A DNA stretch of 64,000 bases from Bradyrhizobium sediminis (lineage in GTDB: Bacteria; Pseudomonadota; Alphaproteobacteria; Rhizobiales; Xanthobacteraceae). Below the pieces are notes generated by a model. It had not been told where the DNA came from. It made no database searches and saw only the letters and a program-made list of their open reading frames with translations. The DNA is taken from NCBI RefSeq assembly GCF_018736085.1, contig NZ_CP076134.1, positions 868,001 to 932,000 on the forward strand, written 5' to 3'. Each line of letters begins with the position of its first letter. Position 1 is the first letter of the stretch. Shown here piece by piece: positions 1 through 64,000 of the stretch. Made by a program: the position numbers and the translations under genes.

Positions 1-1005
1 TTTCACCGCCGGCAATTGCCCAAGGACGAGCGCTTCACCGATGCGCTCGGCGTCGAACTCGGCTGGCGCTGGAGCGCCATCGACGCGGTCGGGCTCTACG
101 TGCCGGGCGGCACCGCGGCCTATCCGTCCTCGGTGCTGATGAATGCGGTGCCGGCCAGGGTCGCAGGCGTCGCCCGCGTGGTGATGGTGGTGCCGTCGCC
201 GGACGGCAAGCTCGACCCGCTGGTGCTGGCGGCGGCCCATCTCGGCGGCGTCTCCGAAATCTACCGCGTCGGCGGCGCGCAGGCGGTGGCCGCGCTCGCT
301 TACGGCACCGCGACCATCGCGCCGGTGGCGAAGATCGTCGGCCCCGGCAACGCCTATGTCGCCGCCGCCAAGCGGCTGGTGTTCGGCAAGGTCGGCATCG
401 ACATGATCGCCGGCCCTTCCGAAGTCCTCATCATCGCCGATGAGTCAGGCAATGCCGGCTGGATCGCGGCCGATCTGCTGGCGCAGGCCGAGCACGACGT
501 CAACGCGCAGTCGATCCTGATCACCGATTCGAAGGCGCTGGCCGATGACGTCGGGCGCGCGGTCGAATCGCAACTCGCAACGCTGCCGCGGGCCGATATT
601 GCGCGGGCCTCCTGGGACCAGTTCGGCGCCATTATCCTGGTGAAAAGCCTCGAGCAAGCCGTGCCGCTGGCGAACGCCATCGCCGCCGAGCACCTGGAGA
701 TCATGACATCGGATCCGGAGGCGCTGTCGGCGCAAATCCGCAATGCCGGCGCGATCTTCCTCGGGCCCCACACCCCCGAGGCGATCGGCGATTATGTCGG
801 CGGCTCCAACCATGTGCTGCCGACCGCGCGTTCGGCGCGGTTCTCGTCCGGCCTCGGCGTACTTGACTTCATGAAGCGAACGTCGATCCTGAAATGCGGG
901 CCGGACCAGCTGCGGGCGCTGGGACCGGCGGCGATGACGCTGGGCAAGGCCGAAGGCCTCGATGCCCATGCGCGCTCGGTGGGATTGCGCCTCAATCTGT
1001 CATGA
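1..1005 (+). CDS. hisD: Histidinol dehydrogenase, 5'-truncated by the window edge
   Basis: Catalyses the last two steps of histidine synthesis, oxidising L-histidinol to L-histidine with NAD+, in the cytoplasm. The frame is open from base 1, so the visible 334 codons are the C-terminal three quarters of a protein that is usually about 430 aa. Family signatures seen: [33 protein letters not shown], the zinc/substrate region LAQAEHD, the catalytic Glu-His pair in [21 protein letters not shown], and the C-terminal His in [11 protein letters not shown]. An internal TTG at 16 is not the start. The stop overlaps the next start (ATGA), so it is coupled to the UPF0262 gene. Confidence 0.97.
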
Positions 1006-1496
1006 CCAGACCGCCGCCAGACGAGGATTCAAACAATCGCATCGTCGCGGTGACGCTCGATGAGGAATCGATCGGGCGTTCCGGTCCCGATGTCGAGCAC
1101 GAGCGCGCGATTGCGATCTACGACCTGATCGAAAAGAACCTGTTCGCGCCGGAAGGCGCGGGCGGCGGGCCGTTTACGCTGCATATCGGCATCACCGGCA
1201 ACCGGCTGATGTTCGACATCCGCCGCGAGGACGGCACGCCCGTGGTGGCGCATCTGTTGTCGCTGACGCCGTTCCGGCGCATCGTGAAGGACTACTTCAT
1301 GATCTGCGACAGCTATTACCAGGCGATCCGCACCGCGACGCCGGACAAGATCGAGGCCATCGACATGGGCCGCCGCGGCATTCACGACGAAGGCTCGCGC
1401 ACCCTGCAGGAGCGCTTGAATGGCAAGGTGCGGATCGATTTCGAAACCGCCCGCCGGCTGTTTACGCTGATCACCGTTTTGCACTGGAAGGGATAG
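1002..1496 (+). CDS. UPF0262 family protein
   Basis: A 164-aa protein of the UPF0262 family, common in alphaproteobacteria beside hisD; its biochemical function is unknown. I chose the ATG at 1002 because it overlaps the hisD stop as ATGA and gives the usual family length; the open frame continues upstream inside hisD but without meaning. It is a soluble protein with no signal peptide or membrane segment. Conserved-looking blocks are [12 protein letters not shown] near residue 30, [27 protein letters not shown] in the middle and [19 protein letters not shown] at the end. It is probably co-transcribed with hisD. Confidence 0.9.
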
Positions 1497-1497
1497 G

Positions 1498-1542
1498 GCA
1501 TGATCCCGAAAAGTGGGTACCGGTCTTTCGAAGAGGTCATGC
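1498..1542. repeat. 45-nt dispersed palindromic repeat, copy 1
   Basis: The unit begins GCATGATCC, has AAGTGGGTACCGG in the centre and ends GTCATGC, so the outer arms are an imperfect inverted repeat. A second copy of the same length and order lies at 36234-36278. It occupies the gap between the UPF0262 and phosphatase genes. Similar elements are widely scattered between genes in Bradyrhizobium and relatives (recalled, not searched). Confidence 0.75.
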
Positions 1543-1566
1543 CCAAAATAAAAGAAACTTAAGCGC

Positions 1567-2034
1567 GTGGAGGCGCCTTCGCGCGTGCGCACTCCGCAGG
1601 CCGTGCTGTTCGCATGCGGCCTCAACAGCGTGCGTTCGCCGATGGCCGCCAGCCTGTTGCAGCAGATGTTTCCGCAGGCGCTTTACGTCAGATCCGCCGG
1701 CGTCCGGAAAGGCGAACTCGATCCGTTCGCGGTCGCCGTGATGGCGGAACTGGGCCAGGACATTTCCGGCCACAAGCCGATGACGTTCGAGGAACTCGAC
1801 GACTGGGAAGGGCTCAATTTCGACCTCATCATCACGCTGTCGCCGGAAGCCCATCACAAGGCGCTGGAACTGACCCGCACGATGGCGGCCGACGTCGAAT
1901 ACTGGCCGACCTCGGATCCGACCGGCGCCGAGGGCAATCGCGAGCAGAAACTGCAGGCCTATCGCGAGGTCTGCGACACCCTGCTGTTGCGCATCCGCAA
2001 GCGGTTTTCCAGGGCCGGCGCGGCGAGCGAGTGA
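1567..2034 (+). CDS. Low-molecular-weight protein-tyrosine-phosphatase / ArsC-fold protein
   Basis: A 155-aa protein of the low-molecular-weight phosphatase superfamily, which also includes thioredoxin-type arsenate reductases. The N-terminal P-loop reads FACGLNSVRSPMA, a CX5R(S) nucleophile loop near residues 17-24; a later SDPTG near residue 117 is a candidate general-acid loop. It starts with GTG at 1567; I see no strong ribosome site, so the start is provisional. It lies between UPF0262 and maf, an order known from related genomes. The substrate is unknown: no arsenic-resistance genes are nearby, so a phosphotyrosine-type or orphan phosphatase is likelier than arsenate reduction. Confidence 0.85.
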   Translation: MEAPSRVRTPQAVLFACGLNSVRSPMAASLLQQMFPQALYVRSAGVRKGELDPFAVAVMAELGQDISGHKPMTFEELDDWEGLNFDLIITLSPEAHHKALELTRTMAADVEYWPTSDPTGAEGNREQKLQAYREVCDTLLLRIRKRFSRAGAASE

Positions 2035-2067
2035 TTGTCGGATAGCGAATGTCGAACGGGAACATTT

Positions 2068-2147
2068 GTCATTCCGGGATGGTCCGAAGGACCAGACCCG
2101 GAATCTCGAGATTCCGGGTTCGCGTCTTTGACGCGCCCCGGAATGAC
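2068..2147. repeat. REP-like palindromic element
   Basis: It starts GTCATTCCGGG and ends CCCCGGAATGAC, with an inner palindrome GGAATCTCGAGATTCC and a small side hairpin GGTCCGAAGGACC. The same modular family recurs at 18936, 20198, 31810, 35743, 41274 and 57194. It fills the interval between the phosphatase and maf. Confidence 0.85.
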
Positions 2148-2241
2148 GTCATTTCGAACCGCCTTAGCCGGTTGTCTCACCGGACACCTTCCGATAGGTT
2201 CCGCGCGCATCCTCCCCGCCCTCCCGCCGACGAAAATCCGC

Positions 2242-2865
2242 ATGCTAGGCCGCCCCAAACTCGTTCTTGCTTCCGGTTCGCCGCGACGGCTCGCTCTGCT
2301 CAACCAGGCCGGCATCGAGCCCGATGCGCTGCGCCCGGCCGACATCGACGAGACCCCGAAACGCGGCGAGCTGCCGCGCGCCTGCGCCAATCGGCTGGCC
2401 CGCGCCAAGGCCGACGCCGCGCTCAAATCGGTGCAGCTCGACGACGAATTGCGCGGCGCCTTCATCATCGCCGCCGACACCGTGGTCGCGGTCGGCCGCC
2501 GCATCCTGCCCAAGGCCAACCTGGTCGACGAGGCCTCGCAATGCCTGCGGCTGTTGTCGGGGCGCAATCACCACGTCTACACCGCGATCTGCCTGGTGAC
2601 GCCGAAGGAGAGCTTTCGCCAGCGCCTGATCGAAACCCGCGTGCGCTTCAAGCGCCTGTCCGAGGATGATATCCAGGCCTATATCGGCTCCGGCGAATGG
2701 CGCGGCAAGGCCGGCGGCTACGCCGTGCAGGGCATCGCCGGATCGTTCGTGGTCAAGATGGTCGGCTCCTACACCAACGTCGTCGGCCTGCCGCTGTACG
2801 AGACGGTGACGCTGCTCGGCGGCGAGGGTTTCCCGATCCGATTCGGCTGGCTGAATGCCGTCTGA
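2242..2865 (+). CDS. maf: Maf family nucleotide pyrophosphatase
   Basis: A 207-aa Maf/HAM1-type pyrophosphatase, a house-cleaning enzyme that hydrolyses non-canonical nucleoside triphosphates to monophosphates. Signatures seen: [10 protein letters not shown] at the N-terminus, the DIDET loop, the central [15 protein letters not shown] motif, [10 protein letters not shown] and [15 protein letters not shown], ending with a [10 protein letters not shown] segment. The frame is open further upstream through the REP element, but the ATG at 2242 puts LASGSPRR about ten residues in, as in the family. It overlaps yacG by 11 nt and is almost certainly co-transcribed with it. Confidence 0.95.
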
Positions 2866-3049
2866 GCCACCCAAAGGGGCCGCCCCCGGCAAGGCGGGCG
2901 CCAGGAAGTGCCCGATCTGCGGCAAGCCGGCCACGGACGCCTCCAAGCCGTTCTGTTCCGAGCGCTGCCGGGACGTCGACCTGAACCGCTGGCTGTCCGG
3001 CTCCTACGTCGTTCCGGGCAAGCCGGAAGCCGACGAGGACGCCGAATAG
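2855..3049 (+). CDS. yacG: DNA gyrase inhibitor YacG, zinc-binding
   Basis: A 64-aa zinc-ribbon protein. YacG family members bind one zinc through four cysteines, seen here as CPIC and CSERC (residues about 19-22 and 34-38), and the E. coli protein binds GyrB and inhibits gyrase. After the zinc site comes [13 protein letters not shown], typical of the family, then an acidic tail. The start overlaps the end of maf by 11 nt in another frame, indicating translational coupling. Its length matches the family. Confidence 0.93.
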
Positions 3050-3302
3050 TCAAATATCGAAAACAACCCCATGCAAAGTAAGGGTGGTGCCGGCAGGAGA
3101 CTTGCTGGAACGGCCGGCAGCGCATTTGCCGTCACTTTCGTTCCGTCGAGGTGACCAGAGGCAAAATAAGCCCGATTTCCCAGCAGTTTGACTGATGATA
3201 CGAAGCCGGGCCGCGCCCGGCGTAGCCGAAGGCGAAGCCGGGTGGACAGGGCCGCCCGGCCTGACTATAAACCGGCGCTCCCGGGCCTCGGCTCGCGGCA
3301 GT

Positions 3303-3378
3303 GCCCAGGTAGCTCAGTTGGTAGAGCATGCGACTGAAAATCGCAGTGTCGGTGGTTCGATCCCGCCCCTGGGCACCA
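3303..3378 (+). tRNA. tRNA-Phe (GAA)
   Basis: A 76-nt cloverleaf. Acceptor GCCCAGG pairs with CCTGGGC; D stem GCTC/GAGC; anticodon stem TGCGA/TCGCA around loop CTGAAAA with anticodon GAA; T arm GGTGG-TTCGATC-CCGCC; discriminator A and an encoded CCA. All stems pair fully. The 5' flank and first 13 nt (3269-3315) are duplicated at 6295-6341, and a decayed whole copy lies at 4762-4837. Confidence 0.97.
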
Positions 3379-3445
3379 TTTCCTGCACGCTCCTTCCGCC
3401 CGCGGGCGGTTTGAGACGGCCGCTGCGCCGGCGGTGCCCACGAAT

Positions 3446-4591
3446 CTATCCCATGACAGCTGCTGCGTTCGCGGACGCCCTCGGGACGACGGGCGGGCTC
3501 GCGATGCTGCGCCCGTTGCGACGCTCATGATGGAATTCAAGCACGCGTTTTGCCGTCCGGGTCTCGAGCCGCTCGAAGTCTTCGCGCACCCGGGCAAGAT
3601 CCTTTTCAGACATCCTGCGGTCCGCCGCCGTCATCAGCAAGAGAGCCTTGACCGTAGCCCAGGAGCAGCCGGCGGCTTTTGCGATGACCTGCACCACGCC
3701 GGGGTTTTCATTGAGGATCGCCCGTTCAGCCATCTCGATAGGACAGCAGGCGAGAACCGACAGCGCCATTGCCGCTTGTTCGAAGTTTTGCGCGCGCGCG
3801 GCCGCATGAACATTGCCTTCGCCGAGTTCATGCCAGTTCTGCAGCCGCTTTACCCTCGACCTGGCTCTGGCGTGATCCGGCGACCTGTTGCGAATCTCCA
3901 GATTGATGTCGTCGATCACCTCTGTCACCGCGTCCTGCACGGCATCGGCAAATTGCGGGTTTGCCGCCAGCATCCTGGCGCGGACTGAAGCAGAGGCGGT
4001 TTCAAGAAGCTTCAGGAAGTGATGCCTTGGAATGTCATGTCGCATTCCAACCTGCAGCGCGAGCTGGGAATCATCGCCGGCCCGTGCGACGAGCTCGCGA
4101 AAGCTGCCATCCGAAAAGCGGGCGCCGGCGTTCTTCGCAACCGTATGGACCACGATGGGCTCGCCGCGCTCGATCAGTATTTCGGTGATCACTTCGCTGA
4201 TCGTTCGACGATGCGCGATGGCCTGAAGATGACCCTGGCCCTGGGTACGGGCGTTGGCGACGAGGTCGCAGTCGCTGAGTGCCGTCGACTGGCTGAGAAC
4301 CGGAGCCGCCACAGCGACGGCTTCGTCGAAGGCAAACGCGCGAACCAGCGTCGCCGGCGCATCCGGGATGGTTGCGATGTGGCGTGCGAGCCTGACCCGG
4401 GTCTCCAGCTCGATGACCGCAACAAGGGCTTTGAATACCTCGTCAAACAGCTCGATCTGCTTCTTCGAATGACGACCGGACCCGGCGACGAATAGATTGG
4501 CGATGCGCGTGAGTGCCCTTAACTGCCTCTTCGTCAGTCCGGAGACCGTTGTGTCCTGAATTTCATTAATCAGAGAGGAGAACATTGTCAT
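3446..4591 (-). CDS. DUF2336 domain-containing protein
   Basis: A 381-aa protein resembling the alphaproteobacterial DUF2336 family, whose function is unknown. It is largely alpha-helical with no signal peptide or clear membrane segment. Helical repeats such as TKRQLRALTRIANLF near the N-terminus, RLARHIATIPDAPATLVRAFAFDE and FRELVARAGDDSQLALQVGMRHDIP suggest a HEAT-like solenoid. I chose the ATG at 4591 (MTMFSSL), dropping twenty upstream residues that look non-coding; MFSSL six nt later is also possible. It sits alone between the intact tRNA-Phe and the decayed tRNA-Phe copy, which suggests it arrived or was rearranged with that duplication. Confidence 0.75.
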   Translation of the reverse strand: MTMFSSLINEIQDTTVSGLTKRQLRALTRIANLFVAGSGRHSKKQIELFDEVFKALVAVIELETRVRLARHIATIPDAPATLVRAFAFDEAVAVAAPVLSQSTALSDCDLVANARTQGQGHLQAIAHRRTISEVITEILIERGEPIVVHTVAKNAGARFSDGSFRELVARAGDDSQLALQVGMRHDIPRHHFLKLLETASASVRARMLAANPQFADAVQDAVTEVIDDINLEIRNRSPDHARARSRVKRLQNWHELGEGNVHAAARAQNFEQAAMALSVLACCPIEMAERAILNENPGVVQVIAKAAGCSWATVKALLLMTAADRRMSEKDLARVREDFERLETRTAKRVLEFHHERRNGRSIASPPVVPRASANAAAVMG

Positions 4592-5135
4592 GGCTATCGT
4601 CTCGTCAGACTTCTTCGCGGTTGAGGGGGGAGACAGGAGGATCACAATCACATGCTAGCGTCCGAGCATGAAAATAACTGGTCTCAGTTCCCTCGTAGAT
4701 AATTCAAATTGTTGCGACTTCGAAAACGCCTTCTGCCCGTAGCCTCGCCTGCGCTGGAAGTGTCTAGGTCGCCCGGCCGGCAGAGCATGCGGCTGAAAAT
4801 AGCAGTGTCGGTGGTTCGATCCCGTTCCCTGGCGGGTTTTGGCCGGAAGGCGACAAGCCGCCGCTGACATTGCGGGTAAGGGTAAACTGGAACACGGCCG
4901 GCGCCCCTTCAACGAAGCGCAAATCCAATTTCGTCGACACCCGATTGTGCTTCTTGCGCGGCGTCAGGCGGCAATCCAGTCTTGGAGCTGCCCGCGGCGA
5001 CGGGCGGCGGCCGCTGCCGCTGTTGGATTGTCCAGGATACGACAATTCCCGGTAGCACGGATCTTGCAGTATCTGGAATTGTATCGGCTTCCACACTTCG
5101 GGAGCGCCTTACGTTGTTCGAAAGAGGTGCGGCAG
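4592..5135. other. Intergenic zone containing a decayed tRNA copy
   Basis: 544 nt without a credible gene. It contains the pseudo-tRNA at 4762-4837. The remaining open frames are antisense readings of the tRNA copy or lack a start site and family resemblance. Base composition is less GC-rich near 4670-4720 than in neighbouring genes. Confidence 0.6.
4762..4837 (+). pseudogene. Decayed tRNA-Phe copy
   Basis: It aligns without gaps over 76 nt to the tRNA-Phe at 3303-3378. The core GAGCATGCG, CTGAAAAT and GCAGTGTCGGTGGTTCGATC is kept, including the GAA anticodon. Changes break function: acceptor pairs 4-69 and 5-68 mismatch, the D stem has C-A, the anticodon stem has G-A, the T stem is reduced to wobbles, and CCA has become GGT. 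The 5' third has diverged most. It is a duplication or former attachment-site relic and is not expected to be charged. Confidence 0.85.
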
Positions 5136-5564
5136 ATGGACGAGCTGTTTGCGATATGCTCGACCTACGAGGTCGATGATGGCGGTGCGCGAGGCTTCGT
5201 GCTGGCGCGGCCGGACGAGACCGGGACCAGCAAGCCCTGGCCGATCCTCGTCACCCGCAAGGCCAATAATTTCTACGGCTTCGAAAATGCCTGCCCGCAT
5301 CAGGGCTCGCGACTGGATACGGTCCCGGGGGAATTCCTCGATGAGGACGGCAATTTCATCACCTGCGGAAAACATCATGCCCAGTTCGATCTCGACACCG
5401 GCCGCTGCTTCATCGGCCCCTGTCAGGGAAAGACACTGACGCTGATCAAGCTGGTGATCGATGACGGCGACGTGTGCCTGACCGGTGTCGAACTGGCCGA
5501 AGAGGACGGGCTCGACATCGCCGAGCCGGACGAGATGCCGGAGGTCATGATCACGGGCGATTGA
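5136..5564 (+). CDS. Rieske [2Fe-2S] domain protein (ferredoxin-like)
   Basis: A 142-aa small Rieske protein, an electron carrier of the ring-hydroxylating-dioxygenase ferredoxin / NirD type. Cluster ligands are visible as CPHQGS (Cys-x-His) and, about 30 residues later, CGKHHAQFD (Cys-x2-His). An N-terminal beta segment (DELFAICSTYEV) and an acidic C-terminal tail flank the fold; there is no signal peptide or membrane anchor, so it is cytoplasmic. The ATG at 5136 follows AAAGAGGTG at good spacing; the longer open frame upstream includes the pseudo-tRNA and is rejected. No oxygenase or reductase partner is adjacent; the gene downstream is of unknown type. Confidence 0.88.
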   Translation: MDELFAICSTYEVDDGGARGFVLARPDETGTSKPWPILVTRKANNFYGFENACPHQGSRLDTVPGEFLDEDGNFITCGKHHAQFDLDTGRCFIGPCQGKTLTLIKLVIDDGDVCLTGVELAEEDGLDIAEPDEMPEVMITGD

Positions 5565-5677
5565 TCCGGGCCGGACCGACCGATCCCGGCGCCGCGGCCA
5601 AGCCGGTTCTGATCCGCCGATGCGAAAGACGGCCGATATCACACGACCCGCTTCCATCTCCAACAAGGACCATGATC

Positions 5678-6217
5678 ATGACAGCCATTGCCGACACGCC
5701 CTTCGCCAAGCTCGACGGCGAAGGCCGGCTTCTGAAGCCGATCTTGAATGCCGATACTCATGTTGCCGGCCGGTTCGGCTATCGCGGCGAAATTTCCTAT
5801 GACGGTCCGGAGACCCTCCTGAAGGAAGTGTTCTCGATATCCGAAAGCGGTAAGCCGGCTATCGGCTTCCTGGCCGGATCGATCAAGGAATACGAAACCC
5901 TGCCCAAGCTGGTTGAGACTCTCGGGACGGCGCTCAATGGCGACGGCAAATACTTCATCTATATTGCCGATCTGCCGCGGGGAAACCGGTTCCATATCCG
6001 GTTTGGCGACGTCAACATCCTCGCCATCTCCATCGACGAAACGACCGTCTACAATGAATTGATCGACACTTTCTATGTCGACAAGGTCAAGCTCAAGAAG
6101 TTCGATACCTCCGCCAAGCTCGATGCGCTGGCCGATGTCGGCCTGCAATATTCCTCTCCGTCGGATTATGCCGAGATTTCCTACGAAGACGGATTGAAGC
6201 GGAAAAATGCCGCGTGA
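5678..6217 (+). CDS. Hypothetical protein downstream of the Rieske gene
   Basis: A 179-aa soluble protein I do not recognise. It has no signal peptide, membrane segment or cysteine cluster. Composition is mixed and rich in Lys, Asp and aromatic residues, with segments ETLLKEVFSISESGKPAIGF, KYFIYIADLPRGNRFHIRFG and VNILAISIDETTVYNELIDTFYVD suggesting an alpha/beta fold. The ATG at 5678 is 8 nt after AAGGA; an in-frame ATG two codons earlier is too close to that site. It follows the Rieske gene by 113 nt on the same strand, so a shared transcript is plausible. GC is a little lower than in neighbouring housekeeping genes. Confidence 0.7.
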   Translation: MTAIADTPFAKLDGEGRLLKPILNADTHVAGRFGYRGEISYDGPETLLKEVFSISESGKPAIGFLAGSIKEYETLPKLVETLGTALNGDGKYFIYIADLPRGNRFHIRFGDVNILAISIDETTVYNELIDTFYVDKVKLKKFDTSAKLDALADVGLQYSSPSDYAEISYEDGLKRKNAA

Positions 6218-6229
6218 CGCCGGCGAAGC

Positions 6230-6294
6230 GTCTCAGGCGTGGCCGGGTCTGCGTTGTGGACGTGCACCACGGTCACATGCGGAATGTTGCGATC
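6230..6294 (-). pseudogene. Relic of an exported 2H-phosphoesterase-like gene
   Basis: Read on the minus strand this stretch encodes NIPHVTVVHVHNADPATPET, nearly the same as NIPHVTVVHIHSADPATPEK inside the intact gene at 15527-16402. On the plus strand GGCGTGGCCGGGTCTGC and CACATGCGG match exactly. Only about 21 codons remain and the reading frame breaks on both sides, so this is a fragment and not a gene. Confidence 0.8.
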
Positions 6295-6341
6295 AAACCG
6301 GCGCTCCCGGGCCGTGGCTCGCGGCAGTGCCCAGGTAGCTC
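6295..6341 (+). repeat. 47-nt duplicate of the tRNA-Phe 5' boundary
   Basis: It matches 3269-3315 over 47 nt with two mismatches. The source segment covers 34 nt of upstream flank plus the first 13 nt of tRNA-Phe (through AGGTAGCTC). It begins exactly where the gene relic at 6230-6294 stops. The duplication looks younger than the decayed tRNA copy at 4762. Confidence 0.88.
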
Positions 6342-6415
6342 GCCATCGGGGTTCTATGGCATGAGGCCATCTCGCGACGGACGTTATCCCTTCGGACAAT
6401 CCCCCTCCAGGCCGG

Positions 6416-8532
6416 TCACGCGGCGGAAGTCGTCAATTCCCGGCATACGCTCGAGGCGGGGTAGTCAGCCGCCATGTCGATCAGGATATCCGACAGGATA
6501 AGGGCCGCGGCATCGACCCGCGGCATGGGTCTACCGAACAGATAGCCCTGATAATAGTCGCAGTTCAAATTGCGGAAGAAATTCGCCTGCTCCGGCGTTT
6601 CGATGCCTTCGACCGTGACTTTCATGTTCAGATTTCGTCCCAATTTCACGATCATGTTGAGAACGGGGACGTTTGCATTTTCAGTGCCGAGGACGCCGGC
6701 GACAAATGACTTGTCGATCTTGAATTTGTCGAACGGAAGCTTCGAAAGATTCCCGAGGCTGGAATGACCGGTGCCGAAATCATCCATCACGATCGTCGCC
6801 CCGACCCGTTTGAGTTCGGCAAGCTGTTCCACGACCGACTCGTTTGCCTCCAGCAACAAGCCCTCCGTTATCTCGAGCTCCAGCCTGCCGGCCTCCAGAC
6901 CGCTCTCGACAATAGCGTCACGGACGATCACCCCGATCGGGACGGCGCCAAAGAACTGCGCGGGCGACAGGTTGACTGCAATCGTTAGATGCGCGGGCCA
7001 GGTCGCGGCGACGTGGCATGCGTGGTGAACAACCCAGGCGCCGATCTGGTTGATGACGCCGATTTCTTCCGCCAAGGGCACGAAGTCAGTGGGCGAAATG
7101 AATCCGCCTTCTCCGTCCGGCAGTCGCAAGAGCGCTTCAAAGCCGGCGAGTCTCGAGTTGTTGTCGACCAGCGGCTGGAAGAACATCTCGAATTCACAGG
7201 CATCGATCGCTTGTCGGATTCGAAGTTCGATTTGCCGTTTCTGGTTCAGTTCATGGCGCATGGACGGCGAAAACAGCACATAGCGCCGGCGTCCGTCATC
7301 CTTTGCCCGGTAGAGCGCAATGTCGGCATTTTCAAGTAGCTGGCTCGGCGACGAACTGTCGGTAGCGACATGAGCCGTTCCGACGCTCGCGGAAATCGTC
7401 AGTAGATTGCGCTGAAGCTGGAATGGTATGGCCATTGACGCAACAATTCGCGCCGCCATCGAATTGACGTCCGCCGGCTTACGAACCTGCATCTGGGCCA
7501 GAGCGAACTCATCGCCCCCGAGCCGGCACAGAATGTCCCCACCGCTCAGCAAAGTCCGCAACCGCTTGGCTGCCGCACAGATCAATTCATCGCCGACCTT
7601 GTGCCCAAGCCTGTCATTGATTTCCTTGAAGCGGTCGAGATCGATGTAGTGGAGTGCAACGAGGCGCTGCCCGTCTTTGGTGGCGAAGGCCTTGCCAAGT
7701 TCCGAAAGGAACGCGTTGCGATTCAGCGTCCCGGTCATGGTGTCGTGGTGGGCCAGGTATTGAAGGCGCCGCACCGCTTGCAACTTTTCCTGATTATAGC
7801 GTCTGAACAGCGCCGTACCCGCAAACAAAATGGCGATGACGATCAGGGTCGGAAAGGCTATCGCCAGCGTGATCATCCTGCCTTTTTCCTCCGCCGAGGC
7901 AAGATATGGCTCAATGACCTTGGTCACTTCCATCACGGCGCGGACATCCCCCAATTTCCAGTTCTTCTTCGGGGAGTCTGCCTGCGTATTGTGACACGAC
8001 ACGCATGTATCGCTTGCCATGCGATCCGACACGGCGACGCGCAGCACGCGCCTTCCGTTATGTACTTCCTCCCTCGAGAAGACCGCCGAGGGATCCGCCT
8101 GAAACGCCTGCCAGGCGTTTCGCTGAAAATCGTCCATGACGCGTCCGGCGCGATGGGGCCAGGGATAAGGACTCACTAGCGAGAGCGTGGTATCCTTCTC
8201 GCGCAGCAGTTCCGAAATGTCCTGAACGAAGGTTGCCGGCAGCGGTATGGCGTTTGGATCGGAGCGTGGTCGTGACTCGGCGCCAGCGCGTGGGAGGCCA
8301 GCGCCTTCGCCACCACCTGGCGGGTGTAGTAGCCTCGCGTGATCTTGATCTGATCGGCAATCTCGATGTTTCCGCGATAGGCCGACTCGATTGCTGCCGA
8401 CTTCATCGCCTGGGGAAGAAAAAAGCACATGGCCGCCAGGCCGGAACACAGCACGGCCGCGACAGAGGCAGCGATAACAAGCTCGAGACGAACGCTGTTT
8501 CGCCAGTATGAGAGTATTTTTCGCCCCAACAT
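6416..8532 (-). pseudogene. GGDEF-EAL c-di-GMP protein with a heme-type sensor domain, frameshifted
   Basis: Intended product is a membrane-bound c-di-GMP enzyme of about 705 aa. It starts MLGRKILSYW at 8532 with a membrane segment near residues 15-38. A DUF3365/Tll0287-like sensor follows (IPLPATFVQDISELL, KDTTLSLVSPYPWP) with one CXXCH heme motif, CVSCH, then a second membrane segment (LIVIAILFAGTALF). A GGDEF domain with intact RLGGDEF and an EAL domain with FEALLR, DDFGTGHSSL and KIDKSFV complete it. The N-terminal 90 codons are one frame off the rest; continuity is restored by one extra base near 8256-8264. It is either inactivated or a sequencing error. No partner gene is adjacent. Confidence 0.85.
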
Positions 8533-9038
8533 CTTTGTCCCACCCGTCTGAGTCGGGGCGAACCTAATGTCCTGCACTTAAATGCCGGGTAAGAAAAACG
8601 GTTAAGGCGAGGTTTGCGGCTATGCCTGCCAGGTGCGCCCGGGGAAAGTGACGGAGCCCGAATTCGCAGGCAGTGACAAAAGGCCCGCCATCGAGTGAGC
8701 GTTCGCATGGCCTTGCGCCGGAATGAGTCGTGAATCTCCCGGCCCGTATAAATACGGGATTGGTCGCGTGTGGTTCTTTACCGTTGCGCTTTGAGGCGGA
8801 TGCTTACAAGCTCAGGACGTCAGGAACGCCCCCGATGTCTTCTTTGCGGAGGAGAGCTTGGTCTCGAATCCGTGCCGGCTCGGTAACTCACACTGAGAGA
8901 GCGGTTCGACTGCCTTGCAAGTTCGGAAGTGGACCGGCCCGAAAAGGTCTGGATGCGGGCGTAGTAGAAAATTCATCATTCGCCTTCCGTCCGATTCTTC
9001 CACCGAACATCTCGCATCCAGCGATCGCGACTCCCGGA
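8533..9038. other. Intergenic region with a 16-nt palindrome
   Basis: 506 nt between the start of the GGDEF-EAL gene and the end of the CoA-transferase operon. Open frames here lack ribosome sites or family resemblance. The one distinct element is the perfect palindrome CCCGTATAAATACGGG at 8743-8758, two 7-nt arms about a 2-nt centre, of unknown role. Confidence 0.5.
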
Positions 9039-9782
9039 CTACGCCGCTTCCATCATCGCGCGCGCGAAGGCGGGGTAGGTCTCGGACAGCTCGCCCATGA
9101 TTCGTCCCCGCAGCAGCGCCAGTGTTTCGGCATCGGGAGCGGCGGTGGTGGGAACGATCTGCGGCTCGCGGTAGTCGAAGCCGGTATTGGCGCGGATGTC
9201 GGCAGGCGAATAACCCGGATGCACCGAGCGCAGGGAAAAGCCGCCGCGGGCGCGGTCGAAATCGAATAACGCCATGTTGGTGAGGAGCGCGTGCGGCCCG
9301 CCGCGGCGCGCCACTTCAGGCGTCGAGGCCGCCGCGCTGACGAAGTCGACCGCGGGGACGAAGACGCGCCGCGAGTGTTCCTCGCGGAACAGGATGACGC
9401 GTGGGATCAGGTGATAGAGATAGGCCGAGCCGAACGATCCCGGCCATCGCACGCCGGTTTTCGGGTACTCGCCGGTGCCGACCAGGTTGATGTTGCCGCT
9501 TCCGTCGATCTGTCCGCCGCCGAGGAAGAAGGCGTCGACGCGGCCCTGCGCCGCGCAGTCGAACAACTCCACGCCGCCGTTGGTGAAGAAATTATGCTGT
9601 TGCGATCCCAGGATCGAAATCCGGACCGGCGGCTTGCCGTCACGCTCGTTGCGCGCGCGCAGCAGCATGGCGCCGGCAGCCGGAATCGGCGACGAGGCGC
9701 CGACCGCGACGTGGCGGATACCGTCGAGCAGATCGGCGATGGTGGCAATCAGGATTTCCCGGCGTTCGCGCTCGTTTGCCAT
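9039..9782 (-). CDS. CoA-transferase family protein, beta subunit
   Basis: A 247-aa subunit of the family I CoA-transferase group (glutaconate CoA-transferase / IpdB-like), expected to pair with the subunit encoded just upstream. Seen: GASSPIPAAGAMLLRA near the N-terminus, FFLGGGQIDGSGNIN, and a C-terminal PGYSPADIRANTGFDY block typical of the beta subunit. In glutaconate CoA-transferase a catalytic Glu lies in an IVESG-like strand; here the corresponding strand reads ISILGSQQH, with no Glu. The ATG at 9782 lies 5 nt after the alpha-subunit stop; upstream codons of the open frame overlap that gene and are rejected. It is the last gene of the TRAP operon. Confidence 0.85.
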   Translation of the reverse strand: MANERERREILIATIADLLDGIRHVAVGASSPIPAAGAMLLRARNERDGKPPVRISILGSQQHNFFTNGGVELFDCAAQGRVDAFFLGGGQIDGSGNINLVGTGEYPKTGVRWPGSFGSAYLYHLIPRVILFREEHSRRVFVPAVDFVSAAASTPEVARRGGPHALLTNMALFDFDRARGGFSLRSVHPGYSPADIRANTGFDYREPQIVPTTAAPDAETLALLRGRIMGELSETYPAFARAMMEAA

Positions 9783-9787
9783 GGCGG

Positions 9788-10600
9788 TCACGCCACCTGC
9801 CTGCGGCGGCCGAGGAAACCGGAGAGATAGGCGCGAAAGCCTTCCTCGGTCCGCGCCATCGCGGCGTAGCGCGCGACTTCCGCGTCGTCGCCGGGATATT
9901 CGTCCCACAGCGGCAGCGGCCAGGCGCCGCGCTCGGCGACCGCAATCCGGTCGACATAAAGCGAGGGCAGCACGCCCGCGGCCGAGTCTTCCGTTGCCAA
10001 TAGACTGCGGTCGACGATGCGCTCCACCGTGACCAAGGTCCGTTTGGCGGCATAGGCCATCGCCGCCAGTTCGCGGTGGCGGCCGATCCGGATATTGCCG
10101 GCGCGATCGGCCTCGGGAGCGTGAAACAGCGCGATGTCGGGCGCAATGGCCGGCACCACCACGACCTTGCCGGCCTCGCCGACGGGGCTGTCGATCACCT
10201 TCCAGTCCGGCCGCACCCGCAGCAGATCGCTGCCGACGATGCCGGCGATCGGCATGAAGGGCACGCCTTTCTGGGCGGCCAGCAGGCCGGCAAAGATCGC
10301 GGGGCAGGTCGAATCGCGCAAGCTGAACGCGCCGTCGCGGACGGCGGCGCCGAACCGCGGTGCGGCGCCGGCCTCGCCCAGCGAAACCGCGCTGGTCTCC
10401 AGCGCGCCCACCATCCCGGCGCCGATCAGCAGATCGGCCTGCATGCCGCTGATCGGCACGCAGACGATACGGAGGTCCGTGGTGCCGGCCTCGATCAGCG
10501 CTGCGGTCGCCGCCATCGACACGCCCTCGACGGGGATCGCGATCGACTGGCCCGGTCTGACGAGTTCGGCCAGCGCTTCGAGCGAAACGATCTCTGCCAT
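9788..10600 (-). CDS. CoA-transferase family protein, alpha subunit
   Basis: A 270-aa alpha subunit of the glutaconate-CoA-transferase / IpdA type. Seen: VRPGQSIAIPVEG near residue 15, ALIEAGTTDLRIVCVPISGMQADLLIGAG, a SLGEAGAAPRF segment where the family places its substrate loop and, in IpdA-type enzymes, a key Glu, then VIDSPVGEAGKVVVVPAIAPDIALFHAPEADRAGNIRI. The ATG at 10600 follows GGGAGG-type bases. It is followed by the beta subunit and preceded by TRAP permease genes, so the likely job is to attach CoA to, or remove it from, the acid the transporter brings in. The substrate is unknown. Confidence 0.85.
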   Translation of the reverse strand: MAEIVSLEALAELVRPGQSIAIPVEGVSMAATAALIEAGTTDLRIVCVPISGMQADLLIGAGMVGALETSAVSLGEAGAAPRFGAAVRDGAFSLRDSTCPAIFAGLLAAQKGVPFMPIAGIVGSDLLRVRPDWKVIDSPVGEAGKVVVVPAIAPDIALFHAPEADRAGNIRIGRHRELAAMAYAAKRTLVTVERIVDRSLLATEDSAAGVLPSLYVDRIAVAERGAWPLPLWDEYPGDDAEVARYAAMARTEEGFRAYLSGFLGRRRQVA

Positions 10601-10752
10601 GGGAGGTTCCTTGGGCTGTTCCTCAGCTGTCTGCGTTTTCCGTCATGATATCCATTTCCGGTTCATGCGAAAGCCGCACGCGGCGAGGGGCGGCGATGCG
10701 GCGATCGCATCGCTTGCCGCCTTTCGGGATATGCGAGTGCCGAGGCGTCCGC

Positions 10753-12639
10753 TCAACCGCCGTACAGATAATTCGGCAGCCACAGCGTCAGGCCCGGCCA
10801 GATGTACATGAAGATCATGCAGACGATGACGATCAGCATGTAGGGCATCATGCCGGCGAAGATCTGGTTGAGGGTGACGTGCTTCGGCGCCACGCCCTTC
10901 AGGTAGAACGCCGACATCGCCACCGGCGGCGACAGGAACGCCGCCTGCAGGTTCACGAACACCAAGACGCCCCACAGGATCGGGTCGATGTTGAAGTGCT
11001 TCAGCATCGGCAGGAAGATCGGCACGAAGATCACGATGATCTCGGTCCATTCCAGCGGCCATCCCAGGATGAAGATGATCGCCTGCGACAGGATCATGAA
11101 CTGGACCGGCGTCATGTTGAGCGACAGCACCCAGGTCTCCAGGAGCGCCTGGCCGCCGAGGATCGCAAACACCGCGGAGAACAGCGCCGAGCCCACGAAC
11201 AGCCAGCACACCATCGAGGTGGTCTTGGCGGTGAGGAACACCGCTTCCTTGGTGCGCTTCCAGTCCAGCGTGCGGGCCTGGAACGCGAGCAGGAAGGCGC
11301 CGGCGGCGCCGACCGCGGCGGATTCCGTCGCCGTGGTGATGCCGAGCAGGATTACCGCCAGCACGATCACCGTCAAAATGCCGAGCGGCATCACCGAGGA
11401 GATCAACAACCGCAGCACCTCGAACTGTTCGGCCTCCATGATCCAGTAGTAATAGAGCAATAGCAGGCCGAAGATGCCGCAGATGAACGCGAAGTAGATG
11501 TAGAACTCCGGCGCTGGCCCGGCCTCCGAGGGCGCGGCCGTGATCTTGCCGCGGAGTTCGGCGCTGCCCATCTGCTGCAGCGCTTCCGGCTCCTCCTTGG
11601 TCGCGGCTCCGGCTTTGTGGCCGGCGCCGAGTTCCTCGAGCTTTTCTTCCGCAGGCTGCGTGCTCGCGCCGGCGCCGAGCTGCTGGGGCGCGGTTTCCAG
11701 GCGCTGCTGGGTGGTCGCCGCGACCGGCGTCGGGAGGTCCGGCTGCTGGTGGATCACGACATACCACCATGCCGCCCCCAGCGTGGCCAGCGTCAGCACC
11801 AGCGGGATCAGCGCGTAGCCGAGATTTTTCAGCAGCATCGGGTAGCCGATGCGGGCGCCGTCGGCGGTGATGCTCATGGCCCTGGCCGGCGACAGCACGG
11901 CGGCGAACAGCGCCGGCAGCATCTTGCGCGAATAGGCCTGCTGCAACTCGGCGACCCATGGCCGGACCGGAACCCGGGTCTCGCTCTCGGGCAGCTTTGG
12001 CGCGATCTTCGGGTTCAGCAGCGCCCAGCCGATGACGTAGACGAGATAGAGGAGCGCCAGGAAGAAGCCCGGAAACATCGCCGCGGCGTAGAGCTTGACC
12101 ACCGACTGCCCGGCGACCGCGGCATAGACGATGATCATCACCGAGGGCGGAATCAGGATTCCGAGCGTGCCGCCGGCGGTGATGACGCCGGCAGCGAGCC
12201 TCACGTCATATCCGGCCTTCAGCATCGGATTGAAGGCGATCACGCCCATCAGCACCACGACGGCGCCGACCAGGCCCGAGGCGATGCCCCAGAAGGTGCA
12301 GACGATCAGGGTCGCGACCGCGAGCGAAGCCGGCACGCGACGGAAGGCGAGCTGGATCGAATAGAACATCTTGTCGACCAGCGCGCCGCGCTCCATGACG
12401 TAGCCCATCAGCACGAACAGCGGAATCGAGATCAGGACGTCGTTGGTCATCGCGCCGTAGGTGCGCTGGACCATCAGGTCGAAGATATGATTGTCGGCCC
12501 AGGCCTCGCCGCCGCGGTAATAGGCGAAGAAGCCGAAGAACATGCCAAGGCCCATCAGCGTGAACGCGGTCGGGAAACCCATCACGATGACGACCACGAT
12601 TAAGCCGAGCATCAGGAGCCCGAGTGCCGGATCGCTCAT
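10753..12639 (-). CDS. TRAP transporter large permease (DctM type) with a large internal insertion
   Basis: A 628-aa inner-membrane permease of a tripartite ATP-independent periplasmic transporter, which uses an ion gradient to import organic acids delivered by a binding protein. DctM signatures: MGFPTAFTLMGLG near the N-terminus, ISIPLFVLMGYVMERG, GIASGLVGAVVVLMG, AAGVITAGGTLGILIPPS, TATESAAVGAAGAFLLA and AAFLSPPVAMSAFYLKGVAP near the end. A typical DctM is about 425 aa; here roughly residues 230-400 are extra, with two added membrane segments around a hydrophilic Gln/Glu/Ala-rich linker. The start overlaps the small-permease stop by 4 nt. Confidence 0.92.
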   Translation of the reverse strand: MSDPALGLLMLGLIVVVIVMGFPTAFTLMGLGMFFGFFAYYRGGEAWADNHIFDLMVQRTYGAMTNDVLISIPLFVLMGYVMERGALVDKMFYSIQLAFRRVPASLAVATLIVCTFWGIASGLVGAVVVLMGVIAFNPMLKAGYDVRLAAGVITAGGTLGILIPPSVMIIVYAAVAGQSVVKLYAAAMFPGFFLALLYLVYVIGWALLNPKIAPKLPESETRVPVRPWVAELQQAYSRKMLPALFAAVLSPARAMSITADGARIGYPMLLKNLGYALIPLVLTLATLGAAWWYVVIHQQPDLPTPVAATTQQRLETAPQQLGAGASTQPAEEKLEELGAGHKAGAATKEEPEALQQMGSAELRGKITAAPSEAGPAPEFYIYFAFICGIFGLLLLYYYWIMEAEQFEVLRLLISSVMPLGILTVIVLAVILLGITTATESAAVGAAGAFLLAFQARTLDWKRTKEAVFLTAKTTSMVCWLFVGSALFSAVFAILGGQALLETWVLSLNMTPVQFMILSQAIIFILGWPLEWTEIIVIFVPIFLPMLKHFNIDPILWGVLVFVNLQAAFLSPPVAMSAFYLKGVAPKHVTLNQIFAGMMPYMLIVIVCMIFMYIWPGLTLWLPNYLYGG

Positions 12640-13304
12640 TTCAAAAGGTCTCCGCCCATGCCGCGCTGCCGCGCGCTCTCCTCAATGTCCTGCGCGTGCT
12701 CGATCGCGGCCCTGCGCGTCTCCTCATCGACATGTTCGGAGAGCGCCAGCTGCTCCTCGACCACGTCGATTTCGCTGACGTCCTTGAGCCGGCTCGGCCA
12801 CACCCCGGTCTTCAGGCAGACGATGCTGCGCACGATTTCGGCCGCGCCCTGCAGCAGCAAGAGCGCCCCCGCCAGGGGAATCATGAATTTGAAATGGTAG
12901 ACCGGCGGTCCTTCCGCGGTGACGTTGGAATGCTCGTTGATCCGCCATGAGTCCGAGGCGTAGTCCCAGCCGGCGTATAGCAGCGCCGCGATGCCGGGCA
13001 GGAAGAACACGATGTAGAGCACGAGATCGAGCCCGGCCTGGGTGCGCGGCCGCATCGAACTGTAGAGAAAGTCGCCGCGGACATGGGCGTTCTGCGCCAG
13101 TGTGTAGGCGCCGCCGATCATGAACAGGGTGCCGTACAGCATGTTGGAGGCGTCGAAGATCCACGCCGTCGGCATATTGAGAATATAGCGCTTGAAGACC
13201 TCGGCGCAAACCAGGGCCATCAGCCCGACGATCAGCCAGGCCGCGGCCTTGCCGGTCCAGGTGCTGATGCCGTCGATCGTGTGCAGGAAGCGCTGCGCGT
13301 TCAT
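12636..13304 (-). CDS. TRAP transporter small permease (DctQ type)
   Basis: A 222-aa four-helix membrane subunit that pairs with the large permease. Membrane segments: AAAWLIVGLMALVCAEVF, ASNMLYGTLFMIGGAYTLA, DLVLYIVFFLPGIAALLYAG and FKFMIPLAGALLLLQGAAEI. The family motif W-x-F-x2-S(N) near the second helix and NAHVRGDFLYSS after it are visible. A long acidic cytoplasmic tail rich in Glu and Arg is unusual for DctQ. I chose the ATG at 13304 (MNAQRFLHTIDG); the frame opens 21 codons further up and MTVPKTLE is an alternative. The stop overlaps the DctM start, indicating coupling. Confidence 0.88.
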   Translation of the reverse strand: MNAQRFLHTIDGISTWTGKAAAWLIVGLMALVCAEVFKRYILNMPTAWIFDASNMLYGTLFMIGGAYTLAQNAHVRGDFLYSSMRPRTQAGLDLVLYIVFFLPGIAALLYAGWDYASDSWRINEHSNVTAEGPPVYHFKFMIPLAGALLLLQGAAEIVRSIVCLKTGVWPSRLKDVSEIDVVEEQLALSEHVDEETRRAAIEHAQDIEESARQRGMGGDLLK

Positions 13305-13416
13305 GGGATGTCTTGCCGCAGGTTCGAGTGTTTTCGGTACCGTCATCATGACAATACAACGCATCACCCGGGCATTGGCTAGCCCGGATGACGCGTCGCC
13401 GGTACGGACTATACCG

Positions 13417-14553
13417 TCAGGTCTTCTTCTTGGCGTTCGGCCCGAAGTAGTGGTTGTAGGCCATACGGCGGTTCACCACCGTATCCTGCTCCCACTGGGT
13501 CGCACGCTTGGCGAACGCCAGCTGGGAGGCGACGATTTCCTTGAACAGCGGATTTTCCGCCGACTTCTTCTCCACGACCGCGTCGTAGATCTCCAGCTGC
13601 TTCTGCAGGATCGCGTCCGGCGTCTTGTAGAATTTGACCTTATCCTTGGTCTGCAGTTCCTCGTAGTCCTTGGAATAGCGATCGATCGCCTTCCAGGCCA
13701 TGTCCTGACCAGCCGCCTCGGTGGCGTTGGCGATGATCGCTTTCATCTTTTCGGGCAGGGCGTCGTATTTGGTCTTGTTGAACATGATCTCGAACTGCTC
13801 GGCGTTCTGGTGGTAGCTCTGCAGCATGCAGACCTTGGAAACGTCCGCGAAGCCGAGAATGCGGTCCGAGGTGGCGTTGTTGAACTCGGCGGCATCGAGC
13901 AGGCCGCGGTCCATCGCCGAGACGATTTCGCCGCCGGGCAACGCGTTCACCGCGGCGCCCATGCCGGTGAACACGTCGATCGAGATGCCGACCGTGCGGA
14001 ACTTGACGCCCTTGAGGTCGTCCGCCTTGGTGACCGGTTTCTTGAACCAGCCGAGCGGCTGGGTCGGCATCGGCCCGTAGGGAAACGAGACGACGTTGGC
14101 GCCGATCGAGGCGTACAGCTTCGCGAGCAGTTCCTTGCCGCCGCCATATTTGTGCCAGGCGAGCAGCATGTTGGCGTCCATCGCATAGCCCGGGCCGGAG
14201 CCCCACAGCGCCAGCGCGGTCTGCTTGCCGTAGTGATAGACCAGCACGCCGTGGCCGCCGTCGAGGGTGCCCTTCGACACCGCGTCGAGCAGGCCGAAAG
14301 CGGGCACGACCGCGCCTGCGGGAAGCACCTCGATCTTGAGGTCGCCGCCGGTCATGTCGTTGACCTTCTTGGCGTAGTCCAGCGCGTATTCGTGGAAGAT
14401 GTCCTTGGCCGGCCAGGTGCTCTGCCAGCGCATGCTGATCGGGCCCTGCGCGCTGACAATGGTTGGCGCCGTGACCGTTGCGGCGGCGCCCGCGGCGGCC
14501 GTTTTCAGAAAGCGGCGGCGGCTGGAAGTGGTGTCCTTCTTGGAGGTCGTCAT
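13417..14553 (-). CDS. TRAP transporter substrate-binding protein (DctP type), Tat-exported
   Basis: A 378-aa periplasmic binding protein. The N-terminus carries a twin-arginine signal, SSRRRFLKTAAAGAAATV, with cleavage likely near SAQG, so it is exported folded. Mature features of the DctP family: RWQSTWPAKDIFHEYA, VLPAGAVVPAFGLLDAVSKGTLDGGHG, LKGVKFRTVGISIDVF and EFNNATSDRILGF. It resembles the mannitol/chloroaromatic-type TRAP group, whose members often bind keto or aromatic acids. It is the promoter-proximal gene of the leftward operon leading to the permeases and CoA-transferase; 112 nt separate it from DctQ and include a short hairpin near 13368-13387. Confidence 0.92.
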   Translation of the reverse strand: MTTSKKDTTSSRRRFLKTAAAGAAATVTAPTIVSAQGPISMRWQSTWPAKDIFHEYALDYAKKVNDMTGGDLKIEVLPAGAVVPAFGLLDAVSKGTLDGGHGVLVYHYGKQTALALWGSGPGYAMDANMLLAWHKYGGGKELLAKLYASIGANVVSFPYGPMPTQPLGWFKKPVTKADDLKGVKFRTVGISIDVFTGMGAAVNALPGGEIVSAMDRGLLDAAEFNNATSDRILGFADVSKVCMLQSYHQNAEQFEIMFNKTKYDALPEKMKAIIANATEAAGQDMAWKAIDRYSKDYEELQTKDKVKFYKTPDAILQKQLEIYDAVVEKKSAENPLFKEIVASQLAFAKRATQWEQDTVVNRRMAYNHYFGPNAKKKT

Positions 14554-14935
14554 GGTTTTCTCCCCGTTTTGACGGCGATCCCGGAAGGATACGCCCTTTA
14601 TTTATTGGCAGCGAGACAAAGACTTACGCGGGGGTTTGGCAAGAAGGTTCGAAACGATGCGACGCTTCGACGCGGCCCACGGTCAGTAGTTGACAACCCA
14701 TCTCTGAATTTATTCCCGCTGTTGCGCACTTTAGTTGCCGGCCGGCAAAAATCAATCGAGCCCTGGATTACCTTTTGGTTCGACGCCGCTGCTTATTGCG
14801 CCGCACGCGTTGATCTTGCGAAGCAGTCGCAGCAAGTGCTGCAGCACCCCGGTGCCGTCGCGCCATTCGGCTGGTGCGCCGGCGGGGAATCAGCGCTATC
14901 TCGGGCGTCGGAGGCCGAAGGGGTCTTCGGTCGGG
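14554..14935. other. Divergent intergenic region
   Basis: 382 nt between the start of the leftward TRAP operon and the start of the rightward thioesterase gene. Promoters for both are expected here. A small AT-rich patch lies near 14600-14612. I see no repeat, RNA gene or recognisable operator. Confidence 0.5.
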
Positions 14936-15403
14936 ATGATCGAGATGGGCAGCCGGCGGGAAGTCGAGAGCATCGAGGCGGTGATCCACCGCATGTTCGA
15001 GGAGATGATCCCGTTCAACCGCGTGATCGGTCTTAGGATCGATTCACTCGACCCCAAGGCGCCGCGGCTGCGGTTCGACATGCGGCCGGAGCTGGTCGGC
15101 AACCCGGTGCGCCAGATCCTGCATGGCGGTGTCATCTCGGCGACCCTGGACGTGGTCGGCGGCCTCGCCATTGCGCTGGCCTCGATCGCCGAAAAGGGCG
15201 TCGCGGCGACGGCGAAGCAGTTTCCCAATGTCGGCACCATCGACCTGCGCGTCGATTACCTGCGGCCGGGGCGCGGCCAGTATTTCGTCGCCACCGGCCG
15301 TGTCGTCAGGCTCGGCGGCCGCGTCGCGGTGGTGCACATGGAACTCGTCAACGACGCCGAAGAGCAGATCGCGACCGGCTCGGCGGCCTACATCATCGGC
15401 TGA
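14936..15403 (+). CDS. Hotdog-fold thioesterase (PaaI-like)
   Basis: A 155-aa single-hotdog acyl-CoA thioesterase-type protein. Seen: IPFNRVIGLRIDSLDPKAPRLRFDMRPE, the catalytic/substrate loop QILHGGVISATLDVVGGLA, DLRVDYLRPGRGQYFVATGRVVR and a closing strand NDAEEQIATGSAAY. No signal peptide is present. An ATG at 14936 and another at 14945 are both possible; residues upstream of 14936 are Ser/Arg-rich and look non-coding. It is transcribed away from the TRAP/CoA-transferase operon and could act on related CoA esters, but that is inference from position only. Confidence 0.85.
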   Translation: MIEMGSRREVESIEAVIHRMFEEMIPFNRVIGLRIDSLDPKAPRLRFDMRPELVGNPVRQILHGGVISATLDVVGGLAIALASIAEKGVAATAKQFPNVGTIDLRVDYLRPGRGQYFVATGRVVRLGGRVAVVHMELVNDAEEQIATGSAAYIIG

Positions 15404-15526
15404 CCCCGGCGCTCGCCGGGCTGCGCCCGATCATTTCAGCGGGTAGCCGAAGATCGATCGGGCGCCGGGCCGGCGGCGCCTCGCGAAGCAGGGCTCGATC
15501 CCGTGCCAGGGCGGAATCGGCCGGCG

Positions 15527-16402
15527 TCACTTCATCGCGATCTTTCCCGTAGCCACGTTCAGGATCGATCCGTCCTGAAGATTGATCCGGTAGATTTCCC
15601 GCAAGACGTTTCCGGCAAATCCCAATTCCACGATCGAAACGCTCTTCAACGATGTGGCAATTCCATTGGGCAGGATCTGGTTGAACTCGGCGGCCGTCTG
15701 ATTCCAGTACTTCTGCAACTCCGGGGTAAACTTCGCATTGCTGTAAACCAGCGTGTTATGCGGATTGTACGACCGCAGTTCCTTGCCATCCTTGATGACG
15801 TTGACGCCGCTGACGCCGACGGTTTTCACCAGCTCTTTTGCTGCATCGCTCATGTTGGCGTAGACCGGCCCGGTGCAGCGCGGCAGCGGGCCGTCACGCA
15901 GCGGGGTCAGTGCGGCGGTAGCCGCGGTGTTGAATGCCATCATGTTCTCGAAGCTCTCGCCTTCCTTGACGATACCAAGGTCGAGCCACCATGGCTGACC
16001 GGCGCCCTTGGCGGCTTCCGTGGTATAGAAATTCTTCAGGGTGACATTGAGAACCGGCGGCAGCTTCGGCAGCGCTTTGAGCATTTTTTCCGGCGTGGCC
16101 GGGTCTGCACTGTGGATATGCACCACTGTCACATGCGGGATGTTGTGATTCTGCGCTTCGGTGTCGAGTTTCGCGTTCAGAAGTTTTTCCCGCAGCAGGC
16201 CCTTGACCGTCGCGTCGAGGGTCTCGTTCACTTCCTTCGGGAGGGTGTAGACGAGGCCGAAGGTTCGCTGATGCGGACGAAAGGCGGCGCCCGAAAGCGC
16301 GCTGTTGTCGATCGCGACGTCCGCCGATGCCACGGGCGAAAACAGCGCCGATGCTCCTGCAACAAGCGCTGCTGCAATATGATTGGTCAGTCTCGAGGCC
16401 AT
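15527..16402 (-). CDS. Exported protein with two H-x-T motifs, 2H-phosphoesterase-like
   Basis: A 291-aa exported protein. The ATG at 16402 follows AAGGAAAG and starts a signal peptide (MASRLTNHIAAALVAG...PVASA). The mature part has two H-x-T-hydrophobic motifs, HVTVVHIH near residue 80 and HNTLVYSN near residue 220, the hallmark spacing class of the 2H phosphoesterase superfamily (2'-5' RNA ligase / cyclic phosphodiesterase fold). Also seen: RTFGLVYTLPKEVN before the first motif and PWWLDLG between them. A periplasmic location is unusual for that superfamily. A 65-nt relic of a second copy lies at 6230-6294. The role is unknown; the superfamily call is inference. Confidence 0.7.
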   Translation of the reverse strand: MASRLTNHIAAALVAGASALFSPVASADVAIDNSALSGAAFRPHQRTFGLVYTLPKEVNETLDATVKGLLREKLLNAKLDTEAQNHNIPHVTVVHIHSADPATPEKMLKALPKLPPVLNVTLKNFYTTEAAKGAGQPWWLDLGIVKEGESFENMMAFNTAATAALTPLRDGPLPRCTGPVYANMSDAAKELVKTVGVSGVNVIKDGKELRSYNPHNTLVYSNAKFTPELQKYWNQTAAEFNQILPNGIATSLKSVSIVELGFAGNVLREIYRINLQDGSILNVATGKIAMK

Positions 16403-16710
16403 GCCGCTTTCCTTATTGTCAGCGATAGGAAAATTCGATCGAGATCGCTCGTGTCCGCGTCGGGAGGTGCGATCGTCACGCTGCAAACTATGCATCCGGA
16501 ATGTGACAGCTGTGTTGCGGATGCGGGCCCGTTGCGCTCGGTCGGGAGAACGGAAAAATCCGGCGATGCCGGAAAGAAGACCTGCGATGGTGCGTAACCC
16601 AGGCATAGCCCGGGATTGCGCGTGGAATCGCTTTCCATGAGAGGAGCACTATAGCGCTCCATGGCGGGGCTCGCCGGGGATATTGTTATTCAGGCGATGC
16701 GGCCCTTGCC

Positions 16711-17799
16711 TTACGGGCCGACGGCCACCAGAGCGGCCTTTCTGAAATCCTTGTTCTTCTCTTCGCGCAGCGGGTTCCTGGCTTCTGCAATCCGCAAATT
16801 CGCAACCACCGAGAACAGCACGAAGCCGCCCTTCTTGCGCGGCAGTACGAAATACTCGGAGATGCTGGCGTGCTCGGAATCCTCGCACGAGGACATGCCC
16901 CTGAATACCACGTCGCTGTCGACCAGTTCGCTGTTGCGGGCCGATGCGAACTTGCCCTTGCAGGCTCGCGCATCGTTGGCGACAACGCCAGAGGCCACGT
17001 CGAGGCCCTTCACGCCCGCTTGCGCCGGAATGATTCTCACAAAGCCGATCGCGTCGTCCGACCGCCAGGCTGCGCCGTTGTTGACCAGCGTGGCCGGCGT
17101 TTCCGCCCGGCTGAGCACGCGCGGGTTATTGAGCGAGGCCTTCAGGATGAAGTTGGACGCAAACTCCATGGCCTCGAGCTGAAGCTCGGGCGTGGACGGA
17201 CCCGAGGCGGGCGTGAGGCTGCCGCCGGTTTGCGGTGGAGCGGCGCGGGCCGCTGCGGCCGGCGCCCGCTGCGGCAGGACGAAATCCTTGGCGCCGGCGA
17301 TACCGTCGCGGTTCACGGTCACGACACAGTTGACCAGTGCCGGAAGCAGGATGCTGGTCTTGTCGAGATTGAACTGGAACAGGTTGCCCTCGGCGAACGC
17401 GCTCATCGTCGTCGAAGCCCTGAATTGCTTGATCAGATCGGACGTGTCGGGCATGTCGACGCTGACGGCATGGGTGGAAATAACCCGGCCGTCGACGTTG
17501 AACGGGGCGCGGCCATCGAAGGTGAGAACGATGGGGAAGGTCGAGCCCGGTTTGAGCGACCAGTTGCTGTGTGAAAAACCGAGGTTCCAGGTGACGTTGG
17601 CGCTCACCATTACGATGACGGTGATGCCGCTCTTGTAGGGCGCCGATGCGACGCATCCGCTGAACGCGCCGGTCTGGTCGTTGGTGAATGCCCCGCCGCT
17701 CCAGTTGCCGATCTTGACGGAGCCGTAGGGTCCACGCGCCGGGACCGATGACGACGAAAGCACCAACAGTGCGATTGCGCCGAAAGCCTTGAGAAACAT
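16711..17799 (-). CDS. Hypothetical exported protein
   Basis: A 362-aa exported protein of unknown function. The ATG at 17799 follows CAGGTGG and begins a signal peptide (MFLKAFGAIALLVLSSSS). The mature N-terminal half starts GPYGSVKIGNWSGGAFTNDQTGAFSGC and resembles a beta-rich domain that I recall from several Bradyrhizobium hypothetical proteins. An Ala/Pro-rich hinge (QRAPAAAARAAPPQTGG) joins it to a second domain of about 150 residues with two Cys (ARACKGK, SSCEDSE). The gene stands alone between the 2H-like gene and an aldo/keto reductase, all on the minus strand with large gaps. Confidence 0.75.
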   Translation of the reverse strand: MFLKAFGAIALLVLSSSSVPARGPYGSVKIGNWSGGAFTNDQTGAFSGCVASAPYKSGITVIVMVSANVTWNLGFSHSNWSLKPGSTFPIVLTFDGRAPFNVDGRVISTHAVSVDMPDTSDLIKQFRASTTMSAFAEGNLFQFNLDKTSILLPALVNCVVTVNRDGIAGAKDFVLPQRAPAAAARAAPPQTGGSLTPASGPSTPELQLEAMEFASNFILKASLNNPRVLSRAETPATLVNNGAAWRSDDAIGFVRIIPAQAGVKGLDVASGVVANDARACKGKFASARNSELVDSDVVFRGMSSCEDSEHASISEYFVLPRKKGGFVLFSVVANLRIAEARNPLREEKNKDFRKAALVAVGP

Positions 17800-17894
17800 C
17801 CACCTGCCCCTGCCGTTCCGGAAGATATTGATTCCGCAACCTTCGCGTGCAGGCAAGGGCTATTTCGGGCATTTTCTCAGCATATCTGGTGCAC

Positions 17895-18917
17895 TCAGCC
17901 CGGCGTCGCTCCCGTCCGCGCCCGCCGCCCCTCGATCGGATAGGCCGGATCGTTGAACCCCGGCGTCGAGGGATGGCCGCTCGTGACCAGCCGGTCGATC
18001 AGCGCCTCGTCCTCGGCGGTGAAGCGATAGTCGAGCGCGCGGATGTAATCGTCCCATTGCTCCTCGGTGCGGGGACCGGCGATCACGGCGCTGACGAAGG
18101 ACGAGTTCAGCACCCATGACACCGCGAATTGTCCGGCGGTGATGCCTCTCGCTTCGGCATGCCGTTTGATTTCCTGCGCCAGCTGCAGCGATTCCGGCCG
18201 CCATTCGGTCTGCATCATGCGCTTGTCGTTGCGCCCCGCGCGGGTGTCCTTGCCGGGCGCGGCATTGGGCGCGTATTTGCCGGTCAGCACGCCGCGCGCC
18301 AGCGGGCTGTAGGGCACGATGCCGAGGCCGTAATAATGGCAGGCCGGGAAATGCTCGACCTCGGGCATGCGGTTCATCGCGTTGTAATAGGGCTGGCTGA
18401 CCACCGGGCGGTCGATGCCGAGATCGTCGCAGATGTTGCAGATCTCGGCGACCCGCCAGGCGCGATAATTCGAGAGGCCGAAATAGCGCACCTTGCCCTG
18501 CCGGATCAGCTCGCCGATCGCGCGCACGGTCTCTTGCAGCGGTGTCGAATGGTCTTCCTTGTGCAGGTAATAGATGTCGATGTAGTCGGTGCCGAGCCGC
18601 TGCAGGCTTTCGTCCGCCGCCTGCAGCACCCAGCGCCGCGACAGCCCGCCGCGGTTGGGATCGTCGCCCATGGAATTGGCGAGCTTGGTCGCGAGGATCC
18701 AGTTGTGCCGGCTGTTGGAAATGGCGCGGCCGACCACCTGCTCCGAACCGCCCTTCGAATAGGCGTCCGCGGTATCGATGAAGTTGACGCCGGCCTCGCG
18801 CGCTTTCGCCACGATCCGCACCGAGGTGGCCTCGTCGGTCGGGCCGCCGAACATCATGGTGCCCAGGCAGATCGGCGAAATCTTCAGGCCGCTGCGGCCG
18901 AGAGGGCGGTATTGCAT
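17895..18917 (-). CDS. Aldo/keto reductase
   Basis: A 340-aa NADP-dependent oxidoreductase of the aldo/keto reductase superfamily, close to the YajO/Tas/voltage-channel-beta branch. It starts MQYRPLGRSGLKISPICLGTM. The catalytic tetrad can be placed: Asp and Tyr in FIDTADAYSKGGSE, Lys in ILATKLAN, His in YYLHKEDHSTPL. The cofactor end reads SFVSAVIAGPRTEEQWDDYI. It is cytoplasmic. Its stop is followed by 95 nt and then the preceding hypothetical gene; the start abuts a REP element. The substrate cannot be told from sequence. Confidence 0.93.
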   Translation of the reverse strand: MQYRPLGRSGLKISPICLGTMMFGGPTDEATSVRIVAKAREAGVNFIDTADAYSKGGSEQVVGRAISNSRHNWILATKLANSMGDDPNRGGLSRRWVLQAADESLQRLGTDYIDIYYLHKEDHSTPLQETVRAIGELIRQGKVRYFGLSNYRAWRVAEICNICDDLGIDRPVVSQPYYNAMNRMPEVEHFPACHYYGLGIVPYSPLARGVLTGKYAPNAAPGKDTRAGRNDKRMMQTEWRPESLQLAQEIKRHAEARGITAGQFAVSWVLNSSFVSAVIAGPRTEEQWDDYIRALDYRFTAEDEALIDRLVTSGHPSTPGFNDPAYPIEGRRARTGATPG

Positions 18918-18935
18918 GGGGTACTTCCTCTGAGT

Positions 18936-19046
18936 GTCATTCCGGGTCTGGTCCTTCGGACCATCCCGGAATGACGGAGCCTGTTAGTTGCTTCGCGGAA
19001 TTTATCATCGGGCGCGCATTCGCGCGACCCGTTGGCTCGCAATGAC
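18936..19046. repeat. Two joined REP-like elements
   Basis: First module 18936-18975: GTCATTCCGGG ... CCCGGAATGAC with side hairpin GGTCCTTCGGACC. Second module, to 19046, contains a GGGCGCGCATTCGCGCGACCC hairpin and ends CTCGCAATGAC. The second module type recurs at 20281-20353, 37074-37189 and 41378-41416. Confidence 0.8.
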
Positions 19047-19058
19047 GAAAACCCAACC

Positions 19059-19484
19059 CTACGTCTCGTTCTTCAATATCTTAAACACGCCGCTGGCCAT
19101 GGCGATACAGCGTTTGTCGACCGTCACCTCGGTGGTGATGAAGATCAAACTGCGGGTGGAGCGCACCACATGCGGCTTCGATATCAGGATCTCGCCGATC
19201 TTGCCGGCCTCGACGAAATGGGTGTCGAGCTGCACGGTGGCGAGCGTCGGCTTGCCGGAGACGTAGCGTGCCGTCATGCCGCAGGTGCGGTCGGCGAACG
19301 TCATGATCACCCCGCCCTGCACCAGGCCGCGGCGGTTGTGGTGCTTGTCCTGCGTGGCGAGCGCGTATTCGTGCCCGCCGTCGACCACGCGCTGCCACAG
19401 CGGTCCGATCAGATGCAGGAAGCCGGAGGTTTCGACGACGGTCCAGCCGTCCGATTTGAGTTTTGCGGCTGTCTTGTCAGTCAT
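19059..19484 (-). CDS. Hotdog-fold thioesterase (PaaI/DUF4442-like)
   Basis: A 141-aa single-hotdog protein. Seen: GFLHLIGPLWQRVVDGGHEYA near the N-terminus, the loop HHNRRGLVQGGVIMTFADRTCG that carries the family active-site residues, and TVQLDTHFVEAGKIGE followed by strands STRSLIFITTEVTV. The ATG at 19484 (MTDKTAAK) is preferred over one nine codons earlier. There is no signal peptide. It lies head to head with the Nudix gene 79 nt away, so the two may share a promoter region. The likely substrate is an acyl-CoA of unknown type. Confidence 0.85.
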   Translation of the reverse strand: MTDKTAAKLKSDGWTVVETSGFLHLIGPLWQRVVDGGHEYALATQDKHHNRRGLVQGGVIMTFADRTCGMTARYVSGKPTLATVQLDTHFVEAGKIGEILISKPHVVRSTRSLIFITTEVTVDKRCIAMASGVFKILKNET

Positions 19485-19563
19485 GTCGTTCCGTCCGGTC
19501 TCTGCGGGCATTCATGTCTTGCAGGTCATTTCATCAAACGCGGACGTGTTGTAGTCAAGCTGG

Positions 19564-20193
19564 ATGAGCAGGCCATTCGACGATGCCACAAGGCGGAATA
19601 TCGCAGAGCGCTGCGCGGCGTTCGTGCGCTTGCCGGAGGCCGAGCCCGTGCCGGCGCTGAAGCGGGCTGCGGTCGCCGTCGCGCTCACCGGCGCCGATGC
19701 GTCCGGCGGAACGGCTGTTCTGTTGACCCTGCGCGCCTCGGGCCTGCGCGCCCACAGCAATCAATGGGCGCTGCCGGGCGGACGTTGCGACGCGGGCGAG
19801 ACGCCGGCGGAGGCTGCGCTGCGCGAGCTGCACGAGGAGCTCGGCCTTGAACTCGGCGCCGGCGACGTGCTCGGCCTATTAGACGATTATCCGACCCGGT
19901 CCGGCTATCTCATTACGCCGGTCGTGGTGTGGGCGGCGTCCGGCGCGGCGATCTCGCCGAACCCCGATGAGGTCGCTTCGGTGCATCGCATTGCGCTGGC
20001 CGATATCGAGCACCAAGACGCCTTCAGCTTCACCACGATTCCGGAGAGCACGCGGCGCGTGATCCGGTTTCACCACGAAGGCGACTTCATCCACGCGCCG
20101 ACGGCGGCCTTGATCTACCAGTTCCGCGAAGTGCTGGCAGGGCGGGACACCCGCGTCGCCGAGCTGGAACAGCCGGTGTTCGCCTGGAAGTGA
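19564..20193 (+). CDS. Nudix hydrolase, CoA-pyrophosphatase type
   Basis: A 209-aa Nudix hydrolase. The Nudix box is complete: GRCDAGETPAEAALRELHEELGL matches G-x5-E-x7-R-E-L-x-E-E-x-G-L (here read across residues about 80-102). Before it, LRASGLRAHSNQWALPGG resembles the CoA-pyrophosphatase (NudL/YeaB, UPF0035) motif that precedes the box in CoA-cleaving members. Such enzymes hydrolyse CoA or its oxidised esters to phosphopantetheine and ADP. It is cytoplasmic, with an ATG start at 19564. It is followed at once by a double REP element. Confidence 0.9.
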   Translation: MSRPFDDATRRNIAERCAAFVRLPEAEPVPALKRAAVAVALTGADASGGTAVLLTLRASGLRAHSNQWALPGGRCDAGETPAEAALRELHEELGLELGAGDVLGLLDDYPTRSGYLITPVVVWAASGAAISPNPDEVASVHRIALADIEHQDAFSFTTIPESTRRVIRFHHEGDFIHAPTAALIYQFREVLAGRDTRVAELEQPVFAWK

Positions 20194-20197
20194 CTTC

Positions 20198-20353
20198 GTC
20201 ATTCCGGGGCGATGCGAAGCATCGAACCCGGAATCTCGAGATTCCGGGTCTGGTGCTAACGCACCATCCCGGAATGACGAAGAGTGGATTGCTTCGTCGC
20301 GGAGCCTGTCATCGGGCGCGCATTTGCGCGACCCGTTGGCTCCTCGCAATGAC
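20198..20353. repeat. Double REP-like element
   Basis: Module A 20198-20278: GTCATTCCGGGG ... CCCGGAATGAC with internal palindromes GATGCGAAGCATC, GGAATCTCGAGATTCC and GGTGCTAACGCACC. Module B follows to 20353 with GGGCGCGCATTTGCGCGACCC and ends CGCAATGAC. Confidence 0.85.
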
Positions 20354-20446
20354 GGCGGAGAGTGTGTGCAAGCCGGGTTGCGAACATCGGTTCTTTCGGC
20401 GACGATGCGGCCAACAACAAGAATAGTCCCGGGGAGTTCGCTCAAC

Positions 20447-21424
20447 ATGTCGATCTGGAACAAATCGCTTTGCGCCGCCGCTGCGTTCGGCCTGGCTGCG
20501 ACTTTCAACCTTGCCCACGCCCAGACTTTTCCGAACCGCGTCATCACGCTGGTGATCCCGTTTGCGCCCGGCGGCTCGACGTCGATCGTCGGCCGCGTGA
20601 TCGCCGACAAGATGAGCGAAATCCTCGGCGAAAAGGTCGTGGTCGATAACCGCCCCGGCGCCGGCGGCACCGTCGGCACCAAGGCAGTGGCCAAGAGCGA
20701 TCCCGACGGCTACACGATTGCACTGGGATATACCGGCACGCTGGCGATCGGACCGTCGCTGTACAAGAACGCGGGCTACGATCCGCGCAAGGATTTCGCG
20801 CCGATCGGCCTGATCGGCAACGCGCCCAATTCGCTGGTGGTGCATCCCTCGTTTCCCGCGAAGTCGGTCGCCGAGCTGATCGCCTATGCCAAGGCCAATC
20901 CCGGCAAGGTCAATTTCGGCTCCGCCGGCGCCGGCACGGTCAGCCACATCACCGGCGAATATTTCGCCGCCTCCGCCGGAATCAAGCTGATCCACATCCC
21001 CTACAAGGGAACCGGTCCGGCGCTGACCGACCTGTTGGGCGGACATATCCCGATGGCGTTCGCGCCGATCCCGGCCTCGCACGCCAACATCTCGGCGGGA
21101 AAGTTGCGGGCGCTGGCGGTGACCAGCGCGACGCGCTCCAGCCTGCTGCCGGAGGTGCCGACCATTGCCGAATCCGGCCTGCCCGGGTTCGACGCGTCGC
21201 TGTATTACGGCCTGGTGGCGCCGGCCGGCACGCCGCGGCCCGTGATCGACAAGCTCAATGCGGCCCTGCAGGCCGCGCTCGCCTCCGCCGACGTGAAGAA
21301 GCAATTGGGGCTGGACGGCACCGAGATCACGCCGGGCACGCCGGAAGACTATGCGGCCTTCATCGACAAGGACGAAAAGAAGTGGGCCGGCCTCGTCAAG
21401 GCCAGCGGCGTCGCGCAGGAGTGA
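20447..21424 (+). CDS. Tripartite tricarboxylate transporter substrate-binding protein (Bug family)
   Basis: A 325-aa periplasmic binding protein of the Bug/TctC family, which captures carboxylates for TctAB permeases. The ATG at 20447 follows GGGGAG and opens a signal peptide (MSIWNKSLCAAAAFGLAAT...AHAQ). Mature signatures: FPNRVITLVIPFAPGGSTSIVGR, VVVDNRPGAGGTVGTKAVAKS, DPDGYT, HIPYKGTGPALTDLLGGHI and LPEVPTIAESGLPGF. No TctA or TctB gene is in the window, so it is an orphan binding protein, as is common where this family has expanded. The ligand is unknown. Confidence 0.93.
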   Translation: MSIWNKSLCAAAAFGLAATFNLAHAQTFPNRVITLVIPFAPGGSTSIVGRVIADKMSEILGEKVVVDNRPGAGGTVGTKAVAKSDPDGYTIALGYTGTLAIGPSLYKNAGYDPRKDFAPIGLIGNAPNSLVVHPSFPAKSVAELIAYAKANPGKVNFGSAGAGTVSHITGEYFAASAGIKLIHIPYKGTGPALTDLLGGHIPMAFAPIPASHANISAGKLRALAVTSATRSSLLPEVPTIAESGLPGFDASLYYGLVAPAGTPRPVIDKLNAALQAALASADVKKQLGLDGTEITPGTPEDYAAFIDKDEKKWAGLVKASGVAQE

Positions 21425-21483
21425 GGCAGGCGATCGCACCGTTTCGGGGCTGACTTCAACGGCCGGCTTGCTAAACAGGCGAC

Positions 21484-22683
21484 ATGCGACCTCATGCGAT
21501 TCGTCTCTGCCTCGGGTTCCCCGTGCTCGCGCTGCTCTTGATGGCGCCGCCGGCCGGCGCGATCGACGCGCCCGCGCTGCCGCCCGCCACGGCCGGCGCG
21601 ATGGCGCAGGCAGTGTCGCCGCAGGCGATCGCGGAGTACCGCCGCAAGCTTAGGGAATATCAGGAGGCGCGCGCCGCGTTCGAGCAGGAGGCCGGCGCCT
21701 ATTGGAGTTCGATCTACGAAAAGCGAAAAGGCCGCAACGCCAAGCGGCGCGGGCGCCAGGCCATCGCGCTTGATGATTACGTCCTGACCCAGCCGCCGCG
21801 CTACACCGGGCCGAAACGGCCGGTGAACCCGGAGGGCGAACCGGAAGTGCCGCCGCGCGAGCGCAAGCCCATTCCGGTCGTCGCCGATTTCCTGAAGGCC
21901 GCCGCCGAGCATTTCCAGTTCGCGCCGCAGCGGCCCGCCAGCGAGGCCGAGTTCAAGCGCGTCTATGCCCGCACGGCCCTGGCGTCGGGGCTGACGCGCG
22001 AGCAGGCGGTGCGGGTCTATTCGTTCGAGACCGGCGGCAACGGCCATCACGACATGCAGTCGGGGTTGAGCGCCTCGCGGCCGGGCTCGCGCGCGATCTC
22101 GACCGCGATCGGCTACAATCAGCTGCTCACCACCAACAGCGTCGAGCTGCTCGCCGAGCAGGGACATGAATTCATCAAGGCGCTGACGGAAAAGGCCGCC
22201 CGGCTGTCAGGCCCGGCGCGCAAGGCGATAGATCACAAGATTGCGGTGCTGAAGCGGATGGTGGCGTTTTCACGCACGGTGCCGGACGAATGGGCGGCGC
22301 ATGAGAAGCTCGCCAATACGCCGCAGGGCTGGGCGGTCCATGCCATGGTGCTGGACATCGACGTCGGCCCGCTGCTGCAGACCCACAAGCTGCTGACATC
22401 CGTGCTGTTCGCGCGCGCCAAGGGCCATACCAAGCCGCTCACCGCCGCCGAACTGGAGATGATGAACCTCACCGGCGACGGCACCGGGCTCGACATGGTG
22501 ACGATGCCGCAGGCCATGCGCGAGCAGGTGCCGACCTCGAATTTCTTCCAGCGCGGCGGCTACGAGCGCAACCCGGTCGCGATCCGCCACAACACGGTAG
22601 CGAAACTGCTGGCGATCACGGACGAGCGGATGGATTCCAACAGCGGCAAGCCGGGCGCCAAGCAACTGGCGGCGTCGTTTTAG
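21484..22683 (+). CDS. Hypothetical exported protein, possible lysozyme-like domain
   Basis: A 399-aa exported protein with signal peptide MRPHAIRLCLGFPVLALLLMAP...GAI. A charged helical stretch rich in Arg, Glu and Ala (residues about 45-100) is followed by a Pro-rich region, then a helical domain with VYSFETGGNGHHDMQSGL, AISTAIGYNQLL and NSVELLAEQGHEFIKAL. The Glu in SFETGG followed about 30 residues later by GYNQLL resembles the Glu and GxxQ(I/L) pattern of goose-type lysozyme / lytic transglycosylase folds. That is inference; no family name is certain. It lies 59 nt after the Bug gene on the same strand. Confidence 0.7.
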   Translation: MRPHAIRLCLGFPVLALLLMAPPAGAIDAPALPPATAGAMAQAVSPQAIAEYRRKLREYQEARAAFEQEAGAYWSSIYEKRKGRNAKRRGRQAIALDDYVLTQPPRYTGPKRPVNPEGEPEVPPRERKPIPVVADFLKAAAEHFQFAPQRPASEAEFKRVYARTALASGLTREQAVRVYSFETGGNGHHDMQSGLSASRPGSRAISTAIGYNQLLTTNSVELLAEQGHEFIKALTEKAARLSGPARKAIDHKIAVLKRMVAFSRTVPDEWAAHEKLANTPQGWAVHAMVLDIDVGPLLQTHKLLTSVLFARAKGHTKPLTAAELEMMNLTGDGTGLDMVTMPQAMREQVPTSNFFQRGGYERNPVAIRHNTVAKLLAITDERMDSNSGKPGAKQLAASF

Positions 22684-22689
22684 CTGGCT

Positions 22690-22808
22690 GTCGTCCCGGC
22701 GAACGCCGGGACCCATACGCCGTGTCCCGTCATTCAGGCAGGGCGTTAGACGCCTTCCCCAAATTACTGGCGCCGCGGATTATGGGTCCCGGCGTTCGCC
22801 GGGACGAC
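22690..22808. repeat. Long perfect inverted repeat
   Basis: The 28-nt arm at 22690-22717 (GTCGTCCCGGCGAACGC...) is the exact reverse complement of 22781-22808, with a 63-nt spacer. Each arm also folds on itself (CCCGGCGAACGCCGGG). It lies between convergent genes (stop at 22683 and minus-strand stop at 22827) and may end transcription from both sides. Confidence 0.85.
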
Positions 22809-22826
22809 GGGAGTTGAGAGCCGCCC

Positions 22827-23150
22827 TCACTCCGCTCCGAACATGAACTTGCCGTCGCCCTCGAGATAGGGACCGGTCCGCATATAGAGCTGTCCGTTCT
22901 GGCCGATGAAGAACAACGTGCCCTTCGGCACCTTCTTCGCGCCCTTCAGCAGCATGCCCGCATTGTTGGTGCCCATCTTGTAGGAAAGCGTCTTGCCGTC
23001 CTTGCCATAGCCGTAGCCCATGTCCGGCTTCAGCTCCCAAGGGGTCGGCGCCGCGGCTTGCGCAAATGCGGATGTGGACGGCGCGGCAAGCGCCGCGGCC
23101 ACTACGAGCGCAGCCGCCATCAAAACGGTCTTCGTCGAAAATCTCGTCAT
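22827..23150 (-). CDS. Hypothetical exported small protein
   Basis: A 107-aa protein with a signal peptide (MTRFSTKTVLMAAALVVAAALAAPSTSAFAQ, shown here only in part as MTRFSTKTVLMAAALVV). The ATG at 23150 follows GGGGAGAA. The mature part of about 75 aa is Gly/Lys-rich with MGYGYGKDGKTLSYKMG, MLLKGAKKVPKGTLFFIGQNGQLYM and a closing GDGKFMFG, suggesting a small beta sandwich. No cysteine. I do not recognise the family. It is convergent with the gene at 21484. Confidence 0.72.
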   Translation of the reverse strand: MTRFSTKTVLMAAALVVAAALAAPSTSAFAQAAAPTPWELKPDMGYGYGKDGKTLSYKMGTNNAGMLLKGAKKVPKGTLFFIGQNGQLYMRTGPYLEGDGKFMFGAE

Positions 23151-23342
23151 CCTGCATTCTCCCCGCGACCGGTTCGAAAAAGCCCGGCCTCATTTTTGAA
23201 CAAACCACGAACGTCATTTGGCCGTCAACGCGCCCGTTCGCCGCATCAGGCCTCCATCAGACTTTGTGATTTCCCGCTTCCGGCTTCGCGACTATGTTCC
23301 GGGTTCAGTCTAGAACCAGTCTTTCTCAAATAGGTCATAGGG

Positions 23343-23831
23343 ATGATTCGGATGAACCACGTCACGAAGATTTGCCTGGGCGCAGCGCTGTCATTTGTGA
23401 CGCTGGTTCCCGTGGCGCATGCCGATGAATTCAAGCTCTCGAGCAACCAGAGAATTTCCTGCAGCCGGGGCCTCAGCCCCGGCAAGCTCAGTACCGCGAC
23501 CTGCAAATCGTACGCCTATCTCTTCAACGTCAAGACATCGGAATACTTCCGCTGCCAGATGAGCCTGGCGCTGACGCGGGACAACAAGGAAGTGATCAAC
23601 GTGCAGACCGACGGCGGCTGCACCAAGAAGGTCCGTATCTTCGACACCGACTCCAGTTATTCGTTCGACGCCGCCGAGACCGAGCCGCCGAACACCAATA
23701 CGTTCTTCGGCCCGGGCGGCTACGCGGTGTGGGCCAGCGACAACACCACGCGGAAGATCCGCGGCTGCATCATCATCGCGTCCGGCCTCGGCTCCGACGT
23801 TTCGAAATGCCTCGACATGACGTCCGAGTGA
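23343..23831 (+). CDS. Hypothetical exported protein
   Basis: A 162-aa protein with a signal peptide (ICLGAALSFVTLVPVAHADE). The mature part has seven cysteines (ISCSRG, ATCKSY, FRCQM, GGCTKK, RGCIII, SKCLD), implying disulfides in the periplasm. It includes LTRDNKEVINVQTDGGC, DTDSSYSFDAAETEPPNTNTFFGPGGYAVWASDN. Two in-frame ATGs exist, at 23343 and 23352; no clean ribosome site separates them. I do not recognise the family. It stands alone and diverges from the gene at 22827. Confidence 0.72.
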   Translation: MIRMNHVTKICLGAALSFVTLVPVAHADEFKLSSNQRISCSRGLSPGKLSTATCKSYAYLFNVKTSEYFRCQMSLALTRDNKEVINVQTDGGCTKKVRIFDTDSSYSFDAAETEPPNTNTFFGPGGYAVWASDNTTRKIRGCIIIASGLGSDVSKCLDMTSE

Positions 23832-23865
23832 GAGGCCGGACGGTTCCTCCGATTCGTCTTCCGTC

Positions 23866-23889
23866 ATGGCCGGGCTTCGTCCCGGCCAT
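23866..23889. repeat. Short REP-like hairpin
   Basis: ATGGCCGGG and CCCGGCCAT form a 9-bp stem around CTTCGT, the same core as at 33758 and 40575. It lies between convergent genes. Confidence 0.7.
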
Positions 23890-23927
23890 CTACGTATTCC
23901 TTGGCCGCAGCCGCGTGATGCCCCCAC

Positions 23928-23962
23928 AAAAAAGCCAGGCGGCGCGTCAAGCGCCGCCTGGC
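23928..23962 (-). terminator. Rho-independent terminator of the left TAXI-TRAP operon
   Basis: A perfect stem of 12 bp (23934-23945 with 23951-23962, core CCAGGCGGCGC / GCGCCGCCTGG) has a 5-nt loop. Read on the minus strand it is followed by a run of six T (A-run 23928-23933). It starts 35 nt past the stop of the TAXI binding protein at 23997. Confidence 0.88.
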
Positions 23963-23996
23963 GGAATGGATGGCGGGAAAGGCCGGCGAGGGGTGC

Positions 23997-24971
23997 CTAG
24001 CCGCCGATGCCCTTTTCCTTGAAGTACTTCAGCGCGCCGGGATGGAACGGGATCGGCGAACGCTCCTGCACCTGGTTGTCGAGCGAGAAGCTCAGGGCTT
24101 CCTTGTGCACGGCGACGATGTCGGCCTTCTTCTCCACCAGCGTCTTGACGATGGCGTAGGCGTCGTCATTGCTCATCTTGTCGCCGGTCACGATCAGATT
24201 CCAGACCTCGGTAATGGCGTTGTCCTTGTCGAGGCCCGGATACGAGCCGGCCTTGATCTTGCTGGCGGTATAGAGCTTGCCGTATTTGGCGTTCATCTTC
24301 TCGGCCGTGTCGCTGTGGTCGATCAGCTTCAATTTCATGCCGGGCGTTGCCGCGAGGTCGGTCACCGCCGCGGTAGGAATGCCGCCGACCCAGAAGAAGG
24401 CGTCGATCTTGCGATCCTTGACGGCATTGACGGATTCGGCGACGCCGAGCCGTTCGCGCTTCATGTCCTTGTCCTTGTCGAGGCCGGCAGCCTCGATGAC
24501 GCGAAACGCCATCACTTCGGTGGCGCTGCCCGGCGATCCCGTGGAGACGCGCTTGCCCTTGAGGTCGGCCATCTTTTCAATGCCGGTGCCTTCGACCGTC
24601 ACCACGTGCATACGGTTCGGATAGACCACGAGCAGCGCTTGCAGCGGCACCTTGCCGCTCTTGAACTTGTCCTGGCCCTGCAGGGCATCGAGTGCGGCAT
24701 CGGCCATCGTGAACGCCATCTCGCTCTGACCCGACGCGATCAGCTTGAGATTGTCGACCGAGCCGCCGGTGACCTCCGCGGTGGCCTGCACGTTCGGCAG
24801 GTTCTTCGACAGCACGTTGGCGACGGCGCCGCCGAGCGGATAATAGACGCCGCCGGTGCCGCCGGTGCCGATCGACATGGTCTTCTGCTGGGCATGAACC
24901 ATTCCGGCGAGTGCCAGCCCCGCCGTGAGGGTGACAGCCAGTATCGCTGCGGTCTTTCTTGCTCTTGTCAT
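23997..24971 (-). CDS. TAXI family TRAP transporter solute-binding protein (left system)
   Basis: A 324-aa periplasmic binding protein of the TAXI (TRAP-associated extracytoplasmic immunogenic) family. Signal peptide MTRARKTAAILAVTLTAG...VHAQ. Mature signatures: MSIGTGGTGGVYYPLGGAVAN, ATAEVTGGSVDNLKLIASGQSEMAFTMADAA, DLKGKRVSTGSPGSATEVMA, and the C-terminal PIPFHPGALKYFKEKGI. The ATG at 24971 follows AGGGAGTG, 18 nt after the fused permease stop, so it is the second gene of that operon. A strong terminator lies just beyond it. The substrate is unknown; characterised TAXI proteins bind glutamate/glutamine-like or dicarboxylic compounds. Confidence 0.93.
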   Translation of the reverse strand: MTRARKTAAILAVTLTAGLALAGMVHAQQKTMSIGTGGTGGVYYPLGGAVANVLSKNLPNVQATAEVTGGSVDNLKLIASGQSEMAFTMADAALDALQGQDKFKSGKVPLQALLVVYPNRMHVVTVEGTGIEKMADLKGKRVSTGSPGSATEVMAFRVIEAAGLDKDKDMKRERLGVAESVNAVKDRKIDAFFWVGGIPTAAVTDLAATPGMKLKLIDHSDTAEKMNAKYGKLYTASKIKAGSYPGLDKDNAITEVWNLIVTGDKMSNDDAYAIVKTLVEKKADIVAVHKEALSFSLDNQVQERSPIPFHPGALKYFKEKGIGG

Positions 24972-24989
24972 CGTAAGTTCACTCCCTGA

Positions 24990-27029
24990 TTAAATCGTAA
25001 GGGCCGGTCGTTTTGGCGCCGGCGTCCTGAACTGCCACAGCAGTACGCCGAGGCCGATGATCAGCCCCGGCACGTAGGTGTAGCTGATGTCGCGTCCGAT
25101 GACCGATTCGATGATTGCCTCGATCAGGCTCGGAAACACCAGCAGCAGCCCCGATAGCAGAAGCAGGCCGCGTTCGGTCGGCGTATTTTGTCGCAAGCCC
25201 CAGTTCTGGGCAACCGCGGCGAGCGCCACCAGCCCCAATGTTGTCTTGATCGTGATCTCGAGCACGTCGACCCATGATCCGCCCTTCGGGATCGCGAGCA
25301 AGAGGCCGACGCCCTGCGGATCGAGCACGAACACGAACGGCACCAGGAACGCCGGCAGCGTGTATTTCCACGACTGCAGCGTGGTGCGGTAGGGATCGCC
25401 GCCAGTGATGGCGGCGGCTGCGAACGGCGACAGCGCCGTCGGCGGCGACACCTCCGACAGCACGGCGTAATAGAAGATGAACATGTGGGCGGCGTAATCG
25501 GGCACGCCGAGCTTGATCAGCGCGGGTGCGGCGATCACGGCGCAGATGATGTAGGACGCGGTCACCGGCACCGCGAGACCGATGATCCACACGATCAGCG
25601 CGGTATAGATCGCGGTCAGCAGCAGGCTGCCGCCGGCATAGGCGATCACGATCGACGAGAATTTGAGCCCGAGGCCGGTCAGGGTCACGACACCGACGAC
25701 GATGCCGGCGCAGGCGCAGGTGGTGGCGGCGTTCAGCGCGCCGATCGAGCCGTCGGCGAGCGCCTTCACCAGTCGCTTCGGCACCAGCGCCGTCTCCCTG
25801 CGCAGGAAACTCAGCGCGAAGGTGACCGCCGTGGCGTAAAACACCGACAGCGTCGGCGAGTAGCCGATCACCATGAACACCACCACGGCGATCAGCGAGA
25901 TGAAATGGAAGCCGTAACGCTTCGTCATCTGGCCGAGCGTCATGTCGGGAACGAAGGTGACATCCTTGGCGCCGAACTTGCGGGCGTCCAGTTCGACCAT
26001 GATCAATAGCGACAGGTAATAGAGACAGGTCGGAATCGTCGCCATCCAGATCACGTCGAGGTAGCTGATCTTGAGGAACTCGGCGATCAGGAAGGCGGCC
26101 GCGCCCAGCACCGGCGGCGACAGGATGGCGCCGAGCCCGCCGGCCGCCAGCAATCCGCCGGCGGCGTTCTTCTCGAAGCCGGCCTTGGCCAGCATCGGAT
26201 AGGCCACGGTGCCGATCATCACGGTGGTGGCGACGCCGGATCCCGACGGTCCGCCCAACAGGAACGACGACAGCACCACGGTACGCCCGGCGCTGTTCGG
26301 CTTGCCGCCCATCAGCGCCAGCGAGAAATCGATGAAGAACTTGCCGGCGCCGGATTGCTGCAGGAACGCGCCGTAGATCGTGAACAGGATGATCAGCGTC
26401 GCCGACACGTCGACTGCGACGCCGAAAATGCCTTCCAGGGTGATGAAGAGGTGACCGACCAGCCGCGGCAGGTCGTAGCCGCGATGCGTCCACGGCGCCG
26501 GCAGATGCGGGCCGAGCATCGCATAGGCAATGAACAGTAGCGACACCACGGGCATGATCGCCCCGGTGGTGCGGCGGGTCGCCTCCAGCAGCAGGATGAT
26601 GAACACGATGCCGATGATGACGTCCCAGCGGTCGGGCATGGTGGCGCGGTCGGTAAAGTCCTCGCCGCCCCACAGCGCGTAGGCGATGGTCAGGACCGCG
26701 AAGATGCCGGGCACCACATCCCACCAGCGCACCCGGTTGCGAAACCGCGTCGCCAGCGGAAACAGCAGGAAGCTCAGCACCAGCGTGAAGGCGACGTGGG
26801 TGTAGCGCAGTTCCTGGGTCGGAACGATCGCGTAGGCGGCGTAGAGGTGGAACAGGCTCATGACCACGGCGATGGCGGTCGAGATCCACCCGGCCCAGCC
26901 CATCAGCCGGTTGGCTGCGCCCTCTTCGGCCTCGATGAACGACTCGGCCTTGTGCAGGGCCTCTTCGGAAACGGCGACGACGTCGTCATTGGGCGATGTC
27001 TTGCCCGGTGTCGGATTGTCTGCGGCCAT
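24990..27029 (-). CDS. Fused TRAP transporter permease (DctQ-DctM fusion, left system)
   Basis: A 679-aa multi-spanning permease in which the small and large TRAP subunits are one chain, as is usual for TAXI systems. The N-terminal part has four to five helices (WISTAIAVVMSLFHLYAAYAI onward); the large-subunit part shows FGVAVDVSATLIILFTIYGAFLQQSG, FLLGGPSGSGVATTVMIGT, AGGLLAAGGLGAILSPPVLGAAAF and YYAVLSEVSPPTALSPFAAAAI. The ATG at 27029 follows GGGGGAAG; the open frame runs much further upstream but only as an antisense shadow of the divergent TAXI gene. It is first in a two-gene operon. Confidence 0.94.
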   Translation of the reverse strand: MAADNPTPGKTSPNDDVVAVSEEALHKAESFIEAEEGAANRLMGWAGWISTAIAVVMSLFHLYAAYAIVPTQELRYTHVAFTLVLSFLLFPLATRFRNRVRWWDVVPGIFAVLTIAYALWGGEDFTDRATMPDRWDVIIGIVFIILLLEATRRTTGAIMPVVSLLFIAYAMLGPHLPAPWTHRGYDLPRLVGHLFITLEGIFGVAVDVSATLIILFTIYGAFLQQSGAGKFFIDFSLALMGGKPNSAGRTVVLSSFLLGGPSGSGVATTVMIGTVAYPMLAKAGFEKNAAGGLLAAGGLGAILSPPVLGAAAFLIAEFLKISYLDVIWMATIPTCLYYLSLLIMVELDARKFGAKDVTFVPDMTLGQMTKRYGFHFISLIAVVVFMVIGYSPTLSVFYATAVTFALSFLRRETALVPKRLVKALADGSIGALNAATTCACAGIVVGVVTLTGLGLKFSSIVIAYAGGSLLLTAIYTALIVWIIGLAVPVTASYIICAVIAAPALIKLGVPDYAAHMFIFYYAVLSEVSPPTALSPFAAAAITGGDPYRTTLQSWKYTLPAFLVPFVFVLDPQGVGLLLAIPKGGSWVDVLEITIKTTLGLVALAAVAQNWGLRQNTPTERGLLLLSGLLLVFPSLIEAIIESVIGRDISYTYVPGLIIGLGVLLWQFRTPAPKRPALTI

Positions 27030-27260
27030 GCTTCCCCCGGAACGCCTTCTTTCATGGCCGAGCCTGGCTGGCCGCGTCTTCGATCGCGCCGCATTGATCC
27101 CGGTTTTCGTCAACCGTGGCAAGAGCTTCCGCGAGGCAACTTTGGAATTATTGAGACTCGCGCGAAATAGCCGCCGCGAACCGCATTTTGGCAACAAGCC
27201 GGGTTGACCCGGGGCGCGCGTCCGTCCACTTTCCCGGCCATTCGGGGGAGAACATCGATT

Positions 27261-28208
27261 ATGAAGTCGAAGCTCATTGCGGCCGCTGTTGCCTTCGCGG
27301 CGACCCTGTCGGCCCCGGCCGCCCATGCCCAGCAATTCATCAATGTGCTGACCGGCGGCACCTCGGGCGTATATTATCCGCTCGGCGTCGCCATCGGAAA
27401 AATCTACGGCGACAAGATTCCCGGTGTGAAGACCCAGGTGCAGGCCACCAAGGCGTCGGTGGAGAATCTGGTGCTGCTGCAGCAGGGCCGCGGCGAGATC
27501 GCGTTTACGCTCGGCGATTCGCTGAAGGCCGCATGGGATGGCGACGCGGAGGCCGGCTTCAAGTCCAAGCTCGACAAGCTGCGCACCATCGGGGCGATCT
27601 ATCCGAACTATATCCAGATCGTCGCCACCGCCGACAGCGGCATCAAAACGCTGGCCGACCTCAAGGGCAAGAGCCTCTCGGTCGGCGCGCCCAAATCGGG
27701 CACCGAGCTCAATTCGCGCGCCATCCTCGGCGCCGCCGGGATGAGCTACAAGGATATGGGCAAGATCGAATACCTGCCGTTCGCGGAATCCGTCGACCTG
27801 ATGAAGAACCGGCAGTTGAGTGCAACGCTGCAATCGGCCGGTCTCGGGGTAGCCTCTCTGAAGGATCTCTCGACCTCGACCGAGATCACCGTGGTGTCGG
27901 TTCCCAGGGCGGTGGTCGACAAGATCGGCCCGCCGTTCGTCGCCGTGAACATTCCCGCCAATACCTATAACGGCCAGGACAAGGACGTCCCGACCGCGGC
28001 CGTGATCAACTATCTGGTGACCAGCTCCGCCGTCTCCGACGATCTCGCCTATCAGATGACCAAACTGGTTTTCGAGTCGTTGCCGGAACTGGCGAATGCG
28101 CACGCGGCCGGCAAGGAGATCAAGCTTGCGACCGCGGCAGCCGGCAGTCCGGTGCCGCTGCATCCGGGCGCGGTCCGCTATTACAAGGAAAAGGGCCTGA
28201 TCAAGTAG
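27261..28208 (+). CDS. TAXI family TRAP transporter solute-binding protein (right system)
   Basis: A 315-aa periplasmic binding protein. The ATG at 27261 follows GGGGGAGAA and starts a signal peptide (MKSKLIAAAVAFAATLS...AHAQ). Signatures: INVLTGGTSGVYYPLGVAIGKIY, TQVQATKASVENLVLLQQGRGEIAFTLGD, LADLKGKSLSVGAPKSGTE and the end PVPLHPGAVRYYKEKGLIK. It is a paralogue of the protein at 23997 and is transcribed away from it; 231 nt separate the two operon starts. Unlike the left system, the binding protein comes first here and the permease follows after a REP element. Confidence 0.93.
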   Translation: MKSKLIAAAVAFAATLSAPAAHAQQFINVLTGGTSGVYYPLGVAIGKIYGDKIPGVKTQVQATKASVENLVLLQQGRGEIAFTLGDSLKAAWDGDAEAGFKSKLDKLRTIGAIYPNYIQIVATADSGIKTLADLKGKSLSVGAPKSGTELNSRAILGAAGMSYKDMGKIEYLPFAESVDLMKNRQLSATLQSAGLGVASLKDLSTSTEITVVSVPRAVVDKIGPPFVAVNIPANTYNGQDKDVPTAAVINYLVTSSAVSDDLAYQMTKLVFESLPELANAHAAGKEIKLATAAAGSPVPLHPGAVRYYKEKGLIK

Positions 28209-28224
28209 GCTGCTTCAATTGGTC

Positions 28225-28350
28225 GTCATGACCGGGCAAAAGCGCGAAGCGCTTTCTTTGTGCAGATATCCCGGCCATCCATCTTTCTTCGAGTAAGTTC
28301 TCGAGTGAATTTCATTTTTGATGGATGGCCGGGTCAAGCCCGGCCATGAC
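28225..28350. repeat. REP-like inverted repeat within the right TRAP operon
   Basis: Outer arms GTCATGACCGGG and CCCGGCCATGAC enclose smaller palindromes (AAGCGCGAAGCGCTTT; CGGCCATCCATC ... GATGGATGGCCG). It lies between the binding-protein and permease genes and could fold in the transcript, reducing permease relative to binding protein. Confidence 0.75.
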
Positions 28351-28406
28351 GTGTTAGGCGGTGCGCCAGCAATGGCGCATGACGACTTGGGCGTGGGGAA
28401 CGCAAC

Positions 28407-30515
28407 ATGCTGCAGGCTGAGGGCGCCGGGAAGCCGGTCAAGGTCGCATTCGACAATTTCGAGCACGGGATTCCCGAGGGCTTCGGTCCGCGCGGCTGGG
28501 GACGCCTCGCCTATGCCATCGGCATCGCCTTTGCGGTGTTCCAGCTTTACGTCGCCGCCTTCAGTTATCTGCCGAGCCAGGTGGTGCGCGGCGTTCATGT
28601 CGGCTTCCTGCTGCTCCTGACCTTCGGTCTGATCGCCAATTTCACCGCCAGAAGCGATCTCGGCCGCGCCGCCGGCTGGCTGACCGGCGCCGCCGGGTTT
28701 CTCTGCGGGCTCTACCAGTGGATCTTCTACGCCGACCTGATCGCGCGCGACGGCGATCCGACGCGGCTCGATCTCGCGGTCGGCACGCTGCTGGCGGTCC
28801 TGATTTTCGAGGGCGCGCGGCGGCTGATGGGGCTGGCGCTGCCTTTGATGTGCAGCGCCTCTCTGCTCTACTGGTTCTTCGGCCAGTATCTGCCCGCGCC
28901 GTTCAACCATCGCGGCTATGATTTCGACCAGGTCATTACGCACCTGTCCTACGGCACCGAAGGGTTTTACGGCGTCCCGATCTACGTTTCGGCGACCTAC
29001 ATCTTCCTGTTCATCCTGTTCGGCTCGTTCCTCGAGCGGGCCGGCATGATCCAGCTGTTCACCGACGTCTCGCTCGGCCTGTTCGGCGGCACCCGCGGCG
29101 GGCCGGCCAAGGTCGCGGTGTTCGCCTCGGGCATGATGGGCACGATCTCCGGCTCCGGCGTCGCCAATGTCGTCACCGTCGGCCAGTTCACGATCCCGCT
29201 GATGATCAGGTTCGGCTATCGCCGCGCCTTTGCCGCCGGTGTCGAGGCCACCGCCTCGATGGGCGGACAGATCATGCCGCCGGTGATGGGCGCCGTCGCC
29301 TTCATCATGGCGGAGACGCTCGGCGTCGAATATTCCGTCATCGTCAGGGCCGCGGTGATTCCGGCAGTGCTCTATTTCGCTTCCGCGTTCTGGATGGTGC
29401 ATCTCGAGGCCGGCAAGCACGGCCTCGTCGGCATGAACAAATCGGAAATCCCGAGTGCCTGGAAGGCGCTGGTGGCGCGCTGGTACCTGGTGCTGCCGCT
29501 GGCGGCGCTGGTCTACATGCTGTTCGAGGGTTTCACGCCGCTCTATGCCGGCAGCATGGGGCTGGCGCTGACGGTGGCGCTGATTCTCGGCGCCAGCATC
29601 ACGCTCGGTTTCTCCAGCAACGCGCTGCGCTATGTGTTCTGGATCGGGCTCTCGCTGGTGGTAGGCGCGGCGTCGCGCGACGGCCTCGAGATCATTCCGA
29701 TCGCCGGCGTCGTCGGCGCACTGGTGCTTGTCACCTCGTTTGCACGCGGCGGCCGGGCGACGCTGCGGGCCTGCCGGGATTCGCTCGCCGACAGCGCCAA
29801 ATCGGCACTCACCGTCGGCATGGCCTGCGCCATCGTCGGCACCATCATCGGCATGATGACACAGACCGGCGTCGGCGCCATCTTCGGCGGCTGGATCATC
29901 GGCCTCGGCGCCAAGAGCCTGTTCCTCGCGCTGGTCATGACGATGTTGCTGTCGATCCTGCTCGGCACCGGCATCCCGACCATTCCGACCTACATCATCA
30001 CCGCGGCTCTCGCAGCACCTGCATTGGCCAAACTCGGCGTGCCCTTGATCGTCAGCCACATGTTCGCATTCTATTACGGCATCATGGCCGACCTCTCGCC
30101 GCCGGTGGCGCTGGCCGCGCTGGCGGCAGCGCCGATCGCCCGGGAAAACCCCGACAAGATCGGCTGGGAGGCGATGCGCATCGCGCTGGCCGGTTATGTC
30201 ATTCCCTTCATCTTCGTCTATTCGCCGGCGCTGATGCTGCAGGCCGGCGATCCGATGGAAGCCCAGCTCGGCTTCCACGGCGCGGTGGCGCTCGCCACCT
30301 TCAAGGCGCTGGTCGCTATCGGCCTGTTCGGCATCGTCGCGATCGGCTTCCTGTTCGCCCGCCTGACGATCGCCGAACGCGTGGTCGCCTCGGTGGCGGC
30401 GCTCTGCCTGCTCGGCGAGTTTCCTTTCAGCGATACCATCGGCTTTACGGTGACGCTCGCCATCGTGCTCTGGCAGTGGCGGCAGCGCTCGCGCAGCGCG
30501 GTGGCGGCGGCTTGA
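28407..30515 (+). CDS. Fused TRAP transporter permease (right system)
   Basis: A 702-aa fused DctQ-DctM permease. N-terminal helices include RLAYAIGIAFAVFQLYVAAF and GFLLLLTFGLIANF; the large-subunit region has GVPIYVSATYIFLFILFGSF, FASGMMGTISGSGVANVVTVGQ, VEATASMGGQIMPPVMGAVAF, LLGTGIPTIPTYIITAALAAPAL and FYYGIMADLSPPVALAALAAAPI. The ATG at 28407 follows GTGGGGAACG. It is clearly diverged from the left permease, so the two systems probably carry different acids. Its stop overlaps the DUF1850 gene start. Confidence 0.94.
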   Translation: MLQAEGAGKPVKVAFDNFEHGIPEGFGPRGWGRLAYAIGIAFAVFQLYVAAFSYLPSQVVRGVHVGFLLLLTFGLIANFTARSDLGRAAGWLTGAAGFLCGLYQWIFYADLIARDGDPTRLDLAVGTLLAVLIFEGARRLMGLALPLMCSASLLYWFFGQYLPAPFNHRGYDFDQVITHLSYGTEGFYGVPIYVSATYIFLFILFGSFLERAGMIQLFTDVSLGLFGGTRGGPAKVAVFASGMMGTISGSGVANVVTVGQFTIPLMIRFGYRRAFAAGVEATASMGGQIMPPVMGAVAFIMAETLGVEYSVIVRAAVIPAVLYFASAFWMVHLEAGKHGLVGMNKSEIPSAWKALVARWYLVLPLAALVYMLFEGFTPLYAGSMGLALTVALILGASITLGFSSNALRYVFWIGLSLVVGAASRDGLEIIPIAGVVGALVLVTSFARGGRATLRACRDSLADSAKSALTVGMACAIVGTIIGMMTQTGVGAIFGGWIIGLGAKSLFLALVMTMLLSILLGTGIPTIPTYIITAALAAPALAKLGVPLIVSHMFAFYYGIMADLSPPVALAALAAAPIARENPDKIGWEAMRIALAGYVIPFIFVYSPALMLQAGDPMEAQLGFHGAVALATFKALVAIGLFGIVAIGFLFARLTIAERVVASVAALCLLGEFPFSDTIGFTVTLAIVLWQWRQRSRSAVAAA

Positions 30516-30886
30516 GCCTCTGCCTCGCCTCGGCCGGTGTCGTCAAGGCGCTGTCGGTAGCGGCTTTCACGCTTGCCTGGACCCACTCCATCGAAAAGGT
30601 CGAATGGCAGGAAGACTGGCGCGTCACCCCGCGGGGCCTCGAGCTGACGCAGGCGCGGGTGAAAGGCTCCGGCGCCGGCATGGAGCCGCCGCCGGAAGCG
30701 CGGCTGGTCGATGGCTGGTTTCAATGGCAGCCGAAACCCGGCGCCATGCCGCAAGTGGTGCTGGGCAATTCCGGCGCCGCCGGCGAATGGCGGCTGTGCG
30801 CGGGCGGCAATTGCCGGACGCTGTCGGAAATCCTCGGGCACCCGGTCGGGGCCAATGTCACGACAATGAAAGCATGTAGTCCGTAG
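30512..30886 (+). CDS. DUF1850 domain-containing protein
   Basis: A protein of about 124 aa of the DUF1850 family, found with TAXI-TRAP systems; function unknown. Signatures: VAAFTLAWTHSIEKVEWQEDW, RVTPRGLELTQARVKGSGAGMEPPPEA. I chose a TTG at 30512 that overlaps the permease stop (TTGA) because it places the conserved TLAWTHSIEK about 20 residues in; the frame stays open upstream inside the permease gene. The leading hydrophobic segment may be a short signal or anchor. Tight coupling to the permease points to a role in the same transport system. Confidence 0.82.
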   Translation: MSLCLASAGVVKALSVAAFTLAWTHSIEKVEWQEDWRVTPRGLELTQARVKGSGAGMEPPPEARLVDGWFQWQPKPGAMPQVVLGNSGAAGEWRLCAGGNCRTLSEILGHPVGANVTTMKACSP

Positions 30887-30987
30887 CCGGATTGCGCGGA
30901 GTTTATCCTTGGGCACGCCGAAGGCGTGACCCGGGGGCTCCATCCGGTCTACAAGTATCCCAACGAACATCACAAAGGGAGAAGTCG

Positions 30988-31791
30988 ATGGATCGACTCA
31001 AGGGCAAGACAGCGATGGTGGTCGGCGCCGGTTCGATCGGGCCGGGCTGGGGCAACGGCAAGGCGACCGCGGTGACCTTTGCGCGCGAGGGCGCACAGGT
31101 GTTTTGCGTCGACCGCAACGGCAAGGCGGCGCAGGAAACCGTCGACATCATCACGTCCGAAGGCGGCAAGGCCAGCGCCTTCGCCGCCGACGTGTCGCGT
31201 GCCGCCGAAGTCGAGGCGATGGTGGCGGCCTGCCTCAAGGCCTATGGCCGCATCGACGTGCTCGACAACAATGTCGGCATCGCCGAGATGGGAAGCGTGG
31301 TCGACGTCTCCGAAGCGGACTGGGACCGCGTGTTCGCGGTCAATCTGAAAAGCGCCTACCTCGCCATGAAGCACGTCATTCCCGTGATGGCGAAGCAGGG
31401 CGGCGGCTCGATCATCAACATCTCGTCGATCGCCTCGATCCGCCATACCGGCGTGTCCTACGTCACCTATGCCACCACCAAGGCCGCGATGAATCAGATG
31501 ACGCGTACCACCGCGGTCGAATTCGCGCCGCAGCGCATCCGGGTCAATGCGATCCTGCCGGGCTTGATGAAGACGCCGATGGTCGAGCACTCCGCCGGGC
31601 TGGCCGCCAGTTACGCCAAGGGCGACGTCGAGGCGATGTGGCGCGCCCGCGACGCCCAGGTGCCGATGGGGCACATGGGCGAAGCCTGGGACGTCGCCAA
31701 CGCCGCGCTATTCCTCGCCTCCGACGAATCGAAATACGTCACCGGCATCGAGCTGGTGGTCGATGGCGGGATCACGCTGAAGCTGAGTTGA
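30988..31791 (+). CDS. Short-chain dehydrogenase/reductase
   Basis: A 267-aa classical SDR using NAD(P). Cofactor loop VGAGSIGPGWGNGKATA is a lengthened TGxxxGxG variant; the NNAG motif appears as NNVG; the catalytic Ser is in INISSIASI and Tyr/Lys in YATTK. The C-terminus VTGIELVVDGGITLKLS is typical. The ATG at 30988 follows AAAGGGAGAA. It lies 101 nt after DUF1850 on the same strand and may act on the acid or alcohol handled by the right TRAP system, but no substrate can be named. Confidence 0.93.
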   Translation: MDRLKGKTAMVVGAGSIGPGWGNGKATAVTFAREGAQVFCVDRNGKAAQETVDIITSEGGKASAFAADVSRAAEVEAMVAACLKAYGRIDVLDNNVGIAEMGSVVDVSEADWDRVFAVNLKSAYLAMKHVIPVMAKQGGGSIINISSIASIRHTGVSYVTYATTKAAMNQMTRTTAVEFAPQRIRVNAILPGLMKTPMVEHSAGLAASYAKGDVEAMWRARDAQVPMGHMGEAWDVANAALFLASDESKYVTGIELVVDGGITLKLS

Positions 31792-31809
31792 GGTCGATTT
31801 TTCGATGTC

Positions 31810-31904
31810 GTCATTCCGGGGCGCGAGTGAAACGAGCGAACCCGGAATCCGGAGGTTGTAAGTGCGAGATTCCGGGTTCGCGCTTTCGCGCGCCCCGGAA
31901 TGAC
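31810..31904. repeat. REP-like element
   Basis: GTCATTCCGGGGCGCG ... CGCCCCGGAATGAC, with inner GAATCC and GATTCCGGG arms separated by GGAGGTTGTAAGTGCGA instead of the usual CTCGA centre. It lies between convergent genes. Confidence 0.8.
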
Positions 31905-31919
31905 GGCAGGCTATTCAGC

Positions 31920-32690
31920 CTACTGCGCCAGCGCCAAAATTCCCCCCGCGAAGGAATGCCACGCCGCTGTCGTGCTGATCGGCCAGTTCAGGAGCTTGAT
32001 GGCCACCAGCGCAATGCCGCCATAGACGTAGACCGGGTGCGGCCGCCCGCGCGTGCGCCAGTCGAACATCATCGCGGCCACCAGCAGCAGATAGGCGACG
32101 AAGGCCGGCGGAATGGTGACCGGGACCGGTGGCGGGCCGAGCGGTCCCGGCGGCGCCAGGAAGGTGAGGAACCAGCGCGCCACCGCGGCGTCCAGCACCG
32201 AGATGCCGGCCAGCAGCATCAGCCGCTTGTGGATTTCCGGCCGGCGCGTGGCGGCGATGGCGAGCGTCACGACTACCGCGAAGAACAGGATGCCGCTAAG
32301 CGGGACGATCGCAAACGCGATGCCTTCGTTGGTGAGTCCGACTGCGGCGGACCGCTTCATCGCGTTCACCGCCGCCAGGAAACCGAAGATCGTCATCGCG
32401 GTCGCCAGCGACACCCCGATCATTCCCATCGTGCGGTGTCGTGCGACCCGCCCGGACGCGGCGAGCCAGGTCTGGAACACAAAATAAAGCGACCAGGCGA
32501 AAAACAGCAGGCCGTGAAAATGGATCACCGGCATCGACGGGAACGATCCCGTTGCCAGTGGAAGGAAGTAGGTTGGTGCGAAGCCAAGGAAGGCCACGGC
32601 CGTGCACGAAAGTGCCATATAGAAGTAGAAATACTGCGCGGGCGACGATGCGGCGGCGCGCGCGGGATTATGGTCAATCAAAGTTGTCAT
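31920..32690 (-). CDS. Hypothetical integral membrane protein
   Basis: A 256-aa inner-membrane protein with about seven hydrophobic segments (for example YFYFYMALSCTAVAFLGFAP, FHGLLFFAWSLYFVFQTWLA, GMIGVSLATAMTIFGFLAAV, IVPLSGILFFAVVVTLAIAA, PAFVAYLLLVAAMMFDW). Several His residues sit at membrane edges (VIHFHG, VARHRTMG, EIHKRLM), a pattern that could ligate heme or metal; this is speculative. I recall similar unnamed proteins in rhizobia. It stands alone, with no clear operon. Confidence 0.75.
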   Translation of the reverse strand: MTTLIDHNPARAAASSPAQYFYFYMALSCTAVAFLGFAPTYFLPLATGSFPSMPVIHFHGLLFFAWSLYFVFQTWLAASGRVARHRTMGMIGVSLATAMTIFGFLAAVNAMKRSAAVGLTNEGIAFAIVPLSGILFFAVVVTLAIAATRRPEIHKRLMLLAGISVLDAAVARWFLTFLAPPGPLGPPPVPVTIPPAFVAYLLLVAAMMFDWRTRGRPHPVYVYGGIALVAIKLLNWPISTTAAWHSFAGGILALAQ

Positions 32691-32873
32691 GCGTCAGGAT
32701 TCTCCATGTGCGTATTGAGTCTCCGAGACCGGCATATGGTTCAAGAGAAAAGCGGCATCAGGCATATGCCGCCGGGTGTCAATCAACGCTCAATTCCGCC
32801 GCAATCCGGTTCGCGGCCACTATTGCCGGGCCCTAGTCTCTCCAATATTGAGGGTTGTTCGCCGGGTAGATCG

Positions 32874-33650
32874 ATGCGATTTCGTCCTGCAGTCCTGATC
32901 CGCAACGTGGCCGTTGCATTTGTCCTGTCGGTAGCGCCGCTACATGGTGCCCTCGCGACCGGCACCGGGTCATCGACCGATCTGCAGGCCGACCCCGCGC
33001 CCTGCGCCGCCGCGGCGGCGACCAACGACGCCGACAGGATCGTCGCCATTTGCGGCGCGCTGATCGACCACAGCAAGACGGCGAAGACCGATCGCATCAA
33101 GGCGCTGATCGCGCGCGCCGGCGCCTATGACCGCAAGGACATGATCGACAGCGCGATCTCCGATTACGATGCGGCGCTGCGGCTCGACCCGGCGCTTGCG
33201 GATATCTTCAATATCAGGGGCGAACTCTGGCGCCGGAAGGGCGACCGCCGGCGCGCGCTGGCCGATTTCGCCGCCGCCATCAAGCTGAACCCGGACCACC
33301 TGACAGCCAAGGGCAATTACAAGACGCTGGCGCAGGAGCTGGAGCGCCTGGGCGCGCTGATGGCGGTCCATAATAAGCCGAGCTTCAATTGCGCGAACGC
33401 CCGGCGTGCGGTCGAGAAGGCGATCTGCGCCAACCCGGAGCTGGCCAATCTCGACCGCGAGATCAACGCCGTGCACACCAAGGTGGTGCGTGAGGCCCGC
33501 AACGACAGTCCGCGCGCCGGGAAGGCCTTGCAGCGCGAACAGGACGAGTTCATCGCCCGCCGCAACGCCGCGTTCGGCCAGCCCGGATATGATCTGCGCA
33601 AGGCCATGAAGGAGCGGCTGGACCGCCTGCTGGCGATCGAGTCGAACTAG
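32874..33650 (+). CDS. Exported TPR protein with an LprI-like C-terminal domain
   Basis: A 258-aa exported protein. Signal peptide about MRFRPAVLIRNVAVAFVLSV...GALA. Residues about 75-145 hold two to three tetratricopeptide repeats (RAGAYDRKDMIDSAISDYDAALRL; RGELWRRKGDRRRALADFAAAIKL). From about residue 165, FNCANARRAVEKAICANPELANLD is the signature of the LprI/DUF1311 domain, whose cysteines form disulfides and which in LprI inhibits lysozyme. The ATG at 32874 is chosen because the signal peptide begins there; the very long open frame upstream is antisense to other genes. A periplasmic protein-binding role is likely. Confidence 0.82.
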   Translation: MRFRPAVLIRNVAVAFVLSVAPLHGALATGTGSSTDLQADPAPCAAAAATNDADRIVAICGALIDHSKTAKTDRIKALIARAGAYDRKDMIDSAISDYDAALRLDPALADIFNIRGELWRRKGDRRRALADFAAAIKLNPDHLTAKGNYKTLAQELERLGALMAVHNKPSFNCANARRAVEKAICANPELANLDREINAVHTKVVREARNDSPRAGKALQREQDEFIARRNAAFGQPGYDLRKAMKERLDRLLAIESN

Positions 33651-33757
33651 CCGCCGGGCGCGGCCGGTTAGCCGAATGTCGCAGTGTTTATGCCTTGAAT
33701 TGTCGAGTTATCCCGTGACAATGCCGCGAAGAAAAATGACGGGAATTGATCCCGGTC

Positions 33758-33780
33758 ATGGCCGGGCTCGTCCCGGCCAT
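33758..33780. repeat. Short REP-like hairpin
   Basis: ATGGCCGGG and CCCGGCCAT pair as a 9-bp stem around CTCGT, immediately upstream of the acyl-CoA synthetase gene. Confidence 0.7.
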
Positions 33781-33826
33781 CCACGTCTTTTATGGACGAC
33801 GGGTTAAGTCTAGCGGGAGCGACGCC

Positions 33827-35740
33827 ATGAACATCCAGAGCAGCAGCCGGTATCACGAGGTCCATGCCCGCTCGGTCAAGGACCCGGAAGGATTCTGGGC
33901 CGAGGCGGCGCGCGAGATCGACTGGATCGAGCCGGCGAAAAAGGTGTACGATCCTTCGACGGGAATCTATGGCCGCTGGTTCGCCGGCGCCATGGTCAAC
34001 ACCTGCTACAATGCGCTCGACCGCCATGTCGCAAGCGGTCGCGCCGACCAGGTGGCGCTGATCCACGATTCGCCGCTGGCGGGCGGCCGCATCACCAAAT
34101 TAACCTATGCCGAGATGCTGCATGAGGTGAAGACGCTCGCCGCCATCATGCAGGATTTCGGCGTCGCCAAGGGCGATCGCGTCATCCTCTATATGCCGAT
34201 GGTGCCGGAAGCGGTGGTTGCGATGCTGGCCTGCGCGCGGATCGGCGCGGTGCACAGCGTGGTGTTCGGCGGATTTGCCGCCAAGGAACTTGCAACCCGG
34301 ATCGAGGATGCCAAGCCGAAGCTGATCTTTTCGGCAAGCTGCGGCCTCGAGCCCGGCCGCATCGTACAATACAAGCCGCTGCTCGACGAAGCCGTCAGGT
34401 TGTCCAGCGTCAAGCCCGAGACCTGCATCATCCTGCAGCGGCCGCAGCACGGTTGCGAACTCACCGCCGGCCGCGATCATGACTGGGCGAGCTTGCGCGC
34501 CGACGCCATTGCCGCCAAGAAATCGGCCGACTGCGTGCCGGTCAAGGCGACCGATCCGCTCTATATTCTCTATACCTCCGGCACCACAGGCATCCCGAAG
34601 GGCGTGGTGCGCGACAATGGCGGACATCTGGTCGCGCTGAAATGGTCAATGTTCAACCTCTACGGCGTCAAGCCCGGCGAGGTCTGGTGGTGCGGCTCCG
34701 ATATCGGCTGGGTGGTCGGTCACAGCTATATCGTTTACGGGCCGCTGATCCATGGCGCGACCTCGGTCATGTATGAGGGCAAGCCGGTCGGCACGCCCGA
34801 CGCCGGCGCGTTCTGGCGCGTGATCGCGGAGCACAAGGCGGTGGCGATGTTCACCGCGCCGACCGCGTTCCGTGCCATCCGGAAAGAGGACCCGGAAGGC
34901 ACGTTCATCCGGCAATACGACCTGTCGAAATTCCGTACCCTGTTTCTCGCCGGCGAGCGCGCCGATCCGCCGACGGTGGAATGGGCGGAGCAGCAATTGA
35001 AGGTGCCGGTGATCGACCACTGGTGGCAGACCGAAACCGGCTGGTGCATCGCCGGCAATCCGGTCGGCCTCGGCATGCTGCCGGTGAAGCACGGCTCGCC
35101 GACGGTGCCGATGCCGGGCTATCAGGTCGACGTCGTCGATGAGGCGACGAAGCCGGTGCCCGCGGGCACCATGGGCTCGATCGTGATCAGGCTGCCGATG
35201 CCGCCGGGTTGCCTGCCGACGCTGTGGCAGCAGGACGAGCGCTTCAAGGAATCCTATCTCAGCGAATTTCCCGGCTACTACAAAACCTCCGACGCCGGCT
35301 ACAAGGACGAGGACGGCTATGTCTGGGTGATGGGCCGCACCGACGACATCATCAATGTCGCCGGTCACCGGCTCTCCACCGGCGGCATGGAGGAGATTCT
35401 CGCCGCCCATCCCGACGTCGCCGAATGCGCGGTGCTCGGCATCAAGGACGCGATCAAGGGCGAGGTGCCCTGCGGCTTCCTGGTGCTGAAGGCCGGCGTG
35501 ACCCGCAAGCCCGCCGAGATCGAAAAGGAGATCGTGGCACTGGTGCGCGACAAGCTCGGCCCCGTCGCGGCCTTCAAGCTCGCGATCACCGTCGGCCGGC
35601 TGCCGAAGACGCGCTCGGGAAAGATCCTGCGCGGCACTATCAAAAAGATCGCCGACGGCGAGGCGTGGGCGATGCCCGCCACCATCGAGGACCCCAAGGT
35701 GCTGGACGAGATCGAGGGCGCGCTGAAGGGAAGGGTGTGA
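33827..35740 (+). CDS. prpE: Acetyl/propionyl-CoA synthetase-type acyl-CoA ligase (PrpE-like)
   Basis: A 637-aa AMP-forming acyl-CoA synthetase, closest to propionyl-CoA synthetase PrpE. It activates a short carboxylate with ATP via an acyl-adenylate. N-terminal ACAS segment (YHEVHARSVKDPEGFWAEAAREIDW, read in part), the P-loop YTSGTTGIPKG, GWVVGHSYIVYGPL, the A5 motif WWQTETGW and the C-terminal catalytic Lys in KTRSGKILRG are all intact. The ATG at 33827 follows GCGGGAGC. It is cytoplasmic and monocistronic in appearance. It fits the organic-acid-uptake theme of the window; acetate or butyrate are possible alternative substrates. Confidence 0.9.
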   Translation: MNIQSSSRYHEVHARSVKDPEGFWAEAAREIDWIEPAKKVYDPSTGIYGRWFAGAMVNTCYNALDRHVASGRADQVALIHDSPLAGGRITKLTYAEMLHEVKTLAAIMQDFGVAKGDRVILYMPMVPEAVVAMLACARIGAVHSVVFGGFAAKELATRIEDAKPKLIFSASCGLEPGRIVQYKPLLDEAVRLSSVKPETCIILQRPQHGCELTAGRDHDWASLRADAIAAKKSADCVPVKATDPLYILYTSGTTGIPKGVVRDNGGHLVALKWSMFNLYGVKPGEVWWCGSDIGWVVGHSYIVYGPLIHGATSVMYEGKPVGTPDAGAFWRVIAEHKAVAMFTAPTAFRAIRKEDPEGTFIRQYDLSKFRTLFLAGERADPPTVEWAEQQLKVPVIDHWWQTETGWCIAGNPVGLGMLPVKHGSPTVPMPGYQVDVVDEATKPVPAGTMGSIVIRLPMPPGCLPTLWQQDERFKESYLSEFPGYYKTSDAGYKDEDGYVWVMGRTDDIINVAGHRLSTGGMEEILAAHPDVAECAVLGIKDAIKGEVPCGFLVLKAGVTRKPAEIEKEIVALVRDKLGPVAAFKLAITVGRLPKTRSGKILRGTIKKIADGEAWAMPATIEDPKVLDEIEGALKGRV

Positions 35741-35742
35741 TT

Positions 35743-35941
35743 GTCATTCCGGGGCGATGCGAAGCATCGAACCCGGAATCTCGAGATTCCCCGGTGCGCA
35801 ATTGCGCACCTGCGGTCTGGTGCTAACGCACCATCCCGGAATGACGACCTTCTCGTCATGCCCGGGCTTGACCCGGGCATCCATCATTCTTCAGGAAATG
35901 CCTTGTTTTCGATGGATTGCCGGGTCAAGCCCGGCAATGAC
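35743..35941. repeat. Two REP-like elements, one with an inserted palindromic module
   Basis: Module A 35743-35845 is the GTCATTCCGGGG family, with an additional palindrome GGTGCGCAATTGCGCACC inserted near 35791-35809. Module B 35855-35941 has arms GTCATGCCCGGG and GCCCGGCAATGAC around GGATTGCC/GGGCATCC. They fill the gap before the lipoprotein gene. Confidence 0.82.
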
Positions 35942-35963
35942 GATTTGGGATAATGGATTGAAC

Positions 35964-36227
35964 ATGCGACGCTCCGCACGAATCTGCCTGGCATTCCTCC
36001 TCCTCGCACCCCTGCTCGCGGGCTGCCTGGAGCGGGGACAGCCGACCATGGTCGACAGCGGTCCCGATGACGACGCGTTCTGCCGCGCCAGCCATGCCGT
36101 CGGCTCGCCGGAATATGTCGCCTGCCGCAAGGATCGCGACGTCCAGCGCGCCAACGCCAACGCGCGGGCCGACAAGCGGCAGCGCAATCTCGGCGAATAC
36201 ATGCTGAACAATCCCACGCGGCCTTAG
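35964..36227 (+). CDS. Small lipoprotein
   Basis: An 87-aa predicted lipoprotein. The N-terminus MRRSARICLAFLLLAPLLAGC ends in a lipobox (LLAGC), so the mature chain begins with an acylated Cys near residue 21. The remainder has two Cys (AFCRAS, VACRKD) and a basic, Asn/Arg-rich end. The ATG at 35964 is used because it starts the signal directly; longer frames run into the REP element. Function is unknown. Confidence 0.82.
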   Translation: MRRSARICLAFLLLAPLLAGCLERGQPTMVDSGPDDDAFCRASHAVGSPEYVACRKDRDVQRANANARADKRQRNLGEYMLNNPTRP

Positions 36228-36233
36228 ATTGCA

Positions 36234-36278
36234 GCATGATCCGGAAAAGTGGGTACCGGTTTTCCGAAAAGATCATGC
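36234..36278. repeat. 45-nt dispersed palindromic repeat, copy 2
   Basis: Same unit as 1498-1542: GCATGATCC at one end, AAGTGGGTACCGG in the centre and GATCATGC at the other end. It is slightly closer to a perfect palindrome than copy 1 and lies just upstream of the DUF6494 gene. Confidence 0.75.
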
Positions 36279-36299
36279 TCAAAACAAATGGAGACCATC

Positions 36300-36506
36300 A
36301 TGAACGAGGACGTTTTCAACCGCAGCCTGCGCGGATTCCTCAAGAAGGTCGGCATCACCTCGCAGCGCGAGATCGAGAAGGCGGTGCGCGACGCGGTCGC
36401 GAGCGGCCGCCTCAAGGGCAGCGAAAAGCTGCCGGCCAAAATGGTGCTCACCCTCGGTGGCGTCAGCTTCACCCACGAGATATCAGGCGAGATCGATCTG
36501 GGGTAA
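36300..36506 (+). CDS. DUF6494 family small protein
   Basis: A 68-aa soluble protein resembling the DUF6494 family; function unknown. It begins MNEDVFNRSLRGFLKKVGITS, with the conserved N-terminal block, then QREIEKAVRDAVASG and a C-terminal strand segment MVLTLGGVSFTHEISGEIDL. I chose the ATG at 36300, six nt after GGAGA, over an ATG 12 nt earlier. No signal peptide. Confidence 0.8.
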   Translation: MNEDVFNRSLRGFLKKVGITSQREIEKAVRDAVASGRLKGSEKLPAKMVLTLGGVSFTHEISGEIDLG

Positions 36507-36514
36507 TTGTTTTC

Positions 36515-36647
36515 CCTCTCCCCTTGTGGGAGAGGGTGGACGCGATGCGTAGCATCGCGGACGGGTGAGGGGTCTGTGTCCGCAGATGGAGACCCCTCAT
36601 CCGGCGCGGATTGCATCCGCGCCACCTTCTCCCACAAGGGGAGAAGG
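36515..36647. repeat. Large intergenic palindrome (RIME-like)
   Basis: Ends CCCTCTCCCCTTGTGGGAGA and TCTCCCACAAGGGGAGAAGG are inverted copies; between them lie GATGCGTAGCATC, GGGGTCT...AGACCCC and GGCGCGGATTGCATCCGCGCC hairpins. It is a mosaic intergenic element like those described in Rhizobiales, placed between two small genes. Confidence 0.82.
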
Positions 36648-36687
36648 AAGAAGACAGCGCTTACGATTTTAAGAAGGACATCACCAC

Positions 36688-36906
36688 ATGGACATCAAGG
36701 TCAGGGATTCGAACGGCGCGCTGCTCGCCGAGGGCGACAACGTCACGCTGATCAAGGATCTCAAGCTGAAAGGCTCCTCCACGGTGCTGAAGCGCGGCAC
36801 CATGATCAGGGGCATTCATCTCACCGACAACGCCGACGAGATCGAGGGCCGCACCGACAAGGTCAAGGGCCTGGTGCTGCGCACGGAGTTTTTGAAGAAG
36901 GCGTGA
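36688..36906 (+). CDS. PhnA/YjdM-type single-domain protein
   Basis: A 72-aa protein equal to the C-terminal domain of the PhnA/YjdM family: MDIKVRDSNGALLAEGDNVTL, IKDLKLKGSSTVLKRGTMIRG and VKGLVLRTEFLKKA. Full-length YjdM also has an N-terminal zinc ribbon, which is absent here, as in many alphaproteobacterial members. Despite the old name, a role in phosphonate use is not established, and no phn genes are nearby. The ATG at 36688 follows AAGGA at somewhat long spacing. Confidence 0.85.
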   Translation: MDIKVRDSNGALLAEGDNVTLIKDLKLKGSSTVLKRGTMIRGIHLTDNADEIEGRTDKVKGLVLRTEFLKKA

Positions 36907-37226
36907 GGGTGGGGCCTCGCGAGGTCACACCGGCTGCGCGCAGCGGTGATTCCGGCATTCCAGCCGCAGTCATGATGGCGCCGAAATGGCGCGCGGGCGA
37001 AACCCGCTGCGAGATCGCGAAACTGCGTTTGACGACTGCTGTTTGAAAATCGAATCCGGTATGGCCGCTTTCCGTCATTGCGAGCCAACGGGTCGGCGCG
37101 AAGCGCCGCCCGATGACAGGCTCCGCGAAGCAATCCATGCGAGCCCAAGGGGAGGTGGATTGCTTCGTCGCTGCGCTCCTCGCAATGACGATGTGAATTT
37201 CAGCGCCGTGCGGGACTTAGCGCCCC
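36907..37226. other. Intergenic region with a REP-like element
   Basis: 320 nt between the PhnA-like gene and the convergent trcR. The right part is the repeat at 37074-37189. The left part, 36907-37073, contains no credible gene; open frames there have no start site or family resemblance. Confidence 0.55.
37074..37189. repeat. REP-like element, GTCATTGCGAG type
   Basis: Starts GTCATTGCGAG and ends CTCGCAATGAC, with hairpins GGCGCGAAGCGCC and GGATTGCTTCG/CGAAGCAATCC. It shares modules with 18984-19046 and 20281-20353. Confidence 0.82.
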
Positions 37227-37922
37227 TTACTCCTCGTCGTCCGGCTTCTTGCCGCCGATGGTCTTCAGCTTGGCGAACACGGCGTCGACGTTGAGGTCGT
37301 CGCGCTGCTTTTCGCTCGGCTCGAATTCCGCCTCCTTGCGGGTGGTCTCGGAGGCCGGCAGCAGGGTGGCGCCGCCATAGGCGACGTCGGTCGGCTTTTC
37401 CTTGGCCGCGCGCTGGACCTCGAAATCGAGCTCGATCTGCGAGCACAGGCCGAGCGTCACCGGGTCCATTGGGGTCAAGGTGGAGGCATTCCAGTGGGTG
37501 CGGTCGCGCACGCTGGCGATGGTGGTCTTGGTGGTGCCGACCAGACGCATGATCTGGGCGTCCTTCAATTCCGGGTGATTGCGCACCAGCCACAGGATCG
37601 CGCTCGGTCGCTCGTGGCGGCGCGAAACCGGGGTATAGCGCGGGCCCTTCTTCTTGGCGGCCGGCGGCAGCGTCACCTTGCTCTCCTCGAGCTTGAGCCG
37701 GTAGTTCGGGTCCTTTTCACCCTTTTCGATCTCCTGGCGGGTGAGCTGGCCGTTGGAAATCGGGTCCATACCCTTGATGCCCTGGGCGGCGTCGCCGTCG
37801 GCGATGGCGCGGACCTCGAGCGGGTGCATTTTGGTGAAATCGGCCACTTGGTCGAAGGTCAGGGCGGTGTTGTCGACCAGCCACACGGCAGTCGCCTTTG
37901 GCATCAGCGGTGCATTGCTCAT
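37227..37922 (-). CDS. trcR: DUF1013 / TrcR family cell-cycle transcriptional regulator
   Basis: A 231-aa protein of the DUF1013 family, conserved in alphaproteobacteria and named TrcR for a cell-cycle transcriptional role. Signatures: PLMPKATAVWLVDNTALTF near the start, FTKMHPLEVRAIADGD, RRHERPSAILWLVRNHPEL and an HTH-like QIMRLVGTTKTTIASVRDRTHWN in the middle. The tail is acidic. The ATG at 37922 follows AAAGGAGA and drops nine upstream residues. It is monocistronic and diverges from ispH. Confidence 0.9.
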   Translation of the reverse strand: MSNAPLMPKATAVWLVDNTALTFDQVADFTKMHPLEVRAIADGDAAQGIKGMDPISNGQLTRQEIEKGEKDPNYRLKLEESKVTLPPAAKKKGPRYTPVSRRHERPSAILWLVRNHPELKDAQIMRLVGTTKTTIASVRDRTHWNASTLTPMDPVTLGLCSQIELDFEVQRAAKEKPTDVAYGGATLLPASETTRKEAEFEPSEKQRDDLNVDAVFAKLKTIGGKKPDDEE

Positions 37923-38137
37923 GGCAAATCTCCTTTGCGCTTCGCCCACCTGTTTTGGAGGCGAAGCCAGTGGTCATCAGCGATGACGGGAATTACGCCC
38001 TATATAAGCCGTCCGGGGGTATGCGGCAATGGCCTGCTAAACAGCCTTGACAGCGACCGAAAGCAGTCCCAAGTCCTTATCCGAATTGACCGTTCCCTGC
38101 CCGGCGGCAAGGGGTGATTCGGTCCGAGATCGCTCCG

Positions 38138-39103
38138 ATGCAGGCCAAACCACCCCTCCGAATCGTGCTTTGCTCGCCCCGCGGCTTCTGCGCCGGCGTG
38201 GTGCGGGCAATCGACACCGTGGAACGGGCGCTGACCATCTACGGCGCCCCGGTCTATGTCCGCCACGAGATCGTCCATAACCGCTATGTGGTCGACAGCC
38301 TGAAGACCAAAGGCGCGATTTTCGTCGAGGAACTGGCCGAAATCCCCGACAATACCAACGCGCCGGTGGTGTTTTCGGCCCACGGAGTGCCCAAATCGGT
38401 TCCCGCTGACGCCCGCGCCCGCAATTTCTTCTCGCTCGACGCCACCTGCCCCCTGGTCACCAAGGTGCACCGGGAGGCGGCGATCCATTTCAAGCGCGGC
38501 CGGGAAATCCTCCTGATCGGGCATTCCCACCATCCGGAAGTGGTCGGCACGCTCGGGCAATTGCCGGTTGGCGCGGTCACCCTGATCGAGACCGCGGAAG
38601 ACGCCAAGACCTTCACGCCGAAGGATCCCAACAACCTCGCTTTCGTCACCCAGACGACGCTGTCGATCGACGATACCGCCGAGATCGTGGCGATGCTGAA
38701 GGAGCGGTTCCCGAACATCTCCGGCCCGCACAAGGAAGACATCTGCTACGCTACCACCAACCGCCAGCTCGCGGTGAAGAAGGTGGCGCCGGTGGTCGAT
38801 GCCCTGATCGTGGTCGGCGCGCCGAACTCGTCGAATTCGCAGCGCCTGCGCGAAGTCGCCGAGCGCGAGGGCTGCCCCATTGCCATCCTGGCGCAACGCG
38901 CCGGCGATCTCGACTGGTCGCGTTTCCAGGGCATCAAGAGCCTCGGCATCACCGCGGGCGCTTCGGCCCCGGAAGTGATCGTTGAGGAGATCATGGGCGC
39001 CTTCGCCGAGCGTTATGAACTGCATGTGGAGACGGTCTCGGCCGCGGAAGAGAACGAGTTCTTCCCGCTGCCGCGTTCGCTGCGGCCCGACGCAGCCGAG
39101 TAA
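38138..39103 (+). CDS. ispH: 4-hydroxy-3-methylbut-2-enyl diphosphate reductase
   Basis: A 321-aa [4Fe-4S] enzyme making IPP and DMAPP in the last step of the non-mevalonate isoprenoid pathway. The three cluster cysteines are in [18 protein letters not shown] and [11 protein letters not shown]. Other signatures are [26 protein letters not shown] and [10 protein letters not shown]. The ATG at 38138 (MQAKPPL) is used; a GTG eight codons earlier (38114) is possible. It is 5 nt upstream of thrB, forming an ispH-thrB-rnhA operon familiar from related genomes. Confidence 0.96.
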
Positions 39104-39108
39104 GCGCG

Positions 39109-40092
39109 ATGGCGGTCTACACCGACGTCGCCGCCGACGAGCTCGCGGAATTTTTGAGCCATTTCGAGATCGGCGAACTCCTGTCCTACAAGGGCATCGC
39201 CGAGGGCGTCGAGAATTCCAACTTCCTGCTGCACACCTCCTCCGGCTATTTCATCCTGACGCTGTACGAGAAGCGCGTCGCCAGAAACGAGCTGCCGTTC
39301 TTTCTCGGCCTGATGGCGCATTTGGCCAGCCGCGGCATCATTTGTCCGCAACCCCTGAAGAACAAGAGCGGCGAGGCGCTGAGCGAACTGGCCGGCCGGC
39401 CCGCGGTCATCATCAATTTTCTCGAAGGCATCTGGCCGCGCAAGCCCAACGCCGCGCACTGCGCCGGCGTGGGTCAGGCGCTGGCGAAGATGCATCTGGC
39501 GGGGCGCGATTTTGCGATGACGCGCCCCAATGCCCTGTCGGTATCGGGCTGGCGTCCGCTGTTCGATCAGGCCGCCTCGCGTGCCGACGAACTGCAGCAC
39601 GGCCTGGCTGATTTTCTCCGCGCCGAGCTCGATTATCTCGAAGGCGGCGTCTGGCCGAAGAATCTGCCGCAAGGCGTGATCCACGCTGACCTGTTTCCGG
39701 ACAACGTGTTCTTTCTCGGTGAAAAGGTCTCCGGCCTGATTGATTTCACCTTCGCCTGCAACGACATGCTGGCCTACGACGTCGCAATCTGCCTCAATGC
39801 CTGGTGCTTCGAGAGCGATTGTTCGTTCAACGTCACCAAGGCGCGCGCCTTCCTTAACGCCTATGGCCGCGAGCGCGCCTTGTCCGAGGCCGAGCAGGCG
39901 GCGCTGCCGCTCTTGGCGCGGGGCGCTGCGCTGCGCTTCCTGCTGACGCGGCTGGTCGATTTTCTCAACGTGCCGCCGGGCGCGCTGGTGCGCCCGAAGG
40001 ATCCGCTGGAATATGTCCGCAAGCTGCGGTTCCAGCAAAGCGTGGCCAGCATGCGCGATTACGGCGTCGAAACCTCGGGGCTGGTGGCGTGA
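39109..40092 (+). CDS. thrB: Homoserine kinase, aminoglycoside-phosphotransferase-fold type
   Basis: A 327-aa kinase that phosphorylates L-homoserine in threonine synthesis. This is the APH-fold ThrB of proteobacteria, not the GHMP type. Seen: [19 protein letters not shown] at the N-terminus, [24 protein letters not shown] (ATP-binding strands with Lys), the catalytic loop [13 protein letters not shown] (H-x-D-x4-N) and the metal-binding DFTFA. It starts 5 nt after ispH and overlaps rnhA by GTGA, so translation is coupled. Confidence 0.95.
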
Positions 40093-40550
40093 GTTCGCCC
40101 CCCTCGGTCATCATTCATACCGACGGCGCATGTTCGGGCAATCCCGGCCCCGGTGGCTGGGGCGCGATCCTGAAATTCGGCGATGTCGAGAAGGAATTGA
40201 AGGGCGGCGAGGCGCATACCACCAACAACCGTATGGAGCTGATGGCCGCGATCTCGGCGCTGGAAGCGCTGAAGAAGCCCTGCACCGTCGACCTCTACAC
40301 CGATAGCCAGTATGTGCGGCAGGGCATCACCGGCTGGATCCATGGCTGGAAGAGGAACGGCTGGCGCACCGCGGACAAGAAGCCGGTCAAGAACGTTGAC
40401 CTCTGGCAGCGGCTCGATGCGGCGCTGCATCAGCATCAGGTGCGCTGGCACTGGGTCAAGGGCCACGCCGGCCACGACGAAAACGAGCGCGCCGATCAAC
40501 TCGCCCGCGACGGCGTCGCCATGGCGCGGCTGAAGACGAGGCTGGAGTGA
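40089..40550 (+). CDS. rnhA: Ribonuclease HI
   Basis: A 153-aa RNase HI that cuts the RNA strand of RNA-DNA hybrids. Acidic catalytic residues appear in [18 protein letters not shown] (Asp), NNRMELMA (Glu), LYTDSQYV (Asp) and ENERADQLA (Asp), with the loop His in [10 protein letters not shown] basic-protrusion segment [20 protein letters not shown] is present. It starts with GTG overlapping the thrB stop. Length matches the family. Confidence 0.96.
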
Positions 40551-40574
40551 TGGGGGCGCCGGTGTTCGACAACC

Positions 40575-40662
40575 GTCATGGCCGGGCTTGTCCCGGCCAT
40601 CCACGCCTTTAGTGCCATTCGCAAGCAAGAACGTGGATGCCCGGGACAAGCCCGGGCATGAC
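40575..40662. repeat. REP-like inverted repeat
   Basis: Outer arms GTCATGGCCGGGCTTGTCCC and GGGACAAGCCCGGGCATGAC enclose GGCCATCCACG and CGTGGATGCC. It lies between the convergent rnhA and peroxiredoxin genes. Confidence 0.83.
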
Positions 40663-40696
40663 GTCATTTCATCGATGCAGATGCGCTAACGGAGGC

Positions 40697-41182
40697 TCAG
40701 AGCTGCCCGAGCAGCGTATCGCCGCCGGAAACCTCGACCTTGCCGGGCGCCGGTTCGAGGTTGAGCGTCTTGACCACGCCGTCGTCCACCAGCATCGAGT
40801 AGCGCTTGGAGCGGATACCGAGCCCATTGCCGGAAGCATCCAGCTCCATGCCGATCGCCTTGGTGAAGTCGGCATTGCCGTCGGCGAGGAAGGTGGCCTC
40901 GTCGCGCTGGTCGGTGTCGCGCTTCCAGGCGTTCATGACGAAGGCGTCATTGACCGAGACGATCGCGATGGTGTTCACGCCCTTGTCCTTGATGGCGTAG
41001 GCGTTGAGGAAAATGCTGGGCAGGTGCATCTTGTGGCAGGTGCCGGTATAGGCGCCGGGCACCGCGAACAGCGCGACCTTCTTGCCCTTGAAGATGTCGT
41101 CGGTGGTCTTGACCTGCGGCCCTTCCGCCGTCATCACGCGAAACTTCGCTTCGGGCAGCTTGTCGCCAACTTTGATGGTCAC
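40697..41182 (-). CDS. Peroxiredoxin, Prx5/PMP20 type
   Basis: A 161-aa thiol peroxidase of the Prx5 subfamily that reduces hydrogen peroxide and alkyl hydroperoxides. The peroxidatic Cys is in PGAYTGTCHKMHLPS (about residue 49). FLADGNADFTKAIG and GLGIRSKRYSMLVDDG are typical. No second conserved cysteine is seen, so it works as a 1-Cys enzyme reduced by glutathione or glutaredoxin. It starts MTIKVGDKLPEA, with AAGGAGAG upstream. Cytoplasmic. Confidence 0.94.
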   Translation of the reverse strand: MTIKVGDKLPEAKFRVMTAEGPQVKTTDDIFKGKKVALFAVPGAYTGTCHKMHLPSIFLNAYAIKDKGVNTIAIVSVNDAFVMNAWKRDTDQRDEATFLADGNADFTKAIGMELDASGNGLGIRSKRYSMLVDDGVVKTLNLEPAPGKVEVSGGDTLLGQL

Positions 41183-41273
41183 CGTCTACTCTCCTTGAAG
41201 GGTGCGGATTTTTCTTAAAGCATTTCCCGGGGGGATGGAAAGCGCATCACCATCGTTTGATGGAGGTGAGGCC

Positions 41274-41416
41274 GTCATTCCGGGGCGATGCGAACGCATC
41301 GAACCCGGAATCCCGAGATTCCCCGATGTGCAATTGCACATCTGTGGTCTGGTGCTGGCGCACCATCCCGGAATGACGAGTGGATTGCTTCGAGAGCTTT
41401 CGCTCTTCGCAATGAC
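41274..41416. repeat. Double REP-like element with an inserted palindrome
   Basis: Module A 41274-41377, GTCATTCCGGGG ... CCGGAATGAC, contains an additional palindrome GATGTGCAATTGCACATC at 41324-41341, the same position as the insert in 35743-35845. Module B follows to 41416 ending CGCAATGAC. Confidence 0.83.
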
Positions 41417-41433
41417 GGGGAGGAGGCGGCGGC

Positions 41434-43119
41434 TCAGGCCGCCGCGGCCTTCTTCTCGTCGCGCAGTTCGCGGCGCAGGATTTTGCCGACGTTGGTCTTC
41501 GGCAGGTCGGTCCTGAATTCGATATGCTTGGGGATCTTGTAGTTGGTCAGCTGCTCGTGGCAGAAGTTGATGATGTCCTCGGCGGTGAGGTTGGGATCCT
41601 TCTTGACCACGAACGCCTTGACGGCTTCGCCCGACTTGGCGTCCACGACGCCGATCACGGCGCATTCCAGCACGCCGGGATGGCTCGCGATCACTTCCTC
41701 GATCTCGTTGGGATAGACGTTGAAGCCCGACACCAGGATCATGTCCTTCTTGCGATCGACGATCTTGGTGTAGCCGTCCGGCGTCATCACGCCGATGTCG
41801 CCGGTGCGGAAGAAACCGTCCGCGGTCATCACCCTGGCGGTCTCATCGGGCCGGTTCCAGTAACCGGCCATCACCTGCGGTCCCTTGGCGCAGATCTCGC
41901 CGGCGGTGCCGAGCGGCACTTCGTTGCCGTCGTCGTCGCGGATCGAGAGGTAGGTCGAGGGTACGGGAATCCCGATCGAGCCGGAGAACTTGTCGGTATC
42001 GGCGGGGTTGCAGGTCAGCGTCGGCGAGGTTTCCGACAGGCCGTAGCCCTCCGACAGCGCGCAGCCGGTCGTCTTCAGCCATTTCTCGGCAACCGCCTTC
42101 TGCGTCGCCATGCCGCCGCCGAACGAGGTCTTCAGCTTGGAGAAATCGACCTTTTCGAATCCGGGCGTATTCAAGAGGCCGTTATAGAGCGTGTTGACCG
42201 CCGGGAAGCTGTTGACCTGGTACTTCATCAATTCCTTGACGAAGCCGGGCATGTCGCGCGGATTGGGGATCAAGAGGTTGACGCCGCCGGCGCGCACGCC
42301 GAGCAGGAAACACGCCGTCAGCGCGAAGATGTGATAGAGCGGCAGCGCGCAGACGATGAACAGTTCGTCGACATGCGGCGGCTTTTTCAGCGCCGGCTGC
42401 AGCCAGGCGTCGTTCTGCAGCACGTTGGCGAGGATGTTGCGATGAAGCAGTGTCGCGCCCTTGGAGACGCCGGTGGTGCCGCCAGTATATTGCAGGAAAG
42501 CGACGTCCTCGCGCGTGAGCTGCGGCTTGTTGAGCCTCATGCCGCGGCCGGCCGCGATCGCGTCGTTGAAGCTGACCGCGCCCGGGATCGACCAGGCCGG
42601 CACCATCTTCTTCACGCGCCGCACTACCAGATTGACGATCACGCCCTTGAAGCCGAGCAGGTCGCCCATGCTGCCGACGATGACATGCTTGACCGCGGTC
42701 TTCGCGATCACCCGCTGTACCGTATGCGCGAAATTCTCGAGCACGACGATCGCCTCGGCACCGGAATCCTTGAGCTGATGCTCGAGTTCGCGCGGGGTGT
42801 AGAGCGGATTGACGTTGACCACCGCGTAGCCGGCGCGCAGCACCGCGGCGGTCGATGCCGGATATTGCAGCACGTTCGGCATCATCAGCGCGACGCGCGC
42901 GCCCTTCTGCAGGCCCTTGCTCTGCAGATAGGCGGCGAGCGCCTGTGACATCTCGTCGAGATCGCGATAGCTGATCGACTTGTCCATGCAGATGAAGGCC
43001 TTGCGGTCGGCAAACTTCGCAAAGCTTTCTTCCAGCAATTCGACGAGCGATGAGTACTGGGTCACGTCGATATCGGCGGGCACGCCGGCCGGATATTGCT
43101 TGAGCCAGATGCGCTCCAT
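41434..43119 (-). CDS. fadD: Long-chain fatty-acid-CoA ligase
   Basis: A 561-aa AMP-forming ligase activating long-chain fatty acids for beta-oxidation or lipid synthesis. Seen: the P-loop YTGGTTGVSKGATLLHRN, NPRDMPGFVKELMKYQVNSF, EGYGLSETSPTLTCNP and the catalytic Lys in KTNVGKILRRELRDE near the end. The ATG at 43119 follows GGAGGGGAAA; upstream residues of the open frame are dropped. The length fits FadD. It is a peripheral membrane or cytoplasmic enzyme. Medium-chain or aromatic acids are possible alternative substrates. Confidence 0.92.
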   Translation of the reverse strand: MERIWLKQYPAGVPADIDVTQYSSLVELLEESFAKFADRKAFICMDKSISYRDLDEMSQALAAYLQSKGLQKGARVALMMPNVLQYPASTAAVLRAGYAVVNVNPLYTPRELEHQLKDSGAEAIVVLENFAHTVQRVIAKTAVKHVIVGSMGDLLGFKGVIVNLVVRRVKKMVPAWSIPGAVSFNDAIAAGRGMRLNKPQLTREDVAFLQYTGGTTGVSKGATLLHRNILANVLQNDAWLQPALKKPPHVDELFIVCALPLYHIFALTACFLLGVRAGGVNLLIPNPRDMPGFVKELMKYQVNSFPAVNTLYNGLLNTPGFEKVDFSKLKTSFGGGMATQKAVAEKWLKTTGCALSEGYGLSETSPTLTCNPADTDKFSGSIGIPVPSTYLSIRDDDGNEVPLGTAGEICAKGPQVMAGYWNRPDETARVMTADGFFRTGDIGVMTPDGYTKIVDRKKDMILVSGFNVYPNEIEEVIASHPGVLECAVIGVVDAKSGEAVKAFVVKKDPNLTAEDIINFCHEQLTNYKIPKHIEFRTDLPKTNVGKILRRELRDEKKAAAA

Positions 43120-43260
43120 GGTATTTCCCCTCCGGTTTGTTCCCTGTTTGTCAGGCCGGGACGCCTTATTTCCGGCAGTATTGAGCATTGCGGCGGCCGA
43201 TGGCAAGCGGCTGCGCGTTATCGACGCATCGGTGGTTAACCCGGCCGGCCGAAATCAGGC

Positions 43261-44787
43261 TCAGCTGCGCGGCGCGGCGGCGGTCTTTGGGTCGGAAGGC
43301 TTGGCTTCGCTGCTCTTTGGAGCAGGCTTGGTCGCGGGCTTGGCAGCCGGCTTTTCAGCAGCAGCTTTGGGCTTGGCCGGCTTCGCGGCAGGCTTGTCGG
43401 TTGCGGCAGCCGGCTTGTCGGAAGCCTTGTCGGATGTCTTGTCGGATGTCTTGGGGGCGGCCGACGGCTTGGCGTGTGCCTGCCTGACGGGTTTCGCGGC
43501 AGGTTTGCCGTCGGACTTGGCTTCAGACTTGGCTTCGGATTTGGCTTCGGATTTGGCATCCTTGCCCGCAGTCCTCGCTTCGGCCGTGGCGTCCGGTTTC
43601 CTGGCTGCGAGCCGGGACTTCTTTCCGCGATGGCGCGTCGTCTGCTTCTGCTCGTCCACGGCCACGGCGGCGATCAGGGCGGCGCCGGTCTTCTTCGGGC
43701 CAGTGTAGACCACGACGGGCTGCGACGTTGCGGGCGCCGCCGCCAGCAGTTCGGACGGCTTTGCCATCGGCGGTTGCAGTCCGGCGGTGAAGAAGGTGAC
43801 GGCGGCTTCGCCGCTGCTGGCACCGTTGGCACTGGCAACGAGGTCCTCGTCCTCGTCGCTGGCGGGCCGCTTGCGCTTGCCGTTGCACATCTCGTCGCGC
43901 AGGTTGGGCGGCGAGGCGTCGACCGGCGCCAGATTGTCGACGGTGCCGAGCGAGGGCCGCAGCCACGACAATGTGTTGTTGGCAAAGCCGCGCTCGAGCA
44001 ATTGTGCGGCTTTCACCGCGCGCGCCTGCCCCGACGACGCGCCGAGCACGACGGCGATCAGCCGCTTGCCGTTGCGCGTGGCCGAGGCCACCAGATTGTA
44101 ACCGGAGGCGCAGATGAAGCCGGTCTTGAAGCCGTCGGCGCCCGGATAGCGCCCGATCAGCTTGTTGAAATTCTGCGTGACCCGGCGGCCGAACCGGATC
44201 GATGGCGTGTGCATGAAATATTCGTATTCCGGAAGGTCGCGAAGGATCGCGCGGGCTAGGATCGCGAGATCGCGCGCCGAGGTGACCTGGCCCTCGGCGG
44301 GCAGGCCGTTCGGATTGACGTAACTGGTCTGCGTCATGCCGAGCCGCTGCGCGGTCGAATTCATCTGCGCGGAGAAACCGTCGACCGAACCGGCGACGCC
44401 CTCGGCGAGCACCACGGCCATGTCGTTGGCCGACTTCACCATCATCATCAGCAGCGCGTTTTCGACGGTGACCTGGGTTCCCGGCCGAAAGCCCATCTTG
44501 GAAGGCGACTGCGAGGCTGCGACCGGCGACACGGTCAACGTGCTCTCGAGCGACAGCCGGCCTTCCTTGACCGCCTTCAGCGTGACATAGGCCGTCATCA
44601 TCTTGGTGACGGACGCGGGATACCAGGGATAGGTTGCGTTCTCGGCCTGCAGCACCTTGCCGGTATCGGCTTCGACCACCAGCAGCGCCTCCGCAAGCAC
44701 GACGCGCGGCGCAAGAACGGCGAGCGCTGCGGCAAGAACGATCCAGCTCAACGATGACTTGCGAAGCGAGGGGCGAAGAAACTGCAC
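43261..44787 (-). CDS. D-alanyl-D-alanine carboxypeptidase with a long Lys/Ala/Pro-rich tail
   Basis: A 508-aa periplasmic penicillin-binding protein of the DacC/DacF group, trimming the terminal D-Ala of peptidoglycan pentapeptides. It has a signal peptide (LSWIVLAAALAVLAPRVVLAEA). The active-site motifs are SVTK in YPASVTKMM, SAN in VKSANDMA, and KTG in GFKTGFICASGYN. The last 150 residues are low-complexity: repeated KSEA units, then DKTSDKASDKPAAATDKPAAKPAK-type blocks (quoted in part), strongly basic and probably disordered; this could bind the cell wall or teichoic-like polymers. The matching DNA repeats are near 43514-43559. Confidence 0.92.
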   Translation of the reverse strand: MQFLRPSLRKSSLSWIVLAAALAVLAPRVVLAEALLVVEADTGKVLQAENATYPWYPASVTKMMTAYVTLKAVKEGRLSLESTLTVSPVAASQSPSKMGFRPGTQVTVENALLMMMVKSANDMAVVLAEGVAGSVDGFSAQMNSTAQRLGMTQTSYVNPNGLPAEGQVTSARDLAILARAILRDLPEYEYFMHTPSIRFGRRVTQNFNKLIGRYPGADGFKTGFICASGYNLVASATRNGKRLIAVVLGASSGQARAVKAAQLLERGFANNTLSWLRPSLGTVDNLAPVDASPPNLRDEMCNGKRKRPASDEDEDLVASANGASSGEAAVTFFTAGLQPPMAKPSELLAAAPATSQPVVVYTGPKKTGAALIAAVAVDEQKQTTRHRGKKSRLAARKPDATAEARTAGKDAKSEAKSEAKSEAKSDGKPAAKPVRQAHAKPSAAPKTSDKTSDKASDKPAAATDKPAAKPAKPKAAAEKPAAKPATKPAPKSSEAKPSDPKTAAAPRS

Positions 44788-44968
44788 TATCCGATTCCGG
44801 TCCTTTGAGACCCGCCTTCGAAGAGGAGGTCTGGCGTGTGACGTTCGGGTTTCAAGCGTGTCCGGCGCCGTCGGTTACGGCGGTTGCAAACCTATACCTG
44901 CTTGGGGGCCCGGAACAGAGGCTGTGCGATTAAATCGTGGACGAAATAGGCCGATTTTTCGGCATTGG

Positions 44969-46774
44969 CTAACTCTTGACGGCGGCGCTGTCCGGTTGCG
45001 GCGCCTGGATGCTGGCCCGCGCATTTTCCTGCACCATGAACTGGGCCCGCGCGAGTTCCGCAAAACGGCCGCCTTGCGCCACCAGTTCGTCGAAAGTTCC
45101 GCTTTCGATCACGCGGCCGTTGTCGAACACCAGGACACGCGTGGCGTTGCGGATGGTCGAAAGCCGGTGCGCGATCACGAACGTGGTGCGTCCCTTCATC
45201 ACCTCGTCCAGCGCCGCGTTGACCTTGGCTTCGGTGACGGCATCGAGCGCGCTGGTGGCCTCATCGAGGATCAGGATCGGCGGATCTTTCAATAGTGCGC
45301 GCGCGATCGACAGTCGCTGCCGCTCGCCGCCGGACAGCATGCGCCCGCGCTCGCCGGCACTGGTCTCGAATCCGTGCTCGCTGCGCTCGATGAATTCCAG
45401 CGCCTGGGCGCGGCCCGCCGCAATCCGCATTTCTTCTTCCGATGCGTCCGGCTTGCCGACGCGCAGGTTGTCGGCGATCGAACGGTTGAACAGCAGCGCT
45501 TCCTGAAACACCACGCCGATGTTCCGCCGCAGCGCCGTCAGCGTCAGGCCGCGGACATCCATGCCGTCGACCCTGATGAAGCCAGACTGCGGATCGAACG
45601 CGCGATGCAACAGCGCGATCGCGGTCGATTTTCCGGCGCCGGTGGGACCGACCAGCGCGATGGTCTGGCCAGGCAGCGCGGTGAAGGAAAGATCCTCGAC
45701 CGCGGGCCGCTTGCCGTCATAGGAGAATGAGACGTCCTTGAATTCGACCAGGCCCGAGAGCCGGCCGGGATCGATCGCGTCGGGCCGGTCGCGCACCGCG
45801 GGCACCGCGTCCAGTACGTTGAAGAATTCCTGCAGCCGTGGCGCCTCCATGAACACGTTGTTGATGAAGGAGACCACCTGTTCGAGCTTCTGGATCAGCA
45901 TGGTGGCGAAGCTCACGAACATCACGATCTCGCCGACCGAGGTGAGGCCCTGCCCGTGCAGCGCGATGCCGACGGTGAAGATCGCGAGCACGGTGATGGT
46001 GGTCGACGCCCGCGTGATGACGGTGACCAGCGCCCACCACGACAAGACCGGCATCTGCACCGCCAGCAGCTTGTCGGCGACGTAGCGCAGGCCCTCGACC
46101 TCGGCGCTGATGCGCACGAAGCTTTGTACCAGCGCGACATTGCCGAGCGCGTCGGAGGCGCGCGCGGACAGGTCGCTGTAATGCTCCTCGACCTCGCTTT
46201 GCATGCCGTAGGTCTTGCGCACCACCAGCGTGGTCAGCACCGTGAACACCACGCACAGCACGAACAGCAGGACCGCCAGCCGCCAGTTGATGTAGAGCGC
46301 CAGCGGCAGCAGCACCACCAGCGACATGATCGCGGCGAAATGCTCGCGGAAAAATCCGAGCCAGAGCCGCCATAGCGAGTCGGTGCCGTTCAGCATCACC
46401 TTCATCAGCCGGCCGGAATGGTGACCGGTGTGGAAGGTCAGCGGCAACTGCATGATGTGTTCGAAATAATTCGTCAGCACCGCCTGGCGCTGGCGGTGCG
46501 CCAGCCGGTCGGCGTGCAGCGCCACCGCCGCACTGCACAGAAGAGTGAACAGGCCGAACGCCGCCCACGCCGCCAGCAGCGGCCAGGCCGACGAAGACGC
46601 CAGCGGACCGCTGACGGGTTTGCCGGAGAGCACGTCGATGATGCGGCCGAACAGCACCGGTTCGGCGAATTGCGCGCCGGCCAAGAGCAGGTTGGCGCCG
46701 GCCAGAATCCAGCCCAGCCGCGCTTCCTTGCCGAGCAGTTCGAGGACGCGGGTATAAAGGCGAAGCATGGACAT
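44969..46774 (-). CDS. ndvA: Cyclic beta-glucan exporter, ABC permease/ATPase fusion (NdvA/ChvA type)
   Basis: A 601-aa half-size ABC exporter. The N-terminal membrane domain has about six helices, beginning [27 protein letters not shown], a NdvA-type signature. The ATPase domain has Walker [10 protein letters not shown], a Q-loop, ABC signature LSGGERQRL, Walker [13 protein letters not shown] and switch His in VIAHRLST. NdvA moves cyclic beta-glucan to the periplasm, important for osmotic adaptation and for plant infection in rhizobia. I chose ATG 46774 (MSMLRLY); ATG 46789 is possible. No ndvB-like synthase is in the window. Confidence 0.9.
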
Positions 46775-46864
46775 GCGGGCGGGACTCACGGGGCGGACGG
46801 CGGGTCAGGCCCGCATTCTAATCAGGGATCGCCGGGGAGATACAGGCGTCCGCCGAGGTTTTGC

Positions 46865-47920
46865 TCAGTTGATCAGGCGGCCGGCGATCGGCGGCAGGAA
46901 GGAATCGTCGAAAATATCCGGTACCGCCGGCCGCTTCTGGAATTTGAAGTCCTCGGCGATCTGGCCGACCGACCGGTCGAAGCGGGCGGGATCGATGCTG
47001 CCGATGCCGTTGCGCTTCACCTCGCCGGTGAGAATGTTGTCGCGAATGACGCTGCGCAGGCGTTCCAGCTCGAGATCGTGCGATCCGCCATCCATCCGGC
47101 TGACGACTTCATCCGCCGCGTGCCCCGGCTCCTTGATCGCCAGATGGGTGCCGGCAATCGCCGCGCGCAGAAAACCCTTCACCGCCTCGGGTTTGGCGGC
47201 GGCGAATGCCGGGTTGACGATGAGCGCGAAGCCGTAGGCCTCACAGCCATAGTCGGCGAATCGAAGCACCGCGAGGTCGTCGGCCGGAACGCCGCGATCC
47301 CTCAGATTGACCGCCGACAGATAGGAAAATCCGGTGACGGCATCGACCTGACCCGCCGACAGCATCGGCTCGCGCACGGCGGCGCTGATCTTGTGCTGCT
47401 TCACGCCCGCGACCTTGATCCCGTTCTGCCGCGCCAAGGCCGGCCACAGCCGGATCGACAGGTCGCCCTGGGCGACGCCCAGCGTCTTGCCCTCGATATC
47501 GGAGAGCGCGTGAATGCCGCGGCTCTTGCGGGCAATGATGGCGTAGGGCGCCTTGTTGAACAGCACGAACACCGCCTTGATCGGCGGGGCGCCCGGTTTG
47601 TCGCGAAAGCGGATCAGTTCGTTGATGTCGACCAGCGCGAAATCGCTGGTCCCTGCGGCGACGCGGGCAATGCCGTCGGCCGATCCGCTGGCGATATTGG
47701 TGTTGACCGAAAGCCCCTCCGAACTGAACAAACCCTTCGCCGTCGCCAGCACGAAGGGGGCTGCACTGGCGTCGATCGGACGATCGAGGGAAAACTGGAC
47801 CGCAACCGGGGGCTTTTCATCGGCAGCCCGGCTTTCTCCCGCACCGAGCCAGCCAAAACCCAGCAGGCTCGTCAACAAAGCCAGGAAGCAGCGGGTTGAG
47901 ATGGTTTGACCTACAAGCAT
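46865..47920 (-). CDS. NMT1/SsuA-type ABC transporter substrate-binding protein, orphan
   Basis: A 351-aa periplasmic binding protein of the NMT1/THI5/SsuA class, which bind sulfonates, nitrate, taurine or pyrimidine precursors. Signal peptide about MLVGQTISTRCFLALLTSLL...SRAAD. Signatures: VQFSLDRPIDASAAPFVLATAKGLF, TNIASGSADGIARVAAGTSDFALVDINEL, GKTLGVAQGDLSIRLWPALARQNG. The ATG at 47920 starts the signal. No matching permease or ATPase is beside it; ndvA 90 nt downstream is an exporter and is not a partner. The ligand is unknown. Confidence 0.88.
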   Translation of the reverse strand: MLVGQTISTRCFLALLTSLLGFGWLGAGESRAADEKPPVAVQFSLDRPIDASAAPFVLATAKGLFSSEGLSVNTNIASGSADGIARVAAGTSDFALVDINELIRFRDKPGAPPIKAVFVLFNKAPYAIIARKSRGIHALSDIEGKTLGVAQGDLSIRLWPALARQNGIKVAGVKQHKISAAVREPMLSAGQVDAVTGFSYLSAVNLRDRGVPADDLAVLRFADYGCEAYGFALIVNPAFAAAKPEAVKGFLRAAIAGTHLAIKEPGHAADEVVSRMDGGSHDLELERLRSVIRDNILTGEVKRNGIGSIDPARFDRSVGQIAEDFKFQKRPAVPDIFDDSFLPPIAGRLIN

Positions 47921-48148
47921 CGGGATTACATCGGGACCGGAGGGCACTAGCCGCGCCGGCTATGATTGTTTGATGACGCCTGCAGCGCCGGAGGCAGGCA
48001 TTCTGCCGCAGGATATCTGAACGGTCGATGAGTGCCATGATTTCGACACCGATCGTTCAGCTTGCATTCGGATTGGGGAACCTAACGTGGAGGCCAGTGG
48101 TTAGCTTGACGAGGCCTGCCAGGCCAGGCTGCCACGGAGGACATTGAA

Positions 48149-48589
48149 ATGTTCGCGCGAAAAGGTTCGTTTTCATCGATCGGTCGTACCGCCGTCATGG
48201 CGACGGTGGCGGCGTTGGCGCTGACGGCAGTCGAGCCGTCGATGGCGCGCGCCGGGTCCGCGCCTGCAGGCGAGGGTCTGGCGGCGGCGACCGCCACCAG
48301 CGACGCCACCGACTTCAGCGCCCGCCGCCGTTACTATCGGGGCGGCGGCGCTGCCGCGGCAGCGGCCTTCGCCGGTATTGTCGGCACCGGTCTTGCGATT
48401 GCCGCGGCCCAGAACCGCCGCGATTATTACTATGGCGGCGGGCCGGTCTATTACGGCGGTGGTCCCGTCTATTACGGCGGTGGCCCGGTCTATTACGGCG
48501 GCGGCCCCTATTACTACGGCGAACGCAGCGGATACGGTTACGGCGGGTACGGTTATGATGGCGCCAAGAGCTATTATGGTGGCTGGTAA
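48149..48589 (+). CDS. Exported Gly/Tyr-rich repeat protein
   Basis: A 146-aa protein with a signal peptide (MFARKGSFSSIGRTAVMATV...SMARAG), a predicted hydrophobic helix AAAAAAFAGIVGTGLAIAAAQ, then a C-terminal segment of four GGGP(V)YY-type repeats and a YGYGGYGYDG tail. The ATG at 48149 follows CACGGAGG. Such Gly/Tyr-rich proteins are usually surface or envelope associated; no enzyme activity is implied. The repeat DNA (48431-48514) is a tandem array of 21-nt units. Confidence 0.8.
   Translation: MFARKGSFSSIGRTAVMATVAALALTAVEPSMARAGSAPAGEGLAAATATSDATDFSARRRYYRGGGAAAAAAFAGIVGTGLAIAAAQNRRDYYYGGGPVYYGGGPVYYGGGPVYYGGGPYYYGERSGYGYGGYGYDGAKSYYGGW
48431..48514 (+). repeat. Tandem repeat of four 21-nt units inside the Gly/Tyr-rich gene
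   Basis: Units at 48431, 48452, 48473 and 48494, each close to TACGGCGGTGGCCCGGTCTAT and encoding YGGGPVY. The last unit has diverged at its end. The number of units may vary between strains by slippage. Confidence 0.85.
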
Positions 48590-48714
48590 GCGTTGCCTTC
48601 CCGAACCGACTTCGGTCCGCCGGCCTTAACGATGCCGGCGGATTTCCTTCGGCCTGGGGTGCGGAAAGGCCTGCCGTTAACACGCTTTCCATCGGATTCG
48701 ACTAGTTTCGAACG

Positions 48715-49140
48715 ATGAGTGATTCGCTCGGCAGGCTTTATCTGGCAGTGCTCGCGGCCAAGGATCTCGATCCGGCAACGTCGCGAACCGCACGGCTGTT
48801 TCAGCGTGGCCCGGCCAAGATGGCCAAGAAACTGGCGGAAGAAGCCATCGAGGTCGTGATCGATGCCGTCAATGGCAATTCCGATGCGGTGGTCCGCGAG
48901 AGCGCCGATCTTCTCTACAATCTCACCGTGCTGTGGGCGGCGGCCGGCGTCCGCCCCGAGGACGTCTGGCGCGAGATGGAGCGGCGCGAACATCTGCTCG
49001 GCATCGCCGAGAAGCTGCCGAAATCGTCCGTCAAACTGCCGAAGTCGGCTGGGGCTTCGGCTGCGACTCCGGCCGCTTCCCCGGCCGTCCGGCGACGAAT
49101 TGTCGCGCTTGAAGGCCGCAGCCTGCGCAAGCGGCACTAA
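48715..49140 (+). CDS. hisE: Phosphoribosyl-ATP diphosphatase
   Basis: A 141-aa HisE that hydrolyses phosphoribosyl-ATP to phosphoribosyl-AMP in histidine synthesis. Seen: MSDSLGRLYLAVLAAKDLDP, TARLFQRGPAKMAKKLAEEAIEVVIDA (quoted in two halves by the family: GPAKMAKKL and EEAIEVV with metal-binding Glu), ESADLLYNLTVLWAAAGV. Typical HisE is about 100 aa; the last 35 residues here are an Ala/Ser/Pro/Lys extension. It lies 47 kb from hisD and no other his gene is adjacent, so it is a stand-alone copy in this window. Confidence 0.87.
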   Translation: MSDSLGRLYLAVLAAKDLDPATSRTARLFQRGPAKMAKKLAEEAIEVVIDAVNGNSDAVVRESADLLYNLTVLWAAAGVRPEDVWREMERREHLLGIAEKLPKSSVKLPKSAGASAATPAASPAVRRRIVALEGRSLRKRH

Positions 49141-49203
49141 TCCACCTCAAATTCGGGCACTTCGCGGCATAGACAAATCCGCTCCATGGTGGTTCATCGC
49201 GCC

Positions 49204-49785
49204 ATGCTGAGACGGATCTACGATTGGTGCATTGACTCCGCCCACAAGCCATACTCGGTCTGGATCATGGGCGCGGTATCGTTCGCGGAAAGCTCGTTCT
49301 TTCCGGTGCCACCGGATGTGATGTTGGTCCCGATGTCGCTGGCGCGGCCGGAGCGGGCCTGGTTCTACGCCATGGTCTGCACCGTAACCTCGGTGCTGGG
49401 CGGCATCGTCGGCTATGCCATTGGCGCGCTGCTCTACGATTCCCTCGGGCAATGGCTGATCCAGGTCTACGGTCTCAGCGGCAAGGTCGAAGCCTTCCGC
49501 GCATCCTATGCCGAATGGGGCGCCTTGATCATCATCGGCAAGGGTCTGACGCCGATCCCCTACAAGCTCGTGACCATCACCTCGGGCTTCGCCGGTTACA
49601 ACGTCTGGCTATTCGTGCTGTGCTCGATCATCGCACGCGGCGGACGCTTCTTCGTGGTGGCGATCCTGCTCAACCGCTACGGCGAATGGATCCGGACCAG
49701 GATCGAGAAACATCTGGGGCTGTGGGTGGCGCTGGGCGCCGCCGTGCTGGTGCTCGGATTCTACATTGCATTTCGATTGATTTGA
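49204..49785 (+). CDS. YqaA/DedA family membrane protein
   Basis: A 193-aa inner-membrane protein of the YqaA branch of the DedA/SNARE-associated family. Hydrophobic segments: SVWIMGAVSFAESSFFPVPPDVMLVPMSL (with the FAESSFFPxPPD signature), AMVCTVTSVLGGIVGYAIGALLY, WGALIIIGKGLTPIPYKLVTITSGFAGYN, LFVLCSIIARGGRFFVVAILL and a final LWVALGAAVLVLGFYIAF. Family members affect membrane homeostasis and some are lipid scramblase-like. I chose ATG 49204 (MLRRIYDW), 12 nt after GGTGG; 49186 is an alternative. Confidence 0.87.
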   Translation: MLRRIYDWCIDSAHKPYSVWIMGAVSFAESSFFPVPPDVMLVPMSLARPERAWFYAMVCTVTSVLGGIVGYAIGALLYDSLGQWLIQVYGLSGKVEAFRASYAEWGALIIIGKGLTPIPYKLVTITSGFAGYNVWLFVLCSIIARGGRFFVVAILLNRYGEWIRTRIEKHLGLWVALGAAVLVLGFYIAFRLI

Positions 49786-49838
49786 ACGCTGCCGTGAAGC
49801 GCTTTGCTGGTTGGCGGGTTCGGGTTAGGCTCGCTGCT

Positions 49839-50456
49839 ATGCTCGATCGCACCGGCAACATCCTGGCGCTGTCCAGGACGCATGTCGCGACCGCCTGCGC
49901 GGCGCTGTCGATGTTGGTCATGGCCACGCAAGCCTCTTGGCCGCAGGCCGCACCCCCGCCGCCATCCTCGCTCGGCGTCCAGTCGCCGGCCCAGCAAACA
50001 GTGCCGGACCGGCCCGCGCCCCGGCAGAGCGAGCCTGCGCCGCCGCCCCAGCCGCCGGCGCAGGAGGAAAATCCGGGTCTGATCAACGAACTCGGAAAAT
50101 TGTGGGAGAAATCCAAGTCGATCCTGCCGCCCCTGAAAAGCCCGCAGGAGACCATCGAGGACCTCAACACCCGTGCCAAGGAGGTCACCAAGGACGCCGG
50201 CGAAAGCCTGTCGCGCCTGGCCAAGCCCTCCTTGATGGTGACCGGGCGCATGGGGTGTCCGGTGTCGGCCAACGGCGCTCCGGACTGCAAGGCCGGCGCG
50301 GACAAGCTCTGCCAGAGCAAGGGCTACAAGGAAGGCAAGAGCCTCGATACCGATGCTGCGGAAAAGTGCTCGGCCAGGGTGTATCTGCCGGGCCACAAAC
50401 GCGAGCCGGGCGACTGCCGGACCGAAAATTACGTGACCCGCGCGCTATGCCAGTAG
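49839..50456 (+). CDS. Hypothetical exported protein, Pro-rich with C-terminal cysteines
   Basis: A 205-aa protein with an N-terminal hydrophobic signal (VATACAALSMLVMATQA), a Pro/Gln/Ala-rich linker of about 50 residues (QPPAQEENPG), then a helical segment INELGKLWEKSKSILPPLKSPQETIEDL and a C-terminal domain with six Cys (MGCPVS, DCKAG, LCQSKG, KCSAR, DCRTE, LCQ). The six cysteines suggest three disulfides in the periplasm. A GTG at 49794 in frame is an alternative start. It follows the YqaA gene by 53 nt. I do not recognise the family with certainty. Confidence 0.72.
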   Translation: MLDRTGNILALSRTHVATACAALSMLVMATQASWPQAAPPPPSSLGVQSPAQQTVPDRPAPRQSEPAPPPQPPAQEENPGLINELGKLWEKSKSILPPLKSPQETIEDLNTRAKEVTKDAGESLSRLAKPSLMVTGRMGCPVSANGAPDCKAGADKLCQSKGYKEGKSLDTDAAEKCSARVYLPGHKREPGDCRTENYVTRALCQ

Positions 50457-50565
50457 CGCCTTGGCACAAGCGAAAACGGCGGATTTGCCTTCATGGTATG
50501 ATGTCTGGCATTTATCCGGCCAATGCACCACGCCTTCCCCGAATGAGCTAAGAGGATTTTTTCGA

Positions 50566-51534
50566 ATGTCCATGCCTGCCTTGTTCAAGGGTCGTCTGTC
50601 GATTCCCGTGATCGGATCGCCGCTGTTCATCATTTCAGTGCCCGATCTCGTGATCGCGCAGTGCAAGGCGGGTATCGTCGGCTCGTTTCCGTCGCTGAAT
50701 GCTCGTCCGCCGGCCTTGCTCGACGAGTGGCTGGTGCGGATCAAGGAAGAGCTGGCCGCGTACGACAAGGCGCATCCCGAGCGGCCGTCGGCGCCGTTCG
50801 CGGTCAACCAGATCGTGCATAAATCCAACAACCGGCTCGATCACGACCTGGCGCTTTGCGAAAAGCACAAGGTGCCGATGATCATCACCTCGCTCGGCGC
50901 GCGCGAAGAGCTCAATCAGGCCGCGCATCGCTGGGGCGGCATCGTGTTTCACGACGTGATCAACCAGCGGTTCGCCCACAAGGCGATCGAGAAGGGCGCC
51001 GACGGCCTGATCCTGGTCGCCGCCGGCGCCGGCGGCCATGCCGGCGAGATCTCGCCGTTCGCGTTCGTGGCGGAAACCAGGCAATGGTTCGACGGGCCGG
51101 TTGCGCTGTCGGGTGCGATCGGCAACGGCCGCGCGATCCGCGCGGCGCGGGTGCTCGGCGCCGACTTCGCCTATATCGGCTCCGCCTTCATCGCCACCAC
51201 CGAAGCCAATGCGGTGGAGGGCTACAAGCAGATGGTCACCACCTCGACCGCCGAAGACATCGTCTATTCCAACCTGTTCACCGGCGTGCACGGCAACTAC
51301 CTGAAGAAGTCGATCGTCGCCGCCGGCATGGACCCGGACAACCTGCCGGAGTCCGACCCGTCGAAAATGAACTTCGGCACCGACGCCACGGGCGAGCGCG
51401 CCAAGCCGAAGGCCTGGAAGGACATCTGGGGCAGCGGCCAGGGTGTCGGCAGCGTCGGCAAGATCGTGCCCGCCGCCGAACTGATCGCGCGGTTCAAGAA
51501 GGAATACGACGAGGCCATCGACCCGCCGCTGTGA
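50566..51534 (+). CDS. Nitronate monooxygenase-like flavoprotein
   Basis: A 322-aa FMN-binding TIM-barrel protein of the nitronate monooxygenase (2-nitropropane dioxygenase) family. Seen: LSIPVIGSPLFIISVPDLVIAQCKAGIVGSFPSLNARP, HDVINQRFAHKAIEKGADGLILVAAGAGGHAG (phosphate-binding Gly loop) and ALSGAIGNGRAIRAARVLGADFAYIGSAFIAT. Family members oxidise nitronates such as propionate-3-nitronate, or related compounds. The ATG at 50566 follows AAGAGGA; upstream codons are dropped. Cytoplasmic, monocistronic. Confidence 0.92.
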   Translation: MSMPALFKGRLSIPVIGSPLFIISVPDLVIAQCKAGIVGSFPSLNARPPALLDEWLVRIKEELAAYDKAHPERPSAPFAVNQIVHKSNNRLDHDLALCEKHKVPMIITSLGAREELNQAAHRWGGIVFHDVINQRFAHKAIEKGADGLILVAAGAGGHAGEISPFAFVAETRQWFDGPVALSGAIGNGRAIRAARVLGADFAYIGSAFIATTEANAVEGYKQMVTTSTAEDIVYSNLFTGVHGNYLKKSIVAAGMDPDNLPESDPSKMNFGTDATGERAKPKAWKDIWGSGQGVGSVGKIVPAAELIARFKKEYDEAIDPPL

Positions 51535-51596
51535 GGTCTGGCCTGATCTGAAGATGTTCCTTCAGCGCGGCGTCATCGCGTCCGGCCGACCGCTCC

Positions 51597-53183
51597 TTAT
51601 TCGAGTTCGATCGGCTGGAACTTTCCAGTTTCGTCGAGCGCGGTTCCCCAGATCTTGTGCGAAGCCTGGTGTTCGCCGCGGCCAAAGCTGAGCGACGTGC
51701 CAAGGCCCAGATCGAGATTGCGCGTGTTCTCGAGAACGTCGATCAGCTTTTCGGTATCGAATTGCGGTCCGGCGCGCTTGATGGCCTGGATCAGCACGTT
51801 CGCCGCGACGAAGCCTTCCAGAGAGACATAGTCAGGCGCTTCGCCGGGGAAATACTTGGCGAGGGCATTCTTGTATTCGAGCACGATCGATGAATAGCCG
51901 GAAACCGCCGGCACCACCTGCGTGACGATGACGCCGGTAGCGTAGCGCGCGCCCAGAAGCTTCAATTCCTCGGCAAGCGCGGTGCTGCCGACGAACGATA
52001 CGTTGGTGTAAATCATCTGAGGATTGATATCGCGCGTCTTCTCGATGAACCTCGCGGCGGCTCGATAGGTCGACACCATGACCACGGCCCTGATCGACTT
52101 TTGCGCCTTCAGCTGATTGACCGCATCCTCGACATCGACGGTGTTTCGCGTGTAGTTGAGCCGAACAATGGCGCCGTCGTTGGCGCCGAGCGCGCGAAAT
52201 GCCTTGGCGACGCCTGCGAACCCCGCGTCGCCGTAGGAGTCCTGCTGGGCGAAAACGGCGATCTGCCTGGGTTGCAGTTTGCGCATTTTCACGAGGTAGC
52301 GGACTACGGCATCGGTTTCTTCCGCATAGCTCGCCCGATAGTTGAACACATAGCGATCGGGCGGATCGCTGCGGAGGATATTCGCGCCGGTGAACGCGCC
52401 GAAGAACAGCATTCGCCGCTCGAGCGCGTAAGGCACCGCGACGACGGCGGTGGGCGTTCCGACATTTCCGATGATGCCGAATACCTGATCTTTTTCGTAG
52501 AGCTGCTTCATGGCCTCAGTCGTCCGCGTCGGCTCATAGCCGTCATCGGCCGCGATGAGCCGGAGCATCCGGCCCTCTATGCCGCCGGCATCGTTGATCC
52601 GGTTGAACGCAGTGTCGATGCCGAGCTTCATCTGGCGTCCGAGCTCCTTCGCGGCGCCGGAAAACGGCGCCGCGATCCCGAACCGGATTTCCCGGTCGGT
52701 GATGCCGCGCTGAGGAGGCGCGGTGGCGATCGGCGCCGTCGAAGTGGCGGCGACCGCGGACGGCGGTCCAATGGCCGCCGCCAGGCTCGGCCCGGCGATC
52801 GAGCGTTCGAGGTCCGCCAGCTGGCGGTCGGCCGATTTGCAATCCGTCCTTCCCGACGATATGGCGCTACGGCCGTCAGCGACGCTGCGGTCGAACAGTT
52901 GCGTAAGGTTCGTTCGCTCGGCCTCGTTGGATGAGCCCTCCCTTATCACGGCCGCGAACTTGTCGGAGATCGTCTGGATCCGGGACCGCGCGATGTCCGG
53001 GCAGGCCAACGCCGAACCAACAATCGGTCCGACGCGGCTTGCAAGGTCGCGCACTATTTCCGCGTTGCCGGGCGCCGCGTCCGCGGCGCCTGCGAGCAAG
53101 GTGCCTATGAGCAGCACCATCCAGCGAGCGCATCGCGCGCTCCGCGAGACCGTGGTCGTATTGGACCGATCATCAGGCAGCAT
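51597..53183 (-). CDS. Branched-chain-amino-acid-type substrate-binding protein with an N-terminal extension
   Basis: A 528-aa exported protein. A signal segment (WMVLLIGTLLAGAADA) is followed by about 130 residues with two Cys (ALACPD, RTDCKS) that are not part of the binding fold, then a Peripla_BP_6 type-I domain starting ITDREIRFGIAAPFSGAAKELGRQMKLG, with INDAGGIEGRMLRLIAADDGYEP and IGNVGTPTAVVAVPYALERRMLFFG. Typical LivJ-like proteins are about 370-400 aa. ATG 53183 lies 7 nt after AGGAAAG; a GTG two codons earlier is possible. No Liv permease or ATPase is nearby; its partner is the membrane protein just upstream, so it may sense rather than transport. Confidence 0.82.
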   Translation of the reverse strand: MLPDDRSNTTTVSRSARCARWMVLLIGTLLAGAADAAPGNAEIVRDLASRVGPIVGSALACPDIARSRIQTISDKFAAVIREGSSNEAERTNLTQLFDRSVADGRSAISSGRTDCKSADRQLADLERSIAGPSLAAAIGPPSAVAATSTAPIATAPPQRGITDREIRFGIAAPFSGAAKELGRQMKLGIDTAFNRINDAGGIEGRMLRLIAADDGYEPTRTTEAMKQLYEKDQVFGIIGNVGTPTAVVAVPYALERRMLFFGAFTGANILRSDPPDRYVFNYRASYAEETDAVVRYLVKMRKLQPRQIAVFAQQDSYGDAGFAGVAKAFRALGANDGAIVRLNYTRNTVDVEDAVNQLKAQKSIRAVVMVSTYRAAARFIEKTRDINPQMIYTNVSFVGSTALAEELKLLGARYATGVIVTQVVPAVSGYSSIVLEYKNALAKYFPGEAPDYVSLEGFVAANVLIQAIKRAGPQFDTEKLIDVLENTRNLDLGLGTSLSFGRGEHQASHKIWGTALDETGKFQPIELE

Positions 53184-53211
53184 CGTCACTCTTTCCTGTT
53201 TGTGTTGTTGC

Positions 53212-53787
53212 TCAAGGCGCTTGGCTTGGTGCCGGCTTCTGGCGCCACTGAACGAACTGTTGAAGCAGTCGTTCGGACTGCTCGCGCGTCACGGTTGAAG
53301 AATTCTGGGGGGACGCCAGAATCGTCTGAAACTCGGCCGTTGCAGGTTTCGGCCCGTCGTTGCTGGCGTCGGGCTGGATCAGCATCGCCTTTACCGACTG
53401 GACCATGCCGGCGAGAGCGCCCGTGTCGGGTTGCCGGGACGCGGGAATCATGATGACGAAGAACAGCGCCACGACGGCCGAAATGCCGACGGCGGCCGTG
53501 AAGCGGCCGACGACGCTGACGAGCGCCTTTCGCCGATCCAGTTCGCGGGCCAGCCCCGGCGGTTCGTGGATGACCTCGGGGTCCAGCGGGTGCCACAAGG
53601 CGCTGGAAACCGCGTTCTCGAGTTGGATATCGAGAGAGGCCGGCGGGGAGATCGGAGCCCTTGCGGGTTCGGAATTTGTGTCCTTCGAAAGCGGAGGTCG
53701 TGTTCCCAATCTTTCGCGCAGCCCGCGCGGTGCATAGTACTCGGGATTGTCGGGGCCAAGACGGTCGTGGTCACTCAAGCTACTCAT
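53212..53787 (-). CDS. Hypothetical single-pass membrane protein
   Basis: A 191-aa protein with a soluble N-terminal 90 residues (SLSDHDRLGPDNPEYYAPRGL, Pro-rich), one membrane helix near residues 92-113 (FTAAVGISAVVALFFVIMIP) and a C-terminal periplasmic part of about 75 residues ending QWRQKPAPSQAP. The ATG at 53787 follows GAGGAG. It is 28 nt upstream of the binding-protein gene on the same strand, so the two form an operon. No family recognised. Confidence 0.75.
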   Translation of the reverse strand: MSSLSDHDRLGPDNPEYYAPRGLRERLGTRPPLSKDTNSEPARAPISPPASLDIQLENAVSSALWHPLDPEVIHEPPGLARELDRRKALVSVVGRFTAAVGISAVVALFFVIMIPASRQPDTGALAGMVQSVKAMLIQPDASNDGPKPATAEFQTILASPQNSSTVTREQSERLLQQFVQWRQKPAPSQAP

Positions 53788-54470
53788 ACGCTACTCCTCA
53801 CTACGGCTACGCTTGGGAATGGCACCGGGCGCTGGATGGCGCCGCGGGAACTGAACTCCGGATTTTTCTCCGGAACGATTGGACAAAGGTTCCAGCCGGC
53901 GAGGGGACGCGATCTCGCCGAACGAGATGACGAGTTCGGCCGTGGAATCCGAGTCAAAGATCCGGACGCAGACTTTGCATCATGCGCTTCGCGCGTCAGC
54001 CTGCGATTGAAATCGCGCGACGGCGCCGTTTCCGCCCCTTCCATTGCCTTGGTTCCCCGGCAAGTGTCCGTCGCGAACGACGGTGGAAATGACCCGCCGG
54101 CAATCGCGCTGGCAAAGTCACTGAGATGTGATGGAGCTGGGGCGAGACATTATTAGGTCGGAACCTCGACTGAATTGAGGTCAGTTTTTGCCGGTCAACA
54201 GCTTTGGCACAGTGGCGAAATCGCGCGCGAATCATTGGTAGCTGGCATTAACCGCGCTATCGAAAGTGCGGGGCGGCCACAAACTCGACAAAATAAGTCC
54301 ACGGTTTTTCAAATGCCGCATTGCGATGTCCGAACATGAGCAGGACAGGATTCTTCTTCGGCGGGATGCGACCTGACACCCTGTTGCCGAATAACCGGCG
54401 CCATTAACGAACCGTTAACCAAGACCGCCGATTCTTAACCATTCGATAAGGAAAGGCGAGTCGATCCCCC
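53788..54470. other. Divergent intergenic region before minC
   Basis: 683 nt between the leftward membrane-protein gene and minC. No open frame here has a start site or family resemblance. It should hold promoters for both directions. The right end carries the CtrA-type box at 54404-54419 and a weaker second half-match TTAACCATTCGATAA at 54435-54449, plus a GANTC site (GATTC, 54430-54434). Confidence 0.6.
54404..54419. promoter_or_regulatory. CtrA-type binding box upstream of minCDE
   Basis: TTAACGAACCGTTAAC fits the CtrA consensus TTAA-N7-TTAAC exactly and is also a near-perfect palindrome. It ends 51 nt before the minC start. CtrA control of minCD has been reported in Sinorhizobium; here it is inferred from the motif only. 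Confidence 0.75.
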
Positions 54471-55163
54471 ATGGACGCAATCGTGGAGCCAACGCGACAA
54501 TTGGTGCGCCTGCGCGGACGCTCATATGTGGCGTTTGTATTTTGTCCGGTGGTGCCGATCGTGGGCTGGCTTGAAGAACTGGACGCCACGCTCGCGCGTT
54601 CGCCCGGTTTCTTTGTCGGCAAGCCGGTCGTGCTCGACCTCTCGGCGCTGGATCTCAGTCAATCCGCCATCGCACATCTTGTCACGAGCCTCGAGCAGCG
54701 GAATATCCGCGTGCTCGGGATCGAAGGCGTCGACCAGGGCCACATGACCAAGAGCCTGCCGCCCTTGCTCACGGGCGGACGCCACTGCGCGCTCAAGCCC
54801 AGCGAACCCGCAAAGCCCGAAGCCAAACCGAAATCGACCTCTCTGCTGCTCGAAAGCCCGGTGCGCTCCGGTCAGTCGGTGGTCTTTACCGAAGGTGACG
54901 TCACCGTGCTCGGTTCGGTCGGCTCCGGTGCGGAAATCGTGGCCGGCGGTTCGATCCATATCTACGGGGCGCTTCGCGGCCGGGCGATGGCAGGGGTGAA
55001 CGGCAACTCCGCCGCCCGGATCTTTTGCCAGAAGATCGAGGCCGAGCTTCTGGCCATCGACGGCTACTACCAGACTGCCGAAGAAATAGACCCCTCTCTG
55101 CGCAATCGGCCGGCCCAGGCGTGGCTGGAAGGCGACATCATGAAAATCACAGCGCTGGTTTAA
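54471..55163 (+). CDS. minC: Septum site-determining protein MinC
   Basis: A 230-aa inhibitor of FtsZ polymerisation that stops division away from midcell. The N-terminal domain (residues 1-100) begins VEPTRQLVRLRGRSYVAFVF and includes PVVLDLSALDLSQSAIAHL; a linker of about 25 residues with Lys/Pro/Glu leads to the beta-helical C-terminal domain VVFTEGDVTVLGSVGSGAEI, GGSIHIYGALRGRAMAGVNGN and IFCQKIEAELLAIDGYY. It is first of minCDE. The ATG at 54471 is far from the nearest AAGGA, so the start could be a few codons off. Confidence 0.95.
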   Translation: MDAIVEPTRQLVRLRGRSYVAFVFCPVVPIVGWLEELDATLARSPGFFVGKPVVLDLSALDLSQSAIAHLVTSLEQRNIRVLGIEGVDQGHMTKSLPPLLTGGRHCALKPSEPAKPEAKPKSTSLLLESPVRSGQSVVFTEGDVTVLGSVGSGAEIVAGGSIHIYGALRGRAMAGVNGNSAARIFCQKIEAELLAIDGYYQTAEEIDPSLRNRPAQAWLEGDIMKITALV

Positions 55164-55182
55164 CCGGTTAAGGGAGCAAAGA

Positions 55183-55998
55183 ATGGCCAAAGTCCTGGTC
55201 GTGACGTCCGGCAAAGGCGGCGTCGGAAAAACGACATCGACGGCCGCGCTCGGCGCGGCGCTCGCGCAAATGGGAGAAAAGGTGGTGGTGGTCGACTTCG
55301 ACGTCGGCCTGCGCAACCTCGACCTCGTGCTGGGAGCGGAACGACGCGTTGTATTCGACCTCATCAATGTGGTGCAGGGCGTTGCCAAGCTCTCGCAGGC
55401 GCTGATCCGCGACAAACGTCTTGAGAATCTGTGGCTGCTTCCCGCCTCCCAGACCAGGGACAAGGATGCCCTGACCGACGAGGGCGTCGGCAGCATCATC
55501 GCGGACCTGCGCACCAGGTTCGACTGGATCCTCTGCGACAGCCCGGCGGGAATCGAACGGGGCGCGACGCTGGCGATGCGCTACGCCGACGAGGCCGTCA
55601 TCGTCACCAATCCCGAAGTCTCGTCGGTGCGCGATTCCGACCGGATCATCGGCATGCTCGATTCGAAGACCGTGAGGGCCGAGAGGGGCGAGCGGGTGGA
55701 AAAGCACGTGCTGATCACCCGGTACGATTCGGGGCGCGCAGCGCGCGGCGAAATGCTCAGCATTGACGATATTCTCGAAATCCTCGCAACGCCGCTGCTC
55801 GGGATCATTCCGGAAAGCCAGGACGTGTTGCGGGCGTCGAACGTCGGATCGCCGGTGACGCTGAATAACGCCGCCAGCGCGCCGGCCCGCGCTTACATGG
55901 ATGCAGCGCGCCGTCTGATGGGAGAAACCGTCACCATGGCGGTCCCGACGGAGCGCAAGGGACTGATGAACAGGCTGCTGGGACGGAGGGCCGCATGA
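55183..55998 (+). CDS. minD: Septum site-determining ATPase MinD
   Basis: A 271-aa membrane-cycling ATPase. Deviant Walker A GKGGVGKTTSTAALG near the N-terminus, VVVDFDVGLRNLDLVLG, the switch ILCDSPAGIERGA, and a C-terminal amphipathic membrane-targeting helix KGLMNRLLGRR. It recruits MinC to the membrane and is released by MinE. ATG at 55183, with AAGGGAGC upstream; the gap after minC contains the palindrome TTAACCGGTTAA at 55160-55171, which includes the minC stop. It overlaps minE by ATGA. Confidence 0.97.
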   Translation: MAKVLVVTSGKGGVGKTTSTAALGAALAQMGEKVVVVDFDVGLRNLDLVLGAERRVVFDLINVVQGVAKLSQALIRDKRLENLWLLPASQTRDKDALTDEGVGSIIADLRTRFDWILCDSPAGIERGATLAMRYADEAVIVTNPEVSSVRDSDRIIGMLDSKTVRAERGERVEKHVLITRYDSGRAARGEMLSIDDILEILATPLLGIIPESQDVLRASNVGSPVTLNNAASAPARAYMDAARRLMGETVTMAVPTERKGLMNRLLGRRAA

Positions 55999-56273
55999 TG
56001 AATCTGCTGCGGCTTCTCGGTGGCCGTAATGCTTCCGCGCCTGTTGCACGGGAACGGCTGCAGATTCTGCTCGCTCATGAACGCGGTATGCGCGGCCAGC
56101 CGGAGCTGCTGGGCCTGCTGCGGGCAGAGATCCTCGCCGTCGTTTCGCGGCATGTCGTGCTTGATCCGGAGAAGGTCATCGTCAGGATGGAACGGGGCAA
56201 ACACGTATCGACGCTTGAAGTCGATATCGAAGTGCCCAACGGCTTTGAAAGATCGCTCGCCGCCGCAGGTTGA
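55995..56273 (+). CDS. minE: Cell division topological specificity factor MinE
   Basis: A 92-aa protein that stimulates MinD ATPase and sets the pole-to-pole or zonal pattern. N-terminal membrane-targeting MMNLLRLLGG, the anti-MinCD helix ERLQILLAHERGM and the dimer domain LLRAEILAVVSRHVVLDPEKVIVRMERG are present, closing with STLEVDIEVP. Length matches the family. It is the last gene of the operon. Confidence 0.96.
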   Translation: MMNLLRLLGGRNASAPVARERLQILLAHERGMRGQPELLGLLRAEILAVVSRHVVLDPEKVIVRMERGKHVSTLEVDIEVPNGFERSLAAAG

Positions 56274-56411
56274 CCACCGATCGCCAGTTCGACACTTTTC
56301 GGCGCGGTTCGTCGAACCGGGGTTGCGTGGGCGCATCGGGTGTGGCCTTTGCTGGCCGGCCAGTTGTGCGCCGCGCCGCAGCCCGAACCCAGCTGAAACG
56401 GAATTGATCTG

Positions 56412-57185
56412 ATGGACGCCATCTATCGCGTGGACGGCAATCGCGTGCTGACGAGTCCCGATGCCGCCGGCCCCTGGGACCCCCGCATGCAGCACGGCTC
56501 GGCGCCGTCATCGCTGGTGGTGTGGGCGGCCGAAGCCATTCCGACGCCGGTGCCGATGCTGGTCGCGCGCGTCACCATCGATCTGATGCGCCCGGTGCCG
56601 GTGGCGCCGCTGACGTTTGAGACTGAAATCCTGCGCGCGGGCCGCAAGATCCAGCTCTGCGCGGTCAGGCTGCTCGCCGACGGTGTTGTCGTGGTCGGCG
56701 CCACCGTGCTGAAGATCAAGACGCAGGCTTTGAGCTTGCCGCCCGATGTCGCGGATTTGCCGGTCGAGCTTCCGGGGCCGGATCAATCGCGCCCGGAGCC
56801 GGCGGACTTCTCCTCGAGCCCCTTTGTATCGGGCATGTCGTTGCGGGCGGCCCGCGGCCGCTTCGGCGCGCCGGGTCCAGGCGCGATCTGGTATCGCGCC
56901 GACCGCACTTTGGTGGAGGGGGCGCCGGTGTCGCAGGCGATGCGGGCGGTGGTGGCGGCCGATTTCTGCAACGGCACCTCGGCGGCGCTGGATTTCCGTG
57001 AATGGACCTTCATCAATGCCGACCTCACCGTCAGCATGGCGCGGCAGCCGGTCGGCGAGTGGATCCTGCTCGATGCGGAATCCTGGATCGGCCCGGATGG
57101 CGCAGGCCTCGCCATGGCGCGGCTTGCCGACACAGAAGGCTATTTCGGTCGCGTGGTGCAGAGTCTCGTGATCGAGAAGCGGTAG
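56412..57185 (+). CDS. Double-hotdog acyl-CoA thioesterase-like protein
   Basis: A 257-aa protein with two consecutive hotdog folds (TesB-like / 4HBT_3). The N-terminal half has DPRMQHGSAPSSLVVWAAEAIP and VTIDLMRPVPVAPLTFETEILRAGRKIQLCAVRLLADG; the C-terminal half has AVVAADFCNGTSAALDFREWTFINADLTVSMARQPVGEWILLDAESW. No signal peptide. It starts with ATG at 56412, 138 nt after minE. Likely a cytoplasmic acyl-CoA hydrolase; the substrate is unknown. Confidence 0.85.
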   Translation: MDAIYRVDGNRVLTSPDAAGPWDPRMQHGSAPSSLVVWAAEAIPTPVPMLVARVTIDLMRPVPVAPLTFETEILRAGRKIQLCAVRLLADGVVVVGATVLKIKTQALSLPPDVADLPVELPGPDQSRPEPADFSSSPFVSGMSLRAARGRFGAPGPGAIWYRADRTLVEGAPVSQAMRAVVAADFCNGTSAALDFREWTFINADLTVSMARQPVGEWILLDAESWIGPDGAGLAMARLADTEGYFGRVVQSLVIEKR

Positions 57186-57542
57186 ACCTTGGGTTCATTC
57201 CGGGATGCGCCTCCCGGAATCTCGAGATTCCGGGTTCGTGCTTCGCCGCCCCGGAATGACAAGTCGTGGGTTTCAAACAGGCCTTCGCAGCGCGACCGGG
57301 CTCCGCCGTTGGCCCTTCATCCTTCGTTTCGCTGCGCTGCAACACACCGGCAGCTGTCGGGCTAACGCAGACCCAATGCGGACCTGGCAGCCCGATCGAA
57401 GCCGAAATGATTGCCAACTTTCCCTGACCGTGCCAAAGGGCGACCGCATAGCGCCCCTGCGCCGAGCCACGTTCAACCGGCGGGGTTCGCCGTCTAGAAG
57501 ACGGTCGCCGCGTCGAATTCCCGACCCTCAAAAGGACAGCCC
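57186..57542. other. Upstream region of ilvD with a REP element
   Basis: 357 nt. The REP at 57194-57260 is at the left. The rest has no credible gene; the open frames are shadows. I see no leader peptide with branched-chain codons and no obvious attenuator or T-box. Confidence 0.55.
57194..57260. repeat. REP-like element
   Basis: TTCATTCCGGGATGCGCCTCCCGGAATCTCGAGATTCCGGG-type module (arms ATTCCGGG / CCCGGAAT, centre GGAATCTCGAGATTCC) ending CCCCGGAATGAC. One arm is a little degenerate. Confidence 0.78.
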
Positions 57543-59384
57543 ATGCCCGCCTACCGCTCCAGGACCACCACCCACGGCCGCAACATGGCGGGCGCTCGCG
57601 GCCTGTGGCGGGCCACCGGCATGAAGAACGAGGATTTCGGCAAGCCGATCATTGCCGTGGTCAATTCGTTCACCCAGTTCGTGCCGGGCCACGTCCATCT
57701 CAAGGACCTCGGCCAGCTGGTGGCGCGCGAGATCGAGAAGGCCGGCGGCGTCGCCAAGGAGTTCAACACCATCGCGGTCGACGACGGCATCGCGATGGGC
57801 CACGACGGCATGCTCTACAGCCTGCCGTCGCGCGAGCTCATCGCCGACAGCGTCGAGTACATGGTCAATGCGCATTGCGCCGACGCCATGGTGTGCATCT
57901 CCAATTGCGACAAGATCACGCCGGGCATGCTGATGGCGGCGCTGCGGATCAACATTCCGACCGTGTTCGTCTCGGGCGGCCCGATGGAATCCGGCAAGGT
58001 CAGCCTCAAGGGCAAGATTCGCGCGCTCGATCTGGTCGACGCCATGGTCGCGGCCGCCGACGACACCGTCAGCGACGCCGACGTCGAGATCATCGAGCGA
58101 TCGGCCTGTCCGACCTGCGGGTCGTGCTCGGGCATGTTCACCGCCAATTCGATGAACTGCCTGACCGAGGCGCTGGGCCTGGCGCTGCCCGGCAACGGCT
58201 CGGTGCTGGCGACCCATGCCGATCGCAAGGGGCTGTTCGTCGAAGCGGGGCATCTGATCGTCGATCTGGCGCGCCGCTATTACGAGCAGGACGACGAGAC
58301 GGTCCTGCCGCGCAACATCGCCAGCTTCAAGGCGTTCGAAAACGCCATGACGCTCGATATCGCGATGGGCGGATCGACCAACACGGTGCTGCATCTGTTG
58401 GCCGCCGCCTATGAGGGCGGCATCCCCTTCACCATGCAGGATATCGACCGGCTGTCGCGCCGGGTGCCGGTGCTGTGCAAGGTGGCGCCCTCGGTGCCCG
58501 ACGTGCATCTGGAAGACGTCCACCGCGCCGGCGGCGTGATGGCCATTCTCGGCGAGCTCGACCGCGCCAATCTGATCCATCGCGAGCTGCCGATGGTGCA
58601 CTCGAGGTCGCTCGAGGACGCGCTGAACCGCTGGGATATCAGGCGCACCAAGAGCGAAAGCGTGCGCACCTTCTTCAAGGCGGCGCCCGGCAACGTGCCG
58701 ACGCAGGTGGCGTTCAGTCAGGAACGCCGCTTCGAGGAAGTCGATACCGACCGCGCCAAGGGCTGTGTCCGCGACGCCGAACATGCTTTTTCCAAGGACG
58801 GCGGCCTCGCCGTGCTGTCGGGAAATCTGGCGCTGGACGGTTGCATCGTGAAGACCGCAGGCGTCGACGAGAGCATCCTGAAATTCGAGGGACCGGCGCG
58901 GATCTTCGAAAGCCAGGACGCCGCGGTCGAGGGCATCCTCGGCGGCAAGATCAAGGCCGGCGACGTCGTCGTGATCCGCTATGAGGGGCCGCGAGGCGGG
59001 CCGGGCATGCAGGAGATGCTGTACCCGACCAGCTACATCAAATCGAAGGGGCTCGGAAAGACCTGCGCCCTGATCACCGACGGCCGCTTCTCCGGCGGAA
59101 CCTCCGGTCTGTCGATCGGACATATTTCGCCGGAAGCGGCGGAAGGCGGCCTGATCGGACTGGTCGAGGAGGGCGACCGCATCAGCATCGACATTCCCGC
59201 CCGCTCGATCAGCCTGCTGGTCGACGACACGGTCCTGGCGCAGCGCCGGCAGGCCATGCTGAACCGCAAGGCCGAGGCATGGAAGCCGGCGAAGCGAACC
59301 CGCAAGGTGTCGATGGCGCTCAAGGCCTATGCGGCGCTGACCACCAGCGCCGCGCGCGGCGCGGTGCGCATCGTTCCGGACTGA
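57543..59384 (+). CDS. ilvD: Dihydroxy-acid dehydratase
   Basis: A 613-aa iron-sulfur enzyme that dehydrates 2,3-dihydroxy-isovalerate/-3-methylvalerate to the keto acids of valine and isoleucine. Cluster cysteines are in [17 protein letters not shown] and [17 protein letters not shown]. Other signatures are [43 protein letters not shown] (in parts) and [24 protein letters not shown] with the C-terminal metal/substrate residues. ATG at 57543 follows AAAGGA. Length matches the family. It appears monocistronic. Confidence 0.97.
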
Positions 59385-59432
59385 TCGAAACCGCGGCGCC
59401 GTGCGCGCCGTGGTTCTACGGACAGGCGTCGC

Positions 59433-59448
59433 TTAAGGCGTCATTAAC
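59433..59448. promoter_or_regulatory. CtrA-type binding box upstream of the 82-aa gene
   Basis: TTAAGGCGTCATTAAC fits TTAA-N7-TTAAC exactly. It ends 84 nt before the start at 59533. A GANTC site (GAATC) lies at 59462-59466. The role is inferred from the motif. Confidence 0.65.
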
Positions 59449-59532
59449 CATCTCGCTCCAAGAATCAGGTCCAGGACCGGCCATCGCTTATCGCAGCGGG
59501 CCGGGCCGCAAGTCCGTTCGAGGGGATGCGAG

Positions 59533-59781
59533 ATGGATTTCGAGACACTTTTTGCCAAAACCCCGGCCACTATCGACGAGATCAGGGCCCGGGTCGCCTA
59601 TGCGCTCGAGCGGCATCCGCTGTGCCGCAGCGTGCAGTTCGACATCGTCTCGACGCCCCGCACCTCCAGGGGCGGCAACTGGACCATCAGCCTGCGCTCG
59701 GTCGCGCCGGACGCGCTCTGGGAGGCCTCCGACATCGTCGCCGACATCCAGGACGCCTACGATCTGGCCGTTGCGGCCTGA
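59533..59781 (+). CDS. Hypothetical small protein
   Basis: An 82-aa soluble protein starting MDFETLFAKTPATIDEIRARVA, then ALERHPLCRSVQFDIVSTPRTSRGGNWTISLRSV (quoted in pieces) and a C-terminal helix LWEASDIVADIQDAYDLAVAA. One Cys. It has an alpha-beta-alpha look without signal or membrane segment. The ATG at 59533 follows GAGGGGATGCGAG. An exact CtrA-type box lies upstream, suggesting cell-cycle-linked expression. I do not recognise the family. Confidence 0.78.
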   Translation: MDFETLFAKTPATIDEIRARVAYALERHPLCRSVQFDIVSTPRTSRGGNWTISLRSVAPDALWEASDIVADIQDAYDLAVAA

Positions 59782-59879
59782 AATTAACCATTTTGGCGGC
59801 GATTCCGCCCGAATTGGCGACCGCCGCCACGCCGGCGTGGTTACGCCATAATTAATGCCCAGTTATCGGGAAAGTGATC

Positions 59880-60554
59880 ATGTCGCTTGAGGAAACGGAG
59901 AGCTGCTTGACGCGAGCCATCACGATCATTGCGATGACCTGCTTTCTCGTCGTCGGCGCCGCCGCCACCAGCATACTCGGCCGCGACAGCATACCGGGCG
60001 CCCGGCTGGAAATGGCCGCCGCTTCCGTCATCCAGAACCCGGTCTCCAACAAGGCAAGCAAGAAGGATAAGTTGGCGGTTGCCGCTCCCGTCGCGCTGGC
60101 CTCGTACGAGCCGCAGCAAACCGCGATCCTGAGCGAGCCGCTGCGCCAGGCTTTCGCTGCCGCCGGTCCCGCCGATATCGTTCCGCCGCAGATCGCGGCC
60201 CCGCAGGCGCCGAAGCCGAAGGCGGCCGCCAGGCCGCAGCCGCAGAAATCCTACGCGCTGCTCAGCGACGTGCAGATCGCCGGCATCAAGGAGCGCCTCA
60301 AACTTTCGCCCGACCAGGAATCCTACTGGCCGGGGGTGGAAAACGCGCTGCGCGCCATCGCCCGCAAGATCCACGCCACCCGCAAGACGGATCCGCACGC
60401 GACGGGCACGCCGATCGATCCCGACGCCGAAGAAGTCCAGCAGCTGAAATCGGCGGCGATGCCGCTGTTGTTCCAGTTGCGCGAGGACCAGAAGCGCGAA
60501 GTGCGCTCGCTCGCCCGCATCATCGGCCTGGAAAAAGTCGCCTCGATGATCTGA
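59880..60554 (+). CDS. Hypothetical exported/anchored protein
   Basis: A 224-aa protein with one N-terminal hydrophobic segment (ITIIAMTCFLVVGAAATSIL) that could be a signal anchor, a disordered Ala/Pro/Lys linker (APQAPKPKAAARPQPQK) and a helical C-terminal domain with LLSDVQIAGIKERLKLSPDQESYWPGVENALRAIARKI (quoted in pieces). LSPDQESYWPGVE resembles the LTXXQ/Spy-type helical periplasmic proteins of rhizobia, but this is tentative. ATG 59880 follows GGGAAAG; a GTG two codons earlier is possible. Confidence 0.72.
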   Translation: MSLEETESCLTRAITIIAMTCFLVVGAAATSILGRDSIPGARLEMAAASVIQNPVSNKASKKDKLAVAAPVALASYEPQQTAILSEPLRQAFAAAGPADIVPPQIAAPQAPKPKAAARPQPQKSYALLSDVQIAGIKERLKLSPDQESYWPGVENALRAIARKIHATRKTDPHATGTPIDPDAEEVQQLKSAAMPLLFQLREDQKREVRSLARIIGLEKVASMI

Positions 60555-60603
60555 GGCGGGGTGCGCCCGCAAATTGGCGGTTTGCCGAGTAACACAGGCT
60601 GTC

Positions 60604-60638
60604 GTCACCCGCGCGAAAGCGGGTGACCCAGTATTCCA
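60604..60638. repeat. Short palindromic element
   Basis: GTCACCCGC and GCGGGTGAC form a 9-bp stem around GCGAAA, followed by CCAGTATTCC. This is a commonly dispersed short palindrome in these genomes. It lies between convergent genes. Confidence 0.72.
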
Positions 60639-60717
60639 GAGACGCCAGCGATAAAGCCGAGGAGCCCCGCGGCGTACTGGCTCGCCCTTTCCTCCGCGCA
60701 AAGCGACGAACGCGAAC

Positions 60718-60945
60718 TCAGCCGCCGCGGGATTCTACCACCTTGCGGCAGGAGTCGGAAAGCTTGGTCTTGTTCTCGCGCAGGCAGGCGTTCATCTGCG
60801 GCGGCTTGCCGACGTGTTCGGCGCAGAATTTACCCGCATCGGAACGGCAGGCCATCTGATCCTGCGGACTGGGGCCCGATTGCGCGCCCGCCGATGCGGC
60901 GCCGGCCGTCAGCAAGGCGACTGCGAGCAACAATGACTTGTTCAT
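60718..60945 (-). CDS. Small exported cysteine-rich-repeat protein
   Basis: A 75-aa protein with a signal peptide (MNKSLLLAVALLTAGAASAG) and a mature part with four Cys, MACRSDAGKFCAEHVGK and MNACLRENKTKLSDSCRKVV, matching the pattern of the cysteine-rich GLG1/FGFR-type repeat found in many small rhizobial proteins. Two disulfides are likely. The ATG at 60945 follows AGGAGAGG. The large open frame around it upstream is a shadow. Function unknown. Confidence 0.85.
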   Translation of the reverse strand: MNKSLLLAVALLTAGAASAGAQSGPSPQDQMACRSDAGKFCAEHVGKPPQMNACLRENKTKLSDSCRKVVESRGG

Positions 60946-61187
60946 GATTACCTCTCCTGAAAAAATGGTTGGCCTGGATTGAACCGGCCGCAACCTCGCC
61001 GGGGCCGCCATCGCGGTCCATGCCATGTTCATGGCATCAACGATGCGCAGCGCCGCCGGGGCGATTCCGGCTCCCCCATCTTCATGGGATGTCGCCGCTC
61101 GCGGCCATGGCCCATGGATCGTCGTGCGTCGGCTGCGAAAGATCGATCGGTCCTCGCAAGACTGCACGTCCAATCGGGAGAGATGAG

Positions 61188-61487
61188 ATGTTGAAGAAGG
61201 CAGGATGGATGGGCGCCGGGTTGACCTTGACGGTGCTTTCGACACTGGCGTCGGTTTCGCTGGGCGCCGGCTCGGCCGAGGCCGCCGTCGTCTATTGCAA
61301 GACCGTGGGCGTGCCGAAGGGCTGCGTGGTGCGGCCGACCGCGCCCGTGGTGGTCGCGCCTGTGGTTGCCGCACCGGTGGCCGCCGCCGCGGTGGCGACT
61401 CCCGGCGTCGGCGCACCGGGCGTGGGCGTCCGCGCCGGCACCCCGATGAATCGTGGCGGTCCGGTCGACCGCGTCGGCCGTCGCTAA
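61188..61487 (+). CDS. Hypothetical exported Val/Ala/Pro-rich protein
   Basis: A 99-aa protein with a signal peptide (WMGAGLTLTVLSTLASVSL...AEAA), two Cys close together (VVYCKTVGVPKGCVVRP) and a low-complexity Val/Pro/Ala stretch (PVVVAPVVAAPVAAAAVATP) ending in a Gly/Arg-rich tail. The ATG at 61188 follows GGGAGAGA. It is convergent with the sensor kinase gene, 6 nt away. I recall similar short proteins in Bradyrhizobium; function unknown. Confidence 0.75.
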   Translation: MLKKAGWMGAGLTLTVLSTLASVSLGAGSAEAAVVYCKTVGVPKGCVVRPTAPVVVAPVVAAPVAAAAVATPGVGAPGVGVRAGTPMNRGGPVDRVGRR

Positions 61488-61493
61488 ACCGCT

Positions 61494-63425
61494 TCAGCCG
61501 GCAGCGGTGTCGCTGTCGGGAAAGCGGCGGGGCAATGTCAGTTTGACACGGGTGCCGCCGGTGCCGGAGCTGATCTCCAGTTCCGCGCCACAACGGGCGG
61601 CGCGGCTTCGCATGTTGCGCAAGCCGCGCGCCGCTTTCAGGCCGCCGCCGGCCGCGTCGCCATCCGCGGCGACCTCGAATCCCTTGCCGTCGTCTTCGAT
61701 GGCGATGCAGCCGCGCGGCAGGCCCGCGGCATCGGTGAGCGTCTCGATGCTGACCGTGATGCGCCGCGCGCGGGCGTGCTTGATCGCGTTGGTCAGCGCC
61801 TCGTCCAACAGCCGCACGATCTGGATGACGTGCCCTGGCCTGAGTTCGGGATGCACCGGCAGGCCCTGCGGGCTCACCGCAAAATCCAGCGCGATATCGT
61901 GCGGCCGCAGCTGTGCCATGGCGCGCTCGCGCCACGAGCCGAGCGCCAGCATCAGGTCGCCGCCGATATCGTCCATCGAATCGATCACGACGCGAAGATC
62001 CCTCAGCGCCGCCCGCGCCGCTTCGCCGATTCCCGCACCCGCATTGCCGCGCTCGCTCAGCGCGACGATGGAGACAAGCTGGCCGCCCAGCCCGTCATGC
62101 AGGTCGCGCATCAGGCGAGTGCGCTCCCGCGCCAGCGCCGCCGCACGGGCGCGCTCTTCCTCGCGGGCGAAACTGGCCTTCAGCTTGTCCTCGGCCTCGC
62201 GCACCAGCGTCACCATGCTGGCGGCAAAGCCGTCGACCTGGTTGAGCGCGCGGGCGAAGCGCCAGGTCAGCCCGGCGCCGATCGCCGCCAGCATGGCCGA
62301 ATAGGACAGCCGCGCGAGCAGGATGCGCCGGTTGGGCATCAGCTGGAGCACCGAGAGCAGGTCGAGCGCCCAGCAGGTCAGGACGATGGTCAGCGCGCAG
62401 CCCAGCATGAGACTGATGGCGTCCTGTTTCCGCCATACTGCGTGGGCGGCGATCAGCGCCAGCGCCACGACGCAAAGGCCGACCGTCGGCGCCCCCACAA
62501 GCAGGAAGGCTTCGCGGCTCAGCGTCGCATCGCCGAACAGTCCTGCTGCTGCGACCACAAGGCCGGGAGTGAAAATGAGCCAGCCGTAGCGCGGCCATTT
62601 CCAGCCGAAGAACAACAGCGCGAAGGTCAGGACGAAAGCGCTCTCCAGCGGCGCCGAAGAGATCAGCATCGCGTTGAGCCTGGAGAACGGCGAATCCTGC
62701 ATCGGCGTCTGAAAGAACGCCTGGCCGACGCCGATCGCCATCGCCGCGGCCAGCACGCCATAGGCCGGCTCGTGGCGCCGCATCATCCACATGATGCCGA
62801 GGATCACGGCGAGGATCGCCTGCCATGCCGAAAACACCACCGGCAGGGTGACGAACAACAGCGTCCGGGCGTTGTAGCTCGGCCGCAGCATGGCGTCGGG
62901 GCCGACATAGAGGCGATCCAGAAAGCCCTTGATCGGGCCCCATACGAACAGCCGTATGGCGAGATCGTTCGCGCCCTCGCGCAGCAGCGACGCCGGGATC
63001 ACCGCGATCTCCGGCGTGTTGCGATCGGGCCGGTTGGCGGCGGGGTTGCGCCGGCTGTCCAGGATCACGACGCCGTTGACGGCCACCTCGACACCGTTGG
63101 TGAAGCGCGGCAGCAACACCGACCATGCGCCTTGCGGCTCGCCGCCCGGCCATGTGAACCGGCCGCTGTAGAGCGGCGGATCGTTCAACTGATAACGCGA
63201 GGCGGTGAAATGCGGCAGCGTCACCGAGCGCTCGGCGCCGTTCTCCTTGAGGCTGAAATCGGTGACGAGATAGCGCGAGGAGGGCTCCGGCGGCGGTATG
63301 CGCAGCGCGAACAGGCACAAGACGACGATGACCGCCTGGAGCAGGAGATACTGCATCAGCAGCGCGGCCCGCTCGGGCCGGCGGCGACGGCCGGATGAAG
63401 TGGCGGGCGGCGCGGCGTCCGTCAC
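61494..63425 (-). CDS. Sensor histidine kinase, 7TM sensor (NarL-type partner)
   Basis: A 643-aa membrane histidine kinase. After an N-terminal helix (LLLQAVIVVLCLFALRI), residues about 50-190 form a periplasmic jelly-roll sensor (YSGRFTWPGGEPQGAWSVLLP, VEVAVNGVVILDSRR) as in 7TMR-DISM proteins, then seven hydrophobic helices, a coiled coil rich in Glu/Arg/Ala, HisKA_3 with the phospho-His in LMRDLHDGLGGQL, and HATPase_c with LLDEALTNAIKHA and DDGKGFE. It starts with GTG at 63425, overlapping the response-regulator stop by GTGA. The ligand is unknown, possibly a carbohydrate. Confidence 0.88.
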   Translation of the reverse strand: MTDAAPPATSSGRRRRPERAALLMQYLLLQAVIVVLCLFALRIPPPEPSSRYLVTDFSLKENGAERSVTLPHFTASRYQLNDPPLYSGRFTWPGGEPQGAWSVLLPRFTNGVEVAVNGVVILDSRRNPAANRPDRNTPEIAVIPASLLREGANDLAIRLFVWGPIKGFLDRLYVGPDAMLRPSYNARTLLFVTLPVVFSAWQAILAVILGIMWMMRRHEPAYGVLAAAMAIGVGQAFFQTPMQDSPFSRLNAMLISSAPLESAFVLTFALLFFGWKWPRYGWLIFTPGLVVAAAGLFGDATLSREAFLLVGAPTVGLCVVALALIAAHAVWRKQDAISLMLGCALTIVLTCWALDLLSVLQLMPNRRILLARLSYSAMLAAIGAGLTWRFARALNQVDGFAASMVTLVREAEDKLKASFAREEERARAAALARERTRLMRDLHDGLGGQLVSIVALSERGNAGAGIGEAARAALRDLRVVIDSMDDIGGDLMLALGSWRERAMAQLRPHDIALDFAVSPQGLPVHPELRPGHVIQIVRLLDEALTNAIKHARARRITVSIETLTDAAGLPRGCIAIEDDGKGFEVAADGDAAGGGLKAARGLRNMRSRAARCGAELEISSGTGGTRVKLTLPRRFPDSDTAAG

Positions 63426-64000
63426 AACCGGATCAAGCCTTGCTGCAGCGCCTCGAACACCGCCTCGCCCCGGGTGTGGACTTCCAGCTTGCGATAGATG
63501 TTCTTGATGTGGCCGGGCACGGTCTGGCGCGACAGGCCGAGATGGCCGGCGATCTCGGCGTAGCTGAAGCCCTTGGCGATGCCCCACAGGATATCGATTT
63601 CGCGCGGCGTCAGCCTGGCGGTATTGAGTTGCGGGCCGGGCGGAGGCTCCGGCGTGCTCTGGGTCCGGCGCACGATGAAGCGTGCGATCGACGCCGAGAT
63701 CGGCGAATGCCCGGCAACCAGTTCGTGGACCGTGGCCGCGATGTCGGTCGGAAATGCATCCTTCAGGAGATAGCCGGTCGCGCCGACGGTGATGGCGGAG
63801 ATCACGCTCTCTTCGTCGCCGAGAATCGAGATCACCATGATTTCCGTGTCGGGGAAGCGTTGCCGCGTCTCGCGGATCAGCTCGATGCCGTGGCCGTCCG
63901 GCAGCTGCAGATCGGTCAGCAGCACCTTTGGGCCGGCTTGCGCCAGGCTGGCGCGGGCCTCGGCGAGCGTCGCGGCCGATGTAACCTGGAAGCCGGCCTT
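63422..64000 (-). CDS. Response regulator, NarL/FixJ family, truncated by the window edge
   Basis: The frame is open to base 64000; the gene's 5' end is outside. Visible receiver part: KAGFQVTSAATLAEARASLA, the phospho-Asp in LLTDLQLPDGHG, the switch Ser/Thr strand MVISILGDEE and the conserved Lys in YLLKDA. After a linker (RTQSTPEPPPGPQ) comes a LuxR-type HTH: ARLTPREIDILWGIAKGFSYAEIAGHLGLSRQTVPGHIKNIYRKL (quoted by its features: TPRE, GFSYAEIA, SRQTV, HIKNIYRKL). It pairs with the kinase just downstream and starts transcription of unknown targets. Confidence 0.93.
   Translation of the reverse strand, partial: KAGFQVTSAATLAEARASLAQAGPKVLLTDLQLPDGHGIELIRETRQRFPDTEIMVISILGDEESVISAITVGATGYLLKDAFPTDIAATVHELVAGHSPISASIARFIVRRTQSTPEPPPGPQLNTARLTPREIDILWGIAKGFSYAEIAGHLGLSRQTVPGHIKNIYRKLEVHTRGEAVFEALQQGLIRL

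Follow-up and report, generated by a model that had tools for sequence, protein, structure and literature searches.

A zone beside tRNA-Phe in Bradyrhizobium sediminis, probably the eroded remainder of DNA accreted at an integration hotspot

We analyzed a 64,000-nt stretch of the Bradyrhizobium sediminis genome (contig NZ_CP076134.1, positions 868,001 to 932,000; hereafter, the window). An intact tRNA-Phe gene is followed there by a DUF2336 gene, a decayed full-length copy of tRNA-Phe, a Rieske gene, a short relic of a 2H-like gene, a copy of the tRNA-Phe leader, and a GGDEF-EAL gene (Table 1). As originally predicted, all tRNA copies lie on the + strand, and the Rieske gene has a partner to which no family could be assigned. 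The name 2H has weak backing, since LigT_PEase scored 18.6 bits, below its cut-off of 23.3; the TRAP name rests on a match of 13417-14553 below curated cut-offs, with the permease ORF 10753-12639 outside the scan. The claim that no integrase remains was upheld, as none of the six PF00589 (Phage_integrase) matches listed for the genome falls in the window. Pfam detected no conjugation families in five zone genes (DUF2336, Rieske, partner, GGDEF-EAL and CoA transferase), the zone genes scanned included no nod, nif or secretion genes, and for eight proteins a PHROG search turned up no informative phage family. A tRNA-Asp(atc) called by ARAGORN at 35317-35391 was dismissed because Rfam gave no match.

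Table 1. Features of the tRNA-Phe locus and its surroundings (positions in the window).
Feature	Position	Strand	Basis or remark
Leader immediately 5' of tRNA-Phe, source matched by the 47-nt copy	3269-3302	+	45/47 over 3269-3315
Intact tRNA-Phe (GAA)	3303-3378	+	ARAGORN; Rfam 68.7 bits
DUF2336 gene	3446-4591	-	PF10098, E 1.9e-65
Decayed full-length tRNA-Phe copy	4762-4837	+	alignment, resampling
Segment absent from G221, mid-relic to partner stop codon	4792-6215		ends within a base or two
Rieske [2Fe-2S] gene	5136-5564	+	PF00355, E 1.4e-9
Partner gene	5672-6217	+	no Pfam, NCBIfam or PHROG match
2H-like gene relic, 61 nt	6233-6293	-	87% to 16089-16149
47-nt copy of tRNA-Phe leader and first 13 nt of the gene	6295-6341	+	alignment; present in G221 too
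Tll0287-like/GGDEF/EAL gene	6416-8449	-	Pfam
Two CoA-transferase-like genes	9039-10600	-	9039-9908, Pfam CoA_trans; 9788-10600, weak NCBIfam, far below cut-off
TRAP-transporter-like operon	10752-14553	-	DctP-like match of 13417-14553
Segment with intact 2H-like gene (15527-16402)	15423-16703	-	missing at corresponding place in G221

The relics were compared with 30 first-order Markov resamplings of the window per query, on both strands. The decayed copy matched the intact tRNA-Phe at 58 of 76 ungapped positions (resampled maximum, 40), with eight mismatches in positions 1-30, two in 31-63 and eight in 64-76, some of the last stemming from a 1-nt insertion; similarity extends weakly for about 20 nt into the leader. 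Rfam at E≤1 reported no tRNA at 4762-4837; therefore, this copy is presumably dead. The leader copy differs from 3269-3315 at two positions (45/47) and scored 45/48 in the resampling, against a maximum of 29. The 2H relic, which stood outside the resampling control, was recovered independently by protein search, with E 8e-6 in this genome and E 1.1e-10 in its sister, G221. The three relics proposed by the original prediction are thus real, but that of the 2H gene spans 61 nt, not 65. A T-arm-like string resembling a tRNA 3' end at 15489, near the intact 2H gene, was considered as an extra scar and dropped (16/23 vs. a resampled maximum of 18).

In the genus, tRNA-Phe is an island target, and relatives hold different DNA there, some of it with an integrase. 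The genus set comprised 265 genomes, the window's own included (members bear G-numbers), and 20 chosen loci plus 12 further ones from it were compared in detail. The 28-nt 3' end of tRNA-Phe, with up to two mismatches, was present in 258/265 genomes, and the same query read backwards gave 0 in all rows. Two or more copies occurred in 26/265 genomes. The nine same-contig pairs among the places listed were all same-strand and spaced 97 nt to 205 kb apart; the copies in G045 are on separate contigs, and a third copy in G124 lies on the opposite strand, megabases away. Among the matches listed, PF00589 was found between the copies in 4 of the 13 extra-copy genomes searched (G108, G166, G137 and G124) and not in the other nine (G031, G055, G017, G047, G043, G200, G054, G020 and G045). 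The integrase lies 136 nt from the intact tRNA-Phe in G108 and 132 nt in G166; these are the integrase-bearing relatives that the original prediction had proposed looking for. The repeated 3' end fell into two length classes, about 45 nt from the anticodon loop (G108, G166, G137 and G045) and 26-28 nt (G200, G131 and G190). Ten ORFs from tRNA-Phe-flanked stretches of G031 and G055 yielded no integrase on a family scan; they belonged to transport, porin, regulator and caspase-domain families, and 3/10 had no family. Ten ORFs scanned from G045, G273, G053, G231 and G048 likewise yielded no integrase, and one, from G045, encodes an ArdC-like protein.

The genes in the zone are sparsely distributed. 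DUF2336 was found in at least 21/265 genomes (E≤1e-80; up to seven candidates scored per genome), the 2H gene in 3/265, one of them a relic, and the GGDEF-EAL query 6416-8395 in at least 2/265, those of the window and G221 (E≤1e-180; up to four candidates scored per genome). The original prediction had taken the gene right of 6.4 kb as the flank of an empty site; however, that gene is itself among the rare ones. Among the matches listed, the partner occurred at ≥91% in 2/265 genomes and the Rieske gene at ≥73% in 12/265. Close copies of the partner are present in G045 and in Afipia, Azorhizobium and Xanthobacter. The Rieske gene lies directly 5' of the partner on the same strand in 10 of 14 partner loci; the four exceptions include G045 itself and a locus truncated at a contig end.

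G221, a separate single-contig genome, shows the same order: DUF2336, the 5' half of the tRNA relic, about 110 nt of the 2H relic, and the leader copy. Because G221 retains the 3' flank of the partner without the partner, and the partner is present in G045, we read the segment 4792-6215 (half the relic, Rieske and partner) as deleted in G221 after its split from the window. On the same grounds we did not adopt its insertion in the window, and, given the adjacency of Rieske and partner elsewhere, we preferred a loss of the Rieske gene in G045 to its insertion in the window. The window, in turn, has lost about 80 nt beside the 2H relic since the split. In G221, about 20-30 nt separate the 2H fragment from the leader copy, indicating that their abutment in the window is secondary. 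The neighboring intact gene is not the recent source of the 2H relic: the two differ by 13%, most of the differences are common to the relic in G221, and that genome lacks an intact 2H gene.

The comparison also suggests that a decayed or truncated second tRNA-Phe copy may lie just past DUF2336 in the window, G221 and, more weakly, G276 and G045. The test covered eight regions chosen in the expectation or hope of finding a relic. Against the best of 300 base shuffles, the tRNA query scored 45 vs. 17 in the window, 16 vs. 14 in G221, 15 vs. 13 in G276 and 17 vs. 14 in G045; the G276 score was equalled or exceeded by 1/300 shuffles once the leader was included. The assemblies of G045 and G276 have contig ends inside this zone. 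In G006, G273 and G025, a second copy beyond DUF2336 was not above chance in this test. Meanwhile, in G182, tRNA-Phe is followed after 35 nt by the end of the TRAP-like operon (window 10752), and the CoA-transferase-like genes have no match at the locus. G182 looks like an empty site, or it could have undergone a deletion. The proposed search for an empty site therefore produced a candidate, but the extra segment reaches 10751, not 6.4 kb. We found scattered genes and the candidate G182 in place of an order uniform across the genus without empty-site relatives.

We consider the interval to be probably what erosion has left of accessory DNA that accumulated at an integration hotspot, tRNA-Phe. 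DUF2336, the Rieske-partner operon, a 2H gene and the GGDEF-EAL gene would have arrived in one or more insertions, presumably carried by integrases, and the mobility genes would subsequently have been lost. The accreted DNA would then have been worn by small deletions, of the kind that appear on comparing the window with G221 and G045; the loss of an integrase here is what we infer. The original claim of repeated integration at tRNA-Phe stands as far as the hotspot, the sparse genes and the empty-site-like G182 go, whereas the inferred integrase loss and the leader copy leave it incomplete. Counting against an eroded island, the zone contains neither an integrase match nor a clean half of an attachment site, its relic spans the whole tRNA where relatives show half-sites, DUF2336 is distant from tRNA-Phe in G053, G031 and G164, and 9/13 extra-copy genomes have no listed PF00589 match between copies.

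The leader copy is not what an integrase would leave behind. When an element integrates at the 3' end, it is a 3' fragment that is displaced; no integrase model places a 5' leader copy downstream of the gene. A 5' fragment is reported for 159 of 3919 Islander islands (in the available portion of PMC4383910); however, an island 5' fragment would be expected upstream of the restored gene. We suppose that local duplication, rather than an integrase, may have produced a third copy of the tRNA locus, of which the leader copy would be the leftover. Duplication could also be extended to the whole locus: unequal exchange without mobile elements would have duplicated tRNA-Phe and its leader twice, ordinary recombination would have placed other genes among the copies, and the surplus copies would have decayed or been lost. 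The leader in the third copy (45/47), the weak leader similarity of the relic to about -20, and the almost intact second tRNA-Phe of G020, 1.16 kb off, agree with such a history. We nevertheless regard it as unlikely, given the sparse intervening genes, the integrases at the site in relatives, the second copies listed in the genus search (up to five candidates scored per genome), which hold at most 8 nt of leader each, and the leader copy itself, detected in the window and G221 only, with up to two candidates scored per genome.

Considerably less plausible is a patch insertion, in which template switching or end joining would have filled a break with copies of both the 2H fragment and the leader in one event. 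The two short patches do occur together in the window and G221, each in the orientation of its source, between unrelated flanks and with both source loci within 10 kb. However, the patches are not adjacent in G221, and the 13% divergence and the lack of an intact 2H gene in G221 make the present intact copy an unlikely template; both patches are accounted for if an entire gene and an entire tRNA copy were eroded. If true, patch insertion would be a bacterial counterpart of templated insertions, and tRNA-proximal mosaics would be partly patch-made, not formed by integrase alone. Short matches do occur by chance in GC-rich DNA, and the string at 15489 fell inside the resampled range, but the tRNA relic and the leader copy both scored above every resampling and G221 retains traces of all three pieces, so chance similarity or an assembly artefact is barely credible.

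The locus, which we prefer to read as an eroded island zone, illustrates a known process in a well-preserved state. Islander tRNA islands have a restored tRNA gene and same-strand displaced copies, which the intact gene and the putative displaced copies here would resemble; the two repeat lengths in relatives agree with crossover subsites of those islands at the anticodon and the T-stem/junction, and tandem arrays are known among them (all in the portion of PMC4383910 available). By Islander-type criteria, an intact tRNA gene stands at one end; in contrast to those islands, the window has no integrase inside, its same-strand copy at 4762-4837 is full length and decayed, and that at 6295-6341 is a downstream 5' piece with leader. 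ICEMlSymR7A, the Mesorhizobium symbiosis island, uses the phe-tRNA 3' end, the same target in another genus of Rhizobiales (available text of PMC8627217), but the window has neither an integrase nor, among the five zone genes scanned, conjugation families. Bradyrhizobium symICEs at tRNA-Val, tRNA-Ile and tRNA-Pro bear integrases and leave scars, remnants and partial losses in the same genus; tRNA-Phe is not among the sites named in the part of PMC9239051 available, and the present interval is small, with no nod, nif or secretion gene among the genes scanned. Sinorhizobium meliloti hot spots show repeated integration at one tRNA gene with 3'-end direct repeats, although at other tRNA genes and in elements with integrases (available part of PMC11476347).

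With the genus comparison, tRNA-Phe joins the island sites of these genomes; the literature searched, including the available part of PMC9239051, contained no earlier report of tRNA-Phe as such a site in the genus. The scar is common to the window and G221, which allows some of the losses to be put in order: short deletions shrink a tRNA-associated zone of acquired genes to single genes and decayed tRNA copies. Islander requires an integrase by its own description (PMC4383910, in the portion available); finders of this kind would miss such eroded zones.

The original prediction had claimed three relics between the intact tRNA-Phe gene and the GGDEF-EAL gene in this window (868001-932000 of a 5.55 Mb single-contig genome), and all three proved real. 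Comparisons covered 265 genomes of a genus that includes Bradyrhizobium (all genus counts include the window's own genome). The tRNA-Phe relic (4762-4837) matched at 58 of 76 positions; it had no Rfam match at E ≤ 1, and was worn at both ends with 31 of 33 letters kept at positions 31-63. The relic of the 2H-like gene showed 87% identity over 61 nt, and the leader copy, 34 nt of tRNA-Phe leader plus 13 nt of tRNA, gave 45 matches over 47-48 nt. A genus search scoring up to two candidates per genome found the leader copy only in the window and in its sister genome, G221, the other matches being primary tRNA loci. The window's own leader resembles the copy more closely (45/47) than the G221 leader does (83%). 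Separately, the ARAGORN tRNA-Asp call (anticodon ATC) at 35317-35391 had no Rfam match and is probably false.

G221 retains the window's order: tRNA-Phe, DUF2336, the 5' half of the tRNA relic, the 2H relic, the leader copy and GGDEF-EAL. It lacks window 4792-6215, and we read this absence as a deletion in G221 because the junction there links the anticodon arm of the relic with the first base past the stop codon of the partner (the gene following the Rieske gene), whose downstream flank is still present in G221. Conversely, about 80 nt between the 2H relic and the leader copy are kept in G221 and missing in the window, with ATC at both edges. The scar is older than the split of the two lineages, and losses of parts continued in both. 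The segment carrying the intact 2H-like gene (15423-16703) is missing in G221 between the same neighbours; it was either gained by the window or lost from G221. Towards its end (L101 8297-8344), the 2H relic of G221 is nearly identical to the window's intact gene at 16150-16198, and over the initial 60 nt of the relic the two diverge by more than 10%.

In the region of tRNA-Phe (3066-3465), G221 and the window mismatched at 62 of about 400 positions (~15%, gaps aside), compared with 11 of 900 upstream (~1%) and 66 of 1100 in DUF2336. The acceptor pair of the window tRNA-Phe is A-T, as in 10 of 15 relatives aligned; G221, G006, G273, G275 and G276 carry G-C. The tRNA locus was probably exchanged locally in one lineage.

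Across the relatives compared, maf-yacG-tRNA-Phe was followed by differing DNA. G182 has 35 nt between tRNA-Phe and the end of the TRAP-like operon (counterpart of window 10752); therefore, the window's extra segment relative to G182 is 3379-10751. In G045, tRNA-Phe has an ArdC-like gene 0.35 kb away. In G006, tRNA-Phe and DUF2336 are separated by other ORFs, which we read from their translations as PRC-barrel-like, permease-like and channel-like. G273 has DUF2336 fragments 0.7 kb past tRNA-Phe (L107 11744-11909) and a full copy at 4.6 kb.

The 28-nt 3' end of tRNA-Phe occurred in at least two copies in 26 of 265 genomes. Repeats in relatives formed two size groups, ~45 nt (anticodon loop to end) and 26-28 nt (T arm and acceptor), resembling the two crossover subsites in the Islander map of genomic islands in tRNA genes (PMC4383910). 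We searched for phage integrase (PF00589) in 13 genomes with a further copy (G045, G031, G055, G017, G047, G054, G020, G137, G166, G108, G043, G200 and G124). Among the matches listed, an integrase lay between the copies in at least four and none did in the other nine, including G045, whose copies sit on different contigs.

Spacing of same-contig tRNA-Phe 3' end copies (among those listed) and position of the integrase match
Genome	Copy spacing	PF00589 match
G108	205 kb	136 nt from intact tRNA-Phe
G166	121 kb	132 nt from intact tRNA-Phe
G043	79 kb	
G137	62 kb	~0.8 kb inside far copy
G200	7.4 kb	
G131	~100 nt	
G190	~100 nt	
G124		midway

A shuffle test was run on eight regions for a second tRNA copy beyond DUF2336. 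With the tRNA query, remnants exceeded all 300 shuffles in the window, G221, G276 and G045, and did not in G006, G273 and G025. Scores outside the window were barely above the shuffle maxima (16, 15 and 17 in G221, G276 and G045 vs 14, 13 and 14), and that of G276 was reached by 1 of 300 shuffles once the leader was included. These remnants suggest that, in part of the clade, DUF2336 may once have had a tRNA-Phe copy on either side.

We consider it likely that the zone arose by accretion and erosion at an integration hotspot. However, the leader copy, with leader and tRNA 5' part downstream of the gene, does not fit this reading. Duplication without mobile elements is a less likely alternative, and patch repair an improbable one.

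The genes of the zone differ in frequency across the 265 genomes: DUF2336 in at least 21 (E ≤ 1e-80), GGDEF-EAL in at least two (E ≤ 1e-180), Rieske in 117 (E ≤ 1e-15; at least 12 of these at ≥73% identity) and the 2H-like gene in three (the window, G274 and, as a relic only, G221). Among 120 of 1379 2H-like matches listed in a further search, those with names included several Rhodopseudomonas and Afipia and two labelled Bradyrhizobium. Among the partner matches listed, only G045 was close besides the window (91%), the others reaching 34-40%. The partner was immediately preceded by Rieske in 10 of 14 loci examined (Afipia, Azorhizobium, Xanthobacter and a Rhizobiales bin). Diverged copies of both sit side by side in convergent orientation close to a NifB-like gene in the window's own genome (L137, G000:C1 ~1750083-1763253) and likewise in G261 (L140). 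The partner may represent an unnamed protein family associated with nitrogen fixation, because it has no Pfam match, relatives in 161 of 265 genomes (E ≤ 0.001) and this NifB-like neighbourhood. G033 has a 77% Rieske relative with a TraD-like gene for conjugal transfer a few hundred bases away (L138 5013-6315).
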